A stretch of DNA of 64,000 nt. Source: Comamonas fluminis (lineage in GTDB: Bacteria; Pseudomonadota; Gammaproteobacteria; Burkholderiales; Burkholderiaceae_C). Shown here piece after piece: positions 1 through 64,000 of this stretch (positions within the stretch are counted from its first letter, which is position 1; each line of letters begins with the position of its first letter). The notes beneath the pieces are model-generated. The model made no database searches and had not been told where the DNA came from. It saw nothing but the letters and a program-made list of their open reading frames with translations. A program made the position numbers and the translations under genes. The DNA lies in the NCBI RefSeq assembly GCF_019186805.1, contig NZ_CP066783.1:2617501-2681500 (forward strand). The letters are read 5' to 3'.

Positions 1-82
1 AAACCATGGCACATTGCCGCTCAGGCATTCATGATAGCCGCCCGCGCAAGCAGGCGCCGGGTATGCGCAGAGTTCCTGCCAG

Positions 83-346
83 TCAGCCCAGTGAACGTAC
101 CTGAAGCCGGAACTGACCGCGTTCTTCAACTGGCAGCACATGCTTGAGCATTTGAGGGTCGCAGGCGCCAAGTTCCTGAAAATTGCGGCGCCCTTCGCGC
201 AGCGTCATGCGGTTGGGGCTTGATCGCTCATCGGGCTGATCCACATCGATTCCATCGTCTTCCCAGAAGCAGACTTTGCAGATGCTGTAGTCGCCAGAAC
301 TATCGAGCGAAAAATAGTCACAGCAGGGGCATTGATAGAGTTTCAT
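83..346 (-). CDS. CPCC family cysteine-rich protein
   Basis: An 87-residue protein. It carries CPCC near the N-terminus (residues 6-9) and a second pair CKVC at about 23-26, followed by FWEDDG and DQPDERS. This is the layout of the small CPCC family, presumed to bind one zinc ion through the two cysteine pairs. No enzymatic role is known for the family and none is visible here. It lies downstream of icd in the same direction but is separated from it by a strong terminator, so it is probably transcribed alone. The start codon (346) gives the typical MKLYQCPCC beginning of the family. Confidence 0.75.
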   Translation of the reverse strand: MKLYQCPCCDYFSLDSSGDYSICKVCFWEDDGIDVDQPDERSSPNRMTLREGRRNFQELGACDPQMLKHVLPVEERGQFRLQVRSLG

Positions 347-410
347 GTCAAACAGCCTTCCAGCGCTTATTCAATATGCGCGAGCAGCTTCTGTTTATAT
401 AGCAATCCGC

Positions 411-451
411 CATCAAAAAAGCCGGTGGCCTTTTCAGGCGCACCGGCTTTT
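411..451 (-). terminator. Rho-independent terminator of icd
   Basis: A 7-bp stem GCCGGTG (421-427) / CACCGGC (441-447) is followed, in the minus direction, by a run of six T (complement of 415-420). On the plus strand the hairpin is also followed by TTTT, so it may act in both directions. It begins about 40 nt after the icd stop codon. Confidence 0.8.
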
Positions 452-492
452 CGTTTCTGCAGGCGGGCTACCCCGCTCTGCAAAACCCTTGC

Positions 493-2724
<2,232 letters not shown>

Positions 2725-3024
2725 CTCTTGTCTCAGGTAATGAAAAGGTGGGGGCGTGCCTTGGGCCTTCATCCCGAGCTTTCGCAATGGGGCCTGACAC
2801 AGCAGGAAGCATTGCTATTCCTTGCAATACGTTCCCACAATACAAAATTCTAAGCGCAACCGGTGCAAAATTTTTAAGTCTTGTACAAGACCTAGGGTTT
2901 TACATTCACTTTATCGCCCTGTTTTCATTGGGAAAGTGGCGAAAGACCTTCATTTTCCAGCATGTAAAAAATGTGGCACTTGATGAACCTCAGCCGCTTC
3001 TCACTTTATGCCACCCTATAATTT
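2725..3024. other. Intergenic region, icd promoter side, up to the prophage edge
   Basis: About 300 nt without a convincing gene. The half near icd should carry its promoter and leader. The segment around 2830-2960 is clearly AT-rich compared with the surroundings. No clear operator or RNA structure was recognised. The prophage is judged to begin near 3025. Confidence 0.5.
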
Positions 3025-3079
3025 TGTAACGGCAAGGCAGATACCGGTGCGCTTCACCCAGTCAATTGCGTCGCGCCGC

Positions 3080-3145
3080 CTTTGGCACAAATTTGCACGC
3101 GCTTTGGCACAAATTTGCGCCGCCTTTGGCACAGAACCTAACAGA
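3080..3145 (+). repeat. Three 22-bp direct repeats, candidate transposase binding sites (late-gene end)
   Basis: The sequence CTTTGGCACA occurs at 3080, 3102 and 3124, an exact 22-bp period (about two helical turns). The first two repeats extend as CTTTGGCACAAATTTGC. Inverted copies occur at the other prophage edge (44716-44747, 44832-44841). Multiple short sites at both genome ends are the rule for MuA-type transposases. Assignment as MuA binding sites is inference from position, repetition and inverted orientation. Confidence 0.7.
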
Positions 3146-3148
3146 CCT

Positions 3149-3940
3149 TTAAAAAAGTCCTGCCGGTTCCTCACTTCTCGCCCAGCTGTAAATCACCAGC
3201 TCGCCACGCTCCACGCGATTCGCGCCTCCTCCGACCGTGTAGTCCAGTTTTAAAGCCTCCATCTCGAAGTCTTTAAAGCATTCCCGAATCGCCGGATGGT
3301 CGTTGATACTGATCACGGCCTTGCCCTTAATCCCCTTGAGCTTCGCTGCCATCAGCTCGTACTGATCCCACTCAAACGGCACGCCGTAGCCTTCAGTCTC
3401 CCAATAAGGCGGGTCTAAGTAAAACAACGTGTGCTGCCTGTCGTAGCGATCAATGCATTGCGCCCAGTCCAGTTGCTCGATGTAAGTGCCGCTGGCCATC
3501 CTCAGATGCGCTGCAGACAGGTTCTCCTCGATCCGCAGCAAATTGATCGCCGGAGCCGTCGTCGCAGTACCGAATGTCTGGCCCGACACCTTCCCGCCAA
3601 AGCTCTGCTGCTGCAGGTAAAAGAAGCGAGCAGCCCGCTGAATGTCCGTCAAAGTCTCGGGCCGTGTCTCCTGCAGCCATTTAAAGACCTGCCTACTGGT
3701 CAAGGCCCATTTAAATTGCCTGACGAACTCTTCCAGGTGGTGCGTCACCACCCGGTAGAGGTTGACCAGGTCGCCGTTGACGTCGTTCAAGACTTCCACG
3801 TCAGCCGGGTGGCGGGCAAAGTAAACCGCCGCACCACCGGCAAAGACCTCCACATAGCAGCTATGGGCAGGAAAGCGCTTCAAGAGCATGTCCACCAGGC
3901 GGCGCTTGCCTCCGATCCAAGGGACGATTGGGTTTGTCAT
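3149..3940 (-). CDS. Phage DNA N6-adenine methyltransferase (Dam/D12 class)
   Basis: A 263-residue SAM-dependent DNA adenine methylase. Seen: WIGGKR at residues 8-13 and EVFAGGA at 31-37 (SAM binding), and the catalytic DPPY at 176-179, in the order typical of the D12 class. It is the last late gene, at the phage end where Mu carries mom, so its likely role is protecting phage DNA from host restriction. Its first 80 nt overlap the com gene. The ATG at 3940 has no Shine-Dalgarno sequence (ctgaaactt precedes it), consistent with a need for Com-dependent translation as for Mu mom. Target sequence unknown. Confidence 0.9.
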   Translation of the reverse strand: MTNPIVPWIGGKRRLVDMLLKRFPAHSCYVEVFAGGAAVYFARHPADVEVLNDVNGDLVNLYRVVTHHLEEFVRQFKWALTSRQVFKWLQETRPETLTDIQRAARFFYLQQQSFGGKVSGQTFGTATTAPAINLLRIEENLSAAHLRMASGTYIEQLDWAQCIDRYDRQHTLFYLDPPYWETEGYGVPFEWDQYELMAAKLKGIKGKAVISINDHPAIRECFKDFEMEALKLDYTVGGGANRVERGELVIYSWARSEEPAGLF

Positions 3941-4094
3941 AAGTTTCAGCTGTAGACCCTCTGAGGGGCTCTGGTTCGGCGCTCCTGGCGCTCAGCTGAT
4001 TGAATGCCCCACACCTGGGGCACTTGATGTTCAGGCGCAGAAACACGCCCTCACCTAACTTCTCGCGGCAGTTGCCGCAGCGAATCTCGTCCAT
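3861..4094 (-). CDS. com: Com-like zinc-finger translational regulator
   Basis: A 77-residue protein with the Mu Com pattern: CGNC near the N-terminus, then a hydrophobic stretch and CPRCGAFN, giving a four-cysteine zinc site, followed by a polar tail. In Mu, Com binds mom mRNA and opens its translation start. Here com overlaps the following adenine methylase by 80 nt in another frame, the same com-then-modification-gene arrangement. The ATG at 4094 is preceded by AAAGG; an upstream TTG is possible but unlikely. Function in this phage is inferred from family and position. Confidence 0.8.
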   Translation of the reverse strand: MDEIRCGNCREKLGEGVFLRLNIKCPRCGAFNQLSARSAEPEPLRGSTAETYDKPNRPLDRRQAPPGGHALEALSCP

Positions 4095-4244
4095 TTGCAA
4101 GCCTTTAAAACCTTTAAAAGTCTGGTAGGCTCAGCGCGCTCTGTACAGGGTGAGCGGGCCTTGCCAGCTTGCAGGCTGGTTCTGCGGCTGGGGTCTGGTC
4201 AGGTGTTCGTAGCACTTGGCCAGGTCGCCCGTTCTTTTTTGTGG

Positions 4245-4466
4245 CTACACCTCCCCCTGCGTGTAAGTCAGGCTTGGAGCCTCGCCCTCAATCACGCCGT
4301 CGCGCACAAAGACACGCTGGCCAGCTTGCGCCGCACCTCTCGCCTGAAGTCGCCCACCGCCAGGCATTTCGATCGTGGCCACGCCGTTGACCACAAAAGC
4401 GACCGTCCCCACTTCCAGCGGCCTAGGTGACTGCAGGTCCATGAACTGCTTATAGAGGTTAGGCAT
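4245..4466 (-). CDS. Small phage tail-region protein, unknown function
   Basis: A 73-residue protein (MPNLYKQFMDL...). It overlaps the end of the upstream 631-residue tail gene by 8 nt, so translation is probably coupled, and this decides the start at 4466. The sequence is rich in short beta-type segments (VGTVAFVVNGVATIEM) without a motif I recognise. It is the last gene of the tail cluster before com; a gap of about 150 nt follows with no clear gene. Confidence 0.6.
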   Translation of the reverse strand: MPNLYKQFMDLQSPRPLEVGTVAFVVNGVATIEMPGGGRLQARGAAQAGQRVFVRDGVIEGEAPSLTYTQGEV

Positions 4467-6354
4467 GTGTCTCGACCTCCAGTGTTTGACGCAGCTTGGG
4501 CGCGGCCCAGTTGACCGATGTGGAACGCACGATGCCCATAGAGGTTTCATACCCCTGATGACGCACAAAATTTCCCGGCAAAATCACGCCTACCTCTGGC
4601 AAAACTTGCATCGTCAGAGTTAAAATAGCTTGTCTATTGGTGTTTGCTAATTCAGCAAGGCCGCGCTGTCTTTGCGCCGTCGCATCAGTAATCAAGGCAT
4701 GCGTCACTTGAGGTGCTATCAAGTCTCCTGCCGTTCCCGCTCTGGTGATCGGCCCAAACACTCCCGCACTTACACCGCCCACAAACACACGGTTGTAGTC
4801 GGGCTTGTCCACGAACTCAGTACCCTCTACCTCGGCCACAGCTGCTGGGATCTCAAAATCCGGCGTCACATCGCCCCAGTTCCATGGAGCGACTGGGTAC
4901 TTCGGCAGAATGCGGAGCACCTGGTCAGTGTTGTGCGGCTGCACATAGCCGCCAGCTGCTTCAGCGATATCGTTGATCGCGTCCATGTAGCTTCCCTGCA
5001 GCGCCCAGGCTCCAGCTGGCACTTGCCAGTCTTCTAGCTGCCAGTCGACATCCCAGCCAATCGACACGCCATTGACTTTGAGCGCCTCGATCGCCAGTTG
5101 CTGAGCTGTCAGTGTTTGCGTGGGATTACCAAAGGGCATGGACTTCGCCCAAGGCTCTGACAACACTGCTGCAATGCCGCGCCCAGATACCGACCAGCGC
5201 TCCTGCGGCATGAAGCCGCGATCACGACTGGTGCGCTCCAGGCGCAGCTTGAATGGCACACCATTGATGTTGGCCATCAACAGCGCTGGATCGCCATCTC
5301 TATCGCGACCCAGGTGTACCGCAGCATCTTTATGCAGTGATGCCGTCCAGTTCCATGTCCAGCTCTGGAAATCCAGCGACATATTGAAGCCCAGCGCAGG
5401 CAGCTCAGCGCCGGTATCCAGCCGCGTCAGCATGACTTGATTAAGCACGACGTAAACCTTTCTGACGGGAACAATGACCTTGCCAGGCTGTGGCCCGCTG
5501 CTCTTACAGCAGGCAAATACCAATGCGCTTGATGCAGACCATGGTTTGCAAAACAGCAGCTCAATCGGCCCGCCGACGAGCTGCTCGTAACAGCCGCTTT
5601 TTTCCGGCTCTGGTGGCTTGGGTACCGACTTGCCTGCAGGCGGTTTCATCGCCTGCTGGTATCTGACCAAGTAGCCCGTGTACAGCGGCACCGATGGACC
5701 CGCTCCATCAGTGAGCAGGTACTGCAGCCCCACTGCATCCTGAGCCGATGTCTCCAGCAGCAAGCGGCGATCGCGTAGGCTTTCCTGAAACCGCACCCGC
5801 CAGCCAGCACGCGTGGCCACGGCATCCTGGGTAGTGGCCACCGTCCCCACCCGCACGCCTATGCCGTTCTGCCAGCGCGCCTGCGCGGCAGCTCCCTGCA
5901 GTGCCTGCGCCTGCTGAAACCGCCCCAAGGCAGCTGCATTCAGGCGCTGACCGTCCTTCCAGACCACACCAAACTGGTCCAGCAAAGGTGTTGCCTCCTG
6001 CGCAGCTGATGTCCAACCCTCTGGCAGTGAGTCTGTCGATTGCCAGCCCGAGATCCAGGCCTCGGCAACTGGCCGTGCCTGCTGGGCCATAGATGCGACG
6101 TCGGCCACGACAGGCCGGGGCGTGTCTGTGTTGTAGCGCACCACTGCGCTACAGCGCACGCCTGGCATACGGCAAGCTGCAACCAGGTCTCTGCGCACAT
6201 GCACCAACGACCGGATGCGCAGGCCCGGCATACGCGCAGCAATGAGCAGCGTCGCATCAGGAATGCCCGAGCCACCGCCGTCATCACCAAAAACCAAGTC
6301 GACCGGATTTCCGGCCTTCCATGGCTTTTTAAAGACAAGATCGATTGCAGGCAT
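4459..6354 (-). CDS. Phage tail tip / baseplate hub-like protein
   Basis: A 631-residue protein downstream of the tape measure and tail fibre-type genes. The N-terminal 20 residues (VFKKPWKAGNPVDLVFG) are echoed at about residue 265 (PIELLFCKPWSASSALVF), an internal repeat. The C-terminal part (from about 520) resembles tail hub proteins of transposable siphophages in general character. It overlaps its upstream neighbour by one nucleotide (TGATG). Exact role is inferred from gene order. Confidence 0.6.
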   Translation of the reverse strand: MPAIDLVFKKPWKAGNPVDLVFGDDGGGSGIPDATLLIAARMPGLRIRSLVHVRRDLVAACRMPGVRCSAVVRYNTDTPRPVVADVASMAQQARPVAEAWISGWQSTDSLPEGWTSAAQEATPLLDQFGVVWKDGQRLNAAALGRFQQAQALQGAAAQARWQNGIGVRVGTVATTQDAVATRAGWRVRFQESLRDRRLLLETSAQDAVGLQYLLTDGAGPSVPLYTGYLVRYQQAMKPPAGKSVPKPPEPEKSGCYEQLVGGPIELLFCKPWSASSALVFACCKSSGPQPGKVIVPVRKVYVVLNQVMLTRLDTGAELPALGFNMSLDFQSWTWNWTASLHKDAAVHLGRDRDGDPALLMANINGVPFKLRLERTSRDRGFMPQERWSVSGRGIAAVLSEPWAKSMPFGNPTQTLTAQQLAIEALKVNGVSIGWDVDWQLEDWQVPAGAWALQGSYMDAINDIAEAAGGYVQPHNTDQVLRILPKYPVAPWNWGDVTPDFEIPAAVAEVEGTEFVDKPDYNRVFVGGVSAGVFGPITRAGTAGDLIAPQVTHALITDATAQRQRGLAELANTNRQAILTLTMQVLPEVGVILPGNFVRHQGYETSMGIVRSTSVNWAAPKLRQTLEVETHA

Positions 6355-6749
6355 CAGTAGATCCGCGTTTCGCCCAGAATGGCTTTGCCGCCTGCGTAGA
6401 GCTGGGTGCCCGTGCTTCCGAGCAGCTTAAAGTGGCCCTGGCCAGCCTCATCAGTCACCAAACCGCGCCCGATGAGTTTGCCGTCGCTTGTGCTCCAGAT
6501 GCCGATGGAGGCCTGGCCGCTGGAGATGATCATGTCGCCACCGCCGTTAGCTTGCGTCAACAGCAAAGAGCCATCGGCAGTGATCTGACCACAGGGCTTG
6601 GTCAGAGTGAGCGTGACCAGCAACTGCTCATTCGCGTCATACAGCGCGATACGTGACGGCTCCTGCTCAGCATCAACATATGCGAGCGTTGCTTGCAGCC
6701 GCACCAGCGCATGGGCTGCCGAGATCTCGAATTCAGGCAACTCGCTCAT
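6354..6749 (-). CDS. Phage tail-region protein, unknown function
   Basis: A 131-residue protein, MSELPEFEISAAHALVRL at the start, then mostly short beta strands with a glycine-rich C-terminal half. No signal peptide, membrane segment or catalytic motif is visible. It overlaps both neighbours by a few bases and is plainly part of the tail operon. It could be an accessory tail-tip protein; this is position only. Confidence 0.6.
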   Translation of the reverse strand: MSELPEFEISAAHALVRLQATLAYVDAEQEPSRIALYDANEQLLVTLTLTKPCGQITADGSLLLTQANGGGDMIISSGQASIGIWSTSDGKLIGRGLVTDEAGQGHFKLLGSTGTQLYAGGKAILGETRIY

Positions 6750-8158
6750 GGAGTCACCTCGGGCAGCTGATTGTTCGCTACGACCGTGAAATAGCCTTTT
6801 TCGTGATCCCAGGCCTCGATGTCGTACTCATAGCGCTCATTGACTTCATCAAATCTGTAGCTGCCGTCCGCCGCACTCCAAGTTTCACGAGCCAGCATCC
6901 CATCGCGACTGCGGAACAAACGAACTCGCCTTTGCAGCACATGCTGACCCGCATCTTCCCGAACAGTGCCGTAAATGCTGCCCAAGCCACTGAATTCTCT
7001 GTCGCACAGCAGCTCTGCACGTAACTCGGCACCGACAGATAAGCCCTGCGGGATCGTCTCAGATTTGATCGGCACAATGATCGTCGCGCCCAGCACATCA
7101 GAGATCGGCACTGCGTCATTCAAAAGAGCGATTTCTGCACCGGATAGCACGCGATTGAAAATTGCGACGCTCCCAATCATGCTGCCTGCGGGCAGACCGC
7201 TGGTCCCATTTCTCGAACCGATACACAAATAATTCGTGTTGTATGTTGGAAGCCGGTACCCTGCAGCGATAGCCGGCCGCATCGTATCCAGTGCGCCATC
7301 TACATAAATACGTCCGTAGTTGACAGAGTCGAACGTCAGCACAACTCGGTGCGGCTTTCCGTCATTGACGGGCCTGGTAGTCGCATACACACTATTTGCG
7401 CTGCCCACAGGAATGAGTAGGCATCCTGTTGAAACGCGCATCTCCGGATTTGCCACCCCACTCCATGTTTGAATAGACCAGCCTTGATTGTCTGAGCCGT
7501 GTTCAACAACTACTAAGTTATCAGTCGTTGTTGTCTGCATATCTAAGACAACAGAAAACGTCGAAGCGTCGACCCCTGTGATACCCGGAACTACAACTTT
7601 CCCCGTTGTTTGCGGATCAAAAGCCTGCGCACCATCACTCGTCAACTGAGCAGGCACAATCGCACCACCGGTACGAGTTGCGGTTCGAGTGCCAGCAATG
7701 TCTGCCTGCGTTGTCCCAGACTCATTAAGCAGCCACATCCCCGATGGGTTTAAGTTCTGTGCGTCTGCAAGCTTTCTTGGATTTCTGCGAAACCAAGACT
7801 CTCCTGCTTCTGATGCTGCCCACGCTGTAAATCCAGCCTCTTGATCCACCGACGTTAGGGAGGCTCTGCGAGGCAAAGATGCCCCAGTGAGCACCAGTCC
7901 GTCGATGCTGTAGCTCGCAGATAGGGTGATCTCAATATAAAAACCAGGCATCGCAACATCGAGCGCTGAGAATGTGCAGCTCGTCTGCGCATCGCCATCG
8001 AGCAAAGCGCTCAAGCTCCCTGCAGTTGGGGCGAAACTCGATGTCAGTACAGCACCGATTTCCACTCTCACACCCGCTTGCGTGAGCCCCAGCCCTGACA
8101 GCGCCAATGCCGCCCCCTGCAGATCAAGCCCCGTGATGCGCCAAATCTGGGATGCCAT
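6746..8158 (-). CDS. Phage tail protein with LamG/concanavalin-like domain
   Basis: A 470-residue protein. The central part (about 140-340) has the run of a laminin-G/lectin-like jelly roll: GMWLLNESG near its start, FSVVLDMQTT, KPHRVVLTFD, GRIYVDGALD and GSVAIFNRVLSGAEIALLND at its end. The C-terminal 80 residues (GSIYGTVREDAG ... YRFDEV) look like a carboxypeptidase-regulatory-type beta sandwich. Such domains in phage tails usually bind cell-surface sugars, so a host recognition role is likely. The start at 8158 has a GGAG sequence 11 nt upstream and leaves a 1-nt gap to the previous gene; an in-frame ATG 45 nt upstream would overlap it. Confidence 0.7.
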   Translation of the reverse strand: MASQIWRITGLDLQGAALALSGLGLTQAGVRVEIGAVLTSSFAPTAGSLSALLDGDAQTSCTFSALDVAMPGFYIEITLSASYSIDGLVLTGASLPRRASLTSVDQEAGFTAWAASEAGESWFRRNPRKLADAQNLNPSGMWLLNESGTTQADIAGTRTATRTGGAIVPAQLTSDGAQAFDPQTTGKVVVPGITGVDASTFSVVLDMQTTTTDNLVVVEHGSDNQGWSIQTWSGVANPEMRVSTGCLLIPVGSANSVYATTRPVNDGKPHRVVLTFDSVNYGRIYVDGALDTMRPAIAAGYRLPTYNTNYLCIGSRNGTSGLPAGSMIGSVAIFNRVLSGAEIALLNDAVPISDVLGATIIVPIKSETIPQGLSVGAELRAELLCDREFSGLGSIYGTVREDAGQHVLQRRVRLFRSRDGMLARETWSAADGSYRFDEVNERYEYDIEAWDHEKGYFTVVANNQLPEVTP

Positions 8159-8159
8159 A

Positions 8160-9341
8160 TCACTGTCTCCAGTTAGTGTTCGCCGCCCAGAAGGCCACGC
8201 CATTACCCGTTGTTGACGACGGGTTGCCTATCGCCAGAGACAAAACTGCCTGGTTTACGAATGCGCCGGTTCCGGGCGAGATTTTCAAGTTGCCGCCAAA
8301 CCCTGCGACCAGGTCATTCTGCGGACAAAAATAAGCGCCTGGCATCGTTCCGCGAGGACCGGCAGCTATTGCACCATCCATCACAAGAACATCTACAAGC
8401 CGCAATCCGTTATCCGCACGACTGGGAAATGCCCCCATCAGAGAATTGGCGCCAGAAGTAGCGGAAGTGGAGCCAAAAGCAACTTTGTCATAGATGACCG
8501 CCGACCCAATCCCGTGACTTGCACGCATAAGCGTGCGCCCATTAGGGTCCCCGCCCTGAAACACGCAACCCTCACGTGCTGCATAGCTGGAGCCTGTACT
8601 TCCCGTGAGACAGCCACACCAAGCGTCGCCACTGCGGTAACTATTAATGTCGCCGACATAGTTTGCGACTGCACCGTATGAGGCAGCACTCGCTGCCGAA
8701 CTAGCCTCATACGGCACAGGAACGTAATAGAAGCCCCGGCTGTCACCGATCAGCATCCAGAAAACTCCCGTTGCCGAGGCTGCCGAGCGCTTGTGCCAGT
8801 AATAGCCGCCCGCCAGGGCTGGTGCGATGCCTGTGCCAGTGTCCACATCGGTCATTGACTCGTACATCTGCACCCGGGCAAACAGGGCATTGCTGTCATC
8901 GATGCGGATAAATGGTCGCGTACCTCGTGGGTCTACAGGACGAAACACCGACACGTTGGTCTTGCTGAAAACCTCTTCCCAGCCGAGCGAGGGCATCTTG
9001 AAACTGAGAGAGCCCGTCACCGGGCCATCGGGCAAGTCTGTTTTAAATTCCACCCAGCCAGAGGCGACTGCAGTCACTCGCTGCTCGCCGTTGAGCGCCG
9101 CTGGCGAAGCACCGGACAGTGCTATCACGGCATGAATCTCTGCTGCACTCTTGCCACTGGCGAACGTCAAGCGACACACACCATTGGTGATAGCCGCAGA
9201 GTCCACGGCTTTTGTGCCCCAGCCAGTGACGAGAAATGCTCTTAGCGCTGCGTTCAGAGAGCCTGCCGTACCGTTGATGACGGATGCCCCTGTCATTGAG
9301 CTGTATGCGTGCTTGACGCTGGTGTCTACGATAGATGCCAT
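8160..9341 (-). CDS. Phage tail fibre/tip structural protein
   Basis: A 393-residue protein rich in Ser, Gly and Ala with short beta segments; no catalytic motif. It stands between the 1196-residue tail protein and the LamG-type protein, the position of host-contacting tail parts. The middle contains a Cys-containing stretch (GDAWCGCLTGS). Assigned by composition and gene order only. Confidence 0.55.
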   Translation of the reverse strand: MASIVDTSVKHAYSSMTGASVINGTAGSLNAALRAFLVTGWGTKAVDSAAITNGVCRLTFASGKSAAEIHAVIALSGASPAALNGEQRVTAVASGWVEFKTDLPDGPVTGSLSFKMPSLGWEEVFSKTNVSVFRPVDPRGTRPFIRIDDSNALFARVQMYESMTDVDTGTGIAPALAGGYYWHKRSAASATGVFWMLIGDSRGFYYVPVPYEASSAASAASYGAVANYVGDINSYRSGDAWCGCLTGSTGSSYAAREGCVFQGGDPNGRTLMRASHGIGSAVIYDKVAFGSTSATSGANSLMGAFPSRADNGLRLVDVLVMDGAIAAGPRGTMPGAYFCPQNDLVAGFGGNLKISPGTGAFVNQAVLSLAIGNPSSTTGNGVAFWAANTNWRQ

Positions 9342-9357
9342 ATCTCTCTCCGGGGAA

Positions 9358-12300
9358 TCAGTTGGATTGCGGGCGGTTCACGTCGCCCCGCGCAAGGATG
9401 GAAAAGTTGTGCTCGATGCCAGTCTCTGGCCCCGGCTGGATGGTGCGCACGATCCAGAACGGGTACAGCGCCCCGACGGTGTTGATACGCAGAATGTTTC
9501 CGATGGCCCAGCCGCCGCCAAAGCCCAGAGGATGAATAGTTAAAAATGGCTTTCCCGTGGCCGAGTTCAGGGGCGCGCAGACGGTATTGATATCGCCCGT
9601 GGCAATCACCCCCACATGCTCACCAATCACCCGATACTGGGTGGTCGATGTGAACTCCAGCACCCAGCGCTCGGTAGTGCCACCCGCGTTGGTGATCTCG
9701 ATAGGCGAGACGCTCTGGTCGTACTTTGCAGGAGGCTCCTGCCCCATGAGCGCGTCTGACCAGGCGTTGTCAACCCAGGTCTTTTGCGCAAATACGAGGC
9801 TCACCCGAGCAAACCGGTCACTGGCCTGCAGAGCGCTGGACACATAGGTGCCATCCTTGGGATAGTCATGCGTGAGCGCCCGGTTGAAGGTGATCTCGCC
9901 GGAGATCTGCACGTCCGTGGCCGTGGCCATGTCTTCGATGCGGTCCTCGATCACGATAGGCATGGTCATCGCCGCAACGTCGGTGAAGCTGACAGTGCCC
10001 GCTTCCAGATTCGCTGTGAAGCCCGTCAGGTGGTTTGTGCCGTTCGCATCACGAACCGCCACGCGAGACAGACGCGTGCGGGCCAAGTTGATGGTCTGGT
10101 TGTTGCTGACATTGAGCTGGGACGTGGTCTTGGTATGCCCCACTACGCACAGCGAACCTGCTCTAAAAATAGGCACTTTGCCGTCGCTTGGAAGGCGCAC
10201 TGGGTCGATACCGATGATGTCGGCATTCATAGGCAGATAGGCATAGGCCACTGCCGAGTAGCGCAAGGCGCTGGCCACAATGGGCGCGGGTTTAAAGATG
10301 CGGCCATCGAGCTGCACATTGGCGGGATCAAACCAAGGCTCGGACTCATTGCCCACTGCCACGACCATGCCGCCAAAGCCCAGACGCACCAGGCCGGTCT
10401 CAAAGTCCACCGTGCCGACCACGCCCGAAGCGCTGATGGTTCCATCAGTGGCAGCCGTGACGTTCTGCACACCGCCGCCAACGCGGGGTACCTGTACTGT
10501 GAGTGAGCCAGGACGCAGGGGAGCCGCAGCTGTGCGAAACACAAAGGCGCTGCTGAGCGCATCCCCCAGCGTCGTGACGCAGCTGGCCCTGCGCAGGCTG
10601 TTGCTGCTGCCTGTCGTCCAGGACGTGAGTGCCACGCGCCCCGTCGCGTAACTGAGCGTGCCGCGTGTCACAAAGCCGCCTGCTGTCAGAACCCGCAGCG
10701 CGCCACGGCCATCGTCACTCCATGGCTGACCACTTACGGGCAAAAGCACAGCAGAGCCAGGCACCACGGGCGCCCGCACGCCAGTGACCAGGTCAAACTC
10801 GGGTGCGAAGACCACCTGCAGTGTCTTGCGGGTTGCGCTGCCAGTGGTCCGGAACCGCAGCTTGACGTAGCCGCTTTCGTCATTGGGATAGGTGCTGGGG
10901 GCCGCTACATACTCAATGCCTTCATAGTTCAGGCGATACTGGGCTGTGCCCACCCACACATTGCCGCTGGTTTGCGTAGCCGAGTAGCGAGGCTTGGGAA
11001 TCCGAATGGACACATCAGGGTTTAAGTCAATCGCTCCGGTTGCATAAGTCACGGTGCCCACTTGCACACCATCCAGCATCAACTTGCCTGCACCGTCATC
11101 ACGGGCGATCTGGATCGGGTCCACCAGGCTCACACCCATCTCATCAATCTGAGCCTTGCTGTATGTGCCCAGCACGCTGGTGTCCGTGAGCGTGTTCCAC
11201 TCAACTTCGACCGTATAGGGCACAAGCGAACCCTGGCCAGCCGAGACTGCCAGTCGGCCCTGGCCGTTGCGCGATGGGTGTGCAAGATTGACTTCAACCG
11301 CAGGAGCTGTGTCGACCGTGACATCGAGCACTGTGCCCACGGCTGGCATCAGCTTGGGGGCAAACAGCACCTCGGAGCGGCCCACACGCACTTCGCCGGT
11401 GGCGTCGCCCTGCAACTGCCAGGCAGCATTGGCCGTAGCAGTGCGCTGGATCTGCCCATCCATCCATTTGATATCGAAGGCACCGGGGTACAGCGCCTGG
11501 CCAGCGGGCAGTTGCAGGGCAATGGTCTGGCTGATGAGCAGGTCAACGGCTGCGTGCACGGTCTCTTGCGTAGGCACACCCCATTGCCAGACGATGGAGC
11601 TGCCCACATCGGGCAATGCACCCAGTGTGACCACATAGCTGCCAGTTTCTGCGCTGTACGTTCCCGCGCCATAGCTGGAATCGGTACCGCGCAGCGCGCC
11701 GTCTCCAGCGTCGGAAAGCACATACCAGCGCCCCTGCGCACGATACGCTGCAGACAAGGTGCCGCGTGCAGGAGTCGGCGTGATGAAGCCGGTATAGGAC
11801 TGACTGCGGTTCTCAGCCGTGATGCGGATCTCGCTGGACTGAGGCATGCGCTGCATATACGCAGCAGGCCGGTAGGTCACTGTCTTGGTGCCTGGGTAGC
11901 TGCCAGAGCTGGAGGTCACCACGCCATTGGCATAGTCCACGATGCCAATCTGCTGGGTACCAGACATGAGGATGCCTCCCACGTCCGTGAAGGTCGCACC
12001 GCCCACGACGATCTTGAGTGAACCGGGCAAGCAGCCACCGGGCAGCACCATGCTGGTGATGGTGCTCCAGGCCTGATCTGTCGCGAAGGTCACTGCCTCG
12101 GAGCCTGACACTGGCAAACCTGCAGCAGCATAGGGAATCGCCGCAGGTATGGGCGTCTCGCTCTGCGCCGAAGGCACGATCTGCGTCATGATCGTCTTGG
12201 CGATGATCGTGAAGTCGCCCAGCGCTGCGGCTTTTTGCACAGGGGTCACGCCCACATAGCTGCCAGCATCTGCGACCACAGTGTCGCGCAAGCGGGCGCT

Positions 12301-12948
12301 ATTGGCCGCACGAGCGAACTGACGACTGGCCGGAGATCCGACAAAGTCATTGCGCAACGCATCCGACAACTCCACAGTCACCACCAGAGCCTTGTAGTCT
12401 TTGTCCGTGTCGTAGGTAAACGTGCGCTCCAGACTGGTCACGCGAATGGCGCGAACATATTGCTCGTATTCGTTGCTCAGACCTTCATTGCCCACCAGAA
12501 CCAGCGTCTTGCCCACGGCTGGCAGCTCAGTGCCAGAGCGCTGGAAAATCTGAATGACGCGCTGGCCTTTGATGTGGTTCTCATAGAGATAGCCTGGCCA
12601 TTCAGCCCCCTTGTTGAGGTAAGCCTCCAGCCGAGCTTGCGCCTTGGCCCGTGTGTCATAGACCTCACCCGTCGCAAACAAGGTGATGGAAACATTGGGG
12701 TCCTCGGGCGGCTTTGCCACGATGACATTGCTGCCCTGGTAGGTGTCCCGGTCGTCAGTGCGCACAGACACATGCACCTGACGCAGGTTTGCGCGGCCCG
12801 TGGCGCGGTCCATCTCCGAGATATCGGGGACGATGGCATTTTCTTGGCCTGACTCAATCACGACCGACGATGGGCCACCACCGCCCTCGGGCACATCGTC
12901 CATGACGCGGCTGGCACGCAGCTGGATGTCGCCTTGCAAAATAGGCAT
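9358..12948 (-). CDS. Large phage tail structural protein
   Basis: A 1196-residue protein, almost entirely beta-rich, with repeated modules of the type GTVTYATGAIDL, GTLSYATGRVAL, GIVDYANGVVT and GTVDFETGLVRL. At least four copies of this strand-turn-strand unit are visible, suggesting a fibre or tip built of repeated domains. It lies two genes downstream of the tape measure in transcription order. It is probably the central tail-tip protein of this phage type. No enzymatic domain was recognised. Confidence 0.65.
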   Translation of the reverse strand: MPILQGDIQLRASRVMDDVPEGGGGPSSVVIESGQENAIVPDISEMDRATGRANLRQVHVSVRTDDRDTYQGSNVIVAKPPEDPNVSITLFATGEVYDTRAKAQARLEAYLNKGAEWPGYLYENHIKGQRVIQIFQRSGTELPAVGKTLVLVGNEGLSNEYEQYVRAIRVTSLERTFTYDTDKDYKALVVTVELSDALRNDFVGSPASRQFARAANSARLRDTVVADAGSYVGVTPVQKAAALGDFTIIAKTIMTQIVPSAQSETPIPAAIPYAAAGLPVSGSEAVTFATDQAWSTITSMVLPGGCLPGSLKIVVGGATFTDVGGILMSGTQQIGIVDYANGVVTSSSGSYPGTKTVTYRPAAYMQRMPQSSEIRITAENRSQSYTGFITPTPARGTLSAAYRAQGRWYVLSDAGDGALRGTDSSYGAGTYSAETGSYVVTLGALPDVGSSIVWQWGVPTQETVHAAVDLLISQTIALQLPAGQALYPGAFDIKWMDGQIQRTATANAAWQLQGDATGEVRVGRSEVLFAPKLMPAVGTVLDVTVDTAPAVEVNLAHPSRNGQGRLAVSAGQGSLVPYTVEVEWNTLTDTSVLGTYSKAQIDEMGVSLVDPIQIARDDGAGKLMLDGVQVGTVTYATGAIDLNPDVSIRIPKPRYSATQTSGNVWVGTAQYRLNYEGIEYVAAPSTYPNDESGYVKLRFRTTGSATRKTLQVVFAPEFDLVTGVRAPVVPGSAVLLPVSGQPWSDDGRGALRVLTAGGFVTRGTLSYATGRVALTSWTTGSSNSLRRASCVTTLGDALSSAFVFRTAAAPLRPGSLTVQVPRVGGGVQNVTAATDGTISASGVVGTVDFETGLVRLGFGGMVVAVGNESEPWFDPANVQLDGRIFKPAPIVASALRYSAVAYAYLPMNADIIGIDPVRLPSDGKVPIFRAGSLCVVGHTKTTSQLNVSNNQTINLARTRLSRVAVRDANGTNHLTGFTANLEAGTVSFTDVAAMTMPIVIEDRIEDMATATDVQISGEITFNRALTHDYPKDGTYVSSALQASDRFARVSLVFAQKTWVDNAWSDALMGQEPPAKYDQSVSPIEITNAGGTTERWVLEFTSTTQYRVIGEHVGVIATGDINTVCAPLNSATGKPFLTIHPLGFGGGWAIGNILRINTVGALYPFWIVRTIQPGPETGIEHNFSILARGDVNRPQSN

Positions 12949-12949
12949 G

Positions 12950-13345
12950 TCAAACCTCTAAAAATCTGAAAGTCGGGAGATAGAGCTGCTCGTCGGACTC
13001 TTCACCGTCCTGGAGCTTGAAAACGGGCTGACCTGTAAATCCACCCTTGGCGTGGTCAAACATGACCTTCCGTGCCTGGCCACGCAGAATCAGGGTGAGC
13101 TGGATGCCAGGCAGCTCGGCCCAAGCCTGCAGCGTTGAGCACAGGGCACGAGTGATCCAGGCGGCTGTCTCGGTGCCCATCAGCGTGATCGGGCGACCTG
13201 CCTGCTTTAAAGCCACGTCGACCAGGAGCGCTCCTGTGGTGCTGTAGCTGGTGGCCTGATCCACTGGGCTCCACGAAAACTCGTCCTGCCAGTCCAGGCG
13301 ATCGCTGATATGGGCAGTCGTGCCGTTGTATGTGAGGGTGATCAT
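12950..13345 (-). CDS. Phage distal-tail-like protein
   Basis: A 131-residue protein directly after the tape measure gene, overlapping it by four bases (ATGA). The start at 13345 (MITLTYNGTTAHI) is fixed by this coupling; an upstream in-frame start would intrude 39 nt into the tape measure gene. Position and size fit a distal tail or tail-tip adaptor protein, but the sequence has no motif I can name. Confidence 0.6.
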   Translation of the reverse strand: MITLTYNGTTAHISDRLDWQDEFSWSPVDQATSYSTTGALLVDVALKQAGRPITLMGTETAAWITRALCSTLQAWAELPGIQLTLILRGQARKVMFDHAKGGFTGQPVFKLQDGEESDEQLYLPTFRFLEV

Positions 13346-16300
13346 GTCGAGGCCCCTTTCTGGCGCTCTACAGCAGCCAGCCATTGATTCATGGATGCCG
13401 CTCCTGCAGGGTCTGTGTTGACAGAGCCATAGGGCTGACCATTGATCTGCAAATTGAAGGTAGAGACCTGGCGTGACGCCATGGCCTCAAGCGGTGTCTT
13501 GCCGGAGGTTTCAGCGTTGCCATTGCCCTTCATGGTGTTGCGCAGCTCCATGGCCCGCACCTCCCGATCCCACTCAAACATGGCCATGTCGTAGCCCAAA
13601 TTGCCCAGCGCTCCCATGCTGTTAGTGGCAAATGGGTTGTCCTTCTGGTACTGCTCTTTGTATTTAGCAAGCCAGGCATCTGCTTGAGCCTGGCTCTCAA
13701 AGGCTGGCACTGCATCGACACCGCTGATAGTTCCAGCCTTGCGCTTGGCCTCCATCAGCTGCAGCTCACGCGTTGCCAGGTCGTTGGCCTTCTCTTGGGC
13801 GGCTATGCCACGCTCACGCTCGGCGTTCAAGCGCTCCAACTCCGAGGTGTGGCGGTTGACGGCATCGGCTGCACGGTTGTGTGAGCCAGCGACATCGTCT
13901 ACTGCACCCTTCAAACGCAAGGTGCTCTTGCCTGCGCTGTCGACCGCAACCTCATATCCACGGGTTGCAGCTTCAACCTGCACCCAGGATGGGGCGATAC
14001 CAGCATTGGCTGCGATCGCAGATTCAGCCGACTTTTTAAAAGCCTCGCTCAGCTCACGCGCACTTGCGGTACCGCTGTCACCCAGCACGTCATATGCGGC
14101 TTTTGCGTCTGCTGCCGTTTTCTTTAAAGTTTCCTCAGAGGTAATGCCCAACTGTTTCAGGGCTTCGCGCACGCTATTGACGCCTGGCGTGGCAGCATCC
14201 AAAGCATCTTTGAGCGCATCCGCTTTGCGTTTAGCCTGGTCAAGCAGGCCATCGGTCAGTTGCTGACCCAGTGCACTACGCACAGATTCAATCTGGTCAC
14301 GAATGGCTTTCAGGGCCGCTTCGCTATCGGCACTTTCAATGGCTTTGCTGAAACTAGCAGTCAGTACTCGGCCAGTGTCGATACCCTCCTGCTTGAGCTT
14401 GCCCATCTGGTCAATCAATGCCTGGGTGTCATTGATCGCGCTGCGCGATGCCACACCGATGTTGCCCTTGAGGACGTCATATTCCAGGCCTGCACGCTTA
14501 ATGGCCTCGCCAAGCACCGCCTCAGTTAATTGAGCCAGGCGCTCAGCTTCACGAGTGCTGCCAATAAATGCCGCACGAGCCTTTGCTTCAAATACCGCTA
14601 AATCTTTTCCAGATAATGCTTTCGCCCAGGCAGCCTCAACTTCAGAGGCAGTTACTTTTCCGGTTTCGCCTAATTTATCCAGGGTGGCCGCAAAATCCTT
14701 AATACCTTGAATCTTGGTTAAATCAAAACCTTCGGTGACGCTTTTCAAAGCATCTGCACTGGCTTTTCCCGATTTAGTCAGTTGGTCATATTCAGCAACG
14801 GCATTTCTTGCGGCTTTAGATAAATCAAATAATTTATCTGCAGCACCTTGTTCTTTTTGGGCTTGCGCTGCACGAGCTGCAGCAAGCTCTCGCGCAGCAG
14901 CTGCTGCTGCTTTATCGGCTTTCTCAAGCTCTTCGGTGCGATCCTTATAGCCCATCAACTTGGCAGCGCTCTCACCGATCCATTTACCAATATCTTGGAA
15001 ATTGGAGACTATGCCGACAAGCGTGAACGTCTTGAGGCCACCCATGACTGCTGCAAAGCGACCTGTGCTGGCAGCAGCCCCTGCAGCTGCAGCCTGCGTG
15101 GCCACGAGCTGAGCATTGGCTGCAGCAATGCCAGTTGCGGCAATTTGAGTCGCCTGGCCAATGCCCAGAAAATGCTGCGCCAGACGCAAAGCCGTAAACG
15201 CAGCTGCTGCCTGGCCAAGGTCCATCAGCAAGCCTGCAATGTTCTGCAGATTGTTGGCAAGCAACTGGATCGCCTTCGCCGCAGCTGCGCTTGCTCCGTT
15301 GGCCTGGTCGACTTTCTGAACATACAGGCTCCACTGGGTGGACAAGTCCTGCATGGCTCGTCCCACCGTTGGTGGAAGGCGCTGGAATTCCGCAGCAACA
15401 GCAGCACTTTGCCCCTGCAGTGCAGCAATCACCGTCTGTGTGGTCAGCAGACCTGACTCTGCCATCTTGCGCAGCTCGCCTGTGGTCACCCCCAAGCCAT
15501 CTGCCAGTGCCTTGGCCAAGCGTGGAGCCTGCTCCATGACACTGTTAAATTCTTCGCCGCGCAGCACTCCACTTTGCAAACCCTGAATCAGCTGGGTGAT
15601 AGCTGCAGAAGATGCCTCAGTGCTGGAGCCGCTGATTTGGATTGTCTGATTGATCGTCTCCGTCAGGCCCAAGCTCTGCTGACTAGCTTTCTGCGCGCTG
15701 AGCCCCGCATCCAGTCCTGCTTGGGCAATGCGCGAAAACAGAACACCAGTGTCTTCAAGGGCGCTGTGCGTTCGCAACGCAACCTCTGTCACCCCCTCCC
15801 AAGATTGCTTGAAGTTCTCGCCCTCACCAGTGACGAGTTTCATTCGCCCCTGAAGGTTATTGGCCTGGTCTGCAGTTGCAGCCAAATCCAGCGCCACACT
15901 CTTCAGGCCAATCAGCGATTGCAAGCCCACATAGAACTTTTGCAGTCTGTCGAGCTGCTGGCTGATGGACTCCACGCCATCGCCAATCTGACGGTGGGTA
16001 CGTACTATGCTGGCACCGGCACCTTGAGCGCCTGCAGCTGCTGCTTGATGGGCAGGGACCAAGCCCTGCACAGAGTCACGGACAGATTCGACCTCTTGAC
16101 GCAGTCGCTGCTGGGCCTGCTGGGCGTTCTGGCCAGCCACACCAAAGCGCTGCAGCTCGGCCTGTGCCCCTGACAAAGCCTGCTTTTGCTGGTCGAGTGT
16201 GGAGCGCGCAGCATCTACCGTGGTATTGAGCTGACGCAATGCCGCCACTTCTTTTTCGGTGGGCGGCCCCATGGCCGTGATCTGACGGCCATAGTTCTTG

Positions 16301-16548
16301 GCTTCGGCCTCTGCCTGGCGCAAAGCTGCAGCCGTGGACTTGGCCTCCGACTCCAGCTTTGTAAAGGTAGTGATTGCCGCATCCTGCTCAGCCAGCTCAC
16401 GCAGCCTTGCTGCTGCAGTACGCGCCTCTGCAGACACTTCCCCTTCCAAGACTTTTGCAACATTCTCCAGATCGTCAGCCAGGCCAACAATGGACTGCTG
16501 TCCGCTAACCCCGGCGTCAATCTGCAGTTTGATTTGCTTATCTGTCAT
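13342..16548 (-). CDS. Tail tape measure protein
   Basis: A 1068-residue protein. Residues 1-200 are Ala/Gln/Glu-rich coiled coil. Then comes the conserved tape-measure domain (about 210-410) with GRMKLVTGEGENF, SRIAQAGLDAG, QLIQGLQSGVLRGEEFNSVMEQAPRLA and LRKMAESGLLTTQTVIAAL. Hydrophobic helices follow at about 430-520 and long Ala/Lys/Glu helical segments to the end. It sets tail length and is probably ejected with DNA. The large size relative to a non-contractile tail suggests a tail of well over 100 nm. No tail-assembly chaperone frameshift gene was found upstream. Confidence 0.9.
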   Translation of the reverse strand: MTDKQIKLQIDAGVSGQQSIVGLADDLENVAKVLEGEVSAEARTAAARLRELAEQDAAITTFTKLESEAKSTAAALRQAEAEAKNYGRQITAMGPPTEKEVAALRQLNTTVDAARSTLDQQKQALSGAQAELQRFGVAGQNAQQAQQRLRQEVESVRDSVQGLVPAHQAAAAGAQGAGASIVRTHRQIGDGVESISQQLDRLQKFYVGLQSLIGLKSVALDLAATADQANNLQGRMKLVTGEGENFKQSWEGVTEVALRTHSALEDTGVLFSRIAQAGLDAGLSAQKASQQSLGLTETINQTIQISGSSTEASSAAITQLIQGLQSGVLRGEEFNSVMEQAPRLAKALADGLGVTTGELRKMAESGLLTTQTVIAALQGQSAAVAAEFQRLPPTVGRAMQDLSTQWSLYVQKVDQANGASAAAAKAIQLLANNLQNIAGLLMDLGQAAAAFTALRLAQHFLGIGQATQIAATGIAAANAQLVATQAAAAGAAASTGRFAAVMGGLKTFTLVGIVSNFQDIGKWIGESAAKLMGYKDRTEELEKADKAAAAAARELAAARAAQAQKEQGAADKLFDLSKAARNAVAEYDQLTKSGKASADALKSVTEGFDLTKIQGIKDFAATLDKLGETGKVTASEVEAAWAKALSGKDLAVFEAKARAAFIGSTREAERLAQLTEAVLGEAIKRAGLEYDVLKGNIGVASRSAINDTQALIDQMGKLKQEGIDTGRVLTASFSKAIESADSEAALKAIRDQIESVRSALGQQLTDGLLDQAKRKADALKDALDAATPGVNSVREALKQLGITSEETLKKTAADAKAAYDVLGDSGTASARELSEAFKKSAESAIAANAGIAPSWVQVEAATRGYEVAVDSAGKSTLRLKGAVDDVAGSHNRAADAVNRHTSELERLNAERERGIAAQEKANDLATRELQLMEAKRKAGTISGVDAVPAFESQAQADAWLAKYKEQYQKDNPFATNSMGALGNLGYDMAMFEWDREVRAMELRNTMKGNGNAETSGKTPLEAMASRQVSTFNLQINGQPYGSVNTDPAGAASMNQWLAAVERQKGAST

Positions 16549-16567
16549 GGCTTCTTACAATGGCGGG

Positions 16568-16726
16568 ATGTCACGTCTCATCGCCTTCATTGCTTGCATC
16601 GCCGTCCTGGTCGGCGCAGGGGTGTCTGCGCGGGCAGGAATGACACTGGCTGTTGTGGCCTATGGCCTGCTGGGTGCCTATGTCGTTTGGAATGGGCTGC
16701 AGATTGTTCTCAGCCCAAGACGGTGA
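16568..16726 (+). CDS. Small two-helix membrane protein, opposite strand to all neighbours
   Basis: A 52-residue ORF on the plus strand inside the minus-strand tail operon, in the gap between tape measure and tail tube genes. MSRLIAFIACIAVLVGAGVS forms one hydrophobic helix and MTLAVVAYGLLGAYVVW a second, ending in SPRR. Codon third positions look coding. The ATG at 16568 has GGCGGG in front but poor spacing. It could be a moron-type gene or a chance ORF opposite the place where a tail chaperone would normally lie. Expression is unproven. Confidence 0.4.
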   Translation: MSRLIAFIACIAVLVGAGVSARAGMTLAVVAYGLLGAYVVWNGLQIVLSPRR

Positions 16727-16774
16727 CGCTGCCCGAAAGCGGCTCTCAGGCATGACTGTCGTTTTTTGAGCGCC

Positions 16775-16803
16775 AACAAAAAAGGCCAGCGAGTGCTGGC
16801 CTT
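16775..16803 (-). terminator. Terminator after the tail tube gene
   Basis: A 9-bp perfect stem AAGGCCAGC (16782-16790) / GCTGGCCTT (16795-16803) with loop GAGT, followed on the minus strand by T6 (complement of 16778-16783). It lies 27 nt after the tail tube stop codon and should reduce read-through into the tape measure gene. It belongs to a family of three similar hairpins in the prophage (also 22634-22656 and 29912-29935). Confidence 0.8.
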
Positions 16804-16829
16804 AGTCTTTTAAAGGGTCTAGTGCGGCG

Positions 16830-17837
16830 TTAAGTCTTGCGCACGCGGTAGTACTTGCTGATGCCATCCCCCACCTTGGTGGTGTCCATCAGGACTGAGC
16901 CGGTCACCTTCAGATTGATGAACCCGCTTTCCTGCAGCAGCGCGATGGATGATGCCACGCCCTGGCTTGCACGCCAAATTTCCACAATGGCCAGCTTGCC
17001 GTCATCGGCTTCGTTCAAGCCTTCCAGGATGATTTCCAGCTCCTTTGGCTTGGTGGTCAGCGCCTCGATCACCGCGTAGCCCACATGCGAGTAGGAGATT
17101 TTGACCTCATCATCTTCTGCCAGCTTCGTTGCGTCCAGGTACACATAAATGCCCGCTGGACGCACCTCATAGTTACCAGCAGCCGGAATGATCTCCCCCT
17201 GGATTGCATATTTGTAATTGACCCAGATGCCCTTGCCATCAGTCACGCCCGGTGCGGCAACTTCGAGCTGGATGCCAGCCTCCGTCAAGGTGTAATTGCC
17301 CGCCATTTCAAGCGCGGTCGCCGTGGCCACGCTGTCTCCAATGCGGACCGTCACATTTGTGGCCTTCGAATGTGCCAGAACGATCAAATCGCCTTTTTTC
17401 ACGCCCAGGTGCTCTTCATCAGTCACAGTGGCTTCACTAGCAGCCGTACCCTTGGTCAGCACCACATTGCTGGGCTGCAGGTGCTTGGTGCGCAGCAGGC
17501 CACCGAGTGTCACCTTCAAGGCTTCACTGACAGCCTGGCCACTCTCCACCCCACTGACCGTGCCCTGCGTAGCGCGTGCTAGGTTGATGGGGTTGATGTC
17601 TGCCAGCGTCATGGACAACTCGACATCGGTCACCTTGCGGATCTCGGCATGGGTACCACCGCCCAGCGAGGTCATATTGTTTTGCTTCTTCACATCTTCC
17701 TTGTGAGAAAGCTCGGCTGCCAGCACGTTGCCGATCGGCATTGGCGCACCGGCAGAGCCGTATTCACGAACATAGATCTGGCCAACCAGTGCGGCAGGGG
17801 CAAATACGCGCTTGATGATGGAGTCAACTTCAGACAT
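16830..17837 (-). CDS. Major tail tube protein
   Basis: A 335-residue protein positioned between head-tail connector genes and the tape measure, and followed by a strong terminator, as expected for the most abundant tail protein. Motifs seen are VTDVELSMTLADINPINLA in the first third and KPKELEIILEGLNEADDGKLAIVEIWRAS in the last third, typical of tube proteins of Mu-like siphophages. The middle (about 100-210) looks like an inserted beta domain that may decorate the tube surface. Confidence 0.8.
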   Translation of the reverse strand: MSEVDSIIKRVFAPAALVGQIYVREYGSAGAPMPIGNVLAAELSHKEDVKKQNNMTSLGGGTHAEIRKVTDVELSMTLADINPINLARATQGTVSGVESGQAVSEALKVTLGGLLRTKHLQPSNVVLTKGTAASEATVTDEEHLGVKKGDLIVLAHSKATNVTVRIGDSVATATALEMAGNYTLTEAGIQLEVAAPGVTDGKGIWVNYKYAIQGEIIPAAGNYEVRPAGIYVYLDATKLAEDDEVKISYSHVGYAVIEALTTKPKELEIILEGLNEADDGKLAIVEIWRASQGVASSIALLQESGFINLKVTGSVLMDTTKVGDGISKYYRVRKT

Positions 17838-17840
17838 TGC

Positions 17841-18047
17841 TCAGTCCTTTGGATTAACGGTTTGGGTTGCAGGTTGAGACAAGGGAACCACTCCCATGGC
17901 CTGCAGCCACTGGGCGGTATCGGGATGCACAGTGATCTCGGCACCAGCCTTGAGGTCTTGGCCAAGGTGCTTGTGGTCCTTGGCCAGCGTCACGGCGACC
18001 ATGGCGGGCTGTGCAATAGGTGTGGCCTTGCGGCGGGTAGGTTTCAT
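17841..18047 (-). CDS. Small phage protein, DUF7210-like
   Basis: A 68-residue protein. It has a basic N-terminus (MKPTRRKATP) and a compact segment AGAEITVHPDTAQWLQAMGVV, resembling short phage proteins found beside tail tube genes. It overlaps the upstream gene by four bases (ATGA), which decides the start at 18047. Function unknown. Confidence 0.6.
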   Translation of the reverse strand: MKPTRRKATPIAQPAMVAVTLAKDHKHLGQDLKAGAEITVHPDTAQWLQAMGVVPLSQPATQTVNPKD

Positions 18048-18553
18048 GCTTTCCTCCAGTCGACCCAGCTGCGCGTGCTCAGCTCCAGCATGGCGCTGTG
18101 GCATAGCAGGCCTGTAAACATCACAGGGCCAGCGCTGGCTACCTGCACACCGCGCTCGCTTTCGATAGATCCGCCCAGCAGACCAGGCAGGCCCAGCGTC
18201 GTGTCAACACGCACGGCAGAGCGAATGCGCTCGACCAGGTCGTCAAAGATCAGCTCGCTCTCCACAGAATCTTTAAAAGCCATGTAGCCGCGAATCAACC
18301 AGCGGTGCTCATTCATGATTCGGCTATTGGCATTGACCTCGGTGGTGGCCGTGCGGCGCACATACCAGCCCCGGATATGCGGGTCAGTACCAAAAGCGTC
18401 CTCGGCTTGGTCCGGGGTGTACTGGTACAGCTTTCTGAACTCAGCCTCGCTACTGGCAAAGCGCTCGCGCGAGTGAACAATGCCGATAGCAGGCACAGCG
18501 CCCAGCACCGCAAGCAGGGCCGAGCGCGCTGCGGATAAGGTGGCAGCCGTCAT
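18044..18553 (-). CDS. Phage tail terminator / completion protein
   Basis: A 169-residue protein between the HK97-gp10-like gene and the tail tube gene, coupled to both by ATGA overlaps. The segment FDDLVERIRSAVRVD in the centre and the alternating beta strands at the C-terminus fit tail terminator (gp37/gpU-like) proteins. The assignment rests mainly on gene order. Confidence 0.55.
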   Translation of the reverse strand: MTAATLSAARSALLAVLGAVPAIGIVHSRERFASSEAEFRKLYQYTPDQAEDAFGTDPHIRGWYVRRTATTEVNANSRIMNEHRWLIRGYMAFKDSVESELIFDDLVERIRSAVRVDTTLGLPGLLGGSIESERGVQVASAGPVMFTGLLCHSAMLELSTRSWVDWRKA

Positions 18554-19050
18554 GCTTTGCCTCCGGTAATGAATTGAAGAATCTGGCCCGCCGCCTCCTC
18601 GAACATGGCGATGACCTGGCTGCGCGTGGACAAGGCGGCGCGCTCCATCGGGCGCTGCGGCTCGGTACCCTCGCGGGCAATCTTTCTGGCGACCAGGAAG
18701 GCCACCCGCTTGACTTCCTTGGGCTCACGGATACCCAGCACGGCCTTGACCCATGGTTCCATTGCGGCAATAGGTGGCATATGAGGCCCGGTGCCCAGCT
18801 CTATAAACAGGGCCGAAGGCTGGCTGCTTCCCACAATTCCCAGCACCCCGGCAGGCGTACTGGCCACATCGCTGGTAATGCTGCGAGCTGTGAGGCCACT
18901 GACGCGGGGCATGTTCTCCTGCCACTCGCGCTGCACCAGCAGCGTGGCCTGGTGCATGGTGGCTTCCAGCACCTTCTGCGAGTACTCAGGAGCCTCGCGC
19001 AGACCGCGCTCGATCGCGCTCATGTCGCCCAGGCTGATGTCGAGGTTCAT
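18550..19050 (-). CDS. HK97 gp10-like head-tail joining protein
   Basis: A 166-residue protein. The pattern ATLLVQREWQENMPRVSGLTARSI, then IELGTGPHMPPIAAMEPWVK, is that of HK97 gp10/minor tail proteins (an ARSI block followed by a FIExGT block). It lies in the connector gene group and overlaps both neighbours by four bases. Confidence 0.7.
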   Translation of the reverse strand: MNLDISLGDMSAIERGLREAPEYSQKVLEATMHQATLLVQREWQENMPRVSGLTARSITSDVASTPAGVLGIVGSSQPSALFIELGTGPHMPPIAAMEPWVKAVLGIREPKEVKRVAFLVARKIAREGTEPQRPMERAALSTRSQVIAMFEEAAGQILQFITGGKA

Positions 19051-19724
19051 AGACCACCTCGGCTGACCAGGCGGTGGCGTGGGTTGCGCTTTGGCCAGCT
19101 CACGACCGCAGACGCTGCCGAGCCTGCGACCGCATCCTGCAGCGCCGGGTCCAGCTGACCAATGCCAGCAAAATAAGCAGCCCTGTAATCCTTGGCACGG
19201 GCCGCATAGTTGCGCGAGCGGCTCTCGGTGCGGGACATATCAGAGCCCAGCGTCGTCTCGCGGTCACCGGCAAAGCGTGTGGCCAGCTGCTGGCACAACA
19301 GGTAAGCTGCAAACGATGCGACCGCCAGGCGGTGGCGTCTAGGGATGCTGTCTGCCGTGGCATCCAGCGCATGAGGCAGCTGATAGCAGACTCTGACCAG
19401 AGCATTGGCAGGCAGCGCCTGCTCACTCTCCAGCCCCCAGCCAGTGACCGTGCGGTAAGCGTCCGCAAACACCAGAGAGGCTGGTCGCCTGCCCACCGGA
19501 AACTCCACGGACTGGATGACCGAGCTGTCCGTCCAGCCATCCGGTACCGGGCCAAAGACGCCGGTTTCAGGCCATACAACATCCTCCAGCTCCAGGCGCG
19601 GGGCATCGGCGCTGTAACACATACGTGCCTCATCCAAGGCACGGTCGCGCACTTCAGCCGTGACCACATCGTCCTGGTCAGAGACCATGTCCTTGATCAG
19701 TTCCTGAAAATCCTCAAGCGCCAC
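19047..19724 (-). CDS. Phage head-tail connector protein (gp36-like)
   Basis: A 225-residue mainly helical protein, the first connector gene after the capsid gene in transcription order. The C-terminal half has RHRLAVASFAAYLLCQQLATRFAGD and GSDMSRTESRSRNYAARAKDYRAAY, resembling Mu gp36-type connector proteins. Role is inferred from order and fold type. Confidence 0.6.
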   Translation of the reverse strand: MALEDFQELIKDMVSDQDDVVTAEVRDRALDEARMCYSADAPRLELEDVVWPETGVFGPVPDGWTDSSVIQSVEFPVGRRPASLVFADAYRTVTGWGLESEQALPANALVRVCYQLPHALDATADSIPRRHRLAVASFAAYLLCQQLATRFAGDRETTLGSDMSRTESRSRNYAARAKDYRAAYFAGIGQLDPALQDAVAGSAASAVVSWPKRNPRHRLVSRGGL

Positions 19725-19811
19725 AGCGGCTCCTATTGTTTAAAGATGAGGGTTCGACCATAGGTTTGCAAAGGCACCGGCAGGCATCAGGTGTGCTGGA
19801 GGCTTTGCAAA

Positions 19812-19832
19812 CCCGCCCCTTGTGGGGGCGGG
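19812..19832 (-). terminator. GC-rich hairpin after the capsid gene
   Basis: A perfect 8-bp stem CCCGCCCC (19812-19819) / GGGGCGGG (19825-19832) in the 204-nt gap between the capsid and connector genes. On the minus strand it is followed only by TTTGC, so it is a weak terminator at best. It could be a transcript stabiliser or attenuator that keeps capsid expression above connector expression. No gene was found in this gap. Confidence 0.4.
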
Positions 19833-19928
19833 CCGGGCCGCGTCAGGCCGGGTTGATTCATGCGGGAGGACCACTCCCTGGCCGGTCAGGCCCTTCGCTC
19901 TCAGTGGGGTGTCAGATCAGGCGGGCAC

Positions 19929-22343
19929 CTAGGCAACCACCGCCTTGGTCGTGCCCTTTTCGCCATCGACCAGCACAGTGCCGCCGTAGATGTGGCGAAT
20001 CTTGTAGGTCAGCTTGTCGTTGCTGAACATGGAGCCACCGTTAGGCTGGTCCTGGACAAACAGCTCAGGGTCTTCGCGCCCGTCCAGGAAGCCGATCTCC
20101 AGCACCGGCAACACCATGGGGTCCGCGACCGTGCACCAGTCGTTGCTGTCGGTCCAGTAACTGACAGGGATCACCTCGGGGTTGATCGTCTGGATATAGG
20201 TCTTGTCCAGGTTCTGGCCACGTACAAACAGGTCATAGGCTGTTTCCTGCAGCTCAAACGGCACCAGAATTGCAGCAGGGTCTGTGGCCAGACGCTTGGC
20301 GCTGCCCGCACGGGTCTGCTTGAGCATGGCCATGCGGTGCGCTGAAAACTCTTCAGCCGTCAGCGCCCCAGTGAACAGATTGCCGTGGTCAGCGTGGTAC
20401 AGCGCCTTGGTGTCATAGATCGCGCTGTTGACGCGGAAAAAGTCAAACACGAACTCATAGAGCGTGTTCTTGGCCGCCAGTGCCAGCTCGGTAGGAATGC
20501 GGCGCAACGCTTGCACATCATCATTCTTGATGGCTTCCAGCGTCACGTCTTCGGTACCACCACGCTTGGTCACCGCAAAGGTGGCCTTGTCATCACCAGG
20601 CGAATTCAGGGACTGGTAGGCGGCACCTTGGGCAACTGCAGGCAGGTTTCCATAGCCGCCAATACGGATACGTTCCTGAGTGCGGAAGTCCGTCACCGGG
20701 CCGCTGCTAGCCACGCGTCGCCAGGCATCCAGCTTCGTCAAACCGGTGTAGACAGCCTGCATGCGGCGGGTGATGCTGTCGCCCAGTGCATCGCTCCAGG
20801 TGCTGCTGGTGACCGACTCGCGCATGACGCCAAGGCTTTCTGCCATACGGCCCATATCACAATCGCGCACCTGGCCGGTGACACGACGGTCGCCAGTGAT
20901 CTCGATATAGCACTCGCGCAGCGACTGCACGTTACGGTGTTCTTTGTGAGCCGGGTCGAAGAACGCATTGAGCATGTCACGAATGGAGATGCTACGGTCT
21001 TCGACCGTGATTGCGCCAGAGCCAAAGGCAGGCACACGCACCGTGCCCGACTCGGTCAAGCGGGCCACGTAGTCACCTTCGCCCTTGATCAGCTCGCCCA
21101 CGGCAGCTTCGGTCAGGCGGTCAGCTCCTGCTGTGGCCACCTGGGCCTGCAGACGATCCTTGGATGCCTGGGGCAGTCGGGCTGCGTTGATGCGGTCACG
21201 GGCTGCACCACGCAGCTCAAAGGTCTGCAGGTCGGCACGGGTCAGCGGCGTGTTGTCGACCGCAGCTTCCGTCACGCGCTGTGTGCCAGGCTCGGCCACC
21301 ATGGAGCCACAAACAGATTCATACAGATGGGTGACCTCATCGTCAGTGATGGTGTCCTGATTGACGGCGGCATGCTTCGCCGGGTCTTTGGCCTTGATGG
21401 CCTCCAGCATGCGTTGCTTCCACAGAGGCATGGTCTTGCTTCCTTGTTGAGATTCAGAGGGGGATAGATCGGCGGCGGCTTCGGTCAAACGATCCAGGCC
21501 ACCGCCCGCGCCTGGCTCGACAATCAGATCCACGGAATGCACCTTGAAGAACTTCACGGCTTCGCGCAGGGTTTCGCTGCCGCTGGTGCGTTTACGGGTG
21601 CGGGCTTCTGCGTCGATCGACAGGCCCAACAGCCCCTGCATGCCACGCTTGACGGAGCCAACCATCTTGGTGACCGTCGCATCGCTGGGGTCGATGGCTT
21701 TAAAGGTGCCGACCAGGCTGCCGGTGTCTGGGGTCTTGCCTTCCACAAAGCGCACGCTGTAAATGCCGCCAATCAGGTTGCGAACGTCCTTGCCCTTGCC
21801 CGCACTGTGATCGGCGTCAGACTTGGCAAACACACGCACACCTTCAAACATGGGGGCGGCTTCTCGCAGCGCCTGGTCGGGGTAGTAGTTGCGGTTACCG
21901 CTGCGGCCAGAGCGGATCAGCGTGACTTCGATCGTGCCGTCCTGGGCTTCGCGGAAAGCTGCATCCTCCAGTGACTCGCGCACGACGTCGGAAAGCTTGA
22001 CTCGGCCTGCAGCGCGGTCAGCTTCAGAGATATCGGGGAAGATTGCCGCCGACTTGTCGGCCACGGGCTGAAACTGCGCCACCACCTCTTCGCCTTCAGC
22101 CAGAGCCACGGTGTTATCCGCTCCAACGGTGTAGGCGTAGCTGTAAAGGCGCCCCTTTACCTGTACGACAGCGTGGTCAGGCCAGATGCCACGCATGTCC
22201 ACGTAGTAGTCGCTATTGACCGTCAGGCGCAGCTTGTCGCGCACCGCCTGGCGCACCAGCTCAATCAGCTGGCCATACTCGGAAGTAACCGCCTCCGTCA
22301 GGCGGGCAAAGCCGGTGCCCTGGGGGATGAGCTTGACCGGCAT
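19929..22343 (-). CDS. Prohead protease / major capsid protein fusion
   Basis: An 804-residue protein joining functions that Mu splits among I, Z and T. Residues about 125-240 carry the protease-like part (SGNRNYYPDQALREAAPMFEG, then KSDADHS with the likely catalytic His179, then IGGIYSVRF). Residues about 250-460 are acidic, helical and scaffold-like. The C-terminal 340 residues (from the RDMLNAFFDP block) are the capsid, ending IRHIYGGTVLVDGEKG. An internal ATG at MPLWKQRMLEAIKAK might give a separate scaffold-capsid product. Fusions of this kind are known in some phages. Self-cleavage during assembly is inferred. Confidence 0.8.
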   Translation of the reverse strand: MPVKLIPQGTGFARLTEAVTSEYGQLIELVRQAVRDKLRLTVNSDYYVDMRGIWPDHAVVQVKGRLYSYAYTVGADNTVALAEGEEVVAQFQPVADKSAAIFPDISEADRAAGRVKLSDVVRESLEDAAFREAQDGTIEVTLIRSGRSGNRNYYPDQALREAAPMFEGVRVFAKSDADHSAGKGKDVRNLIGGIYSVRFVEGKTPDTGSLVGTFKAIDPSDATVTKMVGSVKRGMQGLLGLSIDAEARTRKRTSGSETLREAVKFFKVHSVDLIVEPGAGGGLDRLTEAAADLSPSESQQGSKTMPLWKQRMLEAIKAKDPAKHAAVNQDTITDDEVTHLYESVCGSMVAEPGTQRVTEAAVDNTPLTRADLQTFELRGAARDRINAARLPQASKDRLQAQVATAGADRLTEAAVGELIKGEGDYVARLTESGTVRVPAFGSGAITVEDRSISIRDMLNAFFDPAHKEHRNVQSLRECYIEITGDRRVTGQVRDCDMGRMAESLGVMRESVTSSTWSDALGDSITRRMQAVYTGLTKLDAWRRVASSGPVTDFRTQERIRIGGYGNLPAVAQGAAYQSLNSPGDDKATFAVTKRGGTEDVTLEAIKNDDVQALRRIPTELALAAKNTLYEFVFDFFRVNSAIYDTKALYHADHGNLFTGALTAEEFSAHRMAMLKQTRAGSAKRLATDPAAILVPFELQETAYDLFVRGQNLDKTYIQTINPEVIPVSYWTDSNDWCTVADPMVLPVLEIGFLDGREDPELFVQDQPNGGSMFSNDKLTYKIRHIYGGTVLVDGEKGTTKAVVA

Positions 22344-22346
22344 GGC

Positions 22347-22559
22347 TTACTTGGCCTGGCCAGTGAACTTCTGACCGTCGCGGGTGACCACGACCACATG
22401 GGTGCCGTAATCCTTGAAGGACAGCACCTCTTCAGCGGAAATGGGGACGCGCTTTTCTTTGGGCTTGTCCTTGCCATCACCGAGATCAAGGACGATGCGC
22501 TGCACGCGCTTGGCAGCTTCAGCTGCCGTCAGCTGGGTTTCTTTGGTTTCACCAGGCAT
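22347..22559 (-). CDS. Small phage head-region protein
   Basis: A 70-residue protein, 3 nt upstream of the capsid fusion gene. It is charged (GDGKDKPKEKRVPISAEEV) with a C-terminal beta segment THVVVVTRDGQKFTG. The start at 22559 (MPGETKETQLTA) is preferred to in-frame ATGs further upstream. Position suggests a capsid accessory or decoration protein, but there is no direct evidence. Confidence 0.5.
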   Translation of the reverse strand: MPGETKETQLTAAEAAKRVQRIVLDLGDGKDKPKEKRVPISAEEVLSFKDYGTHVVVVTRDGQKFTGQAK

Positions 22560-22633
22560 TGAACACTCCATCGAAGGTAAGCCGCAGGGCACGGCATTGC
22601 GATGGAGTGACTGTGCCGATCAGGGCACAAATG

Positions 22634-22656
22634 AAAAAGGCCCGCGTATGCTGGCC
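22634..22656 (-). terminator. Terminator of the inserted membrane-protein gene
   Basis: Hairpin GGCCCGC (22639-22645) / GCTGGCC (22650-22656) with one mismatch, followed on the minus strand by T5 (complement of 22634-22638). It lies 13 nt after the stop of the 287-residue membrane protein gene and marks that gene as its own transcription unit. Nearly the same hairpin sequence stands at 29912-29935. Confidence 0.75.
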
Positions 22657-22668
22657 TTAAAGCTATTG

Positions 22669-23532
22669 CTAATTAGCTGCGTCTTTTACAGCGCCCAACG
22701 CCTTAGACACACTCTCCTGGCTGTCTTTCAGAGCACGAAGGTGCTTCTTCAAAGCAACGCCAACCATACCTTGGTCCCAATTTACGATGTCCTCTTCCTC
22801 CAAGGAAATTAGAGGGTCAACGACCGAATCATCCCACTGCGAAAATGAGATCACAACTTTCACAGCATCATTTTCCATCCGCGAATATCGCACCAGAACA
22901 CCCAGGTCATGATCAAACTCACAAAAACCAAAATAGTCTCCCCGGTAATTGGAGTCATTTCCATCCTCATCGGGCAATCTGAAAGCCATAGCGAATTGAC
23001 TGCGCCAATATTCTTTATGCTCAGCAGCAATCAACCGAAACATCCTTGTTTCAATCATTGACTCAATCGCTTTTGCTCTTAGTAAATGACGAGCTGTGGT
23101 CGACCAAACGGCTCCCTCTGCTTTTGGACGGCATCCATTCTGACTGAATGCTTTGTAAGCCCACTCATATGTGCTCTTGACTTGGGCAGCCAATATTCCA
23201 TCTTGCTCCAACTGACGATCTTGACGGTAAGTCCGAAAAGCTTGAAAAGTACTGATAGCAATCGCGACAAATGCCAAAGCTGCGAAAAGCGCGTTGACCC
23301 CTCCAAACAAATCTCCCACTTGTCCAAGCTTTGCTAGGAAATGGCACTCACCCTCGGAAACACTGCACATCACTCCAACAGCGTATGGCGCTCCATATAT
23401 GGCCCAAAGGAACCATATACAAAGAACGAAAAAACCCAAAACTACACCGCCAACCAGTACCGAGTGCATCCGCAAAAAAGACTTCACAGGCTTCAAACAC
23501 TCATCAGAATTCTGAATCTCACCAGACTGCAT
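22669..23532 (-). CDS. putAbiC-like membrane protein, cargo gene inside the head operon
   Basis: A 287-residue protein with two membrane segments (about 24-47 and 78-96). The second contains GDLFGGVNALFAALAF, close to the GD(x)FGG(x)NALFxxLAF block of the putative abortive-infection (putAbiC) membrane family. A soluble C-terminal domain of about 185 residues follows. The gene is clearly more AT-rich than the structural genes around it, has its own GGAG ribosome site and its own terminator, and separates MuF from the capsid genes. All this fits a moron. A role in excluding other phages is inference. Confidence 0.6.
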   Translation of the reverse strand: MQSGEIQNSDECLKPVKSFLRMHSVLVGGVVLGFFVLCIWFLWAIYGAPYAVGVMCSVSEGECHFLAKLGQVGDLFGGVNALFAALAFVAIAISTFQAFRTYRQDRQLEQDGILAAQVKSTYEWAYKAFSQNGCRPKAEGAVWSTTARHLLRAKAIESMIETRMFRLIAAEHKEYWRSQFAMAFRLPDEDGNDSNYRGDYFGFCEFDHDLGVLVRYSRMENDAVKVVISFSQWDDSVVDPLISLEEEDIVNWDQGMVGVALKKHLRALKDSQESVSKALGAVKDAAN

Positions 23533-23670
23533 AAACGCTCCCTATCTTGTGACAAGGATTCTAGGCACCTACGTTAGCGTTTAAAGCATCTTTAAATCGC
23601 TCACCATGGCGATAGAAGCAGGTTCCCCACGGGGTAGCCGCAGCCAACTTGTTTAAAGGCGTACAACGCC

Positions 23671-24627
23671 TCATTCCACCCGCCGCCCTGCTTTCTTCGC
23701 AGCCTGATCCAGCGCAGCCTTGCGTCCATCCAGCTGCAGCTCGCGTTCGGTGAAGGGCTTAGCACCAGGCGTCATCACTTTCAAGCTCTTCATCCAGGGG
23801 ATAGAAATGCACCCGCAGTGGATGATCTGCTCGACCGGAGCCTTGGGGTCATGCGGGCATTGCATCATGTCAAAGCCACCCCCAGGGTTGGGCACCTTGA
23901 AGGGCTTGGCTGCCTCAACCACCTGGCCGTCGATGATGTCGTGATTCCAGCGGCTGTGGATCTTGCCGCTGCGCCGCCATTGCTTCCCCAAGCCTGGCAC
24001 CAATGGCTCAGCCTGCAGCAAGCGCTCATTGGCTGCCACCGCAAAGGCGCGGCTGACCTCGGTGAGCACGATGGTGGCCGCCCGCCTGGGCGATTCAGCA
24101 CCCAGAATCTTTTGCACGGCCTGGATGGCTTGGTACGGAGTCTGCGCACCAATGGTGGTCTGGCCCAACTGCTGGCCAATCTTGCGGGCGGCCTCACTAC
24201 CCACATCCTTCAGGCGCAGCGTGCCAAATGCCTTCATTTGCTTAAGCACACCCACGTCGAGCTGAGCCAGTTGCATCTCTACCCTGTGACCAATGATGGC
24301 CAGAGGCTTGTCAATAAAGTCTTCGCCTTGGGTCCATGCCTCCTGCATACGCAGCTCGAACAATGCACCGGCATTGCTGGTGGCTCCCAGCAGCACATCC
24401 TCAATCTGACCCAACAGGCGCGATAGCTGCAGTTGTTGCCAGTCGGCAGGCAAGCCTGCCAGCGTGACCAGTATCTGATCTCGGGCCTGTTTAAGCATCT
24501 GCAGCACTTGCGTCTGACCGGCCAGCAGCAGCTTGGCTCGTTCGCGCAGGCGGTTGGCCAGCTCCACCTCAAACGCTTTATCCGGCTTCTGATCTGGCTC
24601 CAGCTCGTCTTTGCCCTTTTTAGCCAT
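23671..24627 (-). CDS. Minor head protein, Mu gpF-like
   Basis: A 318-residue protein. The C-terminal half shows the Mu F pattern: IVLTEVSRAFAVAANE, then KIHSRWNHDIIDGQVV, then MMQCPHDPKAPVEQIIHCGC. It follows the portal gene as in most tailed phages and overlaps it by 8 nt, which decides the start at 24627 (MAKKGKDELEPD). The family is thought to be needed for early head assembly or is ejected with DNA. Confidence 0.85.
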   Translation of the reverse strand: MAKKGKDELEPDQKPDKAFEVELANRLRERAKLLLAGQTQVLQMLKQARDQILVTLAGLPADWQQLQLSRLLGQIEDVLLGATSNAGALFELRMQEAWTQGEDFIDKPLAIIGHRVEMQLAQLDVGVLKQMKAFGTLRLKDVGSEAARKIGQQLGQTTIGAQTPYQAIQAVQKILGAESPRRAATIVLTEVSRAFAVAANERLLQAEPLVPGLGKQWRRSGKIHSRWNHDIIDGQVVEAAKPFKVPNPGGGFDMMQCPHDPKAPVEQIIHCGCISIPWMKSLKVMTPGAKPFTERELQLDGRKAALDQAAKKAGRRVE

Positions 24628-26131
24628 GGCTTTGGCCCGTTGCTGCAGCCTGGGCCTCCGCCTTTGCCGCAACCAGGTCAGCAGGCAAATTGGTAAAAAC
24701 GTCCGCAGCGGCGCGTTTGGCCTGGCGCGCCTCAGCCTCTTCGCGTGCAGCCTCAAGTTCCGCCTTGGCGTCAAAGTCCTGACCAAAGCGCTGAGCCACG
24801 TCAGCAACGATCTTGAGAGCCGTTTCCTCGGTCATAAGGCCCGCATCAATCATCTGCACGACAGACGAGACCAACTGCTGCATGGCGGCGGCAAACTTGG
24901 TGATATCCCGGTTGAGCAGCTCTGGGAAGACTGCCGTCACCTGCCACTTGTCTTGCGACCAGTCTGGTGTTTCGCCTTTGGTGCGCGCCTGGCACAGCAG
25001 CACATGGCGGCCAATTTCTTCCAGCATGATCCTCAGGAAGGCCTGGCGCATGCTGTACATCTTGAAAGTGGGCTCGCCCATTTCAGCCCCCACAGCCCGG
25101 TTTACATCGCCAGCTCCACCGAACCAGTGCTCTGGCATGGTGCTGCCCCCCAGCACATGGTTTCTCAGTAAACGGGCACTCTGGCTGGTATCAGCCGCCT
25201 GCAGACTGGGGCTCTTGGCCTCCAGCTTCACACTGTCGTTATGGACAAAGGTGCTGTTGGGACCCGGTGGCACAAATGTCTTCTCGTAGGCTTTGACAGC
25301 GTTGTCGTCTGCACCCTTCAGTTCCACATCCCAGACGAAGGAACGCAGATAGCCGATGCGGTCCAGCTCATTGAACAGAAACTCGTCATAGGCATCCAGC
25401 CAGTCCATCTGGCCCAGCAAGTCAGAGCGCCCCCGGCTGCCGTTCGGAAACTTATTGAGCTGGTACAGCAGGCACTCACCATCTGTAAATTCTTCAGCGC
25501 GAATGCGGCAGGTGTTCTCGCTGAACAGTTCGGAGTCCTCCCCCAGCACAATGACGCGGTATTTATATTGACGCCCCCGGTTGTCGCGCTTAGTGACCAC
25601 GCCAATGGGCTGCTCAGGGTTGCCAGGGTCATTGACCACCGTGGCTATCTGGCGCGGGTCCAGGTAGCCTAGGCGCACAAAGCCGTCACCCTCGCGCACA
25701 TTGGCGATATAGCACTGCTCGCCCAGCAGGCCCAGCGCTCGCACCCTGCCTTGCAGCTTGAGCGGCCAGTTGTTGATGGGGTCAGACCAGAACTGGTTGA
25801 TCAGCTTCTGGTGCTCCTCATCCTTGCATTGCAGGGATACGCCCTCCGCCAGCAAATAGGCCAGCGGCAACTCGGTCAGGCGGTTGGCCAGCAGATTGCT
25901 CTGCCACAGATACTCAGCCAGCTTCTGCATGCGATCTTGAGCCATGGGCGCAAGATCGCGCTCATTGATGCTTTCCAGCCCACCACTGAGCCTGCGCCAG
26001 CCTTCCTCCCCATTGCTTTGGGCGCTGACAGCTTCGCGCACAGGTTGCGGCTGCGACGGCACCTCAGATGGTTCTGCCGTTTCGATCTGGCCATAGCCAA
26101 AGGCATTTTTGATGCGTTGAGTCCACGACAT
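24620..26131 (-). CDS. Phage portal protein
   Basis: A 503-residue protein between terminase and MuF. Seen: LPLAYLLAEGVSLQ near residue 90, GLLGEQCYIANV near 133 and GSTMPEHWFGGAGDVNRAVGAEMGEPTF near 330, typical portal-type blocks, with a charged helical C-terminus. It forms the dodecameric DNA channel at one capsid vertex. Two-nucleotide gap to terminase. Confidence 0.85.
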   Translation of the reverse strand: MSWTQRIKNAFGYGQIETAEPSEVPSQPQPVREAVSAQSNGEEGWRRLSGGLESINERDLAPMAQDRMQKLAEYLWQSNLLANRLTELPLAYLLAEGVSLQCKDEEHQKLINQFWSDPINNWPLKLQGRVRALGLLGEQCYIANVREGDGFVRLGYLDPRQIATVVNDPGNPEQPIGVVTKRDNRGRQYKYRVIVLGEDSELFSENTCRIRAEEFTDGECLLYQLNKFPNGSRGRSDLLGQMDWLDAYDEFLFNELDRIGYLRSFVWDVELKGADDNAVKAYEKTFVPPGPNSTFVHNDSVKLEAKSPSLQAADTSQSARLLRNHVLGGSTMPEHWFGGAGDVNRAVGAEMGEPTFKMYSMRQAFLRIMLEEIGRHVLLCQARTKGETPDWSQDKWQVTAVFPELLNRDITKFAAAMQQLVSSVVQMIDAGLMTEETALKIVADVAQRFGQDFDAKAELEAAREEAEARQAKRAAADVFTNLPADLVAAKAEAQAAATGQSHG

Positions 26132-26133
26132 GG

Positions 26134-27810
26134 CTAATGGGCCTTTCTAAACATTCGCGCCGCCTGGCGCGCATAGCGCTCACGGGCGCTTTGTGCCTGG
26201 TGGTTATTGGTGTTACCGCCCTGCGCTGCAGCTGCAATGCCGCCCGTCACGCACAGCATGTACAGCATCTGCACCATGTCGGGACCGTCATCGTGGTCAG
26301 CCTTTGGGAAGTGGCGGAATTGGTCGACCAGCGTGGTCTGGCTGCTGTGCAGGCGGATCAGGCCGTTGTGCATATGAGGCTGCAGGCTCTCAATGCGCAG
26401 CAGCTTGTCAGTGGTGGGGATTAGCGCTCGTGCCGGTACCGGCACACCCAGCTTGGCGCTGCGCTTGACCAGTTCGGTGCGCAGAAATTCCTGGAACTGC
26501 ACCGACTCGAAGCCCCAGACGATGCAGCAGTACTCCCGCTGCAGCTCGATGATGTCGCTGATGATCTTGTCGGGGACGCGCTTTTTGATCTTGGCCTCGA
26601 CCACGTCCATCACGCCGGTCTCGCGGTTGTAGCCGCCAATGCCGATGGCACTGGGGTCACGGCTATTACCTGCACGGCCTAGGCTGGGGTCACAAGCTCC
26701 GTAGAAGATCCACTCCGCCAGGCGGTTCACCCAGAACTGGATGCTCTTGGCAAACGGCGCATCCTCTCCCGCCACCGGGTCGTTCTGCTGCTCGCTGTCG
26801 AAGGCATCGTGGCCTTCACGGGCACGGCGAATCATCAGTTTGACCAGGGGGCGCAGCGCTGGCCAGGACACTTGTGCGCCCAGCTCCATCTCTGCCTGGT
26901 GCTCTTTATATAGAGCCATGGCAGCAGCTTCGCCCTGCTGGGGCGTCTCGGCATTGAGTAGCAAGCCTTCAAACTGCTCCCACAGGTCCATGCGCTGCGG
27001 CCACTGAATGATGGCTTTAAAGACCTTGCGATTCCACAGCGGGTTCTTTAAAAAGCGGGCCAGCACACTGTCGTAGTGCAGCACGGTGCCAACCAGGATG
27101 GCATCCATGGAGTCGTCAGGCGGCCCCAGCGAGAGCACGCTCTTCGTCACAAACAACTGCAGCTTGTCGCGCTGGGCCGGGGTGTTGACGTTCTCGTCGT
27201 TCTCGATATCGTCGCAAATCGCCAGATCAGGACGGTGTGCACCGTGGCGGCGGCCCCGGATCTTCTTGCTGGAGCCAAACGCCTCCACCTTGCGGCCATG
27301 GGCTGTCACGATCACGCCCGCACGCCACACCCGTCCCTGGCCACTGGCCTCGGGGAAGTCACTGGCAATGCGCGGGTTGGCCTCCAGCTCGGCTTTGATG
27401 GCTTCCAGCATCTCGGCTGCCTGCTCGAAGGCGTCCATGACGATGATGGCGTACCACTTGGCTCCAATGACCAGGCACCAGCTCACAAAGCTCATGCTGA
27501 TCTTGGTGGACTTGGCCTCGCCACGCGGGGCCGCAATAGCATCGCGCTGGCCTGCAGGCGTGTTGATGATCTCCGGCAAGCGCTTGTACAGGTACTTGTG
27601 CAGCTCGCTGGGCTCGGCACGGCCATAGTGCGGGAAGTAATTGCGGTCCCAGTACTCGAAGCCATTGACCGGGTCACACACCTTGCGGCGGCGCTCGGCA
27701 ATGGCAGCAGGGTTGGTGTCCCAGCCGTCCAGGTTGGCGTCAATCTGCTTGCGCAGGTCATCGGCCAGAGACGTCAAACCCGCCAGAAAGTCTTTGCTGC
27801 TCTTAGCCAT
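26134..27810 (-). CDS. terL: Terminase large subunit
   Basis: A 558-residue DNA packaging motor. The ATPase part has an unusual Walker A (APRGEAKSTK, about 94-103) and Walker B DLAICDDIEND (195-205). The nuclease part begins near CDPSLGRAGNSRDPSAIGIGG (about 375). It acts with the small subunit and portal to fill heads; transposable phages package by the headful. The start overlaps a small upstream membrane-protein gene by 8 nt. Confidence 0.9.
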   Translation of the reverse strand: MAKSSKDFLAGLTSLADDLRKQIDANLDGWDTNPAAIAERRRKVCDPVNGFEYWDRNYFPHYGRAEPSELHKYLYKRLPEIINTPAGQRDAIAAPRGEAKSTKISMSFVSWCLVIGAKWYAIIVMDAFEQAAEMLEAIKAELEANPRIASDFPEASGQGRVWRAGVIVTAHGRKVEAFGSSKKIRGRRHGAHRPDLAICDDIENDENVNTPAQRDKLQLFVTKSVLSLGPPDDSMDAILVGTVLHYDSVLARFLKNPLWNRKVFKAIIQWPQRMDLWEQFEGLLLNAETPQQGEAAAMALYKEHQAEMELGAQVSWPALRPLVKLMIRRAREGHDAFDSEQQNDPVAGEDAPFAKSIQFWVNRLAEWIFYGACDPSLGRAGNSRDPSAIGIGGYNRETGVMDVVEAKIKKRVPDKIISDIIELQREYCCIVWGFESVQFQEFLRTELVKRSAKLGVPVPARALIPTTDKLLRIESLQPHMHNGLIRLHSSQTTLVDQFRHFPKADHDDGPDMVQMLYMLCVTGGIAAAAQGGNTNNHQAQSARERYARQAARMFRKAH

Positions 27811-27904
27811 GGAGCATGCTCCCCACGCCGATGATCAGCACCAGTGCCTTGCCCCAATGGCCCTCAACCATCAGCCAGAGCGCTAAAAAAGTGATTGCAA
27901 ACAT
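27803..27904 (-). CDS. 33-residue membrane protein between the terminase genes
   Basis: A short ORF: MFAITFLALWLMVEGHWGKA followed by a second hydrophobic run LVLIIGVGSM. It starts 3 nt after the stop of the DUF1804 gene and overlaps the terL start by 8 nt, so it fits the operon exactly. AAGGGG lies about 10 nt before the ATG. It may only couple translation, or be a small holin- or antiholin-like peptide; unproven. Confidence 0.5.
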   Translation of the reverse strand: MFAITFLALWLMVEGHWGKALVLIIGVGSMLHG

Positions 27905-27907
27905 GGC

Positions 27908-28405
27908 CTACCGCCCCTTCGACAGCTCTTCGCCAAAGGGCTCCAGCATCTCCACCAGGGCAGTCAAATGCTGCGGGAAGCGTTGCTGGGCAAAGGCGGC
28001 AAAACGCTGAATGATGTCCAGCTGCACGGCCTGGCGGTCCAGCTCGGGGTTCAGGCGCTTGAAGCTGGACATGGTCTTGTTGAAGCTGTCGCTCATGCTG
28101 GCCAGCGTCTCAGCCCGCTCACGCGGCCCCATCTTCTTGTCATCTCGCAGCAGGTTCATGGTCGCCTGGTGCTGTATGAGGTAATCCTCCAGCAGCTTGG
28201 CCGAGAGGTTTTTGAAGTTCTCGTCGCCCATGGCCACCGCAGCGCGGGCCGTCTCCCAGTCATCGCCCTGGTCTGCGGCTTCCTGCTTCCAGCGGTTGGC
28301 CGTGCTACGGGGCACGCCCAGCTTTTTACAGGCAGCTTCCATGGCCATGCGCTGAAACACATACAGGCCACGTAGCTGGGTGCGTTTTTCTTTTCCGTGT
28401 GCCAT
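27908..28405 (-). CDS. DUF1804 family small terminase (Mu gp27-like)
   Basis: A 165-residue helical protein. The N-terminus MAHGKEKRTQLRGLYVFQRM followed by CKKLGVPRSTANRWKQEA is the DUF1804 helix-turn-helix signature. The family lies next to terL in Mu-like phages and is regarded as the small terminase subunit that recognises phage DNA. The stop and the neighbours interlock with a few bases of overlap. Confidence 0.8.
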   Translation of the reverse strand: MAHGKEKRTQLRGLYVFQRMAMEAACKKLGVPRSTANRWKQEAADQGDDWETARAAVAMGDENFKNLSAKLLEDYLIQHQATMNLLRDDKKMGPRERAETLASMSDSFNKTMSSFKRLNPELDRQAVQLDIIQRFAAFAQQRFPQHLTALVEMLEPFGEELSKGR

Positions 28406-28692
28406 CAGTTCCCCAGGCCACCGCCACGAAAATAGGTTCTGATGCCTTCCACAACCAAGGCCGTGCCCACAGCCACAGCACCACCAGACAGAGCACCAGC
28501 GACAGCGGCCTTCTTCTCAACCTCACGCAAGCGCTCGTCCAGGCCGTTGTAGTGCTCCTCCATGCGCTGCTCCATCCGATCCATACGGCGGTTTTGCAGG
28601 TCTTGCCCATCCTTGAGGGACTGGACCATGCCGTGGATCTGACCGAGCAGCAGCAGCTCTTGTTGGCGTCCGTTGTTGTTTTCTTCGCTCAT
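28405..28692 (-). CDS. Holin-like coiled-coil membrane protein
   Basis: A 95-residue protein with a charged coiled coil (about 15-65, RRMDRMEQRMEEHYNGLDER) and one hydrophobic helix near the C-terminus (AAVAGALSGGAVAVGTALVV). This build is like haemolysin XhlA-type lysis-helper proteins. It stands between the spanin genes and the terminase genes. A holin or holin-helper function is inferred from context. Confidence 0.5.
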   Translation of the reverse strand: MSEENNNGRQQELLLLGQIHGMVQSLKDGQDLQNRRMDRMEQRMEEHYNGLDERLREVEKKAAVAGALSGGAVAVGTALVVEGIRTYFRGGGLGN

Positions 28693-28697
28693 GACGT

Positions 28698-29240
28698 TTA
28701 GGGGTTGTTGGCAAACAGAACGGCCCGGCAGGACGCATAGGCCGCATTGATCGTTTCTGCCTCGGCTATCACTTCTCCAAGGCGGCGGGAATTGCTTTCA
28801 GGAAGTAGCCCGTAGGCTTGGGTTGTGTCTGCTGCACCAGCAGTGGTGGGGGTGGCCTGGTCACCTGCGGAGCCACCACTACCTGCCCCACAGGTGGTGG
28901 TGCTGGCGACGATGCGCACCCGTACAGGGCGCTGCTCAAGCTCACCAGTAAGGCGAGCGATTTCTTGGACGGCCTGGTCATCGGCTTTTTCCTGCTGTTG
29001 ATAAACCTGATCGAGCTGCGCCTGGGCCGCGTTGCGCTCAAGGGTCAGTCGCGCCAGTTCTGCTGTGGCTGTTCGGTTTTGCGCAGCCACGCTTGCCTGC
29101 AGCTGCTGCAGCTCATTGGCAACTACCTGGGCTTTCTGCTGGAAATGCTTGATGCCGAACAACGCCATGACCAATGCAAATAGAAGCACTAACAGCAGCG
29201 CCAGCATCCAGTTGATAAGAGAGTCGCGAGGGTCCTTCAT
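28698..29240 (-). CDS. Inner-membrane spanin subunit (Rz-like)
   Basis: A 180-residue protein with one N-terminal membrane helix (about 12-29) and a long periplasmic coiled coil (30-110), the layout of Rz i-spanins. It lies directly downstream of the lysozyme gene (ATGA overlap) and contains the whole Rz1-like gene in another frame. With Rz1 it would disrupt the outer membrane in the last lysis step. Confidence 0.8.
   Translation of the reverse strand: MKDPRDSLINWMLALLLVLLFALVMALFGIKHFQQKAQVVANELQQLQASVAAQNRTATAELARLTLERNAAQAQLDQVYQQQEKADDQAVQEIARLTGELEQRPVRVRIVASTTTCGAGSGGSAGDQATPTTAGAADTTQAYGLLPESNSRRLGEVIAEAETINAAYASCRAVLFANNP
28769..28981 (-). CDS. Outer-membrane spanin lipoprotein (Rz1-like), nested in Rz
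   Basis: A 70-residue protein wholly inside the Rz-like gene in a different frame. It has a lipoprotein signal (LALLVSLSSALYGC, lipobox LYGC) and a mature part rich in proline (APPPVGQVVV, TRPPPPLL), the hallmark of Rz1. The start at 28981 (MTRPSKKSLA) gives a normal signal peptide; an upstream in-frame start would add 20 residues. Nested Rz/Rz1 pairs are well known. Confidence 0.8.
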   Translation of the reverse strand: MTRPSKKSLALLVSLSSALYGCASSPAPPPVGQVVVAPQVTRPPPPLLVQQTQPKPTGYFLKAIPAALEK

Positions 29241-29881
29241 GGCTGAGCCTTCCAGATGCCGGTGGCAAAGTCATAGTTGGCGCGCAACAGCGCCACGCCC
29301 TTCAGGCAGGTGGTACGCTCGTTTAAACGGCGGTTGTAGAGGCCCTGAACAAAGCGGTATTCCCACTCCCCTTTGGCATTGCGCCTGCCTGTTTTGACAT
29401 AGCTCCAGACAGGTGTACCGCTGGGCGCATGGGCCAAGGCATCGCAGGCCTCCTCATAGCGTTTGGCGTTGAGCAGGCCCATGGCGCGGCTTGCGCATGT
29501 CGACGGCTCGCCGTTGTTATGCCCGTGGCTAGAGAAGGCATCCAGAATGAGCTGAACTACCGGCACCTTGATGCAGTCCAGCACCTTGGCCTGGCCTTTG
29601 GCCAAGACCTGGCTGCCCACCGTCATGCATTGCGCATCAGACCAGAAATCGCCCAGCACTACCGGCACAGGGCTGGCATGCTTGGTCAGGCCCACGCAGG
29701 CCGTTGGCAAACCAGCTGCCAGCGAGTCTGCATAGACCACATTCTTGAATTGCGGCGTGCCATCGCGCTTGGCAGGGCCGTCCTCATAACCTGAGATATA
29801 GGAGACATAGGCACCGCCTCCCAGCACCAGCGGGATGCCAAAGCGCAGAACCGTCTTACCGAAGGAAAGTGTGTTTGCCAT
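29237..29881 (-). CDS. Phage lysozyme, probable SAR endolysin (GH24-like)
   Basis: A 214-residue muralytic enzyme. The N-terminus has a weakly hydrophobic, Gly/Ala-rich helix (FGIPLVLGGGAYVSYISG) fitting a signal-anchor-release sequence, directly followed by Glu33. Then VVYADSLAAGLPTACVGLTK supplies the Asp and Thr of an E-D-T lysozyme triad. The spacing between Glu and Asp is longer than in T4 lysozyme. It is the first gene of the late lysis-packaging block. Confidence 0.75.
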   Translation of the reverse strand: MANTLSFGKTVLRFGIPLVLGGGAYVSYISGYEDGPAKRDGTPQFKNVVYADSLAAGLPTACVGLTKHASPVPVVLGDFWSDAQCMTVGSQVLAKGQAKVLDCIKVPVVQLILDAFSSHGHNNGEPSTCASRAMGLLNAKRYEEACDALAHAPSGTPVWSYVKTGRRNAKGEWEYRFVQGLYNRRLNERTTCLKGVALLRANYDFATGIWKAQP

Positions 29882-29911
29882 AGCCCCGACTTTGGTGGGG
29901 CAGGCAGAAAC

Positions 29912-29935
29912 AAAAAAGGCCCGCTTATGCTGGCC
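29912..29935 (-). terminator. Terminator-like hairpin upstream of the lysis genes
   Basis: GGCCCGC (29918-29924) / GCTGGCC (29929-29935) with one mismatch, followed on the minus strand by T6 (complement of 29912-29917). It would stop leftward transcripts arriving from the repressor/YbjQ block before they enter the late genes. The late promoter should then lie between here and the lysozyme start or overlap it. Confidence 0.6.
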
Positions 29936-30042
29936 TGAGAGAGGGGAAATGGGTAATTACGGTATCACGTGACGATCAGCATCGTCAATTCACTTCTATG
30001 ATTCAACCCTTCTCAAGCCCATAGCTCACTCACTTTTCAAGA

Positions 30043-30831
30043 ATGACAATAGAAACCTATCGAAAATATCGACGCATCCTAAAAAACACCGAGTACAAAG
30101 GGAAGCTAGTCCCCTATGACTGGGGTCGCTTACCGCCAAAGCTCTACTTTGCTTGGATGCCTTATAGCCAGATGTTTGACGAATTCTCTCGCGAACTTGC
30201 AAACTCCTTGAATGCGCTAACAGGCTACACACATCAGTTGGCTGCATGGCGCGACCTGTTAGAGCCAATGAATCAACAGCAAAAAATAGACGTAGCTGTT
30301 GAATTCGTTACCCCTTTGGCAACAGTAGCACTCAATATGCCTTATGCAATCAAGTCTCGTTTTATTTTCGCTGCAGCACACCTATCTCACCAAGCAAATA
30401 AAACTAAGCAAACAGGTACTTGGAAAGATGACCTTCCTATGGATGGAGAAATTTGGTTTGATTCTGCAGATTTTTATGGCAAGCCCTGGAAGCGATACAA
30501 CGCATTAAAACGAAAAATTGAACGTATAGGAGCTAAAGATTACACCCAAGCCACCAATGACTTCAGAAATTCATACAACCACAGATTTTCACCAAGAATT
30601 GTTATTGGTGTATCAAATTTTGTAAATCGAAAAGTTGATAAGACTACCAGCCAAGTGTCATACGGTTTCGGATACTCACCCGCTCTGACACTTTCGATAA
30701 TTGTTGAAGCTCTAGAGAAGCAGTGCGATCTGATGTATCAAGCATTCCTTGCATTCCAAGAATTGGTGAGAGAACAAGAAGCTGAGATCATTACTAAAAA
30801 TACAGAATATCTCGCAATCATTGAAAAATAA
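30043..30831 (+). CDS. AT-rich cargo protein with a HEPN-type RNSYNH motif
   Basis: A 262-residue soluble, helix-rich protein. Residues 175-180 are RNSYNH, fitting the R(N/D/H)x3-5H motif of HEPN ribonucleases, in a helical context (QATNDFRNSYNHRFSP). The gene is distinctly AT-rich, lies alone on the plus strand between the late operon and the lysogeny genes, and is followed by an AT-rich tail. This is the usual place for genes expressed from a resident prophage. A HEPN toxin or defence role is inference; a short motif match alone is not proof. Confidence 0.5.
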   Translation: MTIETYRKYRRILKNTEYKGKLVPYDWGRLPPKLYFAWMPYSQMFDEFSRELANSLNALTGYTHQLAAWRDLLEPMNQQQKIDVAVEFVTPLATVALNMPYAIKSRFIFAAAHLSHQANKTKQTGTWKDDLPMDGEIWFDSADFYGKPWKRYNALKRKIERIGAKDYTQATNDFRNSYNHRFSPRIVIGVSNFVNRKVDKTTSQVSYGFGYSPALTLSIIVEALEKQCDLMYQAFLAFQELVREQEAEIITKNTEYLAIIEK

Positions 30832-30896
30832 TCAGCCAGTTTTTCAAAATTTATTTAATAAAATTAATATTTTCCCAGCAGACATGATTTTTACCA

Positions 30897-31445
30897 TCAA
30901 CGATTAATCTGAGTCAATTTAACCGCAGTGCCGGTGGCCACCACAAACACCATTGACTTCCCTCCCCCTGAAAACTCATTGAAATCAAGTTTCACTCCAA
31001 CAATGCCATCAGCCCCCAGCGCAAAGGCTTCCGCTCGCAGCTCGGCCATGGCCTGCCTTCTTGCCTCGCGCAACACCTTTTGGGTTGAGCCACTTCGGCC
31101 ACCCACCACATCCGTGACGCTCGCATAAAAATCTTTGAGAAGATTCATGCCAAATGCACATTCTGCGGAAACGACATCAATAGCTTTTGCAATCGTGAAG
31201 CCAGGCAGCATGGGGGTTGTTGTCACAGGCATCTGAGCCGCTGCTTGCGCATGAAACTCGACAGGAATGGCATGTGCAGGGATACCAGACCAGTCACCTG
31301 AAGTTCTGGCCCTCACGACGCGCATTTTTAAAGCAGCTGCATCATCGAATCTTGAATAAATCAGCCCACATGCTGGGCACGTATCCAAGGGTTCTCCTGT
31401 GGCATTCAAATTCAGATGACCGCACTTCGGACAAGATCGCTCCAT
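30897..31445 (-). CDS. Zinc-ribbon plus YbjQ-like (UPF0145) protein
   Basis: A 182-residue protein. Residues 1-35 form a zinc ribbon (CPKCGHLN and CPACGLIYSRF). Residues about 80-180 match the YbjQ/UPF0145 heavy-metal-binding-domain family: FTIAKAIDVVSAECAFG, QAMAELRAEAFALGADGIVGVKLDF and MVFVVATGTAV. YbjQ proteins form oligomers and have no settled function. It lies between the HEPN-like gene and the repressor gene, in repressor orientation, so it is probably expressed in the lysogen. Confidence 0.7.
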   Translation of the reverse strand: MERSCPKCGHLNLNATGEPLDTCPACGLIYSRFDDAAALKMRVVRARTSGDWSGIPAHAIPVEFHAQAAAQMPVTTTPMLPGFTIAKAIDVVSAECAFGMNLLKDFYASVTDVVGGRSGSTQKVLREARRQAMAELRAEAFALGADGIVGVKLDFNEFSGGGKSMVFVVATGTAVKLTQINR

Positions 31446-31549
31446 CGCTCCCCCCTCAATAACTCAGTTCAGTGCTGCCCAGCTCATCTATTTCCTCTCA
31501 GTATGTCCGGGGTGTCGCAGGACTTGTATACAACGAGATGAGCTAGAGG

Positions 31550-32032
31550 CTAAATATCCTCAATTTTCTTCTTGTCTTTGCTGGCAGCGCCGACAGGTGG
31601 CAACCGAAATGCCGCCTCGCCTGAGTGCAAGCCGCGCACAAAGTCATCGGACAGCGATTCGCCAGCCAGCGCCGCTTCCACATCTTTGATCTGTTGCACA
31701 AAGGCTGCCTGCAATTGTTCTGCATGGGGCTGATTACGCATCAGCGTCTGCACCATCACCTCCAGCGACGCAATCTTGCCCATCAAGTAATCGTCACGGC
31801 CCTGCGCCGTCATGGGCTGTGCCGCGCGACCCGTCAGCACGTATTCCACATTGATCTTCAGATCGGGACGCTTCGCCGCCAGAGCGTATAGCTCGACCTC
31901 CGGAAAGTTTTCCCGCTTCTTTCGGCCCGCCCAAGATTGAGCAGACAGACCAAGCGCTGAGGCGATTTCCTTGTCTTGAGTCGTATGCAGTTGCTGCTTT
32001 AGTCGCAGCGTGGCTTCTTCAAAAAAATTCAC
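31550..32032 (-). CDS. Prophage CI-like repressor
   Basis: A 160-residue protein. The N-terminal half has a CI-type HTH (RLKQQLHTTQDKEIASALGLSAQSWAGRKKRENFP) and the rest is a helical, oligomerising tail; there is no LexA/CI serine protease domain, so the repressor is probably not RecA-cleavable. GTG at 32032 is chosen because AAGGAG stands five bases before it. It is divergent from the early operon, with paired operators in between, the standard lysogeny switch. Confidence 0.8.
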   Translation of the reverse strand: MNFFEEATLRLKQQLHTTQDKEIASALGLSAQSWAGRKKRENFPEVELYALAAKRPDLKINVEYVLTGRAAQPMTAQGRDDYLMGKIASLEVMVQTLMRNQPHAEQLQAAFVQQIKDVEAALAGESLSDDFVRGLHSGEAAFRLPPVGAASKDKKKIEDI

Positions 32033-32042
32033 GGGCACTCCT

Positions 32043-32071
32043 TGACGAATCAACGAACGTGAATTAGATTA
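32043..32071 (+). promoter_or_regulatory. Early promoter of the prophage
   Basis: TTGACG (32043-32048), a 17-bp spacer and TAGATT (32066-32071) make a sigma-70 type promoter pointing into the early genes, with a start expected near 32078. The operator-like repeat at 32060-32094 overlaps the -10 box and start site. Confidence 0.55.
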
Positions 32072-32094
32072 ACGTACATTGATTAAATTCACAT
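32060..32094. promoter_or_regulatory. Repressor/Ner operator, imperfect inverted repeat
   Basis: GTGAATTAGATTAACGT (32060-32076) and ACATTGATTAAATTCAC (32078-32094) are inverted copies agreeing at 13 of 17 positions around a single central base. They lie over the start of the early promoter and between the divergent repressor and early genes, so they are the likely sites where the repressor or the first early protein acts. Confidence 0.6.
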
Positions 32095-32123
32095 ATGTTA
32101 ATTTCAACGAAAGGAGCCACAAC

Positions 32124-32333
32124 GTGACCCCCATCCAAGCCAAGGCCCAAGAGCTCAAGGCGCATTTCGCCGATCAAGGCATTCCCGTGTCGCAGTGGGC
32201 CGATCAAAACGGCTACCGCCGCTCTGACGTCTACCGCGTGCTTAACGGTTTCACCGCATGTAAGCGCGGGCTACCTCACGAAATTGCCGTGAAGCTGGGC
32301 CTTAAGCCTGATCCCTCCAAGAACCTCGCTTGA
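32124..32333 (+). CDS. Small HTH protein, first early gene
   Basis: A 69-residue protein. ELKAHFADQGIPVSQWADQNGYRRSDVYRVLNG is a helix-turn-helix. GTG at 32124 has AAGGAG 8 nt upstream. First in the early operon, directly after the operators, it is placed like Ner/Cro and probably lowers early or repressor transcription. It is not itself of the Ner/Nlp family. Confidence 0.65.
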   Translation: MTPIQAKAQELKAHFADQGIPVSQWADQNGYRRSDVYRVLNGFTACKRGLPHEIAVKLGLKPDPSKNLA

Positions 32334-32568
32334 AACCCATCTCCATCAACTGATCGTGAATTTTGCCATGACAACTTGTCTAAACACCTCGCACCACTTC
32401 ACGCCGACTTTTGACGGCGTAGGGAAGGGAATGAAAGGCAAACCCACTGCTATCGGTGCAATGGGAATGATTGCACTGAAGCAAGCTGTGCTCGCAATTG
32501 CTGCATTCGATTTGCAAGTTTTGTCAGCTAAATCTTTGCGACAAAGTCCTCCCTTGATCTCTAAGCAA

Positions 32569-32916
32569 ATGCACCCGGAAGAGATCAAAGCTGCAATGCG
32601 CATCGCAGGAACAACACCCGCCATGCTGTGTGATGAGTTGCAAGTTGCAGCGTCCTCCGTTTCCCAAACGATCAGCGGCCATATCAAGAGCAAGCGCATT
32701 CAAACGCGCATTGCAGAAATCATCGGCAAGCCCATTGAGTGGATCTGGCCCAACCAAGTAGTACTGCGCCGCTCTCGCGCCCAGATTGAGTCTCAGCGTC
32801 AAACCGTTTCCGCCCGCCAGCAGCGCACCACGAGCACCAGCGCCACAGCGATGACCAGAGTGCCTTCGCGCAAGTCTGGCGGGCACCCATCTCACAAAGA
32901 AGGTGGTGCTGTATGA
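32569..32916 (+). CDS. Ner/Nlp-like DNA-binding protein
   Basis: The segment HPEEIKAAMRIAGTTPAMLCDELQVAASSVSQTISG...IQTRIAEIIGKPIEWIWP is the Ner/Nlp winged HTH fold. The C-terminal 50 residues are basic and rich in Ser/Thr/Arg. The start is uncertain: 32569 gives a protein beginning just before the conserved domain, while 32431 has a good GGAAGGGA ribosome site but would add 46 residues without family likeness. An inverted repeat TTTGTC...GACAAA (32520-32545) lies before 32569. Confidence 0.65.
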   Translation: MHPEEIKAAMRIAGTTPAMLCDELQVAASSVSQTISGHIKSKRIQTRIAEIIGKPIEWIWPNQVVLRRSRAQIESQRQTVSARQQRTTSTSATAMTRVPSRKSGGHPSHKEGGAV

Positions 32917-33497
32917 GCGCAATCACCATCTTTAGCACCGGTATTCGTCAAGACTCCGAGGGTCGTTTTTGCCTCAACGACCTTCATCGGGCATCAGGCG
33001 GCTTTCGAAAGCATGGTCCGGCACTCTGGCTAGCAAACTTGCAAGCCCAACAGCTTGTTGAAGAAATCGCAAAAGACCGGACCGATACAGGAAACCCTGT
33101 ATCGGTCATCCGAGGCGGCAATCAACAAGGCACATACGCCTGCCGAGAACTCGTCTACGCCTACGCCATGTGGATCAGCGCCAAGTTTCATCTGGCCGTA
33201 ATTCGGGCTTTTGACGCCATGCAAATGCAGCGTCTTCGCCAAGCTGTGTTGCATCAGCCGCAACCCAACTACATGGGTGAAGCATGGTTTGCCATCCTGC
33301 GTCATCAGGCAGGCTGCACCATGCATCGGGCTTTGGCGCGTGCTCTGCAGATTCATGAGTCCACATTGAGCCAAGTGCTCAATGGCTCGGGTTACTACGG
33401 CGACGGTCGTTGCTCTACAGACCGCATTGCACGCCGTGTGATGCGGGTTTTCTGTGCCAAGCAGCGCGTCCATCCTCGCCAGTTGAGTCTGGTCTGA
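32913..33497 (+). CDS. KilA-N domain protein with C-terminal HTH module
   Basis: A 194-residue protein. Residues about 5-112 are a KilA-N DNA-binding domain (DSEGRFCLNDLHRASGG, then YACRELVYAYAMWISAKFHLAVIRAFDAM). Residues 118-194 form a second module (GEAWFAILR...HESTLSQVLNGSGYYGDG) that is clearly homologous to the protein at 37065. It overlaps the Ner-like gene by four bases. A role in early phage regulation is likely, but the target is unknown. Confidence 0.75.
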   Translation: MSAITIFSTGIRQDSEGRFCLNDLHRASGGFRKHGPALWLANLQAQQLVEEIAKDRTDTGNPVSVIRGGNQQGTYACRELVYAYAMWISAKFHLAVIRAFDAMQMQRLRQAVLHQPQPNYMGEAWFAILRHQAGCTMHRALARALQIHESTLSQVLNGSGYYGDGRCSTDRIARRVMRVFCAKQRVHPRQLSLV

Positions 33498-33508
33498 GGA
33501 GCAGGCTT

Positions 33509-35680
33509 ATGTGGCTCACCTCCAAGCATCTGGCGGGTCTTGATGGCTTGCCTTCTTCTGAAAAAGGTACTCGCTTCTGGCTGCAACGCCATGGCATACC
33601 TAGCCGTCCACGCAATGCCAGTGGAGGCGGCCTTGAATACGACTGCTCGAAGCTGCCTGATGCCGCTCGTGCAGCCTTGAGCGCAAGAACGATTACAGAA
33701 GCTGGCTCTAAAGCTCTGGCCGTTGTTGACACACCCGCTGTGCGCAGCTTTCTGCCAGTCGCCGCACCTGTAGCCCCTACCACCCATATTCCCAGCCAGG
33801 CAGAAAAAGACCTCGCTGACGCTCGCATTCGTCTGGTCCACCTGGTGCAGGATCTGATGCCCATGCATGGCCTGCGCGGCGCATGCACATTGCTGGCCGC
33901 TCGCATCATTACTGGCGAGGCAGGCGAAGAGATTCGTAAGACTGCCCGCCAAGCCAACCAACGCGCACGCGGCAATGAGGTCAGTGCTCGCTCATTGGAG
34001 CGCTGGTTTGGCATGCACCGCGAGGGTGGTTGGAATGCATTACTGCCCACCGCTCCACAAGCCAAGGCACCTGAAGTTGCAGACGATGTGGCTGCAGTGT
34101 TGGGCCTGTTCCATAGCCGCGACCACCGCTTTCGCAAACTGAGCGGCGCGGCGCAGGAGGTCACGCGCATGCTGGGCCGCGACTTCGACGATTGGCACAG
34201 CCTGTACCACCGCGCCCGTCGCGTGCTGGACAAGATCGGCCAATCTGCTGAAGCCAGCGTGGCGCTGATCAAGTCCCGCCACACTGGCGCACAGCGCGAT
34301 GCCAAGCTGCCATTCAAGCGCCGCGACACATCCATGCTGGACTTTGGTGACGTGTTCGTCATCGACGGTCACACCTTTAAAGCCAAGGTTCGTCACCCCG
34401 ACCACGGCGCACCGTTTGCGCCTGAACTGACAGCTGTGCTGGATGCGGCCACCCGCCTGATCGTCGGCTGGTCGGTCAATCTGTCCGAGAACGTGATTGC
34501 GGTGGGCGATGCCCTGCGACACGCAGTAGGTCAGTACGGTGTGCCTGCCATTCTTTACGGCGACAACGGCGCGGGCGAAACAGCCAAGGCGATGGACTGC
34601 CCTATTGATGGCATCTGCGCCCGCCTAGGCATTGACCACCGACTGGGCTTGCCAGGCAAGCCCCAGGGCCACGGGATTATTGAGCGTAGCTGGCAGACCC
34701 ATGCCATCAACGCGGCACGCAAGTTCGGCAGCTTCCAAGGTGGCGATGTGGATGCAGGCTCCTTCCGCAAGGTGGCAGCAGTTCTGGCCAAAGAGCAGCG
34801 TGCTATTAGGCGTGCCGAGCAGACCGGCGAGGTGATCCAGCTTTCCCCAAAGGCACCGACTTGGCAGCAGTTCGTAGACGGCATCGAAGTGATGGTCCAC
34901 GAATACAACACGCAGCACCGCCATCGCGGCCTGCCCAAGCGCGCCGATGGCAAGCACATGACGCCGATGGAAGCGCTGGAGGCCCGTGCTAATCCGTCCG
35001 AGCTGGTCATGCTCAATCAGATAGAGCTGCGCACGCTGTTTATGCCTGCGGTGATTCGCACAGCCAAACGTGGTCAGGTGCAGTTCTTCAACCAGTTCTA
35101 CCAGGCTCCCGAACTGATGCGCCGCGATATCGATGGCCGCGAGGTCAGCGTGCGCTACGACATCCACAACCCGAACTACGTGTTGGTTTACACGCTGGGC
35201 GGTGAGTTTGTCTGCGAGGCGCAGTGGGATGCCAACCGCATCGACTACTTCCCCAAGGCCGTCATTCAGATGGCCCGCGAGAAGCGCGTCAGCCAAGCCG
35301 TCAAGCGCCGCGAGCTGCAGATCGACACCGCATTGCGCGAACTGGGTCCCACCGTGGACACCGCCCCCCTTTCCCTGCCGGAGCCAAGCACCCCATTCGT
35401 GATGGAGCCCTCCACCGTGGAGACAACTGTCTCCGCCATCAACTCTCCCTCCGCGGAAGTGGCTGCGCAAGCAGCTGCTGGCAGGCCTTTCTTTAACGGA
35501 CCGAGCGATCGCTACGAGTGGCTGATGCGCAACCAGGACCAATGGACCGAAGCCGACAGCACTTGGCTTCGCAAATACACAACTTCAGAGAGCTATGCAG
35601 ATCTGCGTGATTACTACGAAGGACGGGGCTTGGGATGGAAAGACGAGGGGGAAGCCCCCGCTTTTAAGAGTGCTCTGTGA
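33509..35680 (+). CDS. Transposase A (MuA-like)
   Basis: A 723-residue DDE transposase for replicative transposition and integration. The N-terminal DNA-binding part (MWLTSKHLAGLDGLPSSEKG...) is followed by the catalytic core with Asp286 (FVIDGH), Asp352 (YGDNGAGE) and Glu392 (GIIERSW), then the beta-barrel region and a C-terminal tail for contact with B. GAGGAG precedes the ATG at 33509. It should bind the CTTTGGCACA sites at both prophage ends. All three catalytic residues are present. Confidence 0.95.
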   Translation: MWLTSKHLAGLDGLPSSEKGTRFWLQRHGIPSRPRNASGGGLEYDCSKLPDAARAALSARTITEAGSKALAVVDTPAVRSFLPVAAPVAPTTHIPSQAEKDLADARIRLVHLVQDLMPMHGLRGACTLLAARIITGEAGEEIRKTARQANQRARGNEVSARSLERWFGMHREGGWNALLPTAPQAKAPEVADDVAAVLGLFHSRDHRFRKLSGAAQEVTRMLGRDFDDWHSLYHRARRVLDKIGQSAEASVALIKSRHTGAQRDAKLPFKRRDTSMLDFGDVFVIDGHTFKAKVRHPDHGAPFAPELTAVLDAATRLIVGWSVNLSENVIAVGDALRHAVGQYGVPAILYGDNGAGETAKAMDCPIDGICARLGIDHRLGLPGKPQGHGIIERSWQTHAINAARKFGSFQGGDVDAGSFRKVAAVLAKEQRAIRRAEQTGEVIQLSPKAPTWQQFVDGIEVMVHEYNTQHRHRGLPKRADGKHMTPMEALEARANPSELVMLNQIELRTLFMPAVIRTAKRGQVQFFNQFYQAPELMRRDIDGREVSVRYDIHNPNYVLVYTLGGEFVCEAQWDANRIDYFPKAVIQMAREKRVSQAVKRRELQIDTALRELGPTVDTAPLSLPEPSTPFVMEPSTVETTVSAINSPSAEVAAQAAAGRPFFNGPSDRYEWLMRNQDQWTEADSTWLRKYTTSESYADLRDYYEGRGLGWKDEGEAPAFKSAL

Positions 35681-35743
35681 TGGCTGCAACCACCACAGAG
35701 CGTGCCAGAGATTTTTAAGAACTACGAGCAGGAGAACTGTACT

Positions 35744-36484
35744 GTGAAACGAGGCTTTGTCAAAACTGAAAACTTTAAACGCCTGGCTGAAGCCCAGAAG
35801 ATGGTGGAGCAGCGCGGCGCCCGCGAAGCCAGCCTGGTGCTGGTCCAAGGTCACTACGGCATCGGCAAGTCCGAACTGACGGAGCGCTGGGCTGCGGATA
35901 GCGGCTGGGTGTTTGTGCGTGCCAAGAGCACCTGGACCAAGCGCGCCATGCTGGACGAACTGGCAGAGCGCATGGGCCTGGCCAAAACCGGGCGAAACAC
36001 CGAGGTGCAATCTCGCATCATCGGCAAGCTCGCTGTCGAGATGGTCCCCATGATCATCGATGAGGCCGACTTTCTGGTGGGCTCAACCGCCAGCCTGCTG
36101 GAGCTGATCCGCGACATCACCGACCTGACCGGCACCATGTGCTTCTTGGTCGGCATGGAGCACTTCCCTATGAAGGTTGCCCGGTTCGGCCACATTGCCA
36201 GCCGTGTGGCCAAGGTAGTGGAGCTGAAACCGATATCGCTGGCGGACGTCAAGGCTACGGTCGCCGCGAAAGCCGAGATCCAGATTGCTGACGAGGTGCT
36301 GCCTGAAATGCTGCGCCAAGCAGAGGGCCGCATGCGCCTGCTGCTCAATGCCATCGCCAATATCGAAGCCTGGGCAGATGCCAACGGCTGGGACAAGGTG
36401 ACCTTGGATCACATCAAGGGCCGTCCGCTTTGCCCTGAATTCACCGGCAAACAACTGGGCCGCAAACATGGAGGTGCTCAATGA
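35744..36484 (+). CDS. DNA transposition ATPase B (MuB-like)
   Basis: A 246-residue AAA+ ATPase. Walker A is GHYGIGKS (36-43) and Walker B MIIDEAD (103-109), followed by a C-terminal helical domain ending KGRPLCPEF. It binds target DNA, activates transposase A and provides target immunity. GTG at 35744 has GGAGAA upstream; an in-frame GTG at 35702 is the alternative. It directly follows A. Confidence 0.9.
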   Translation: MKRGFVKTENFKRLAEAQKMVEQRGAREASLVLVQGHYGIGKSELTERWAADSGWVFVRAKSTWTKRAMLDELAERMGLAKTGRNTEVQSRIIGKLAVEMVPMIIDEADFLVGSTASLLELIRDITDLTGTMCFLVGMEHFPMKVARFGHIASRVAKVVELKPISLADVKATVAAKAEIQIADEVLPEMLRQAEGRMRLLLNAIANIEAWADANGWDKVTLDHIKGRPLCPEFTGKQLGRKHGGAQ

Positions 36485-37068
36485 AGCCCTTCGGATGGTT
36501 CATGCCTGCCACCTTGATTGCTCTGGGTCGCTTCACTGCCCATGCTTCGCTGCCGTTCACGGTCACCGAACTGCAGAAGATTGTTCCTGAGCTGGCCGAG
36601 CGCTCTGATGCACGCCTTGCCTGCCAACTGCTGGAGCAGCGCAAGCTGGTGATGGCCTGCACAGAGCAACGCAACACTTGGGAGCTGACCAGTGCAGGCC
36701 TTGCAACCTGCAAGGCAGCAATGAATGTCTCCCTGGTCGAGGGCAAATGCAAACCTGCACTCATTCGGGTGAATAAAAGCACTTCACCCTCTGCTGCAGA
36801 CCAGCTTGCCCCGCGCCTGTGGGCCTTGCTACGCATTCGCAAAGTGCTGACCAGTCTGGATGCCGTGCAAGTGCTGGCTGACGCTGGAGATAACACCACG
36901 TACCTTCAGGCCGTCATCAATCGCCTGCTCCGTGCCTGGCGTGAGGCCCGCCCTGATGCCTTGGAAATCAGCAAGAAGCGCGCAAACGGCTCGCTTCGCT
37001 ACGTGCTCAAGCTGGACATCGGCCCGCAGCCACCTGCACTGGCAAAAGCGAAAAAGGAGGCCGCATGA
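36481..37068 (+). CDS. Early phage protein, winged-helix-like, unknown
   Basis: A 195-residue protein coupled to the B gene by ATGA overlap. TVTELQKIVPELAERSDARLACQLLEQRKLV looks like a winged helix, and a second similar segment occurs at about 115-170 (IRKVLTSLDAVQVLAD...NRLLRAWREAR), so it may hold two such units. No family recognised. Confidence 0.6.
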   Translation: MKPFGWFMPATLIALGRFTAHASLPFTVTELQKIVPELAERSDARLACQLLEQRKLVMACTEQRNTWELTSAGLATCKAAMNVSLVEGKCKPALIRVNKSTSPSAADQLAPRLWALLRIRKVLTSLDAVQVLADAGDNTTYLQAVINRLLRAWREARPDALEISKKRANGSLRYVLKLDIGPQPPALAKAKKEAA

Positions 37069-37526
37069 AGCCCAGCTACATGCAGCAGCCTTGGTTCGCC
37101 TTGCTGCAAGAACGTACACAGCGCCCCCGCACGGTGCGTGCAGACCTGGCTCGCCAGCTTGGCATCAGCGCTGCGGCGCTGAGTCAGGTTCTCAACGCGA
37201 GCGGTTGCTACGGCAATGGCAAGGCGAGCACAGCTCACATTGCTGAAAAGGTCATCCACACGTTTGGCCGCTATGCATGCCCACACCTGACTGCCGAGGC
37301 TGCAGGTGACGACCAGGTCATCACCGCTGAGCAGTGCCGTGCATTTGCGCATCGTGATGCTCCGACCTCAAGCCCCCGCGAAATGCAGCACTGGCAGGCC
37401 TGCCGTCAATGCAAGCACCGCGAGGCGAGTGCCCCGCCAGTCCCTCGTGCTCTGCAACCCAGAGGTAGCCGCAAGGTCATCCCCATCACCACGGCGCAGG
37501 AGGACAGCAATGCATCACCTCTGTAA
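37065..37526 (+). CDS. HTH protein paralogous to the KilA-N protein C-terminus
   Basis: A 153-residue protein. Residues 6-75 (QQPWFALLQ...ISAAALSQVLNASGCYGNG) match the C-terminal module of the 32913 protein. A cysteine pair CRQC and a basic tail follow. It overlaps both neighbours. Likely DNA-binding early protein; target unknown. Confidence 0.6.
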   Translation: MKPSYMQQPWFALLQERTQRPRTVRADLARQLGISAAALSQVLNASGCYGNGKASTAHIAEKVIHTFGRYACPHLTAEAAGDDQVITAEQCRAFAHRDAPTSSPREMQHWQACRQCKHREASAPPVPRALQPRGSRKVIPITTAQEDSNASPL

Positions 37527-37755
37527 AGACGGCCAGCTGCCACTGGTGATCCAGCTGGCACTGCCCATGTCTGAGGCCGACTACCAGCGCCCGCCGCTGG
37601 GCTGGATCAAGCGCCGCGCCAAACGACTGATGCGGGCTTACCACATCGACCGCCGCTATGCGATTGCCTGCGCCGCCGACGACTACTCCGATTTCACCCT
37701 CATGCACCGCGAACGCCTCTCTCAATTACTCAAAGGAGAACACCTGAATGCCTAA
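37510..37755 (+). CDS. Small early phage protein
   Basis: An 81-residue protein with AGGAGG directly before its ATG at 37510, which decides the start despite 17 nt of overlap with the previous gene. The middle is strongly basic (WIKRRAKRLMRAYHIDRR). Function unknown; possibly nucleic-acid binding. Confidence 0.55.
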   Translation: MHHLCKDGQLPLVIQLALPMSEADYQRPPLGWIKRRAKRLMRAYHIDRRYAIACAADDYSDFTLMHRERLSQLLKGEHLNA

Positions 37756-37936
37756 GCCTACTCAGCCTCAACCGCGCCCTCTGCCCACATGGGCCATCGA
37801 GCATGCCAGCACAGCGCCCATCTCCTTGCGCGAAAAGCTGGCTCTGACCCTCTTCATCTTCGTACTGCTGATGGCCCTGGGCTTTTTGATTGCAGCCATC
37901 ACCGGCTACGTGGAAATGCGCTCCGTATTTCCTTGA
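37748..37936 (+). CDS. Small single-span membrane protein
   Basis: A 62-residue protein with a proline-rich N-terminus and one membrane helix (ALTLFIFVLLMALGFLIAAI). It overlaps its neighbour by 8 nt, so it belongs to the early operon. Function unknown. Confidence 0.6.
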   Translation: MPKPTQPQPRPLPTWAIEHASTAPISLREKLALTLFIFVLLMALGFLIAAITGYVEMRSVFP

Positions 37937-37967
37937 ACCACCACCCATCCTCCATCAGAAAGAACGT

Positions 37968-38597
37968 ATGAATCAGCAAGCCTCACTTCCAGAGATTCCC
38001 GCTGGCTATTGGGAAAACGCCAAGGGTGACCTGGTCCCCGAAACCAAGGTCTCCGATATCGACAAGCTGCGCGACCAATTGGTGCGAGACCTTTGCGCCC
38101 ACGCCGAAGCCAAGAGCAAGGATCTGGCCAAGTTCAAGCTGGACTCCATGGGCGACGTCACAGCTTTTGTGGAAACCAGTGTTGAGCAATACGGGGTCAA
38201 GGTTCGCGGCACCAAAGGCAACTTCACGCTCATGACGTTTGACGGCAAGTTGAAGGTGGTGCGCCAGATGCAGGACCAAATCACCTTTGGCGAGCAGCTC
38301 CAGGCCGCCAAGTCCTTGATCGACCAATGCGTGACGCGCTGGGCCGAAGGAGCCAATGACAACATCAAAGTTCTTGTCTCCGATGCCTTCCAGGTCGACA
38401 AGCAAGGCCTGATCAACACAGGCCGCGTGCTGGGCCTGCGCCGCCTGGACATCAAGGACGAAGACTGGCAGACGGCCATGAAAGCCATCTCGGACAGCAT
38501 CCAGGTTGCCAGCACCAAACCCTATATCCGCTTCTACAAGCGCGACGAAACTACCGGCGCTTATGACGCTATCAACCTGGACCTGGCTGCCGTATGA
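37968..38597 (+). CDS. DUF3164 family phage protein
   Basis: A 209-residue protein. PAGYWENAKGDLVPE at the N-terminus, then KGNFTLMTFDGKLKVVRQMQD and LRRLDIKDEDWQTAMKAISDSI, are DUF3164 landmarks. The family is conserved in the early/middle region of Mu-like phages but has no known role. The ATG at 37968 (MNQQASLPEIP) is preceded by AGAAAG. Confidence 0.8.
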   Translation: MNQQASLPEIPAGYWENAKGDLVPETKVSDIDKLRDQLVRDLCAHAEAKSKDLAKFKLDSMGDVTAFVETSVEQYGVKVRGTKGNFTLMTFDGKLKVVRQMQDQITFGEQLQAAKSLIDQCVTRWAEGANDNIKVLVSDAFQVDKQGLINTGRVLGLRRLDIKDEDWQTAMKAISDSIQVASTKPYIRFYKRDETTGAYDAINLDLAAV

Positions 38598-38821
38598 CGA
38601 CTACTCGCTTTGCATCTACCGCCGATGTCGCTCACTCCGTCTGTACCAGCGAGGGAGCTCATTCACTGCCATTGGTGCAGACCACCAAGATCGTCGACTT
38701 CGCGCTGCGCACGGTCATCGGACTGAACTGCCAGCACGGCAACACCTTGGACATCAATCTTGGCAACGGGCATGTCTTGAGCTGCAGCATCAAGAAGGCC
38801 ATCGGCCCAACAGACCTTTAA
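38594..38821 (+). CDS. Small early phage protein
   Basis: A 75-residue protein overlapping the DUF3164 gene by four bases (ATGA). It has no motif I recognise; the C-terminal half forms short beta strands (GNTLDINLGNGHVLSCSIKK). Operon context only. Confidence 0.5.
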   Translation: MTTTRFASTADVAHSVCTSEGAHSLPLVQTTKIVDFALRTVIGLNCQHGNTLDINLGNGHVLSCSIKKAIGPTDL

Positions 38822-39303
38822 AGGAGGCAACATGACCCGCTTTGTTGCTCACACCTCATCTTTTGCAGTAAAAGATCAGCGCCGTCGCGAGCTGGGCCAC
38901 ATCCATCAGGGTCGCTCGGCTCTGGGCTGGACGGAAGATGACTACCGTTTCCACCTAGTTGAAATCACGGGCATGACCAGCTCTGCAGATCTAGACGTAG
39001 CGGGTCGTGCCAAGGTGCTGGCTCACATGGCCAAGTTGGGCTTTCAGCCCAAGTCCAGCAACTTCAAGCCTTTTGGTCAGCCCGAGAAGATCAAATGGCT
39101 CTGGAAAAAGCTGGATGAAGCTGGCGGCCTGCGCGACGGTAGTCCTTCCGCCCTGCTCACCTTCGTGAGCCGAACCATCGGCGCTGAGGTGTCGGATGTG
39201 AAGTTTCTGCCCACCGCCCAGGCAAGCACGGTCATTGAAGTGAATCGCCCCGGGTTTTCTAGACACTTCTGAGCCTCAATCCCGAGGCCCAATAGGAGGT
39301 GCC

Positions 39304-39582
39304 ATGAGTAAGCCTAAATATCCAGACGAATTCAAGATCGAAGCCATCAAGCAGATCACACAACGAGGCCACAAGGTCGCTGACGTGTCACAGCGCCTTG
39401 GCGTTAGTCAACATAGCCTGTATCAGTGGCTGAAGACGCATTCAGGGCCTCCCGCAGAGCGACAAGCTCAACTTACGCAGACAGAAGAGTTGCGCAGACT
39501 AAAGTCCGAGCTCAAGCGTGTGACCGAGGAGCGTGACATCCTAAAAAAGGCCGCAGCGTACTTTGCCAAGCAGCTCGGGTGA
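39304..39582 (+). CDS. IS3-family transposase OrfA
   Basis: A 92-residue HTH protein (MSKPKYPDEFKIEAIKQITQRGHKVADVSQRLGVS) with a leucine-zipper-like C-terminus. Near its end the codons CTA AAA AAG (39541-39549) contain the slippery heptamer A AAA AAG in the right frame for -1 shifting into orfB, the known way IS3 elements make OrfAB transposase. Confidence 0.9.
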   Translation: MSKPKYPDEFKIEAIKQITQRGHKVADVSQRLGVSQHSLYQWLKTHSGPPAERQAQLTQTEELRRLKSELKRVTEERDILKKAAAYFAKQLG

Positions 39583-40454
39583 AGTACGCATTTATTCAGA
39601 AACATGAGCACGAATACAGCATTCGTAGCATGTGCAAAGTCATGGTGGTACATCCCAGCGGGTATTACGCTTGGAAAGCTGAACCCGTCAGCCCACGGGC
39701 TCGGGATGATCTGCGACTGCAAGGTTTGCTCAAACAAGCCTGGCTTGAAAGTGGTGGTGTGTACGGCTACCGCAAGCTCACACTGGACATGCGGGATCTG
39801 GGAGAGCGCTGCGGTAAACACCGCGTGGCCCGTTTGCTCAAGCTCCAAGGGCTGCGTTCGCAAACGGGATACCGGCGCCGCCCTGGGATGCGCGGAGGCA
39901 AGCCCGCCATAGTTGCCCCTAACCACCTGCAGCGCCGCTTCGCTGTGGATGAGCCCAATCAATCGTGGGTGACCGACATCACGTACATCCGCACTCACGA
40001 GGGATGGCTGTACCTGGCAGTGGTGGTTGATCTGTTCTCCCGTCTGGTCGTGGGCTGGTCCATGGGCAGCCGCATCGATACCGACTTGGTACTCGATGCA
40101 CTACTGATGGCTCTGTGGCGTCGTCGACCTGATCAGGCGGTCATGGTGCATTCGGATCAGGGAAGTCAGTTCACCGGGCATGACTGGCAGGACTTCCTAC
40201 GAGATCACAACCTAGTCTCCAGCATGAGTCGCCGCGGTAACTGTCATGACAACGCAGTGGCCGAGAGCTTCTTCCAGTTGCTCAAGCGCGAGCGAATTCG
40301 TCGCCAGATCTACACGTCGCGCGAGGACGCAAGGGCAGATATCTTCAACTACATCGAGATGTTCTACAACCCAAAAAGGCGTCACGGCACTGCAGGAGAT
40401 ATTTCTCCGATAGAGTTCGAGAAACGCCATTCCCAACGGCTTAAAAGTGTCTAG
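39579..40454 (+). CDS. IS3-family transposase OrfB (DDE catalytic part)
   Basis: A 291-residue integrase-core protein. Asp in WVTDITYI, Asp in VHSDQGSQFTGHDW and Glu in NAVAESFFQLLKRE give the DDE triad with the typical 35-residue D-E spacing. It is expressed mainly as the OrfAB fusion; its own start would be GTG at 39579 overlapping the orfA stop. All catalytic residues are present, so the element may be active. Confidence 0.9.
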   Translation: MKYAFIQKHEHEYSIRSMCKVMVVHPSGYYAWKAEPVSPRARDDLRLQGLLKQAWLESGGVYGYRKLTLDMRDLGERCGKHRVARLLKLQGLRSQTGYRRRPGMRGGKPAIVAPNHLQRRFAVDEPNQSWVTDITYIRTHEGWLYLAVVVDLFSRLVVGWSMGSRIDTDLVLDALLMALWRRRPDQAVMVHSDQGSQFTGHDWQDFLRDHNLVSSMSRRGNCHDNAVAESFFQLLKRERIRRQIYTSREDARADIFNYIEMFYNPKRRHGTAGDISPIEFEKRHSQRLKSV

Positions 40455-40919
40455 GGAATCCGGGGCGATTCAAAGCGCTCAAATCCATGCTCGACCGAGC
40501 CAAGCATCAGGCACAGGTGAAATGACCCAGACTTTCACCGTCCCCATCGACCTGCTGCCTCCGCTCCTGCAAGAGTTTGAGCGTCTCGTGGGCCTGCAAG
40601 CCACCATGGCGCTGGTTCAGAAATGGGGCGGACTGCGGGTGTACTTTCCGACGATAGAGCGAGTCACCGAAGATCATCCTTATGCAGTAGTGATTGGCAT
40701 AGATGCGCTTTTAAAGCTGGCAGAGGAATATGGTGGTCTGCCTCATTTCCAGCTGCCCAAAGCGGAAAGAGCGCTACAGGCCGTGCGCAATGCACGGATT
40801 GCGGCAGAGTATGCGACGAACAAGACAGCGCGGGAGATTGCAGCCGAATATGCGCTCACAGAGGGGCAAGTAGTTCGCATCGTGGCAAGCATGGGAGTGA
40901 CAGCTCCACCTGATCGCAG

Positions 40920-42250
40920 AGGGTGTGCAGAATTTTGTGTAAACGGACAATCCACCGCCGGCGCAAGCCGGCCTATCCGTAAGCACAATGAGCACCAAGA
41001 AACACGACGTACCCGAAGAACTGCTGTCTGGCCTGCTGGCCAACTACAAGAAACCCGAAGACCTCATCGGCGAGAACGGCCTGCTCAAACAGTTGACCAA
41101 GCTGCTGGTGGAGCGAGCCCTGGACGCCGAACTGACCGAGCATCTGGGCCACGAACGCAACGAAGCGGTAGCCAACACCACTGGCAACACCCGCAATGGC
41201 AAGAGCAAGAAGACCCTCAAGGGCGATTTCGGCGAGTTGCCCATCGAGGTGCCACGTGACCGCCATGGCAGCTTCGAGCCCCAACTCATCCCCAAGCACC
41301 AGACCCGCTGGGCCGGCTTCGACGACAAAATCATCTCGCTGTACGCCCGCGGCATGACGGTGCGCGAGATACAGGCCCACCTAGAGGAGATGTACGGCAC
41401 CGAGGTCTCGCCCAGCCTGATTTCCTCGGTGACCGACGCCGTGGCCGATGAGGTCAAGACCTGGCAAGCCCGCCCGCTCGATGCAATCTACCCCATCGTC
41501 TATCTGGACTGCATCCATGTGAAGGTGCGCGAGGGCGCTGTGCGGGTCAAGGCGGTGTACCTGGCCATCGGCATCACCATGACGGGCGAGAAGGAGGTGC
41601 TGGGCCTGTGGCTGGCGCAGACCGAGGGGGCCAAATTCTGGCTGCAGGTCGTGACCGAGCTGCGCAACCGGGGCGTGCATGACATCTTCATCGCCTGCGT
41701 CGATGGCCTCAAGGGCTTCCCTGAAGCCATTGAGGCCGTGTTTCCCAGGACAGTGGTTCAGTTGTGCATCGTGCACATGGTGCGCCACAGCCTGAACTAC
41801 GTCTCGTGGAAGCGTCGCAAAGAAGTGGCCGCAGACCTGAGACGCATCTACACGGCCGCCACCGCCGAGGAGGCCGAGCTGATGCTCGGTGAATTCGAGC
41901 AGCGCTGGGATGCCGAGTACCTGCCCATCGGCCAGTCCTGGCGCAGGAACTGGAGCCGCTTGACCCCGTTCTTTGACTACCCGCCGGAAATCCGCAAGGT
42001 CATCTACACCACCAATGCCATCGAGTCGGTGAACATGGGCCTGAGGAAGCTGACCAAGAACCGGGGCTCGTTCCCCAGCGACGAGGCGCTGACCAAGCTG
42101 TTCTACCTGGCCCTGCGCAACATCAGCCAGAAGTGGACCATGCCCATCCGGGATTGGAAGGCTGCGCTGACCCGCTTTACCATTCAGTTCGGAGACCGCA
42201 TTTCCATCAATTGAAGTCCGAACCGTTTACACAAAAATTCGGACACGCCC
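40920..42250 (+). mobile_element. IS256-family insertion sequence
   Basis: About 1330 bp. The right terminal repeat reads GGGCGTGTCCGAATTTTTGT outward-in and the left GGGTGTGCAGAATTTTGTGT, both going on to GTAAACGG; the left copy has small deletions. A 9-bp target duplication TGATCGCAG flanks it (40911-40919 and 42251-42259), within the 8-9 bp usual for the family. It carries one transposase gene. Confidence 0.9.
40988..42214 (+). CDS. IS256-family transposase
   Basis: A 408-residue mutator-type transposase. Landmarks: HLGHERNE, FDDKIISLYARGMTVREIQAHLEEMYG, PIVYLDCIHVKVR (first Asp), FIACVDGLKGFPEAI (second Asp), QLCIVHMVRHSL and VIYTTNAIESVN (Glu). It is full length with no interruption, so the element could be active. 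Confidence 0.95.
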   Translation: MSTKKHDVPEELLSGLLANYKKPEDLIGENGLLKQLTKLLVERALDAELTEHLGHERNEAVANTTGNTRNGKSKKTLKGDFGELPIEVPRDRHGSFEPQLIPKHQTRWAGFDDKIISLYARGMTVREIQAHLEEMYGTEVSPSLISSVTDAVADEVKTWQARPLDAIYPIVYLDCIHVKVREGAVRVKAVYLAIGITMTGEKEVLGLWLAQTEGAKFWLQVVTELRNRGVHDIFIACVDGLKGFPEAIEAVFPRTVVQLCIVHMVRHSLNYVSWKRRKEVAADLRRIYTAATAEEAELMLGEFEQRWDAEYLPIGQSWRRNWSRLTPFFDYPPEIRKVIYTTNAIESVNMGLRKLTKNRGSFPSDEALTKLFYLALRNISQKWTMPIRDWKAALTRFTIQFGDRISIN

Positions 42251-42292
42251 TGATCGCAGGCAGCGAGTACTTTTCTAAACTTCCAGCAATGC

Positions 42293-42326
42293 AAAAACGC
42301 CCAACCATTTCCGGTTGGGCGTTTTA
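42293..42326. terminator. Bidirectional terminator after mor
   Basis: A perfect 10-bp stem ACGCCCAACC (42297-42306) / GGTTGGGCGT (42313-42322), with A5 before and T4 after, so it can stop both the rightward early/middle operon and leftward transcription from the HNH gene. A near copy stands at 44401-44435. Confidence 0.85.
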
Positions 42327-42358
42327 CTTTCAGCAAAGCTGCGCCAGTTGTGGAGAGC

Positions 42359-43252
42359 TCACTCCCCGCTTGACTCCAAGATCGTCCATGCGCATCGTTC
42401 TTCATGGTAACGAAGCGAAGCCTCTGCTGGCATGTTTTGCTGGGATTTCGGTGGTCGCAAACGACGACCTTCATAAACTCCGTATTCCGAGCCCTTGAGT
42501 TCATCGCAAAGATGAACGGTGTGGGCTTTCGGTTCAATTCTGAACATGTGCAAATCGAACAGCTTGTGTAAATCAGCTCTCAAAAGTAAGCCATTCGTGA
42601 CATCGTTCGTATGCATCCCACGGTACGGCACGATATGAGCCGCTTCTAGCAGCGACTCCACGTTACAGCCCGTGATGACGCATGCACCGGAGTACTCATC
42701 GAGTAAGGCGCGCCGAAACTTGGGCTGCCCCTCTCTTTGCACTAGGACCGCCATAACTCGACGTCGAGCATCCTCGCTTGGATCAAACATTCCCTCGGAC
42801 GCCACATTTACCCGCGCCGCATCTAATTCGATGGAGTCAGGAAGAGCAATCCGTCTAGGGCGCAATTTTCCTTCTCCGACCTCAGCAAGCTCCCAAACGC
42901 CATGTATAGCAGGCTCATACCCTGTGAATCGAACACCGCGCCCTTCGCCAATTCGCACGAGCCTGTCGTACTTATTTCCAGAATCGGTCCTTCTTGTTTT
43001 AGTGTTTACTCCATGATTGCCCCGCGAGTTGCAATTAACGGAAAGCACCGACAGATCAGGACCTAGATTCTTTAAAGCAAAGTCGGGAATTCGCTGGACG
43101 ATGTAATCGCCAACCTCCGTTGAAGAGACTGGTCGCCCCATACCAAGCACAGCATCGAGAACAATTTCCCATGTGGGCTTCAGTCCATAGCGATATAGCC
43201 TGGGGGCTTTCGCCTTTGTGATTTCCGATGGCATCGCCAGACCCGCTTTCAT
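42359..43252 (-). CDS. HNH_2 family nuclease with N-terminal winged-helix-like domain
   Basis: A 297-residue protein. The C-terminal part (about 190-265) has KFRRALLDEYSGACVITGC, EAAHIVPYR, DVTNGLLLRADLHKLFD, a complete His-Asn-His motif of the HNH_2 type. The N-terminal 130 residues (PTWEIVLDAVLGMGRPVSSTEVGDYI...) look like a winged-helix domain seen in restriction-type proteins. It stands on the opposite strand at the early end of the prophage, beyond the early-operon terminator. A restriction or phage-exclusion role is possible; not shown. Confidence 0.7.
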   Translation of the reverse strand: MKAGLAMPSEITKAKAPRLYRYGLKPTWEIVLDAVLGMGRPVSSTEVGDYIVQRIPDFALKNLGPDLSVLSVNCNSRGNHGVNTKTRRTDSGNKYDRLVRIGEGRGVRFTGYEPAIHGVWELAEVGEGKLRPRRIALPDSIELDAARVNVASEGMFDPSEDARRRVMAVLVQREGQPKFRRALLDEYSGACVITGCNVESLLEAAHIVPYRGMHTNDVTNGLLLRADLHKLFDLHMFRIEPKAHTVHLCDELKGSEYGVYEGRRLRPPKSQQNMPAEASLRYHEERCAWTILESSGE

Positions 43253-43454
43253 TTTTCACCGCACACAATTTTATGCGCCAAGCATAGATCACTACCTCAT
43301 TGGCTATGCGAACGAGAGCTATGAAGCAAGTTGACGGTCAACTATCAGCCATGAGCTGACATTGCGATAAGTGCAGATTACTGTGACCTATGCGGTTTTT
43401 GACTGGGCACATCGCTTCAGCTAAGCTCTAGAAAAACCAAACTAGGGACACAAA

Positions 43455-43697
43455 ATGAGCGACTGGGACTTTCTGCACGACATGCATAACGAGGGCTACT
43501 CAGCCGCCGATATTTCAGATGCTGCGGCTGTTGGATATGCGCCTGGCTACGGCCCACAAGATGATGAGGCGGGAATGGACCCAGAGTTAGAGCATCAGCT
43601 GAACCTTGCAGCCTTAGACAGCTTAGAAAATCTAATGAAGACTGGACGCCTCACAGAGGCACAGTATCTCGAATGCAAAAAGGCAATCCTCAAGTGA
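43455..43697 (+). CDS. Small acidic protein with SHOCT-like C-terminus
   Basis: An 80-residue acidic protein. The last 30 residues, LDSLENLMKTGRLTEAQYLECKKAIL, match the short SHOCT motif often found at protein ends. It is monocistronic, with its own terminator just behind. Function unknown; probably prophage cargo. Confidence 0.6.
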   Translation: MSDWDFLHDMHNEGYSAADISDAAAVGYAPGYGPQDDEAGMDPELEHQLNLAALDSLENLMKTGRLTEAQYLECKKAILK

Positions 43698-43700
43698 AAG

Positions 43701-43724
43701 AAGGTGCTTCAGAGCGCCTTTTTT
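43701..43724 (+). terminator. Terminator of the SHOCT-like gene
   Basis: AAGGTGCT (43701-43708) / AGCGCCTT (43713-43720) with one G-U pair and T6 at 43719-43724, four nucleotides after the stop codon. Confidence 0.75.
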
Positions 43725-43864
43725 GCTGCATAAGATAAGCAGGATTTATCAGCAGTTGAATGACTGAAGAGGGTCAAGCTGCGACAGCCGCAACCGGCCA
43801 ATGTGCACTCATCGACCAACCTCAAAGCCGGGGGCATTCCCAACTGGGTTCGAGTCTTGAAGAA

Positions 43865-44062
43865 CTATTCGAGCATCAGATCCAACCAGTCGAGCACCTC
43901 GCCATTGGGAAGGTGACAAGACACTTCCTTCGATTCGATCTTTAGAGTCCCACCCATACGAGCACAGTCCGCTCGATCATGATCGATTTCAGTCATCCGA
44001 GGTGTTGGGCTTGCACACGCTACGAGAATAAAAACTACGGCTATGGTCATCAGCTTGTTCAT
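43865..44062 (-). CDS. Small lipoprotein
   Basis: A 65-residue protein with a lipoprotein signal (MNKLMTIAVVFILVACASPTP, lipobox LVAC) and a short mature part with two cysteines (DCARMGG, EVSCHLPNG). Start at 44062 gives a normal signal peptide. It lies in the cargo region near the prophage end. Such lipoproteins in prophages often alter the cell surface or block superinfection; that is inference. Confidence 0.65.
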   Translation of the reverse strand: MNKLMTIAVVFILVACASPTPRMTEIDHDRADCARMGGTLKIESKEVSCHLPNGEVLDWLDLMLE

Positions 44063-44400
44063 AAGCGGTTTTTCCCTCAATGCTGCCTTTAGGCTTTTGG
44101 CGGATTCAAGAGTGGAGTGCTGAAAGCTGTCCCGGTACACGGATAGTGGTGATCGTACCCTGAAGCCCTTTGCGTGGCCGGTTGTTGATCTTTAAGTAGC
44201 TACATGATGCCTTGTCAACTTCCGCTTGGGGTCGATTTACGACAGTCACGGTGCGTTCACAGCATATGACTGGCGGTAGTGTCTCTGCCGAATACAGCCT
44301 TACCGAAGGCAAGTGCTCAGGATTGTGGCCAGCTTGGGGTGAGCACCCCACCTGAGCGAAGGCAGCGAGCCCTTTTTTAAAGCCTCACAGCCGTTCTTTT

Positions 44401-44435
44401 AAAACGCCCATCCTTCATCAGGTTGGGCGTTTTTC
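44401..44435. terminator. Bidirectional terminator near the prophage end
   Basis: ACGCCCATCC (44404-44413) / GGTTGGGCGT (44421-44430), one mismatch, with A4 before and T5 after. It resembles the terminator at 42297-42322 and would insulate the phage end from cargo transcription. Confidence 0.75.
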
Positions 44436-44715
44436 TTTGCAATGCGCCTTTAAATTCTCAATCTTCCACTTCCAACCTCCCACGAAGTCGGAAGTTTTGA
44501 GAATTGAGGGCCATCCGACTATGTGTTTGATTTTTATAGATATTCTGAGGTTGGAAGCAAAGCAGCTTCCGACCTCGGAACTTCCGACCTTGAAGCAGCG
44601 GCACGACTCCTGGCTACGCAGGCAAACATCCCCCTAAGCGCCCGATTACACAAGGGAAACCGGAAATCCCATGCCCAGCACCGTTTAGTGCGCTAACGGC
44701 CCACTCTGGCCGTTT

Positions 44716-44841
44716 TGTGCCCCTGGTCGGCCCATTCTGTGCCAAAGCCACCGAGTGACTCTGCAGACCCCACATCGCCCGCAAACCCGCGTTATCATTG
44801 GGCCAGGGCAGAATGGGTGTCGTGCAGGTTATGTGCCAAAG
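44716..44841 (-). repeat. Inverted copies of CTTTGGCACA, candidate transposase sites (early end)
   Basis: TGTGCCAAAG occurs at 44738-44747 and 44832-44841, and a decayed copy TGTGCCCCTG at 44716-44725, exactly 22 bp before the first. These are reverse complements of the repeats at 3080-3133, as expected for sites at the opposite end of a transposable phage. Site-to-site distances (22 and 94 bp) differ from the regular 22-bp set at the other end. Confidence 0.65.
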
Positions 44842-44876
44842 TGGTCACCTCCCCACTAGTCTGCCCTGCCCCAGCA

Positions 44877-45110
44877 ACAGGTGCCCGATGTCCATTCGGG
44901 TTAAACGGGAACAGGGTGCAAAACCCTGGCTGCCCCCGCAACGGTAAGCAGATCAACACCGCTTCTGGGCTTTTGCAATATATGCAAAAAGCCAGCCACT
45001 GGCGTTCTACGTGGCCTCGTCATCGAGGTGCGCGGCAGCGCCGGGAAGGTGAAGCAGTGGGCATGGGGCCTCGCGCCCCAAGCCATTTGCCAGCCCGGAT
45101 ACCGGCCTGT
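44877..45110 (+). ncRNA. Cobalamin riboswitch upstream of btuCD
   Basis: The B12-box type core is clear: GGTGCC at 44881, ACGGGAACAGGGTG, the complementary CCCTGG, and CCCCCGCAACGGTAAGC at 44933-44949, ending with GCCCGGATACCGGCCTGT. P1 can pair ACAGG (44877-44881) with CCTGT (45106-45110). High adenosylcobalamin should reduce expression of the uptake genes. Its 5' edge touches the prophage end. Confidence 0.85.
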
Positions 45111-45332
45111 TATTTGCAACACCGGCCTGCGGGGAGCAGCGTGATGGCAACAGGCTATGCCGCGCTTTCACCGCACGCGCACCCTCCCGCCTGATCTCAT
45201 CGCCTGCATGCAAGCCGCCTGCTTTGACAAGATAGCGATGAGATTTCCCACACGGCCTTTGATCTTCCACCCTGCCCTTACACAGCAAGGCGATAGCCCG
45301 GCATCTGGCCTGACCAGCGTTCTACGGCTCTC

Positions 45333-46418
45333 ATGACGGCGCCTTCGACTCAAGCCTTCACCCGGCAGCGTCATCAGCTGAAACTGTGGCTGTTTGCACT
45401 GACGGCCGTGCTGCTGCTGTCTCTGACGCTGGCCATTACGCTGGGGCCGGTGCGCATTGGGCCCACTCAAGCATGGCAAATCACCGCGCATGAACTGGCG
45501 CAGCGCCTGGGCATGGAAACCCAGCCTGCCAGCTGGAGCACGGCCCAGTATCAGATTGTCTGGCGCGTTCGCCTGCCGCGTGTGCTGCTGGCGGCCATGA
45601 CTGGCGCCGGCCTTGCCCTGGTGGGTGTAGCCATGCAGGCCATGGTTCGCAACCCGCTGGCTGACCCCTACCTGCTGGGCGTTTCATCGGGAGCATCAGT
45701 GGGCGCCGTCAGTGTGCTGGCCTTTGGCACACTGGCATTTGCGGGGGAACTGGCCTTACCACTGGGCGCTTTTGGCGGCGCACTGGCAGCCTGCACAGCG
45801 GTGTATTTTCTCGCCCATACCAATGGACGATTGCAGGCCTCGCGATTGATTCTGGGTGGCGTCGCCATTGCCTACTGTCTTGGTGGCGTCACCAGCCTGA
45901 TCATTCTGACAGCCAACCAGCGTGAGCTGGCGAACTCCGTGCTGACCTGGACTCTGGGCAGTCTGGCCGGAACCCGCTGGAAAGAGCTGGGGCTGCCTGC
46001 TGCCCTGCTGCTGGCAGGAATTGCGCTGCTGCTGGCGCAGGCGCGTTCGCTCAATGCATTGCTGTCTGGCGAAGAAACTGCAGCCACTCTGGGTGTGGAC
46101 ACCACACGCACCCGGCGCTGGCTGTTTTTGCTCGTCTCGATGGTGACGGGAGTTCTTGTTGCGCTGACAGGCCCCATCGGCTTTGTGGGCCTGATCGTGC
46201 CGCATATCACCCGCATGCTGGTGGGCGCCGAGCACCGGCGGGTACTACCTGTCGCAGCGCTGACAGGTGCCATCTTCCTGGTCTGGGTCGATGTGTTTTC
46301 CCGCATCAGCTTTGCCCCTGCCGAAGTGCCCGTTGGCGTCATCACGTCGCTGCTGGGCGGGCCCTTCTTTGTCTGGATGCTATGCCGCAAGAGCGCCCGG
46401 GAAAGGATCAGCCTGTGA
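45333..46418 (+). CDS. btuC: Cobalamin ABC transporter permease (FecCD/BtuC family)
   Basis: A 361-residue inner-membrane protein with about nine to ten hydrophobic segments. Family blocks: WRVRLPRVLLAAMTGAGLALVGVAMQ, RNPLADPYLLGVSSGASVGAV, and TGPIGFVGLIVPHITRMLVG. It lies behind a cobalamin riboswitch and is coupled to the ATPase gene, so vitamin B12 (or cobinamide) is the expected substrate. About 220 nt of riboswitch leader remain between the aptamer and the ATG. Confidence 0.85.
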   Translation: MTAPSTQAFTRQRHQLKLWLFALTAVLLLSLTLAITLGPVRIGPTQAWQITAHELAQRLGMETQPASWSTAQYQIVWRVRLPRVLLAAMTGAGLALVGVAMQAMVRNPLADPYLLGVSSGASVGAVSVLAFGTLAFAGELALPLGAFGGALAACTAVYFLAHTNGRLQASRLILGGVAIAYCLGGVTSLIILTANQRELANSVLTWTLGSLAGTRWKELGLPAALLLAGIALLLAQARSLNALLSGEETAATLGVDTTRTRRWLFLLVSMVTGVLVALTGPIGFVGLIVPHITRMLVGAEHRRVLPVAALTGAIFLVWVDVFSRISFAPAEVPVGVITSLLGGPFFVWMLCRKSARERISL

Positions 46419-47203
46419 ACGGCCAACACTACTTGCTGGAAGCCCGGCAACTGCACTGGCAAGCTGCAGCCACCCATATCGTCAAAGACATCAGTCTGCA
46501 TATTCAGCGCGGCGAATTGGTCGGCCTGCTGGGGCCCAATGGCAGCGGCAAATCCACCTTGCTGCGCATGATCTACCGCATCCTCAAGCCTTCCAGTGGC
46601 ACGGTCTGCATGCAAGAGCAAGACGTCTGGCAGCGCAGTGCCCGCGACAATGCCCGCGCCATGGCTGTGCTGGCGCAAGAGAACACCGGTGAGTTTGATC
46701 TGCGCGTCTGTGATGTGGTGCTCATGGGGCGCACCCCCCGTCAAAGCGCTTTTTCTCGCGACAGTGAAGAGGACTTGCGCATCGTCACTCAGTCTCTGGC
46801 ACAGGTGCACGCCCAGGCGCTGACCGAGCGCATGTTCTCCACCCTCTCAGGCGGTGAAAAGCAGCGAGTGCTGATGGCCAGAGCACTGGCGCAGCAAGCC
46901 CAATTGCTGGTGCTGGACGAGCCCACCAATCACCTGGATGTACGCCACCAGTTCGAGCTGATGAACCTGATACGCAGCCTGGGCCTGACCACACTGGCTG
47001 CACTGCATGAGCTGCCGCTGGCCGCCCATTACTGCGACCGCCTTTATCTGCTCAAGGATGGCGCGCTGGCTGCACAGGGCACGCCCGCCGAGGTGCTGAC
47101 GCCGCAGATCATTGCCCAGGTCTATGGCGTGCAGGCGCAGGTGCGCATCAACGAGCGCAGCGGCAAGCCTCTGATTGAGTTCATGCCGGACCAATTGCTC
47201 TGA
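46415..47203 (+). CDS. btuD: Cobalamin ABC transporter ATPase (BtuD-like)
   Basis: A 262-residue ABC ATPase: Walker A GPNGSGKST (40-48), signature LSGGEKQRV (about 145-153), Walker B LLVLDEPTNHLD. GTG at 46415 overlaps the btuC stop (GTGA) and has AAGGA upstream; an in-frame ATG at 46382 would lie inside btuC. With BtuC and the binding protein at 49792 it makes a type II importer. Confidence 0.85.
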   Translation: MNGQHYLLEARQLHWQAAATHIVKDISLHIQRGELVGLLGPNGSGKSTLLRMIYRILKPSSGTVCMQEQDVWQRSARDNARAMAVLAQENTGEFDLRVCDVVLMGRTPRQSAFSRDSEEDLRIVTQSLAQVHAQALTERMFSTLSGGEKQRVLMARALAQQAQLLVLDEPTNHLDVRHQFELMNLIRSLGLTTLAALHELPLAAHYCDRLYLLKDGALAAQGTPAEVLTPQIIAQVYGVQAQVRINERSGKPLIEFMPDQLL

Positions 47204-47263
47204 ATAACGCTTGAAAGCGCCCAAGGACTGCTAAACTCTTGCGGCGCCTTGATGGCGCTTCGT

Positions 47264-47506
47264 TTCGGAAGGTGCTTGCTCTTAAAACAGCGAGTGAAAC
47301 GGGAACAAGGTCTGATCTCTCGATCAGGAAGCCTTGGCTGCCCCCGCAACGGTAAGCAGGAACACACAGCTCACGCAAGTCGCAGCAGCGCTTGCAGCCA
47401 CTGGAGATGATTCGGCCCTCGCTACGCGAGGTTTCGAGTTTTTCGGGAAGGCGAGATGTGCATTCAGCAATGAATGGCCTGTGAGCCCGGAGACCGGCCT
47501 GCCGAT
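47264..47506 (+). ncRNA. Cobalamin riboswitch upstream of the TonB-dependent receptor gene
   Basis: GGTGC at 47271, AACGGGAACAAGGT, the complementary GCCTTGG, CCCCCGCAACGGTAAGC near 47341-47357, and the ending GAGCCCGGAGACCGGCCTGCCG. A P1 of CGGAAGG with CCTGCCG is possible. It should control the receptor, the binding protein and probably the chelatase genes behind them. Confidence 0.9.
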
Positions 47507-47650
47507 GACTCAACTCCGCCCCATGGGCGGTTTTCACGACAACTGTCTGCGGGGTGCGGATAGCGGCCATTTGGTGGATGCGGTCATGCCTGTCAAAGGC
47601 AGACAGTTCTGCGGCACAGCTATCCCTTCAGGCAGTTTCGACCTCCTGAT

Positions 47651-49792
47651 ATGTGCTTTCATCCACAAAACTCTGTTTCTCTTCACTCCTCCCTTCACTC
47701 CAAGCATCAGTTGCGCCATCTTGGCAGCACCGCGTTAAAACTGCTGTTGCTCTGCCCGACAGTCAGCATGGCCCAGCAGGCTCTGCCCGAAGTCACGGTG
47801 CAGGAAAAACGCCAGCCTGCCCATGAGCTGCAGACCAGCCAGCCAGCCACCTCTGCCTCGCATGTGAACGTACCCGTGCTGGACCTGCCTGCCAGCGTCA
47901 GTGGCGTGTCGTCGCAGCAAATCGAAGAGCGCGCCGATTACAGCGTCTCTGACGCTGTCACCCGCACCGTGGGCCTGAGCGCTTCGGGCGCACCGGGCAA
48001 TGGCGGCCTGTCTTTTTCCAGCCGTGGCTTCAATGGTGTGAACTCCATTGGCGTTGCCGAGGACGGCATTACCCTGGGAGTGGCAGCAGGCACCATCAAC
48101 TACCCCGGCGACAGCTGGGGCTATGAACGCATAGAAGTGCTGCGTGGCCCCGCATCGCTGATGTATGGCAGCGGCACCATGGGCGCCACGTTGAATGCCA
48201 TTCGCAAACAGCCCAGCCGGGAGCGTTCCTCCGAAGTGCTGCTAGGCGCTGGCGGCAACGGCAAGGTCTACAGCGGCATTGGCACCACCGGTGCGCTGGG
48301 CGAGACCGTGAGCTACCGCATCGACGCCTATGGTGAACGCAGCGACGGAGAACGAGACTTGGGCAAATCCAGCAGCGGCAAGCTGATGAGCGCATTGCGC
48401 TGGACGCCGCGCAGCGACGTGACCGTGGACCTGAGTGCCGACATCAGCCGCCAAAAGCCCGAGCGCTACTTTGGCAGCCCCGTGGTTGACGGACAGATCG
48501 TCAAGGAACTGCGCCACAAGAATTACAACGTACTGGATGCCATTGACGAGTTCAAGGACCAGCGCTTTCGCGCCAAGGCGCAATGGCAGGCCAGCGATGC
48601 ATTGACGCTGCGCAACGAAATCTATCACTTCAAGTCTGACCGCCACTGGAGAAATATCGAGGGCTATGACTACAACCCCTCCACAGCGCAGGTGGACCGC
48701 TACGACTATCTTGAAATCAGCCACGATGTGCAGCAGACGGGCAACCGCATGGGTCTGGACCTCAAGGCCGGAGCACATCAGATTGCCATGGGCTGGGATA
48801 TTTCAAACGCCAAGTTCAGCAATATGAGCAACTCCCCCTACACCGGGGAGTCCACTGTCTCTGCCTTCCAGCCACAAAATGGCTACTGGGACAGCCCAGA
48901 CGCCTTCCTGCCACGCATGAGCTCCAGCATTCGCCAGAACGCGCTGTACCTGGAAGATGCCTGGAAAATCAACGAGCAATGGCTGCTGATGGCTGGTCTG
49001 CGCCGCGACTGGTATGACTTCTCGCGCACAGATATCCAGACTGGCGCCGGTTTCGACAAGCCTCTGAACGGCACTTCCTGGCGCCTCGGGCTGACCCACA
49101 AATTCAGCGCCCTCAGCAGCGCCTATGTACAGACCAGCACCGGTCATGACCCTGTGACCAGCCTGTTGTCCATTGCCCAGTCGCAATCGGGCTTCAGCCT
49201 CAGCAAAGGCCGCCAGGTCGAGGTCGGCTACAAGCAGCAGTTGGCCGATGGCCGTGGCGAATGGACAGTGGCGGCCTACCGCATCGTCAAGGATGACATC
49301 ATCACCCGCGACCCGGAGCGCCCTTCTCTGTCTGTTCAGGGTGGCCAGCAGTCTTCCCGGGGGCTGGAGCTGACAGGTCTTGTTCACGCCAGCAAGGCGC
49401 TGCGCTTTGAAGGCAATCTGTCCTATGTCGATGCGCAGTTTGACCGCCTGCTCGAAGGCAGCAAGGGCATCAACCGCGCTGGTAACCGCCCCAGCAATGT
49501 GCCGCGCGTCACCGCCAACCTCTGGGGCCACTACCGCACCGGCCCATGGCAAGCGTCGCTGGGTGTGCGCTATGTTGGCGATCGCTATGCAGACAATGCC
49601 AACACCACCCGCCTGCCTTCCTATGTGGTCACAGACGCTGCACTGAGCTGGGATGTCAACCCGCGCACCACGCTGCGTCTGGTGGGGCGCAACCTGACCA
49701 ACCGCATCTACGCCACCGCAGCCCAAAGCAGCACCCAGTGGCTGCTGGGTCGCGGGCGCAGCGTGGAGCTTTCGGCGCTGATGCGCTTCTGA
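47651..49792 (+). CDS. TonB-dependent outer-membrane receptor, probable cobalamin uptake
   Basis: A 713-residue protein: signal peptide ending SMAQQ, plug domain (about 60-190; VLDLPASVSGVSSQQIEERADYSVSDAV, YERIEVLRGPASLMYGSGTMGATLN) and a beta-barrel ending in Phe (SVELSALMRF). The sequence type is that of siderophore receptors rather than E. coli BtuB, but the riboswitch and neighbours point to a corrinoid. Substrate is inference from context. Confidence 0.8.
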   Translation: MCFHPQNSVSLHSSLHSKHQLRHLGSTALKLLLLCPTVSMAQQALPEVTVQEKRQPAHELQTSQPATSASHVNVPVLDLPASVSGVSSQQIEERADYSVSDAVTRTVGLSASGAPGNGGLSFSSRGFNGVNSIGVAEDGITLGVAAGTINYPGDSWGYERIEVLRGPASLMYGSGTMGATLNAIRKQPSRERSSEVLLGAGGNGKVYSGIGTTGALGETVSYRIDAYGERSDGERDLGKSSSGKLMSALRWTPRSDVTVDLSADISRQKPERYFGSPVVDGQIVKELRHKNYNVLDAIDEFKDQRFRAKAQWQASDALTLRNEIYHFKSDRHWRNIEGYDYNPSTAQVDRYDYLEISHDVQQTGNRMGLDLKAGAHQIAMGWDISNAKFSNMSNSPYTGESTVSAFQPQNGYWDSPDAFLPRMSSSIRQNALYLEDAWKINEQWLLMAGLRRDWYDFSRTDIQTGAGFDKPLNGTSWRLGLTHKFSALSSAYVQTSTGHDPVTSLLSIAQSQSGFSLSKGRQVEVGYKQQLADGRGEWTVAAYRIVKDDIITRDPERPSLSVQGGQQSSRGLELTGLVHASKALRFEGNLSYVDAQFDRLLEGSKGINRAGNRPSNVPRVTANLWGHYRTGPWQASLGVRYVGDRYADNANTTRLPSYVVTDAALSWDVNPRTTLRLVGRNLTNRIYATAAQSSTQWLLGRGRSVELSALMRF

Positions 49793-50859
49793 TGGCATTG
49801 AGGCCTGTTGCCATGCAAGCCATTTGCTTGAATCGTTGCAGCGCCTCAGTCCTGCTGGCAGCCTCGCTGCTGGCAGGCTGCGGTGAATCCTCTGCCCCAC
49901 AGGCAAGCCCACCTCAGGCGCGCCAGCACCAGCCGCCGCTGGAGCTGTCTGTCTGCGGCCAGACCGTGCGCTACGACAAGGTGCCGCAGCGCGCCGTCAC
50001 GCACGATGTGAACATCACCGAGATGTTTCTCTACCTGGGTCTGGGTCAGCGGCTGGTGGGCTACTCGGGCATCCCTTCCAGCAAGGAAATCAGCCCGCAG
50101 TTGCGCCCCTGGCTGCAGAGCCTTCCCAACCTCTCTTCACAGGGAATGAACCTGGAAGTCTTGCTGGGTGCAGAGGCCGACTTCGTCTTCGGCGGCTGGA
50201 GCTACGGCTTCCGCCCCGGCGCAGTCACCCCTGAAAGGCTGGCCAGCCACGGTATTGCGTCCTATGTGCTGTCCGAATCCTGCATTCGCGTGCAAAAGCG
50301 CGAACGTGTGGCGCTCGACGACGGGCTGCAGGATCTGGAAAACATCAGCCGCATCTTCGCCGTCAGCTCACAAGCCCAGCCGCGCATCGACAAGCTGCGC
50401 GCATCTCAGGCCCTGCTGCGCCAGCAAATGCAGGGCAATCCGGTACGACCCCGCGTCTTCGTCTATGACAGCGGCCAGGAAATCCCTGTCACCGTCGGCC
50501 ACTTCGGCATGCCGCAGGCCATGCTGGATGAAGCGGGTGCGAGCAATATCTTTGCCGACCTGAACCAGAACTGGCAGCGCGGCAACTGGGAAGACGTGAT
50601 CGAGCGCGACCCAGAGTGGATTGTGATCGTCGATTACGGCCAGCCAGATGCGCAAGGCAAGATCGACTTCTTGCTACAGAAAAAAGAGCTGGAAGCGGTT
50701 TCTGCTATTAAGAATCGGCGCTTTTTTGTCATGAGCTATGCCGAGGCCACGCCTGGCCCGCGCAATATCGAAGCCACCCAGCGCCTGGCTGCCGCCTTGC
50801 ACCCCGATCGCAAGATCACGGTCCAGCCCGTGGAGCTTTCTGCAGGAGAGCTGCCATGA
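49792..50859 (+). CDS. Cobalamin/metal-chelate ABC substrate-binding lipoprotein (BtuF-like)
   Basis: A 355-residue protein with a lipoprotein signal (SVLLAASLLAGC) and a class III periplasmic binding fold (PQRAVTHDVNITEMFLYLGLGQRLVGYSG, DWI/VDYGQPDA late block). The start overlaps the receptor stop (TGATG) at 49792; ATG at 49813 is an alternative. No permease gene lies beside it, so it probably serves the btuCD pair 2.6 kb upstream under the other riboswitch. Confidence 0.8.
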   Translation: MALRPVAMQAICLNRCSASVLLAASLLAGCGESSAPQASPPQARQHQPPLELSVCGQTVRYDKVPQRAVTHDVNITEMFLYLGLGQRLVGYSGIPSSKEISPQLRPWLQSLPNLSSQGMNLEVLLGAEADFVFGGWSYGFRPGAVTPERLASHGIASYVLSESCIRVQKRERVALDDGLQDLENISRIFAVSSQAQPRIDKLRASQALLRQQMQGNPVRPRVFVYDSGQEIPVTVGHFGMPQAMLDEAGASNIFADLNQNWQRGNWEDVIERDPEWIVIVDYGQPDAQGKIDFLLQKKELEAVSAIKNRRFFVMSYAEATPGPRNIEATQRLAAALHPDRKITVQPVELSAGELP

Positions 50860-51680
50860 ATGCGCCCTCTCCCAGCCATCTGCTTGCGGACGCCCGGACA
50901 CCAGCGGCCGCATCGCTCTCCATCATCTTGCTCAGCCGGGGCGGTGCCTACACCGCGGGCATGACAGAGTTGAACGAACTGGCGTCAAGGCTGCAAACGG
51001 CCATGGACGCCGCTGGCAAGTCTGTGCAACTCGTCACTGCCGCTTATGTGGACCGCGCCCAGCCTACGCTGATGGAGGCGCTGGACCTGTGCGCCAATGC
51101 GCAGACCATCCTGATCCTGCCCGTGATGGTGCCCGATGAAGCATCGCTGCGCCGCTGGCTGCACAAGCTCATCATGCGCTGGCGGGCTGGTCAGCAATCC
51201 GCACAGCAGCCCATGCCGCACATCGTATTTGGCCAGCCGTTGCTACAGTTGCAGGGCCTGACAGAATTGCTGACCCGCACCGTCGATGACGCACTGCGCC
51301 AGCCCGATGTACCCGAGGTGCTGGGCGATGACCCGTGGGAGCACGACCCCAAGGGCTGGTCGCAGGTGCCAGACCACCAGCACCATGTGCTGTGGTGCGT
51401 GGGTCCGCGCTGCGCGGCCAAGGGGGCGCTGCAAATGTGGCCAGCGCTGACGCGCGCGATACGCGAAACCCCAGCCCTCAAAAACAGCGTACAGCCGCTG
51501 CAAACCGGCTGCCAGTTCCCCTGCAACCATGGGCCGCTGATGATCGTCTATCCGGACGGCGTCTGGTACGGCCCCATGAATGCCGAAAGCATCGCCCCCG
51601 TGCTGACGCGCCATGTGCAAGACCGCGAGGTGGATGAAGCTCTCCACGTACACGGCCCGCGCTGCCTGCAACCCAACTGA
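50856..51680 (+). CDS. CbiX-like chelatase domain fused to a thioredoxin-like 2Fe-2S ferredoxin
   Basis: A 274-residue protein. Residues about 20-145 are CbiX-like (SIILLSRGGAYTAGMTELNELASRL, AYVDRAQPTLMEAL, ILILPVMVPDEASLRRWL). Residues about 175-265 are a thioredoxin-fold ferredoxin (LWCVGPRC at about 179-186, TGCQFPCNHGPLMIVYPDGVWYG). It is coupled to the binding-protein gene by ATGA. Likely part of cobalt insertion or tetrapyrrole handling before the CobN complex; whether the CbiX part keeps its chelating histidines is uncertain. Confidence 0.7.
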   Translation: MNAPSPSHLLADARTPAAASLSIILLSRGGAYTAGMTELNELASRLQTAMDAAGKSVQLVTAAYVDRAQPTLMEALDLCANAQTILILPVMVPDEASLRRWLHKLIMRWRAGQQSAQQPMPHIVFGQPLLQLQGLTELLTRTVDDALRQPDVPEVLGDDPWEHDPKGWSQVPDHQHHVLWCVGPRCAAKGALQMWPALTRAIRETPALKNSVQPLQTGCQFPCNHGPLMIVYPDGVWYGPMNAESIAPVLTRHVQDREVDEALHVHGPRCLQPN

Positions 51681-51710
51681 TTTCACACGTTCCAACCCGG
51701 AGATAGCACC

Positions 51711-52757
51711 ATGCAAACCACCAAGATCCCCGCCACCATCGTCACCGGATTTCTGGGCAGCGGCAAAACCACACTGATGCGCCACATTCTGGAGCAGGCC
51801 AAGGGCCTGCGTGTGGCCGTCATCGTCAATGAGTTTGGCGAGCTGGGCATTGATGGCGAAATCCTCAAAACCTGCGCCATTGGCTGCGCGGAAGAAGGTG
51901 GCGCCGACGGACAGATCTATGAGCTGGCCAACGGCTGCATGTGCTGCACCGTGCAGGAAGAGTTCTTCCCCGTGATGAAGGCCCTGGCCGAACGCCGCGC
52001 CGATATTGATGTGCTGCTGATTGAAACCAGCGGCCTCGCCCTGCCCAAGCCGCTGGTACAGGCCTTTCAGTGGCCCGATATTGCCAATGTGTTCACCGTG
52101 GATTCAGTGGTCACCGTGGTGGATACACCCGCCGCCGCCGCTGGCCAGTTTGCCCATGACCCGCATGCCGTCGATGAGCAGCGCCAGGCCGATCCCAACC
52201 TGGACCACGACGCCAGCCTGCACGAGCTGTTTGAAGACCAGCTCTCTGCGGCCGACCTGGTGGTGCTGTCCAAGGCCGATCTGGTCACGCCCGAGCAGCT
52301 AGCCCAAGTACGCGCCCTTGTGGCCGAAGAAGTGCCCGCCAGCGTGAAGATGATCGAAGCCGTGCAAGGCCAGGTGCCGCTGAATGTGCTGCTGGGCCAG
52401 CACCGCGCGGCTGAAGTCAGCATCAACGACAAGCACAGCCACCACGACCACGACGAAGACCATGACCACGATGCCTTCGATTCGCTGCACATCGACCTGG
52501 GCGCGGTGGACCGCGACCGCCTGATGCAGACGCTGCAAGGCATCGTCGAGCAGCACGCCGTGCTGCGCGTCAAAGGTTTTGCAGCACTGCCGGGCAAAAA
52601 GATGCGCCTGCTGGTGCAAGGCGTGGGCCGCCGCTTTGATGCCTACTTTGACCGCGCCTGGGCCGATGGCGAGACCGCTGCCACGCGCCTGGTCTTCATC
52701 GGCAAGCAACTGGATGCCGCTGTGCTGCAGCAGGCATTGAAGACCGCAGAAGTCTAA
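51711..52757 (+). CDS. cobW: CobW-type GTPase metallochaperone
   Basis: A 348-residue COG0523 protein. Walker A GFLGSGKT (13-20), the metal motif GCMCC (75-79), ESS/ETSG segment and a His/Asp-rich stretch at about 240-255 (HSHHDHDEDHDHD), then the C-terminal CobW domain. It probably delivers cobalt to the CobN chelatase, which is encoded next. Confidence 0.9.
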   Translation: MQTTKIPATIVTGFLGSGKTTLMRHILEQAKGLRVAVIVNEFGELGIDGEILKTCAIGCAEEGGADGQIYELANGCMCCTVQEEFFPVMKALAERRADIDVLLIETSGLALPKPLVQAFQWPDIANVFTVDSVVTVVDTPAAAAGQFAHDPHAVDEQRQADPNLDHDASLHELFEDQLSAADLVVLSKADLVTPEQLAQVRALVAEEVPASVKMIEAVQGQVPLNVLLGQHRAAEVSINDKHSHHDHDEDHDHDAFDSLHIDLGAVDRDRLMQTLQGIVEQHAVLRVKGFAALPGKKMRLLVQGVGRRFDAYFDRAWADGETAATRLVFIGKQLDAAVLQQALKTAEV

Positions 52758-52821
52758 GTATTTAGTAAAAACCGGCGCTGGCGCACAACTGGCGCGCGCC
52801 ACCAGCTATTGTTTTTGAACC

Positions 52822-55800
52822 ATGCATTTGCTCAGCACCCGCCCCGGTGGCTTTGTCGAAGACGACAGCATCATCACCCGCCTGGACCAGACGCCCGCCG
52901 ACATGGTGGTGCTCAGCTCTGCCGATACCACGCTGTCGCTGCTGGCGGATGCCTACCGCTTGTGGCAGCAAACTGAGCCTGACGCGCCCACGCTGCGGCT
53001 GGCCAACTTACTGCATCTGCGCCAAAGCGCCTCGCTTGATCTGTATATCGGCGAGGTGCTGCAGCATGCCAGGCTGATCATCGTCGATCACCTGGGGGCA
53101 GAGTCCACCTGGCCTTACGGCATAGAGCAATTGCAAAAGCTGGCGCGCCAGCGCAGCCAGCAGCTGGCCATGTTCTCGGGCGACAGCCAAGAGGATCTGG
53201 AGCTGCTGTCCAAAGGCAGCATGCCGGTGGAGCAAAGCCGCGCGCTGTGGCAATACCTGCGCGCGGGGGGGCTGGGTAATGCGCGGGAGTTTTTGCGCAT
53301 GGCGGCGGCCTGGGGCCTCCAACGCGGGCGCGAAGGCGCGCCCGTGCGTGTGCTGCCGCCCGTGGCCGTGCATGTGCCGCAGGGCTGGGCAAAAGACGAC
53401 GCCAGCCACATCCCCGGGCTGGACGATTTGCAAGCCCGCTGGACGCCCGGCGCGCCCGTGGCCATGCTGGTGTTCTACCGATCCCACCTGCTGGCCGCCA
53501 ACACCGAAGCCTTTGACGCCGTGGCCGATGCCCTGCTGGCACAAGGCCTGAACCCGTTGCCACTGGCGCTGGAGTCGCTCAAAGATGCACTGTGCCTGCA
53601 AACCTTGCGCACGCTGTGTGCGGCGCATGATGTGCAAATCATCCTCAACACCACGGCGTTTGCTGCTTTGGGCGAGCACGCCCGCGCCGATGATGCAGCC
53701 GACGCGCTGGCGGGCGATATCCCCGTGCTACAAGTGATTGCCAGCGGCGGCAACCGCGAAGACTGGCTGGCCGACAGCCAGGGCCTGCGACCGCGCGACA
53801 TTGCCATGCAGGTGGTGCTACCCGAGATGGACGGCCGCATCATGACGCGCGCCATGAGCTTTAAAGGCCTGACCCACCGCTGCGATCTAACGCAAACCGA
53901 CGTCATCAGCTACCAGGCCGAGCCAGATCGCGTGCAATGGATTGCCGAGCTGGCCCAGCGTTGGTGCCTGCTGCGCAGCAAACCCGCCGCGCAGAAAAAG
54001 GTGGCGCTGGTACTGGCCAACTACCCCGGCAGCGAGGCGCGCATGGGCAGCGGCGTGGGGCTGGATACACCCGAATCCGTCATCGCCCTGCTGCACCAGT
54101 TGCAGCGTGTTGGTTGGAGCCTGGGCGATGCTGCAGCCCTGCCCGCAACAGGCCTGGCGCTGATGCAGCAGCTGCAACAAGGCATTGCCAACAACCCGCA
54201 CAAATGGGCGCTGCGCCCCGCCAGCCAGGGCTACAGCCTGCAAAACTACCGCCAGCGGCTGGCCCAGTTGCCGGATGGCATGGCGCAGGCGCTGATCACC
54301 CAATGGGGCGAACCCGAGGCCGACCCCATGCTGCGCGACGGCTGGTTCATGATTGCAGGCCTGCAACTGGGTCATGTGTTTGTGGGCATACAACCGGCGC
54401 GTGCGCTGGATGGCCGCAACGACTACGCCAGCTACCACGATGCCGAGCTTGTACCGCCCCATAACTACCTGGCGTTTTACTTCTGGCTGCGCGATGTGTT
54501 TGGCGTGGATGCCATGGTGCATGTGGGCAAGCACGGCAATCTGGAATGGCTGCCGGGCAAGAGCCTGGCGCTGTCGCAACACTGCTGGCCCGACGCCATT
54601 CTCGGCCCCCTGCCCCACGTCTACCCCTTTATCGTCAACGACCCCGGCGAAGGCGCGCAAGCCAAGCGCCGCAGCCAGGCCGTCATCATCGACCACCTGA
54701 TGCCGCCGCTGGCGCGCGCCGAAAACCACGGCCCCATGCAGGAGCTGGAGCGCCTGGTGGACGAATACTACGAAGCCCTGCTGGTAGACCTGCGCCGCGC
54801 CACGCTGCTGCGCCAGCAGATTCTGGACTGCGCCAAGCAGCAAGACTTGCTGCGCGAACTGGGCATTGAGACCGCAAATACGCAGCCCGATGCCGACGAG
54901 CAGTTGCTGGAGCGCATCGACGCCTATCTGTGCGAGCTGAAAGAAACCCAGATTCGCGACGGCCTGCACATCTTTGGCCACTCGCCGCAAGATGGGCTGC
55001 GCGACAGCACCTTGCTATCGCTTGCGCGTTACCCCGGCAGCGGCAGCCGGGAGCTGGGCTTGCTCAATGCGCTGGCAGCCGACCTGCTGTCGGGCACGGA
55101 CTGGAACCCTCTGGATATGGATGCTGCAGCCACTTGGACTGGCCCGCGCCCCGCAGCCCTGCAGCAGCTCAGCGAAGAAGTCTGGCGCCATGGCGGCGAC
55201 ACCCGTGAACGGCTGGAGCTGCTGGCCTTGCAAGTAATTACCGAGCCAGCACTGGCGCAAGACTGGCCTGCTACCCAGCAAGTGCTGATCCGCATCCAGC
55301 AACAAATTGCCCCGGCATTGGACGCCTGCGGCCCGCAAGAGCTGCTGCAGTTCTCACGCGCACTGCAAGGCCGTTTTGTGCCCGCAGGCCCCAGCGGATC
55401 GCCCTCACGCGGGCGCTGCGACACATTGCCTACCGGGCGCAATTTCTACACCGTCGATACGCGTGCCATCCCTACGCAAACCGCATGGGCGCTGGGCCAG
55501 CAATCCGCAACGCGACTGCTGGAGCGCTATCTGCAAGAGCATGGCGAATATCCGCAGGCCATTGGCCTGTCCGTCTGGGGCACGGCCACCATGCGCACGG
55601 GCGGCGACGATATTGCCCAGGCTTTTGCGCTGATAGGCGTGCGCCCCAAATGGGCCGCAGGCAGCCAACGCGTGACGGACTTCGAAGTCATCCCCGCCGT
55701 GGGCCTGCGCCGCCCGCGCGTGGATGTGACGCTGCGCATCAGCGGCTTTTTCCGCGATGCCTTTCCCAACGTGGTGCAGATGTTTGACGCCGCCGTGCGC

Positions 55801-56646
55801 GCCGTAGCCGAGCAGGACGAAGACGCCGAAGACAACCCCATCCGCGCCCGCGTGCTGCGCGACACGCAGGCTGCGCTGGACAAAGGCTTGAGCCCTGATG
55901 CAGCACGCGAGCAAGCGCTGTGGCGAATCTTTGGCGCCCCCACAGGCAGCTACGGCGCCAGCATGCATGAGCTGCTGCGCACCGGCCAGTGGACGGATTC
56001 TGGCGACTTTGCCCGCCACTATCTGCACTGGGGCGCCTATGCCTACGGCCAGCATGCCGACGGCGTACCCGCCCGCACTGCGCTGGAGCAACGCCTGCAG
56101 GCGCTCGACGTGGTGCTACAAAATCAGGATAGCCGCGAGCATGACCTGCTGGACTCCAGCGAGTACTACCAGCACCAGGGTGGCATGGTGGCCGCTGTGC
56201 GCCACCTGGGCGGTGCCGAGCCTGCTGTCTACCACGGCGACCACGGCAATCCGCAGTCAGCCAAAATCCGCTCGCTGGCCGAAGAGATTGGCCGCGTGGT
56301 GCGCGCCCGTGTCACCAACCCCAAGTGGATTGCAGGCGCCATGCGCCACGGCTACAAGGGTGCGTTCGAGATGGCCGCCACGGTGGATTATCTGTTTGGC
56401 TTTGACGCCACCACACAACTGGTTTCCGACACCCATTACCAGCTGGTGACCGAGGCCTACGTGCAAAACGACGAAGTGCGCAACTTCATGCGCCACAACA
56501 ACCCGCAGGCGCTCGGCGATATCGTCTCGCGCCTGCTAGAAGCCATTGACCGCGGCATGTGGCAAGAGCCCGGTGATCTGCACCAGAGCTTGCTGACCCA
56601 TATGCTTGCGCAAGAAGAATTCATGGAAGGGCAAGTCTCGCAATGA
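52822..56646 (+). CDS. cobN: Cobaltochelatase large subunit CobN
   Basis: A 1274-residue CobN/Mg-chelatase H family protein, normal length for CobN. Blocks seen: ANYPGSEARMGSGVGLDTPESV, VGKHGNLEWLPGKSLALS, GHSPQDGLRDS and EIGRVVRARVTNPKWIAGAMRHGYKGA. It inserts Co2+ into hydrogenobyrinate a,c-diamide together with two AAA/VWA subunits. The gene is followed by the ChlI/ChlD gene with ATGA overlap. Confidence 0.95.
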   Translation: MHLLSTRPGGFVEDDSIITRLDQTPADMVVLSSADTTLSLLADAYRLWQQTEPDAPTLRLANLLHLRQSASLDLYIGEVLQHARLIIVDHLGAESTWPYGIEQLQKLARQRSQQLAMFSGDSQEDLELLSKGSMPVEQSRALWQYLRAGGLGNAREFLRMAAAWGLQRGREGAPVRVLPPVAVHVPQGWAKDDASHIPGLDDLQARWTPGAPVAMLVFYRSHLLAANTEAFDAVADALLAQGLNPLPLALESLKDALCLQTLRTLCAAHDVQIILNTTAFAALGEHARADDAADALAGDIPVLQVIASGGNREDWLADSQGLRPRDIAMQVVLPEMDGRIMTRAMSFKGLTHRCDLTQTDVISYQAEPDRVQWIAELAQRWCLLRSKPAAQKKVALVLANYPGSEARMGSGVGLDTPESVIALLHQLQRVGWSLGDAAALPATGLALMQQLQQGIANNPHKWALRPASQGYSLQNYRQRLAQLPDGMAQALITQWGEPEADPMLRDGWFMIAGLQLGHVFVGIQPARALDGRNDYASYHDAELVPPHNYLAFYFWLRDVFGVDAMVHVGKHGNLEWLPGKSLALSQHCWPDAILGPLPHVYPFIVNDPGEGAQAKRRSQAVIIDHLMPPLARAENHGPMQELERLVDEYYEALLVDLRRATLLRQQILDCAKQQDLLRELGIETANTQPDADEQLLERIDAYLCELKETQIRDGLHIFGHSPQDGLRDSTLLSLARYPGSGSRELGLLNALAADLLSGTDWNPLDMDAAATWTGPRPAALQQLSEEVWRHGGDTRERLELLALQVITEPALAQDWPATQQVLIRIQQQIAPALDACGPQELLQFSRALQGRFVPAGPSGSPSRGRCDTLPTGRNFYTVDTRAIPTQTAWALGQQSATRLLERYLQEHGEYPQAIGLSVWGTATMRTGGDDIAQAFALIGVRPKWAAGSQRVTDFEVIPAVGLRRPRVDVTLRISGFFRDAFPNVVQMFDAAVRAVAEQDEDAEDNPIRARVLRDTQAALDKGLSPDAAREQALWRIFGAPTGSYGASMHELLRTGQWTDSGDFARHYLHWGAYAYGQHADGVPARTALEQRLQALDVVLQNQDSREHDLLDSSEYYQHQGGMVAAVRHLGGAEPAVYHGDHGNPQSAKIRSLAEEIGRVVRARVTNPKWIAGAMRHGYKGAFEMAATVDYLFGFDATTQLVSDTHYQLVTEAYVQNDEVRNFMRHNNPQALGDIVSRLLEAIDRGMWQEPGDLHQSLLTHMLAQEEFMEGQVSQ

Positions 56647-57830
56647 ACGCCAACACCGCCATGCCGCCCGTCTTTCCGCTGTCAGCTATTGATGGCCAGC
56701 CCGCCCTGGTACAGGCCTTGCTGCTGGCCGCTATCGAGCCCCTGCTGGGCGGCGTGCTCATTCAAGGCCCGCGCGGCACGGCCAAATCCACCGCCGCACG
56801 CGCACTGGCCGATGTGCTGGCACCCGCGCCCTTTGTCAGCCTGCCGCTGGGTGCATCCATCGAGCATGTGATGGGCAGCCTGGATCTGTCCAAGGCACTC
56901 GCAAGTCATGAAGTCGCCTTCGCCCCCGGCCTGATTGCTAAGGCACATGAGGGCGTGCTCTATGTCGACGAAATCAATCTGCTGCCAGACGCCATCGTCG
57001 ATGTGCTATTGGACGTAGCAGCTTCCGGCATCAACCACATTGAGCGCGACGGCATATCGCACAGCCATGCGGCGCGCTTTGTGCTGATAGGCACCATGAA
57101 CCCCGAAGAAGGCATGCTGCGCCCGCAATTGCTGGACCGCCTGGGCCTGTGCGTACAACTAAGCAATGCGCAAGACCCGCAGCTGCGCAGCCGCATTGTC
57201 AAAGCACGGCTGCAGTTTGATCTGAACCCGCAAGGCTTTGTGCAAGCCCATGCGGCCCAGCAGCAGGAAATCCGCACACGTCTGCAGCAAGCCCGCGCCC
57301 GCAGCCGGGACGCCACGCAACTGCCCTGGAGCGATGCGGTGCATGAGGCCGTGGCCCAGCAATGCATCGCCGCCCAGGTCGATGGCCTGCGCGCCGACCT
57401 GGTCATGCTGCGCGCCGCCCGCGCCCTGGCAGCCTGGCAAAACAGCCCCACCATTACGCCAGCGCATGTGACTGAGGTTGCGCCGCTGGTGCTGCAGCAC
57501 CGCTCGGCGGAACCAAGGCAGCCCGCCCCATCCTCGCCAGCCACCAAGCCCGCCCCCTCTTCCAAGCCTCCATCCCAGCCAGACTTCCATCCTTCTGAAG
57601 CGAACTCTGCAAGCCAGCGCAAGCACTTGGACCCGCCTGCCAACCAGTCGTCAGCGCCTGCTGCACCGCCGCCTTCGCAGCAAAACCTGAACCAGCCGCC
57701 ACCTGGCTGGGGTCAGGCGCAGCCCGTCAGCACCACCAGCTTTGATGCCAGCCAGGCCGACGCCATGGCGCAGGCAGCGATGGAAGCGCTTGCCGCAAAA
57801 AAAGCCCGGGCCCCCGGTCGCAGCAATTAG
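56643..57830 (+). CDS. Chelatase AAA+ subunit (ChlI-like), zero-frame product
   Basis: A 395-residue product. Residues 1-290 are the Mg-chelatase AAA+ ATPase: Walker A GPRGTAKST (about 43-51), YVDEINLLPDAIVDVLLD (about 107-124), IGTMNPEEGMLRPQLLDRLGL. From 290 the chain is a Pro/Ser/Gln-rich linker. The frame stops at 57828-57830, inside the loop of a large hairpin, shortly after an A7 run. It would serve as the small subunit of the CobN chelatase; no separate small-subunit gene is present nearby. Confidence 0.85.
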   Translation: MNANTAMPPVFPLSAIDGQPALVQALLLAAIEPLLGGVLIQGPRGTAKSTAARALADVLAPAPFVSLPLGASIEHVMGSLDLSKALASHEVAFAPGLIAKAHEGVLYVDEINLLPDAIVDVLLDVAASGINHIERDGISHSHAARFVLIGTMNPEEGMLRPQLLDRLGLCVQLSNAQDPQLRSRIVKARLQFDLNPQGFVQAHAAQQQEIRTRLQQARARSRDATQLPWSDAVHEAVAQQCIAAQVDGLRADLVMLRAARALAAWQNSPTITPAHVTEVAPLVLQHRSAEPRQPAPSSPATKPAPSSKPPSQPDFHPSEANSASQRKHLDPPANQSSAPAAPPPSQQNLNQPPPGWGQAQPVSTTSFDASQADAMAQAAMEALAAKKARAPGRSN

Positions 57831-58495
57831 TCGCTGCATCGCAGCGCGCCCGCCGGGGGCCCAGCACCGCCGCGCCGCATGGCCTGGCCACAGCAGTTGT
57901 TGCCACAAAAACAGACAGCACCCAGATCGACTGGCCCGCCAGCCTGCGCGCGCGCCGAGATCTGCCTCTTGCGGCAGAACATCTGCGCTGGAAGCGGCCG
58001 CAGGGCAAAAGCAGGCATCAGCACCTGTTCCTGTTGGACTGCTCTGCCTCCATGGTGGAAAGCGGTGCCTTTGCGAAAGCCAAGGGGCTGCTGCTACAAT
58101 GGATGCGCTGGGCTTACCTTCGACGCGAAAGCGTGGCCCTGCTCTGCTTTGGCGCCGGCCAAGTTCGCTGGCTGCTGCAGCCTACGCGGGCTCCGCGCTG
58201 GAATGATGATTTGATAGAGTCCCTGCTGGGCGGCGGCGGCACGCCTTTGGCCGCTGCGCTGCAAGCGGGCTGGGAAATGGCGGCTCAACATTCAGCTCAG
58301 CCGTCTTGCTTATGGGTCATCAGCGATTTTCGCAGTGCCGATGTGTTGCAGCTGGAACTACAGCCCGCCCCACCCCTTGCCCAAATCTGGGTGGACTGTG
58401 ATGTGGGAGGCACTACGACTCTGACAAACTTCGGCGGCGCATCACGGCTGGCAAGCGCATGGCCTCTGTCGGTGACCTTGTCTTTCAGCATCTGA
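56643..58495 (+). CDS. Chelatase medium subunit (ChlD-like) made by -1 frameshift
   Basis: The VWA part lies in the -1 frame, open from 57746 to 58495. It has no ATG, GTG or TTG start before the TTG at 58034, which already sits on the MIDAS motif, so it cannot start alone with an intact domain. Shifting -1 on A7 (57797-57803) gives about 617 residues: AAA+ domain, Pro-rich linker and VWA domain with DCSAS, the GGGTPL threonine and VISDF. This is the normal ChlD/BchD order. Programmed frameshifting in chlD genes paired with cobN has been reported; use here is inferred from sequence. Confidence 0.8.
57797..57862 (+). promoter_or_regulatory. Programmed -1 frameshift signal of the chelatase gene
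   Basis: Slippery A AAA AAA (57797-57803) in the zero frame (GCA AAA AAA), a 4-nt spacer, then a perfect 10-bp stem GGGCCCCCGG (57808-57817) / CCGGGGGCCC (57853-57862). The 35-nt loop contains a smaller GCAGC/GCTGC hairpin and the zero-frame stop codon. Transcript slippage on A7 is an alternative mechanism with the same outcome. Confidence 0.8.
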
Positions 58496-58582
58496 CTCTA
58501 TTGACGGCTTTTGCACCCAGCCTGTGGCTTTGCAGGTGCAGGTCGGGCGCGTGCCTCGAAGAACGGCCGCTGCCGCAGCAGT

Positions 58583-59590
58583 TCACCGTACCTGCCCGGA
58601 AAGTGAGCAACCTTCCCGAACAGAAGCCCCGCAGCCGCTCACCTGCACACCCTGATAGCGCGTTTCTTCCTCGCGCAGGAAATCACTGAACTGGACTCTA
58701 TCTTTGAATGCAACCAGGAAACCCTGGGCTGCCAGTTGCTGCGCCAACAAATCCTCATCAAGAACGCCTTGCAATTGAGCGGCCCAAGCGTCGGCAATCT
58801 CCAAAGACGTTCCCTGCGGAAGAAAAATGCCCTGCCAGTATTCAAGTTCGGGGCCGGTCACCCCAGCCTCTCTAAAGGTGGGAATGTCTGGAAATTGCGG
58901 CAAGCGCGAGCGCGCCGCAACACCCAGAACACGCAGTTTTTTGCTTTCTATATAGGAAGCCACCGGTGCCACGCCCGCCAGCAGCAAGTCCACCTGCTTG
59001 CCAAGCAAACCACCAATCGCAGTGGATGCCCCGTTGTAAGGCACATGCACCAGTTCCGCCCCTATGGAATGGCTCAATCTTTCGCCCTGCAGGTGCTGCA
59101 AGCTGCCCACGCCTGATGAAGCGAAGCTCAGCCCCTGCGCGCGGCTGCGTGACTCAGCGGCAATCTCGCTGATTTTTTCGATTCCGGAGTCGCTTCGCGC
59201 CACCAGCACAATGGGGGCGCTCGAAAGCCTGGCCACAGGCAGCAAGCCCTGCAGCGCGCTTGCGCCAAGTCCGGTGCCATAGATGCGATTGACAAATATT
59301 TCCGCCGGCGAAGCCAGCAGCAAGGTATTTCCATCGGGCCGGGCCTGGGCCACATAGCTGGCAGCAATAGCCCCTCCTGCCCCTGCCCGGTTTTCCACAT
59401 AGACGGGCCGTTTCAGCCTTTCAGAGAGCCTGGCAGCAACAGCACGCGCCAGCGTATCCATTGCACCGCCAGCGCCGAAGCCAACCACGATTTTGACGGG
59501 CCTGTGTGCCGCTGAATTTGCGTCAGATGAGGAACATGAAACAGCCCCGAAAAGCAGACCAGCGCAAAGAAGCGCCATGACCAGCCTCAT
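58583..59590 (-). CDS. Bug-type periplasmic receptor (TctC family)
   Basis: A tripartite-tricarboxylate-type substrate-binding protein of about 335 residues. Blocks: VKIVVGFGAGGAMDTLARAVA, PVYVENRAGAGGAIAASYVA, LVHVPYNGASTAIGGLLGKQVDLLLAGVA, FPDIPTFREAGVTG. It begins with a lipoprotein-like signal (MALLCAGLLFGAVSC) so may be membrane-anchored. The start is uncertain: 59590, 59611 and 59674 are in frame. Ligand unknown. Such receptors are very numerous in Comamonadaceae and often stand alone as here. Confidence 0.85.
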   Translation of the reverse strand: MRLVMALLCAGLLFGAVSCSSSDANSAAHRPVKIVVGFGAGGAMDTLARAVAARLSERLKRPVYVENRAGAGGAIAASYVAQARPDGNTLLLASPAEIFVNRIYGTGLGASALQGLLPVARLSSAPIVLVARSDSGIEKISEIAAESRSRAQGLSFASSGVGSLQHLQGERLSHSIGAELVHVPYNGASTAIGGLLGKQVDLLLAGVAPVASYIESKKLRVLGVAARSRLPQFPDIPTFREAGVTGPELEYWQGIFLPQGTSLEIADAWAAQLQGVLDEDLLAQQLAAQGFLVAFKDRVQFSDFLREEETRYQGVQVSGCGASVREGCSLSGQVR

Positions 59591-59674
59591 CCACAAAGGG
59601 CAGACCGCCATGAGAGGCAGCCAGCCCTTTGCGGACCGGCTGCGCTGGGTAGAAAAAGCCACCGGCACACGCAC

Positions 59675-60442
59675 TCAGCAGAAGTGCTGAGAGCAAGCGT
59701 AGAAATGGGGATTACTCATATCTGGCTTGCCATAGCCCAGCACCTCGCCATCCAGCGTGCGGATCTGCCCTCCCGCTGCCGCCAGAACGGCATGGCCTGC
59801 CGCAATATCCCACTCCATGGTGCGGCCCAGGCGGGGATAGATATCCGCTTCACCTTCAGCGACCAGACAGATCTTGAGCGATGAGCCCGCACTTTTGAGC
59901 GAGCGCACTGAACGCCCCTGCAAGAAATTCTCCAACGCCTGTGCATCGCCATGAGAGCGACTGGCCACCACATCCAGCCCCTCCTGCGGAATGCTACGGC
60001 ATTCGATGGGCTGGCGTGTGCCCTTGACCTCAAGCCATGCGCCCTGCCCTTGCGCACCTGCATACATACGGTCAAGGGCGGGAGCAAACACCACACCAAG
60101 CACTGGCACGCCGTGCTCGATCAAAGCAATATTGACGGTAAATTCGCCGTTGCGCTGAATGAATTCCTTGGTTCCATCCAGAGGATCGACCAGCCAGAAG
60201 CGCTGCCCCATTTCGGGCACGTACCCTGCAGCGGCCGCCTCTTCGGAAACCGCTGGAATCTGCGGCCACAGGGCTTTCAATCGCTCCAGAATCCATCGCT
60301 CAGCCTTCTCGTCCGCTTCGGTCACAGGTGATGCATCCTGCTTGCCGCGCACCTCGAAGTCGGAGCCATAGATCTCCATGATCACTGCACCCGCCTCACG
60401 GGTAATGGCCATGACGTCTTCCAGCACAACGCTCTGATTCAC
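59675..60442 (-). CDS. cysQ: 3'(2'),5'-bisphosphate nucleotidase CysQ
   Basis: A 255-residue inositol-monophosphatase-fold enzyme. Metal-binding motifs: SEE (66-68), WLVDPLDGTKEF (83-94) and MEWDIAAGHAVL near 213. It removes 3'-phosphoadenosine 5'-phosphate produced in sulfate reduction. It is divergent from the cysD/cysNC genes, with a shared 120-nt promoter region, which supports the sulfur role. Confidence 0.9.
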   Translation of the reverse strand: MNQSVVLEDVMAITREAGAVIMEIYGSDFEVRGKQDASPVTEADEKAERWILERLKALWPQIPAVSEEAAAAGYVPEMGQRFWLVDPLDGTKEFIQRNGEFTVNIALIEHGVPVLGVVFAPALDRMYAGAQGQGAWLEVKGTRQPIECRSIPQEGLDVVASRSHGDAQALENFLQGRSVRSLKSAGSSLKICLVAEGEADIYPRLGRTMEWDIAAGHAVLAAAGGQIRTLDGEVLGYGKPDMSNPHFYACSQHFC

Positions 60443-60565
60443 AAAAATCTCCTCTATTTTTCTTGATGTGGTCCGTTTGGTCTATGCACCATTCGGAGGA
60501 CAGGTGGACAGTAAATGCACTCAGTCATTCGCAAATCAGCGAGTGAATGTTTAACAGGAGTGCGC

Positions 60566-62479
60566 ATGACTGTGAGCAAGAAACTTGGTATCCCGCAAAT
60601 CAACGAGCAGCGGATTCAAGCCGTGAAATTGCGGCTGCAAGGACAGACCCTCAAGCAAATTGCGCAAGCCACGGGACTGTCTGCACCGACCATCATTTCG
60701 GCCCACAAGGCCTGGCTGGAAGGCGGCTGGACTGCCGTGCCTGTTCGCGAACGTGGGCGCAAACCCGGAGAAGGCCGCACCCTGTCTGCCATGCAGGAGC
60801 AGGACATCTATGTGCAACTGGTAAGCTCACAGCCTGCGGATCATGGGCTTGACTTTCTGCTCTGGGAGCTGGAAGCCATGCAGCAACTGATCGCTCAACG
60901 CCAGCAACTGGAGTTGCCCGAGCGCACCAACGCCCAGTACCTGCAGCGCTGGAACCTCAATGCAGACCGCCCCATCAAGCGCATGCAGCAGGCGGCCAGC
61001 TCCGTCAAGCGCTGGTATGCCAGCACCTACCTGGACATCTGCGAACAGGCCAAGAAAGAGAACGCCAGCATTGTCTGGATTGATGACTTCGGCGCGCACA
61101 ACAACTGCCCCGGCCGCCTGCGCCACGGCATATTGCGCGCCGTCAACAATCGGGGAAAGGTGCTGTGGCAGCCATACGAAGGAAGTCTGCGCGCCACGCA
61201 TCTGGAAGATTTCTTTGACCGTCTGCAGCGCTCAACCGAATGCAAGATCTTTGCACTGCTGCCCGCCATGCAGTGGCAGCGTGCCGCCACTTTTTCTTCT
61301 CTTTCCGGTGATCGCTGCGAGCGCCTGCGCCTGTTTCACCTGCCCGCCGCCACCGAGATGCTGCACCAGTCCAACGAGCTGGCAAGCAGCATTCAGGAAA
61401 GCATCCAGAGCAAGGCACCTGCCCCCAAAGCCATCCCCAGACAAACCCCTAAGCCACAGATTCTCGACCCTATGGCGAGCATGGCTCAGCAAATTATTAA
61501 ACATCAATTCGCGCAAAAGATTGATGGAACAGACTCCTACAGTTCGCAGCACCCAAGACAAAAAACCAAGGAGAAATCAGTGCTGCTGACTCATCTGCAA
61601 AGGCTGGAAGCTGAAAGCATTCAGGCCATGCGTGAAGTGGTGGCGGAGGCCGAAAACCCCGTCATGCTCTATTCCATCGGCAAGGACAGTGCAGTCATGC
61701 TGCATCTGGCAATGAAGGCGTTTTACCCCGCCAAGCCCCCGTTTCCCCTGCTGCATGTGGACACGACCTGGAAGTTCAAGGAAATGTATCGCTTTCGTGA
61801 CCAGATGGCCGCGAAACTGGGCATGGATCTGCTGGTCCACATCAACCCCGAAGGCCTGGAGATGGGAATCAGCCCCTTCAAGCACGGCTCGCAGATTCAC
61901 ACCGATGTGATGAAGACCGAGGGCTTGAAACAGGCCCTGGACAAATACGGCTTCGATGCAGCTTTTGGCGGCGCACGTCGCGATGAAGAAAAGTCTCGCG
62001 CCAAAGAGCGCATCTTCTCCTTCCGCTCCGACCAGCATCGCTGGGACCCCAAGAACCAGCGCCCCGAGCTCTGGCACCTCTACAACACCCGCAAGAACAA
62101 GGGGGAGTCGATTCGCGTGTTTCCTCTGTCCAACTGGACCGAGCTGGACATCTGGCAATACATCTATCTGGAAAACATCCCCATTGTTCCGCTCTATTTT
62201 TCCGCCCCTCGCCCCGTCGTGGAGCGCGACGGAACGCTGCTGATGGTGGATGACGAGCGCATGCCTCTGAAGAACGGCGAAGTTCCCATGATGCGCAACG
62301 TGCGCTTTCGCACCCTGGGCTGCTACCCACTGACAGGCGCTGTGGAGTCTGACGCCAACACGCTGCCCAAGATCATTCAGGAAATGCTGCTGACACGCAC
62401 TTCAGAAAGACAGGGCCGGATGATCGACCACGACTCGGCCGCATCCATGGAAAAGAAGAAGCAAGAGGGGTATTTCTGA
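60566..62479 (+). CDS. cysD: IS630-transposase-like domain in one frame with sulfate adenylyltransferase CysD
   Basis: One open frame of 637 codons. Residues 1-338 resemble an IS630 transposase: HTH at [35 protein letters not shown], and a core [14 protein letters not shown] ... [17 protein letters not shown], with a degenerate DDE pattern. Residues 339-637 are a full-length CysD ([17 protein letters not shown]-loop, [35 protein letters not shown]). CAGGAG precedes the ATG at 60566. No stop separates the parts, but GTG at 61580 has its own AAGGAG six bases upstream. Thus CysD may be made alone, as a fusion, or both. Role of the N-terminal part unknown; DNA binding is plausible. Confidence 0.8.
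61580..62479 (+). CDS. cysD: Independent CysD product from internal start
   Basis: GTG at 61580 with AAGGAG at 61568-61573 gives a 299-residue protein beginning [20 protein letters not shown], the normal start and length of CysD (ATP sulfurylase small subunit). The strong internal ribosome site suggests this is the main enzyme form. CysD with CysN makes adenosine 5'-phosphosulfate from sulfate and ATP. Confidence 0.7.
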
Positions 62480-64000
62480 TGTCACATGTCTCCGCACTCA
62501 TTTCCGAAGATATCGAGAAATATCTGAAGGTTCATGAACAGAAAAGCCTGCTGCGCTTCATCACCTGCGGCAGCGTGGATGACGGCAAAAGCACCTTGAT
62601 CGGTCGCCTGCTGTACGAATCCAAGATGCTGTTTGAAGACCAGATGGAAGCCCTGGTCGCAGACTCCAAGAAAGTCGGCACGCAAGGCGGCGAGCTGGAC
62701 TTTGCTCTGCTGGTGGACGGCCTGGCCGCAGAGCGCGAGCAAGGCATCACCATCGACGTGGCCTACCGCTTTTTCTCTACGGACCAGCGCAAATTCATCG
62801 TGGCCGATACGCCCGGCCACGAGCAGTACACCCGCAATATGGTCACCGGTGCATCCACGGCCGATGTGGCCGTGGTCATGATCGATGCCCGCAGAGGTGT
62901 ACTCACGCAATCGAGGCGCCACAGCTATCTGGCTTCGCTGATTGGCATTCGCAAGATCGTGCTGGCAGTCAACAAGATGGACCTGATGGGCTACTCGGAA
63001 AAAGTCTACAACGACATCGTTGCCGACTACCGCGAGTTCGCCAAGAAGATCAACCTGGAAGACATTACCGCCATCCCCATGTCGGCCTTGCGTGGTGACA
63101 ACATCACCGAGCAAAGCGAGCACATGCCCTGGTACCACGGCACGACGCTGATGGGCTATCTGGAAACCGTGGAAATCGACGAAGCCCGTCAGCAAAAGCT
63201 GCCGTTTCGCATGCCGGTGCAGTGGGTCAATCGCCCTAATCTGGATTTCCGTGGCTTCGCCGGCTGCATTGCCAGCGGTCAGATCCATCCCGGTGATTCC
63301 GTTCGCATTCTGCCCAGTGGCCGCGTCACCAAGGTCGCGCGCATTGTGACGCAGGATGGCGATCTGCAGCAGGCCGTGGCTGGCCAGTCCATCACGCTGA
63401 CACTGGCCGATGAAGTCGATTGCAGCCGGGGCGATGTGATTGCCGTTGCGGATGCGCCTGCCGACGTCGCCGATCAGTTCCAGGTCACGCTGATCTGGAT
63501 GCATGAGCAGCCGATGCTGGGCGGCCGCCCCTACCTGATGAAGATGGGCGGGAAGACGATTCCGGTCACCTTCGCCGCGCCCAAATACAAGATCAACGTC
63601 AACACGCTGGAGCACCTGGCTGCCAAGGAACTGGCCCTCAATGAGATCGGTGTCTGCAACCTCTCTACCAGCCAGCCCATCGCCTTTGATGCCTATAAGG
63701 ACAATCGAGAAACTGGCAGCTTCATTCTGATTGACCGCCTGAGCAATGCCACGGTCGGTGCAGGCCTGATCGATTTTTCGCTGCGCCGCTCGCAGAACAT
63801 TCATATGCAGCATGTGAATGTGAACCAGAAAGATCGTGCGGAGCGTCTGGGCCAGAAGCCCGCGCTGCTGTGGTTCACCGGGCTTTCCGGCGCAGGCAAA
63901 TCAACCATCGCCAATTTGCTTGAAACGCAGTTGCATGCACGCGGCAGGCACACCTATTTGCTGGACGGAGACAACGTTCGCCACGGCCTGAACCGGGATC
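62479..64000 (+). CDS. cysNC: Bifunctional sulfate adenylyltransferase GTPase / APS kinase CysNC (3' end outside window)
   Basis: The ATG at 62479 overlaps the cysD stop (TGATG). The first 440 residues are CysN, an elongation-factor-type GTPase: [14 protein letters not shown] (P-loop), [12 protein letters not shown] and VNKMD. From about residue 455 an APS kinase domain follows ([34 protein letters not shown]) and is cut by the window end. CysN-CysC fusions are common in proteobacteria. With CysD it makes APS and then PAPS. Confidence 0.95.

Follow-up and report, generated by a model that had tools for sequence, protein, structure and literature searches.

Two kinds of system form the general background to the locus described here, namely sulfate-activation sets of the NodP/NodQ type, in which a second CysD and CysNC set serves a sulfotransferase for sulfation, and tamed transposases turned transcription factors, which have been described mostly in eukaryotes. 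Metabolic enzymes that act on transcription are also on record. PutA and BirA are enzyme-repressors of their own operon, according to PMC6978683, and PAPS reductase A of Tuber melanosporum is a sulfur enzyme that activates transcription, according to PMC4848566. As for ATP sulfurylase itself, the eukaryotic fusions treated in PMC2275785 join it to other enzymes. A fusion of a transposase helix-turn-helix (HTH) region with CysD is in none of the papers listed from the literature searched (which included few subscription papers), in keeping with the original prediction for this DNA, which knew of no described CysD of that kind.

We analysed such a fusion in a stretch of 64,000 nucleotides from Comamonas fluminis (assembly GCF_019186805.1, contig NZ_CP066783.1, positions 2,617,501 to 2,681,500), called the window below. 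At the level of sequence, the fusion, the selection acting on it, a box at its gene start and the link between this box and the HTH are established. Since the HTH and a matching box at the gene start occur together in many distant bacteria, the enzyme probably controls its own production, i.e. we consider a self-regulating (autoregulatory) sulfate-activating enzyme to be the probable reading. The features are as follows, the last one being placed in the coordinates of locus L119.

59675-60442, minus strand: cysQ-like phosphatase (PF00459, profile match), divergent neighbour
60469-60487, no strand assigned: TGGTCCGTTTGGTCTATGC / TGGTCC..GGNCTATGC block in the cysQ/fusion intergenic region, common to Comamonas and Pseudomonas
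60545-60558, plus strand: putative operator GAATGTTTAACAGG, which differs from TAAATGTTTWA at one position and overlaps the ribosome site of the fusion
60566-62479, plus strand: fusion gene, HTH/transposase-like region and CysD, 637 codons (translated frame and domain matches)
60590-60724, plus strand: first helix-turn-helix, residues 9-53 (HTH_29/HTH_23), the best conserved stretch of the N-region
60746-60778, plus strand: RGR..GEGR linker between the two helical subdomains, residues 61-71 (conserved residues in the alignment)
60788-60988, plus strand: second helical (winged-helix-like) subdomain, residues 75-141 (weak HTH_33 match, 22.6 bits vs 25)
61064-61411, plus strand: RNase-H-like (DDE transposase) core with catalytic acids lost, residues 167-282 (profiles, alignment by eye, structure model)
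61412-61579, plus strand: variable linker, residues 283-338 (mostly low model confidence; dN/dS 0.39-0.66 in relatives)
61568-61573, plus strand: internal ribosome site AAGGAG (from the sequence)
61580-62479, plus strand: CysD, 299 codons from the internal GTG at residue 339 (translated frame, profile matches, comparison with 1zun)
62479-64000, plus strand: cysNC (GTPase and APS kinase domains), 637 aa in all, passing the window end
L119:4984-9831, just past the window end, behind cysNC: cassette of DUF1214, sulfotransferase, SnoaL-like, cyclase-like and dehydrogenase genes

As had been noticed from the letters, a single uninterrupted frame joins a 338-residue region resembling IS630 transposases to a complete CysD. 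There is no stop in 60566-62479 (637 residues), so the rare read-through invoked by the original prediction as a source of the fusion is not needed and the choice is between two start codons. An alternative ATG at 60515, also open in this frame, would give 654 codons, but the ATG at 60566 is favoured by the homologues and by its ribosome site AGGAG (60556-60560). The CysD match (residues 344-637) reaches 514 bits with TIGR02039 (cut-off 397; 396.6 before rounding) and the protein scores 562 bits with PRK12563 (curated cut-off 413), while the gene for the CysN partner adjoins the CysD part, cysNC starting at 62479. At the other end, HTH_29 (PF13551, residues 16-79) and HTH_23 (PF13384, residues 15-54) both score above their gathering cut-offs (30.5 vs 28.1 bits and 29.1 vs 24.6 bits, respectively). 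In the linker that follows, G64 and R65 are invariant and R63 and G68 near-invariant over 42 alignment rows, and we take it to resemble the AT-hook-like GRPR linker of Tc1/mariner transposases.

The N-region is clearly akin to IS630 transposases, and its catalytic acids are lost. The IS630 transposase model NF033545 matches residues 16-180 (66.8 and 68.9 bits, E 2e-18 to 5e-19), below its curated cut-off of 100 bits, and the predicted structure of the N-region (pLDDT 89) has the TnsB and Mos1 transposases as top Foldseek matches. The DDE_3 catalytic domain is matched at E 0.11 at best, and the second and third DDE acids are absent when the protein is aligned by eye to the true transposase L003, in agreement with the earlier suspicion of a domesticated transposase without a clean DDE pattern. 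The genome holds a single copy of the N-part. Stand-alone versions sought with the 338-residue query gave 11 candidates of 198-557 aa: three have PF01507, a fourth is a transposase of the IS630 type (27% identity), and the remaining ones are short, lie on short contigs or are flagged as partial (P0004 shifts frame just inside CysD). As for true relatives, two of the five IS630-like loci searched (L011 and L020) have long end repeats reading TTATTGATCCGGCCC..., and those of L020 (980-1012 and 2067-2099) contain AAGTTTTAA, which is faintly like the box of the fusion. A derivation of the box from transposon ends was considered and dropped, these repeats and the AAGTTTTAA in the L020 arm being too weak to claim it.

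How widespread is this architecture? Genome contigs were scanned with an alignment of 16 N-parts, and such an N-part-only query does not favour fusions. Among the matches listed, 71 of 74 N-part loci are fused to CysD in one frame (69 by CysD pattern, plus L059 and L099 by reading); of the others, L060 and L065 run off the contig end and L092 is split. The loci listed belong to Comamonas, Pseudomonas, Halopseudomonas, Aromatoleum, Azohydromonas, Ideonella, Rubrivivax, Achromobacter, Pusillimonas, Methyloversatilis, Marinobacterium, Zobellella, Pokkaliibacter, Granulosicoccaceae and others, i.e. the frame that the original prediction proposed to look for in relatives is carried across beta- and gammaproteobacteria. 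In a large protein collection, searched at lengths of ~350-1115 only, 31 proteins carry the N-part and 29 of these measure 626-640 aa.

The fusion is a minority form. It is present in 10 of 53 genomes of the window organism's genus and, among 199 genomes taken around a central Pseudomonas genome, in that central genome alone. At class level, two of 370 genomes match the full-length model, with three more diverged or shortened forms (L161, L162, L167), and at phylum level there are at least two full-length fusions among the matches listed, 266 of the 397 genomes matching the fusion model nearly always through its CysD part. At family level, where the N-part is matched in 45 of 299 genomes, 12 of the 30 loci examined are fusions and the others, with frames mostly near 350 aa, are IS630-transposase-like in appearance. 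There are also minimal HTH-CysD fusions without the transposase core (L101:3968-5227 and L167:1501-2796). A different ~200-residue N-extension, with no recognisable HTH of the fusion kind, is found in CysDs of ~500 aa (L131, L171, L177 and P0042-P0046), one of them from the window organism's own genus; L131, L171 and L177 match the N-region profile weakly (hhalign probability 37%).

Selection on the fusion was estimated by pairwise Nei-Gojobori dN/dS medians, unusable pairs being dropped and synonymous sites being near saturation in some pairs. For the HTH, these medians are 0.087 in six Comamonas and likewise 0.087 in 19 Pseudomonas, 0.18 in seven Methyloversatilis and kin, 0.10 in five members of the Marinobacterium group and 0.097 in three Azohydromonas; elsewhere they are 0.08-0.49 for the DDE remnant, 0.39-0.66 for the linker and 0.015-0.12 for CysD. 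Of residues 1-338, for which conservation had been proposed as a check, the HTH is strongly constrained (0.087-0.18) and the linker is more relaxed; in Methyloversatilis and Azohydromonas, the DDE remnant has relaxed to much the same extent as the linker. Because of its low dN/dS, and because L101 and L167 keep it and drop the DDE part, the HTH is the most important part outside CysD. With the N-part under selection and no stop between the parts, the fusion is almost certainly real and made.

Whether it is the only product is another matter. The internal GTG (61580-61582) proposed as a separate start for CysD does have a strong ribosome site, AAGGAG at 61568-61573, 6 bases ahead, which is found in all six Comamonas loci. 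Across 74 fused rows (which hold the window twice, as L119 and L159), 46 have an ATG or GTG at most 7 codons from CysD with a ribosome site of at least 4 bases, 15 have TTG only or a poor ribosome site, and 13 have no ATG, GTG or TTG in those 7 codons. An obligate fusion in all 13 was considered and abandoned, since a wider look found an ATG or GTG 8-24 codons upstream in 12 of them, two of which (L072 and L099) have at least 4 ribosome-site bases and ten (including Methyloversatilis) at most 3. It is well supported, on these codons, for L167 only, where there is no ATG or GTG within 40 codons upstream of CysD. The usual internal start is thus, to judge from codons and ribosome sites, lost or displaced in some lineages, and in Comamonas and Pseudomonas it may add plain CysD. 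The motif MQTTP..IDPDT, conserved 12 codons ahead of CysD in L089-L091, L093, L094 and L103, may mark an internal start that has been displaced and whose ribosome site is weak.

The box at the gene start, first spotted by eye as a TAAATGTTT-like sequence recurring upstream of other loci, is the putative operator of the system; in aligned Comamonas and Pseudomonas upstream regions, ATGTTTAACAGGAG next to the start is common to both, with small variations. At up to one mismatch and between -150 and +30, TAAATGTTTWA is found in 19/33 beta, 11/12 gamma, 5/6 Comamonas and 0/24 Pseudomonas loci (dinucleotide shuffles: 0.4%, 4.2%, 0% and 0.1%, respectively), whereas at two mismatches it is present in 20/24 Pseudomonas loci vs 5% of shuffles. 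The top 9-mer, AATGTTTAA, occurs in 14/21 beta training loci, 12/16 gamma test loci and 5/6 Comamonas/Pseudomonas/Aromatoleum test loci, and in 0.3% of the other, mostly coding, windows that these loci contain; the representatives used, 21 for training and 6 for testing, were picked by hand from 33 and 30 loci, and this held-out test is not blind since the box had been seen beforehand over all loci.

The box goes with the HTH rather than with cysD. At two mismatches, it is in 0/12 upstreams of unfused cysD from the same genomes (12 of 20 fetched loci, the cysH loci L155 and L156 having been left out) and in 1/17 non-fused cysD upstreams (L183), a count in which L145-L148, L151 and L152 are all without it. 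In the 110-row set of the CysD tree, 66 of 77 rows with the HTH and 4 of 33 without have the box at up to two mismatches (33/77 and 0/33 at one), the upstream of L163 having been placed in this test by the box sequence itself. Eight HTH loci fetched after the motif had been fixed (L160-L163, L167, L189, L191, L192) gave five passes and three failures at two mismatches. Phylogenetically independent pairs number only four, with a mean of 3.6 going the expected way and none the other, which is not significant (p 0.125).

A further argument comes from the Marinobacterium group and its neighbours, where the box extends over codons at the beginning of the frame, AAA CAT TTA (K-H-L). The second of these residues can be H, D or Y, and the leucine codon is TTA in 11 of 12 loci, against 28 TTA among the 598 leucine codons elsewhere in those 12 frames; this points to a constraint on DNA rather than on protein, although the 11 loci are related and so not independent. 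Dyad symmetry as such is unsupported, because the loci, when scored for palindromes in general, barely exceed their shuffles (4.10 observed, 3.69 shuffled, with 2 of 39 scoring higher than every one of their shuffles). The pattern CAYTAA-N3..5-TTARTG, which was chosen by eye, is enriched, being matched at up to two mismatches in 20/39 (shuffle mean 3.5, top of 20 rounds 7). A sigma-70 promoter scan of 60400-60620 found none.

Exact GAATGTTTAACAGG occurs once in the window genome and so suits a purely local autoregulator. A wider regulon was looked for and rejected, as GAATGTTTAACAGG at up to two mismatches gives 7 sites in this genome vs 9 for the reversed control. The TGGTCCGTTTGGTCTATGC block further upstream is a putative promoter or second operator; as a specific genome-wide site it was discarded (one perfect match, and 238 matches at up to three mismatches vs 137 for the control).

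Split loci offer a natural separation of the two halves. In four of them (L092, L163, L191 and L192), an HTH gene lies directly before a separate cysD, and the box is in each case at the HTH gene (0 to 2 mismatches), the cysD upstream showing 3 or 4 mismatches. Stop codons between the parts, which the original prediction had named as grounds for rejecting its idea, therefore do exist in relatives, but they leave the regulator reading standing and even support it, since the box stays with the HTH gene. Together with the box-HTH link in general and the HTH dN/dS of 0.087-0.18, this makes a DNA-binding regulator a likely role, as had been foreseen. In a tree of the 110 CysD parts, fusions branch off at various depths and unfused forms are nested between them, and the HTH as a trait needs 9 changes on the best tree, the bootstrap of which had not settled, long branches (L099, L131) being unsure. 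Pseudomonas and Aromatoleum CysDs lie within one 30-row clade with Comamonas (support 100/99), and horizontal spread of the fusion is therefore likely on this tree.

The neighbourhood tells what the operon may be for. Of the 74 N-part loci listed, 54 have a cysQ relative on the divergent side and 7 have one downstream of cysNC; the gene after the fusion is cysNC in 69 of the 74, some being cut by contig ends. Past the window end, the genes after cysNC encode a DUF1214 protein, a sulfotransferase (PF13469, E 1e-38), SnoaL-like and polyketide-cyclase-like proteins and a short-chain dehydrogenase. In Pseudomonas protegens, DUF1214, sulfotransferase, cyclase and dehydrogenase genes come in the same order (76%, 69%, 68% and 75% identity), with no SnoaL match at that locus, and of the 81 records searched, 30 have a DUF1214 match, almost all of them from Comamonas and Pseudomonas. 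The window genome also has a second, unfused CysD (a 311-codon frame, 50% identical), which adjoins a CysH-like PF01507 frame and CysN; the second CysN match (G000:C2:3023569-3024879) contains one TAA, which may be an alignment overrun or a broken gene. With this second CysD and the sulfotransferase cassette, the window set is not the assimilatory one here. The locus had been called a good place for a sulfur regulator, of which the regulator part is supported; an assimilatory sulfur regulator is rejected for this genome. In the Comamonas/Pseudomonas branch, the operon most likely makes PAPS for the linked sulfation cassette, as the gene order suggests. Elsewhere in the window, the stretch 45333-57830 holds genes for a FecCD transporter, a periplasmic binding protein, CobW, CobN and ChlI-like proteins and has the look of a cluster for taking up and chelating cobalamin or a metal.

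In eight genomes (G306, G307, G309, G312, G313, G320, G323 and G324, three of which are metagenome bins), the fusion is the only CysD found, the sole other PF01507 protein is CysH (NCBIfam-confirmed), and PF01747 ATP sulfurylase was not found. If these assemblies are complete, the fusion is therefore a working enzyme there, and from these genomes we infer ATP sulfurylase activity for it.

Other explanations have to be set against a self-regulating enzyme. One of them, a recent IS630 insertion before cysD that happens to be in frame and is still a transposase or decaying, draws on the clear IS630 kinship; with one copy in the window genome, lost DDE acids, purifying selection and the same fusion across beta- and gammaproteobacteria, it is refuted by the conserved architecture and can safely be set aside. 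A second rival retains regulation and demotes the long product, i.e. CysD from the internal start would activate sulfate and the joined N-part, made in small amounts, would be only a regulator. The good internal starts in most fused rows (with AAGGAG throughout Comamonas), the displaced ATG or GTG in 12 of the 13 start-less rows (L072 and L099 with a good site) and the very existence of split loci speak for it, but ten of those 12 starts have a poor ribosome site, L167 has none, and the fusion has been kept over large evolutionary distances, so we regard it as unlikely, if the least unlikely of the three.

The remaining rival accepts binding to the box and questions its outcome: the N-region would activate the operon, or would tether the enzyme to DNA, e.g. 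for sulfur chemistry on DNA. The box does lie well ahead of the start in certain loci (at -49 in Azohydromonas and at -76 in Methyloversatilis); in Comamonas and the Marinobacterium group, it overlaps the ribosome site or the first codons. Sulfur chemistry on DNA sits poorly with the neighbours, as cysQ, cysNC and the sulfotransferase point to PAPS, and CysD is not a close, equivalent homologue of DndC, according to PMC10853773. Activation or tethering thus strikes us as rather improbable, somewhat more so than a minor long product. Judged by the position of the box, which overlaps the ribosome site or first codons or, in Azohydromonas, follows a TATAAT-like stretch, repression is likelier than activation.

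The autoregulatory reading can be put together as follows. An IS630-type transposase would have lost catalysis and then been captured as the DNA-binding half of CysD, and its HTH region would bind the AT-rich box at its own gene start, most likely repressing the hth-cysD - cysNC operon. The CysD half, which would pair with CysN, would supply the signal, in the form of bound substrate or a missing CysN partner (candidate sensed states are free CysD lacking CysN, ATP and APS). The internal start of Comamonas and Pseudomonas would add plain CysD, allowing enzyme and regulator to be set in different amounts, and outside these genera it would be weak, displaced or lost; in the window genome, the PAPS made would go to the linked sulfotransferase cassette. 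Taken as a whole, we lean towards a family in which a dead transposase serves as the DNA-binding half of an ATP sulfurylase that responds to its own state by repressing the PAPS operon to which it belongs, the box used for this being conserved from Comamonas to Marinobacterium, and with extra plain enzyme in some lineages.

If this is true, a bacterial transposase has been joined to a central metabolic enzyme, with a likely operator that can be read from sequence, and it would offer a compact system for understanding how the DNA reader of a mobile element becomes a metabolic sensor. Natural variants are on offer, which are fused, split or HTH-only (without the transposase core), and some proteins named plainly CysD, e.g. 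in Diaphorobacter, Comamonas humi and Pseudomonas, would carry an overlooked DNA-binding half.

Compared with known systems, the C-terminal 294 residues are like the CysD of PDB 1zun (from Pseudomonas syringae, with CysN), showing 74% identity to 1zun_A over 207 columns, and the window protein differs by 338 additional N-terminal residues with predicted DNA-binding helices. With IS630 transposases, it shares an HTH pair followed in the same order by an RNase-H-like core, and ~30-38% identity to ~350-aa frames from bacteria of its own family (~28% for IS1471, an IS630 family member among the plasmid matches), but it falls under the family cut-off, has lost the acids, is single copy and has the C-terminal part of the transposase replaced by the linker and CysD. 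As in NodP/NodQ, the window set is a second CysD and CysNC set with a sulfotransferase, the difference being the HTH region fused to CysD. The likeness to T. melanosporum PAPS reductase A lies in a sulfate-pathway enzyme with a second role in transcription, the fungal protein having a C-terminal activating peptide and no transposase-derived HTH. PutA and BirA come close in principle, with a metabolic enzyme and a DNA-binding domain in one chain and, by prediction here, a site at their own operon, although their folds and pathway differ from those of the CysD fusion, the DNA-binding part of which is transposase-derived and its activity predicted. Enzymes that regulate their own genes are thus already known, and what would be new here is the use of a tamed transposase as the DNA-reading part of such an enzyme.
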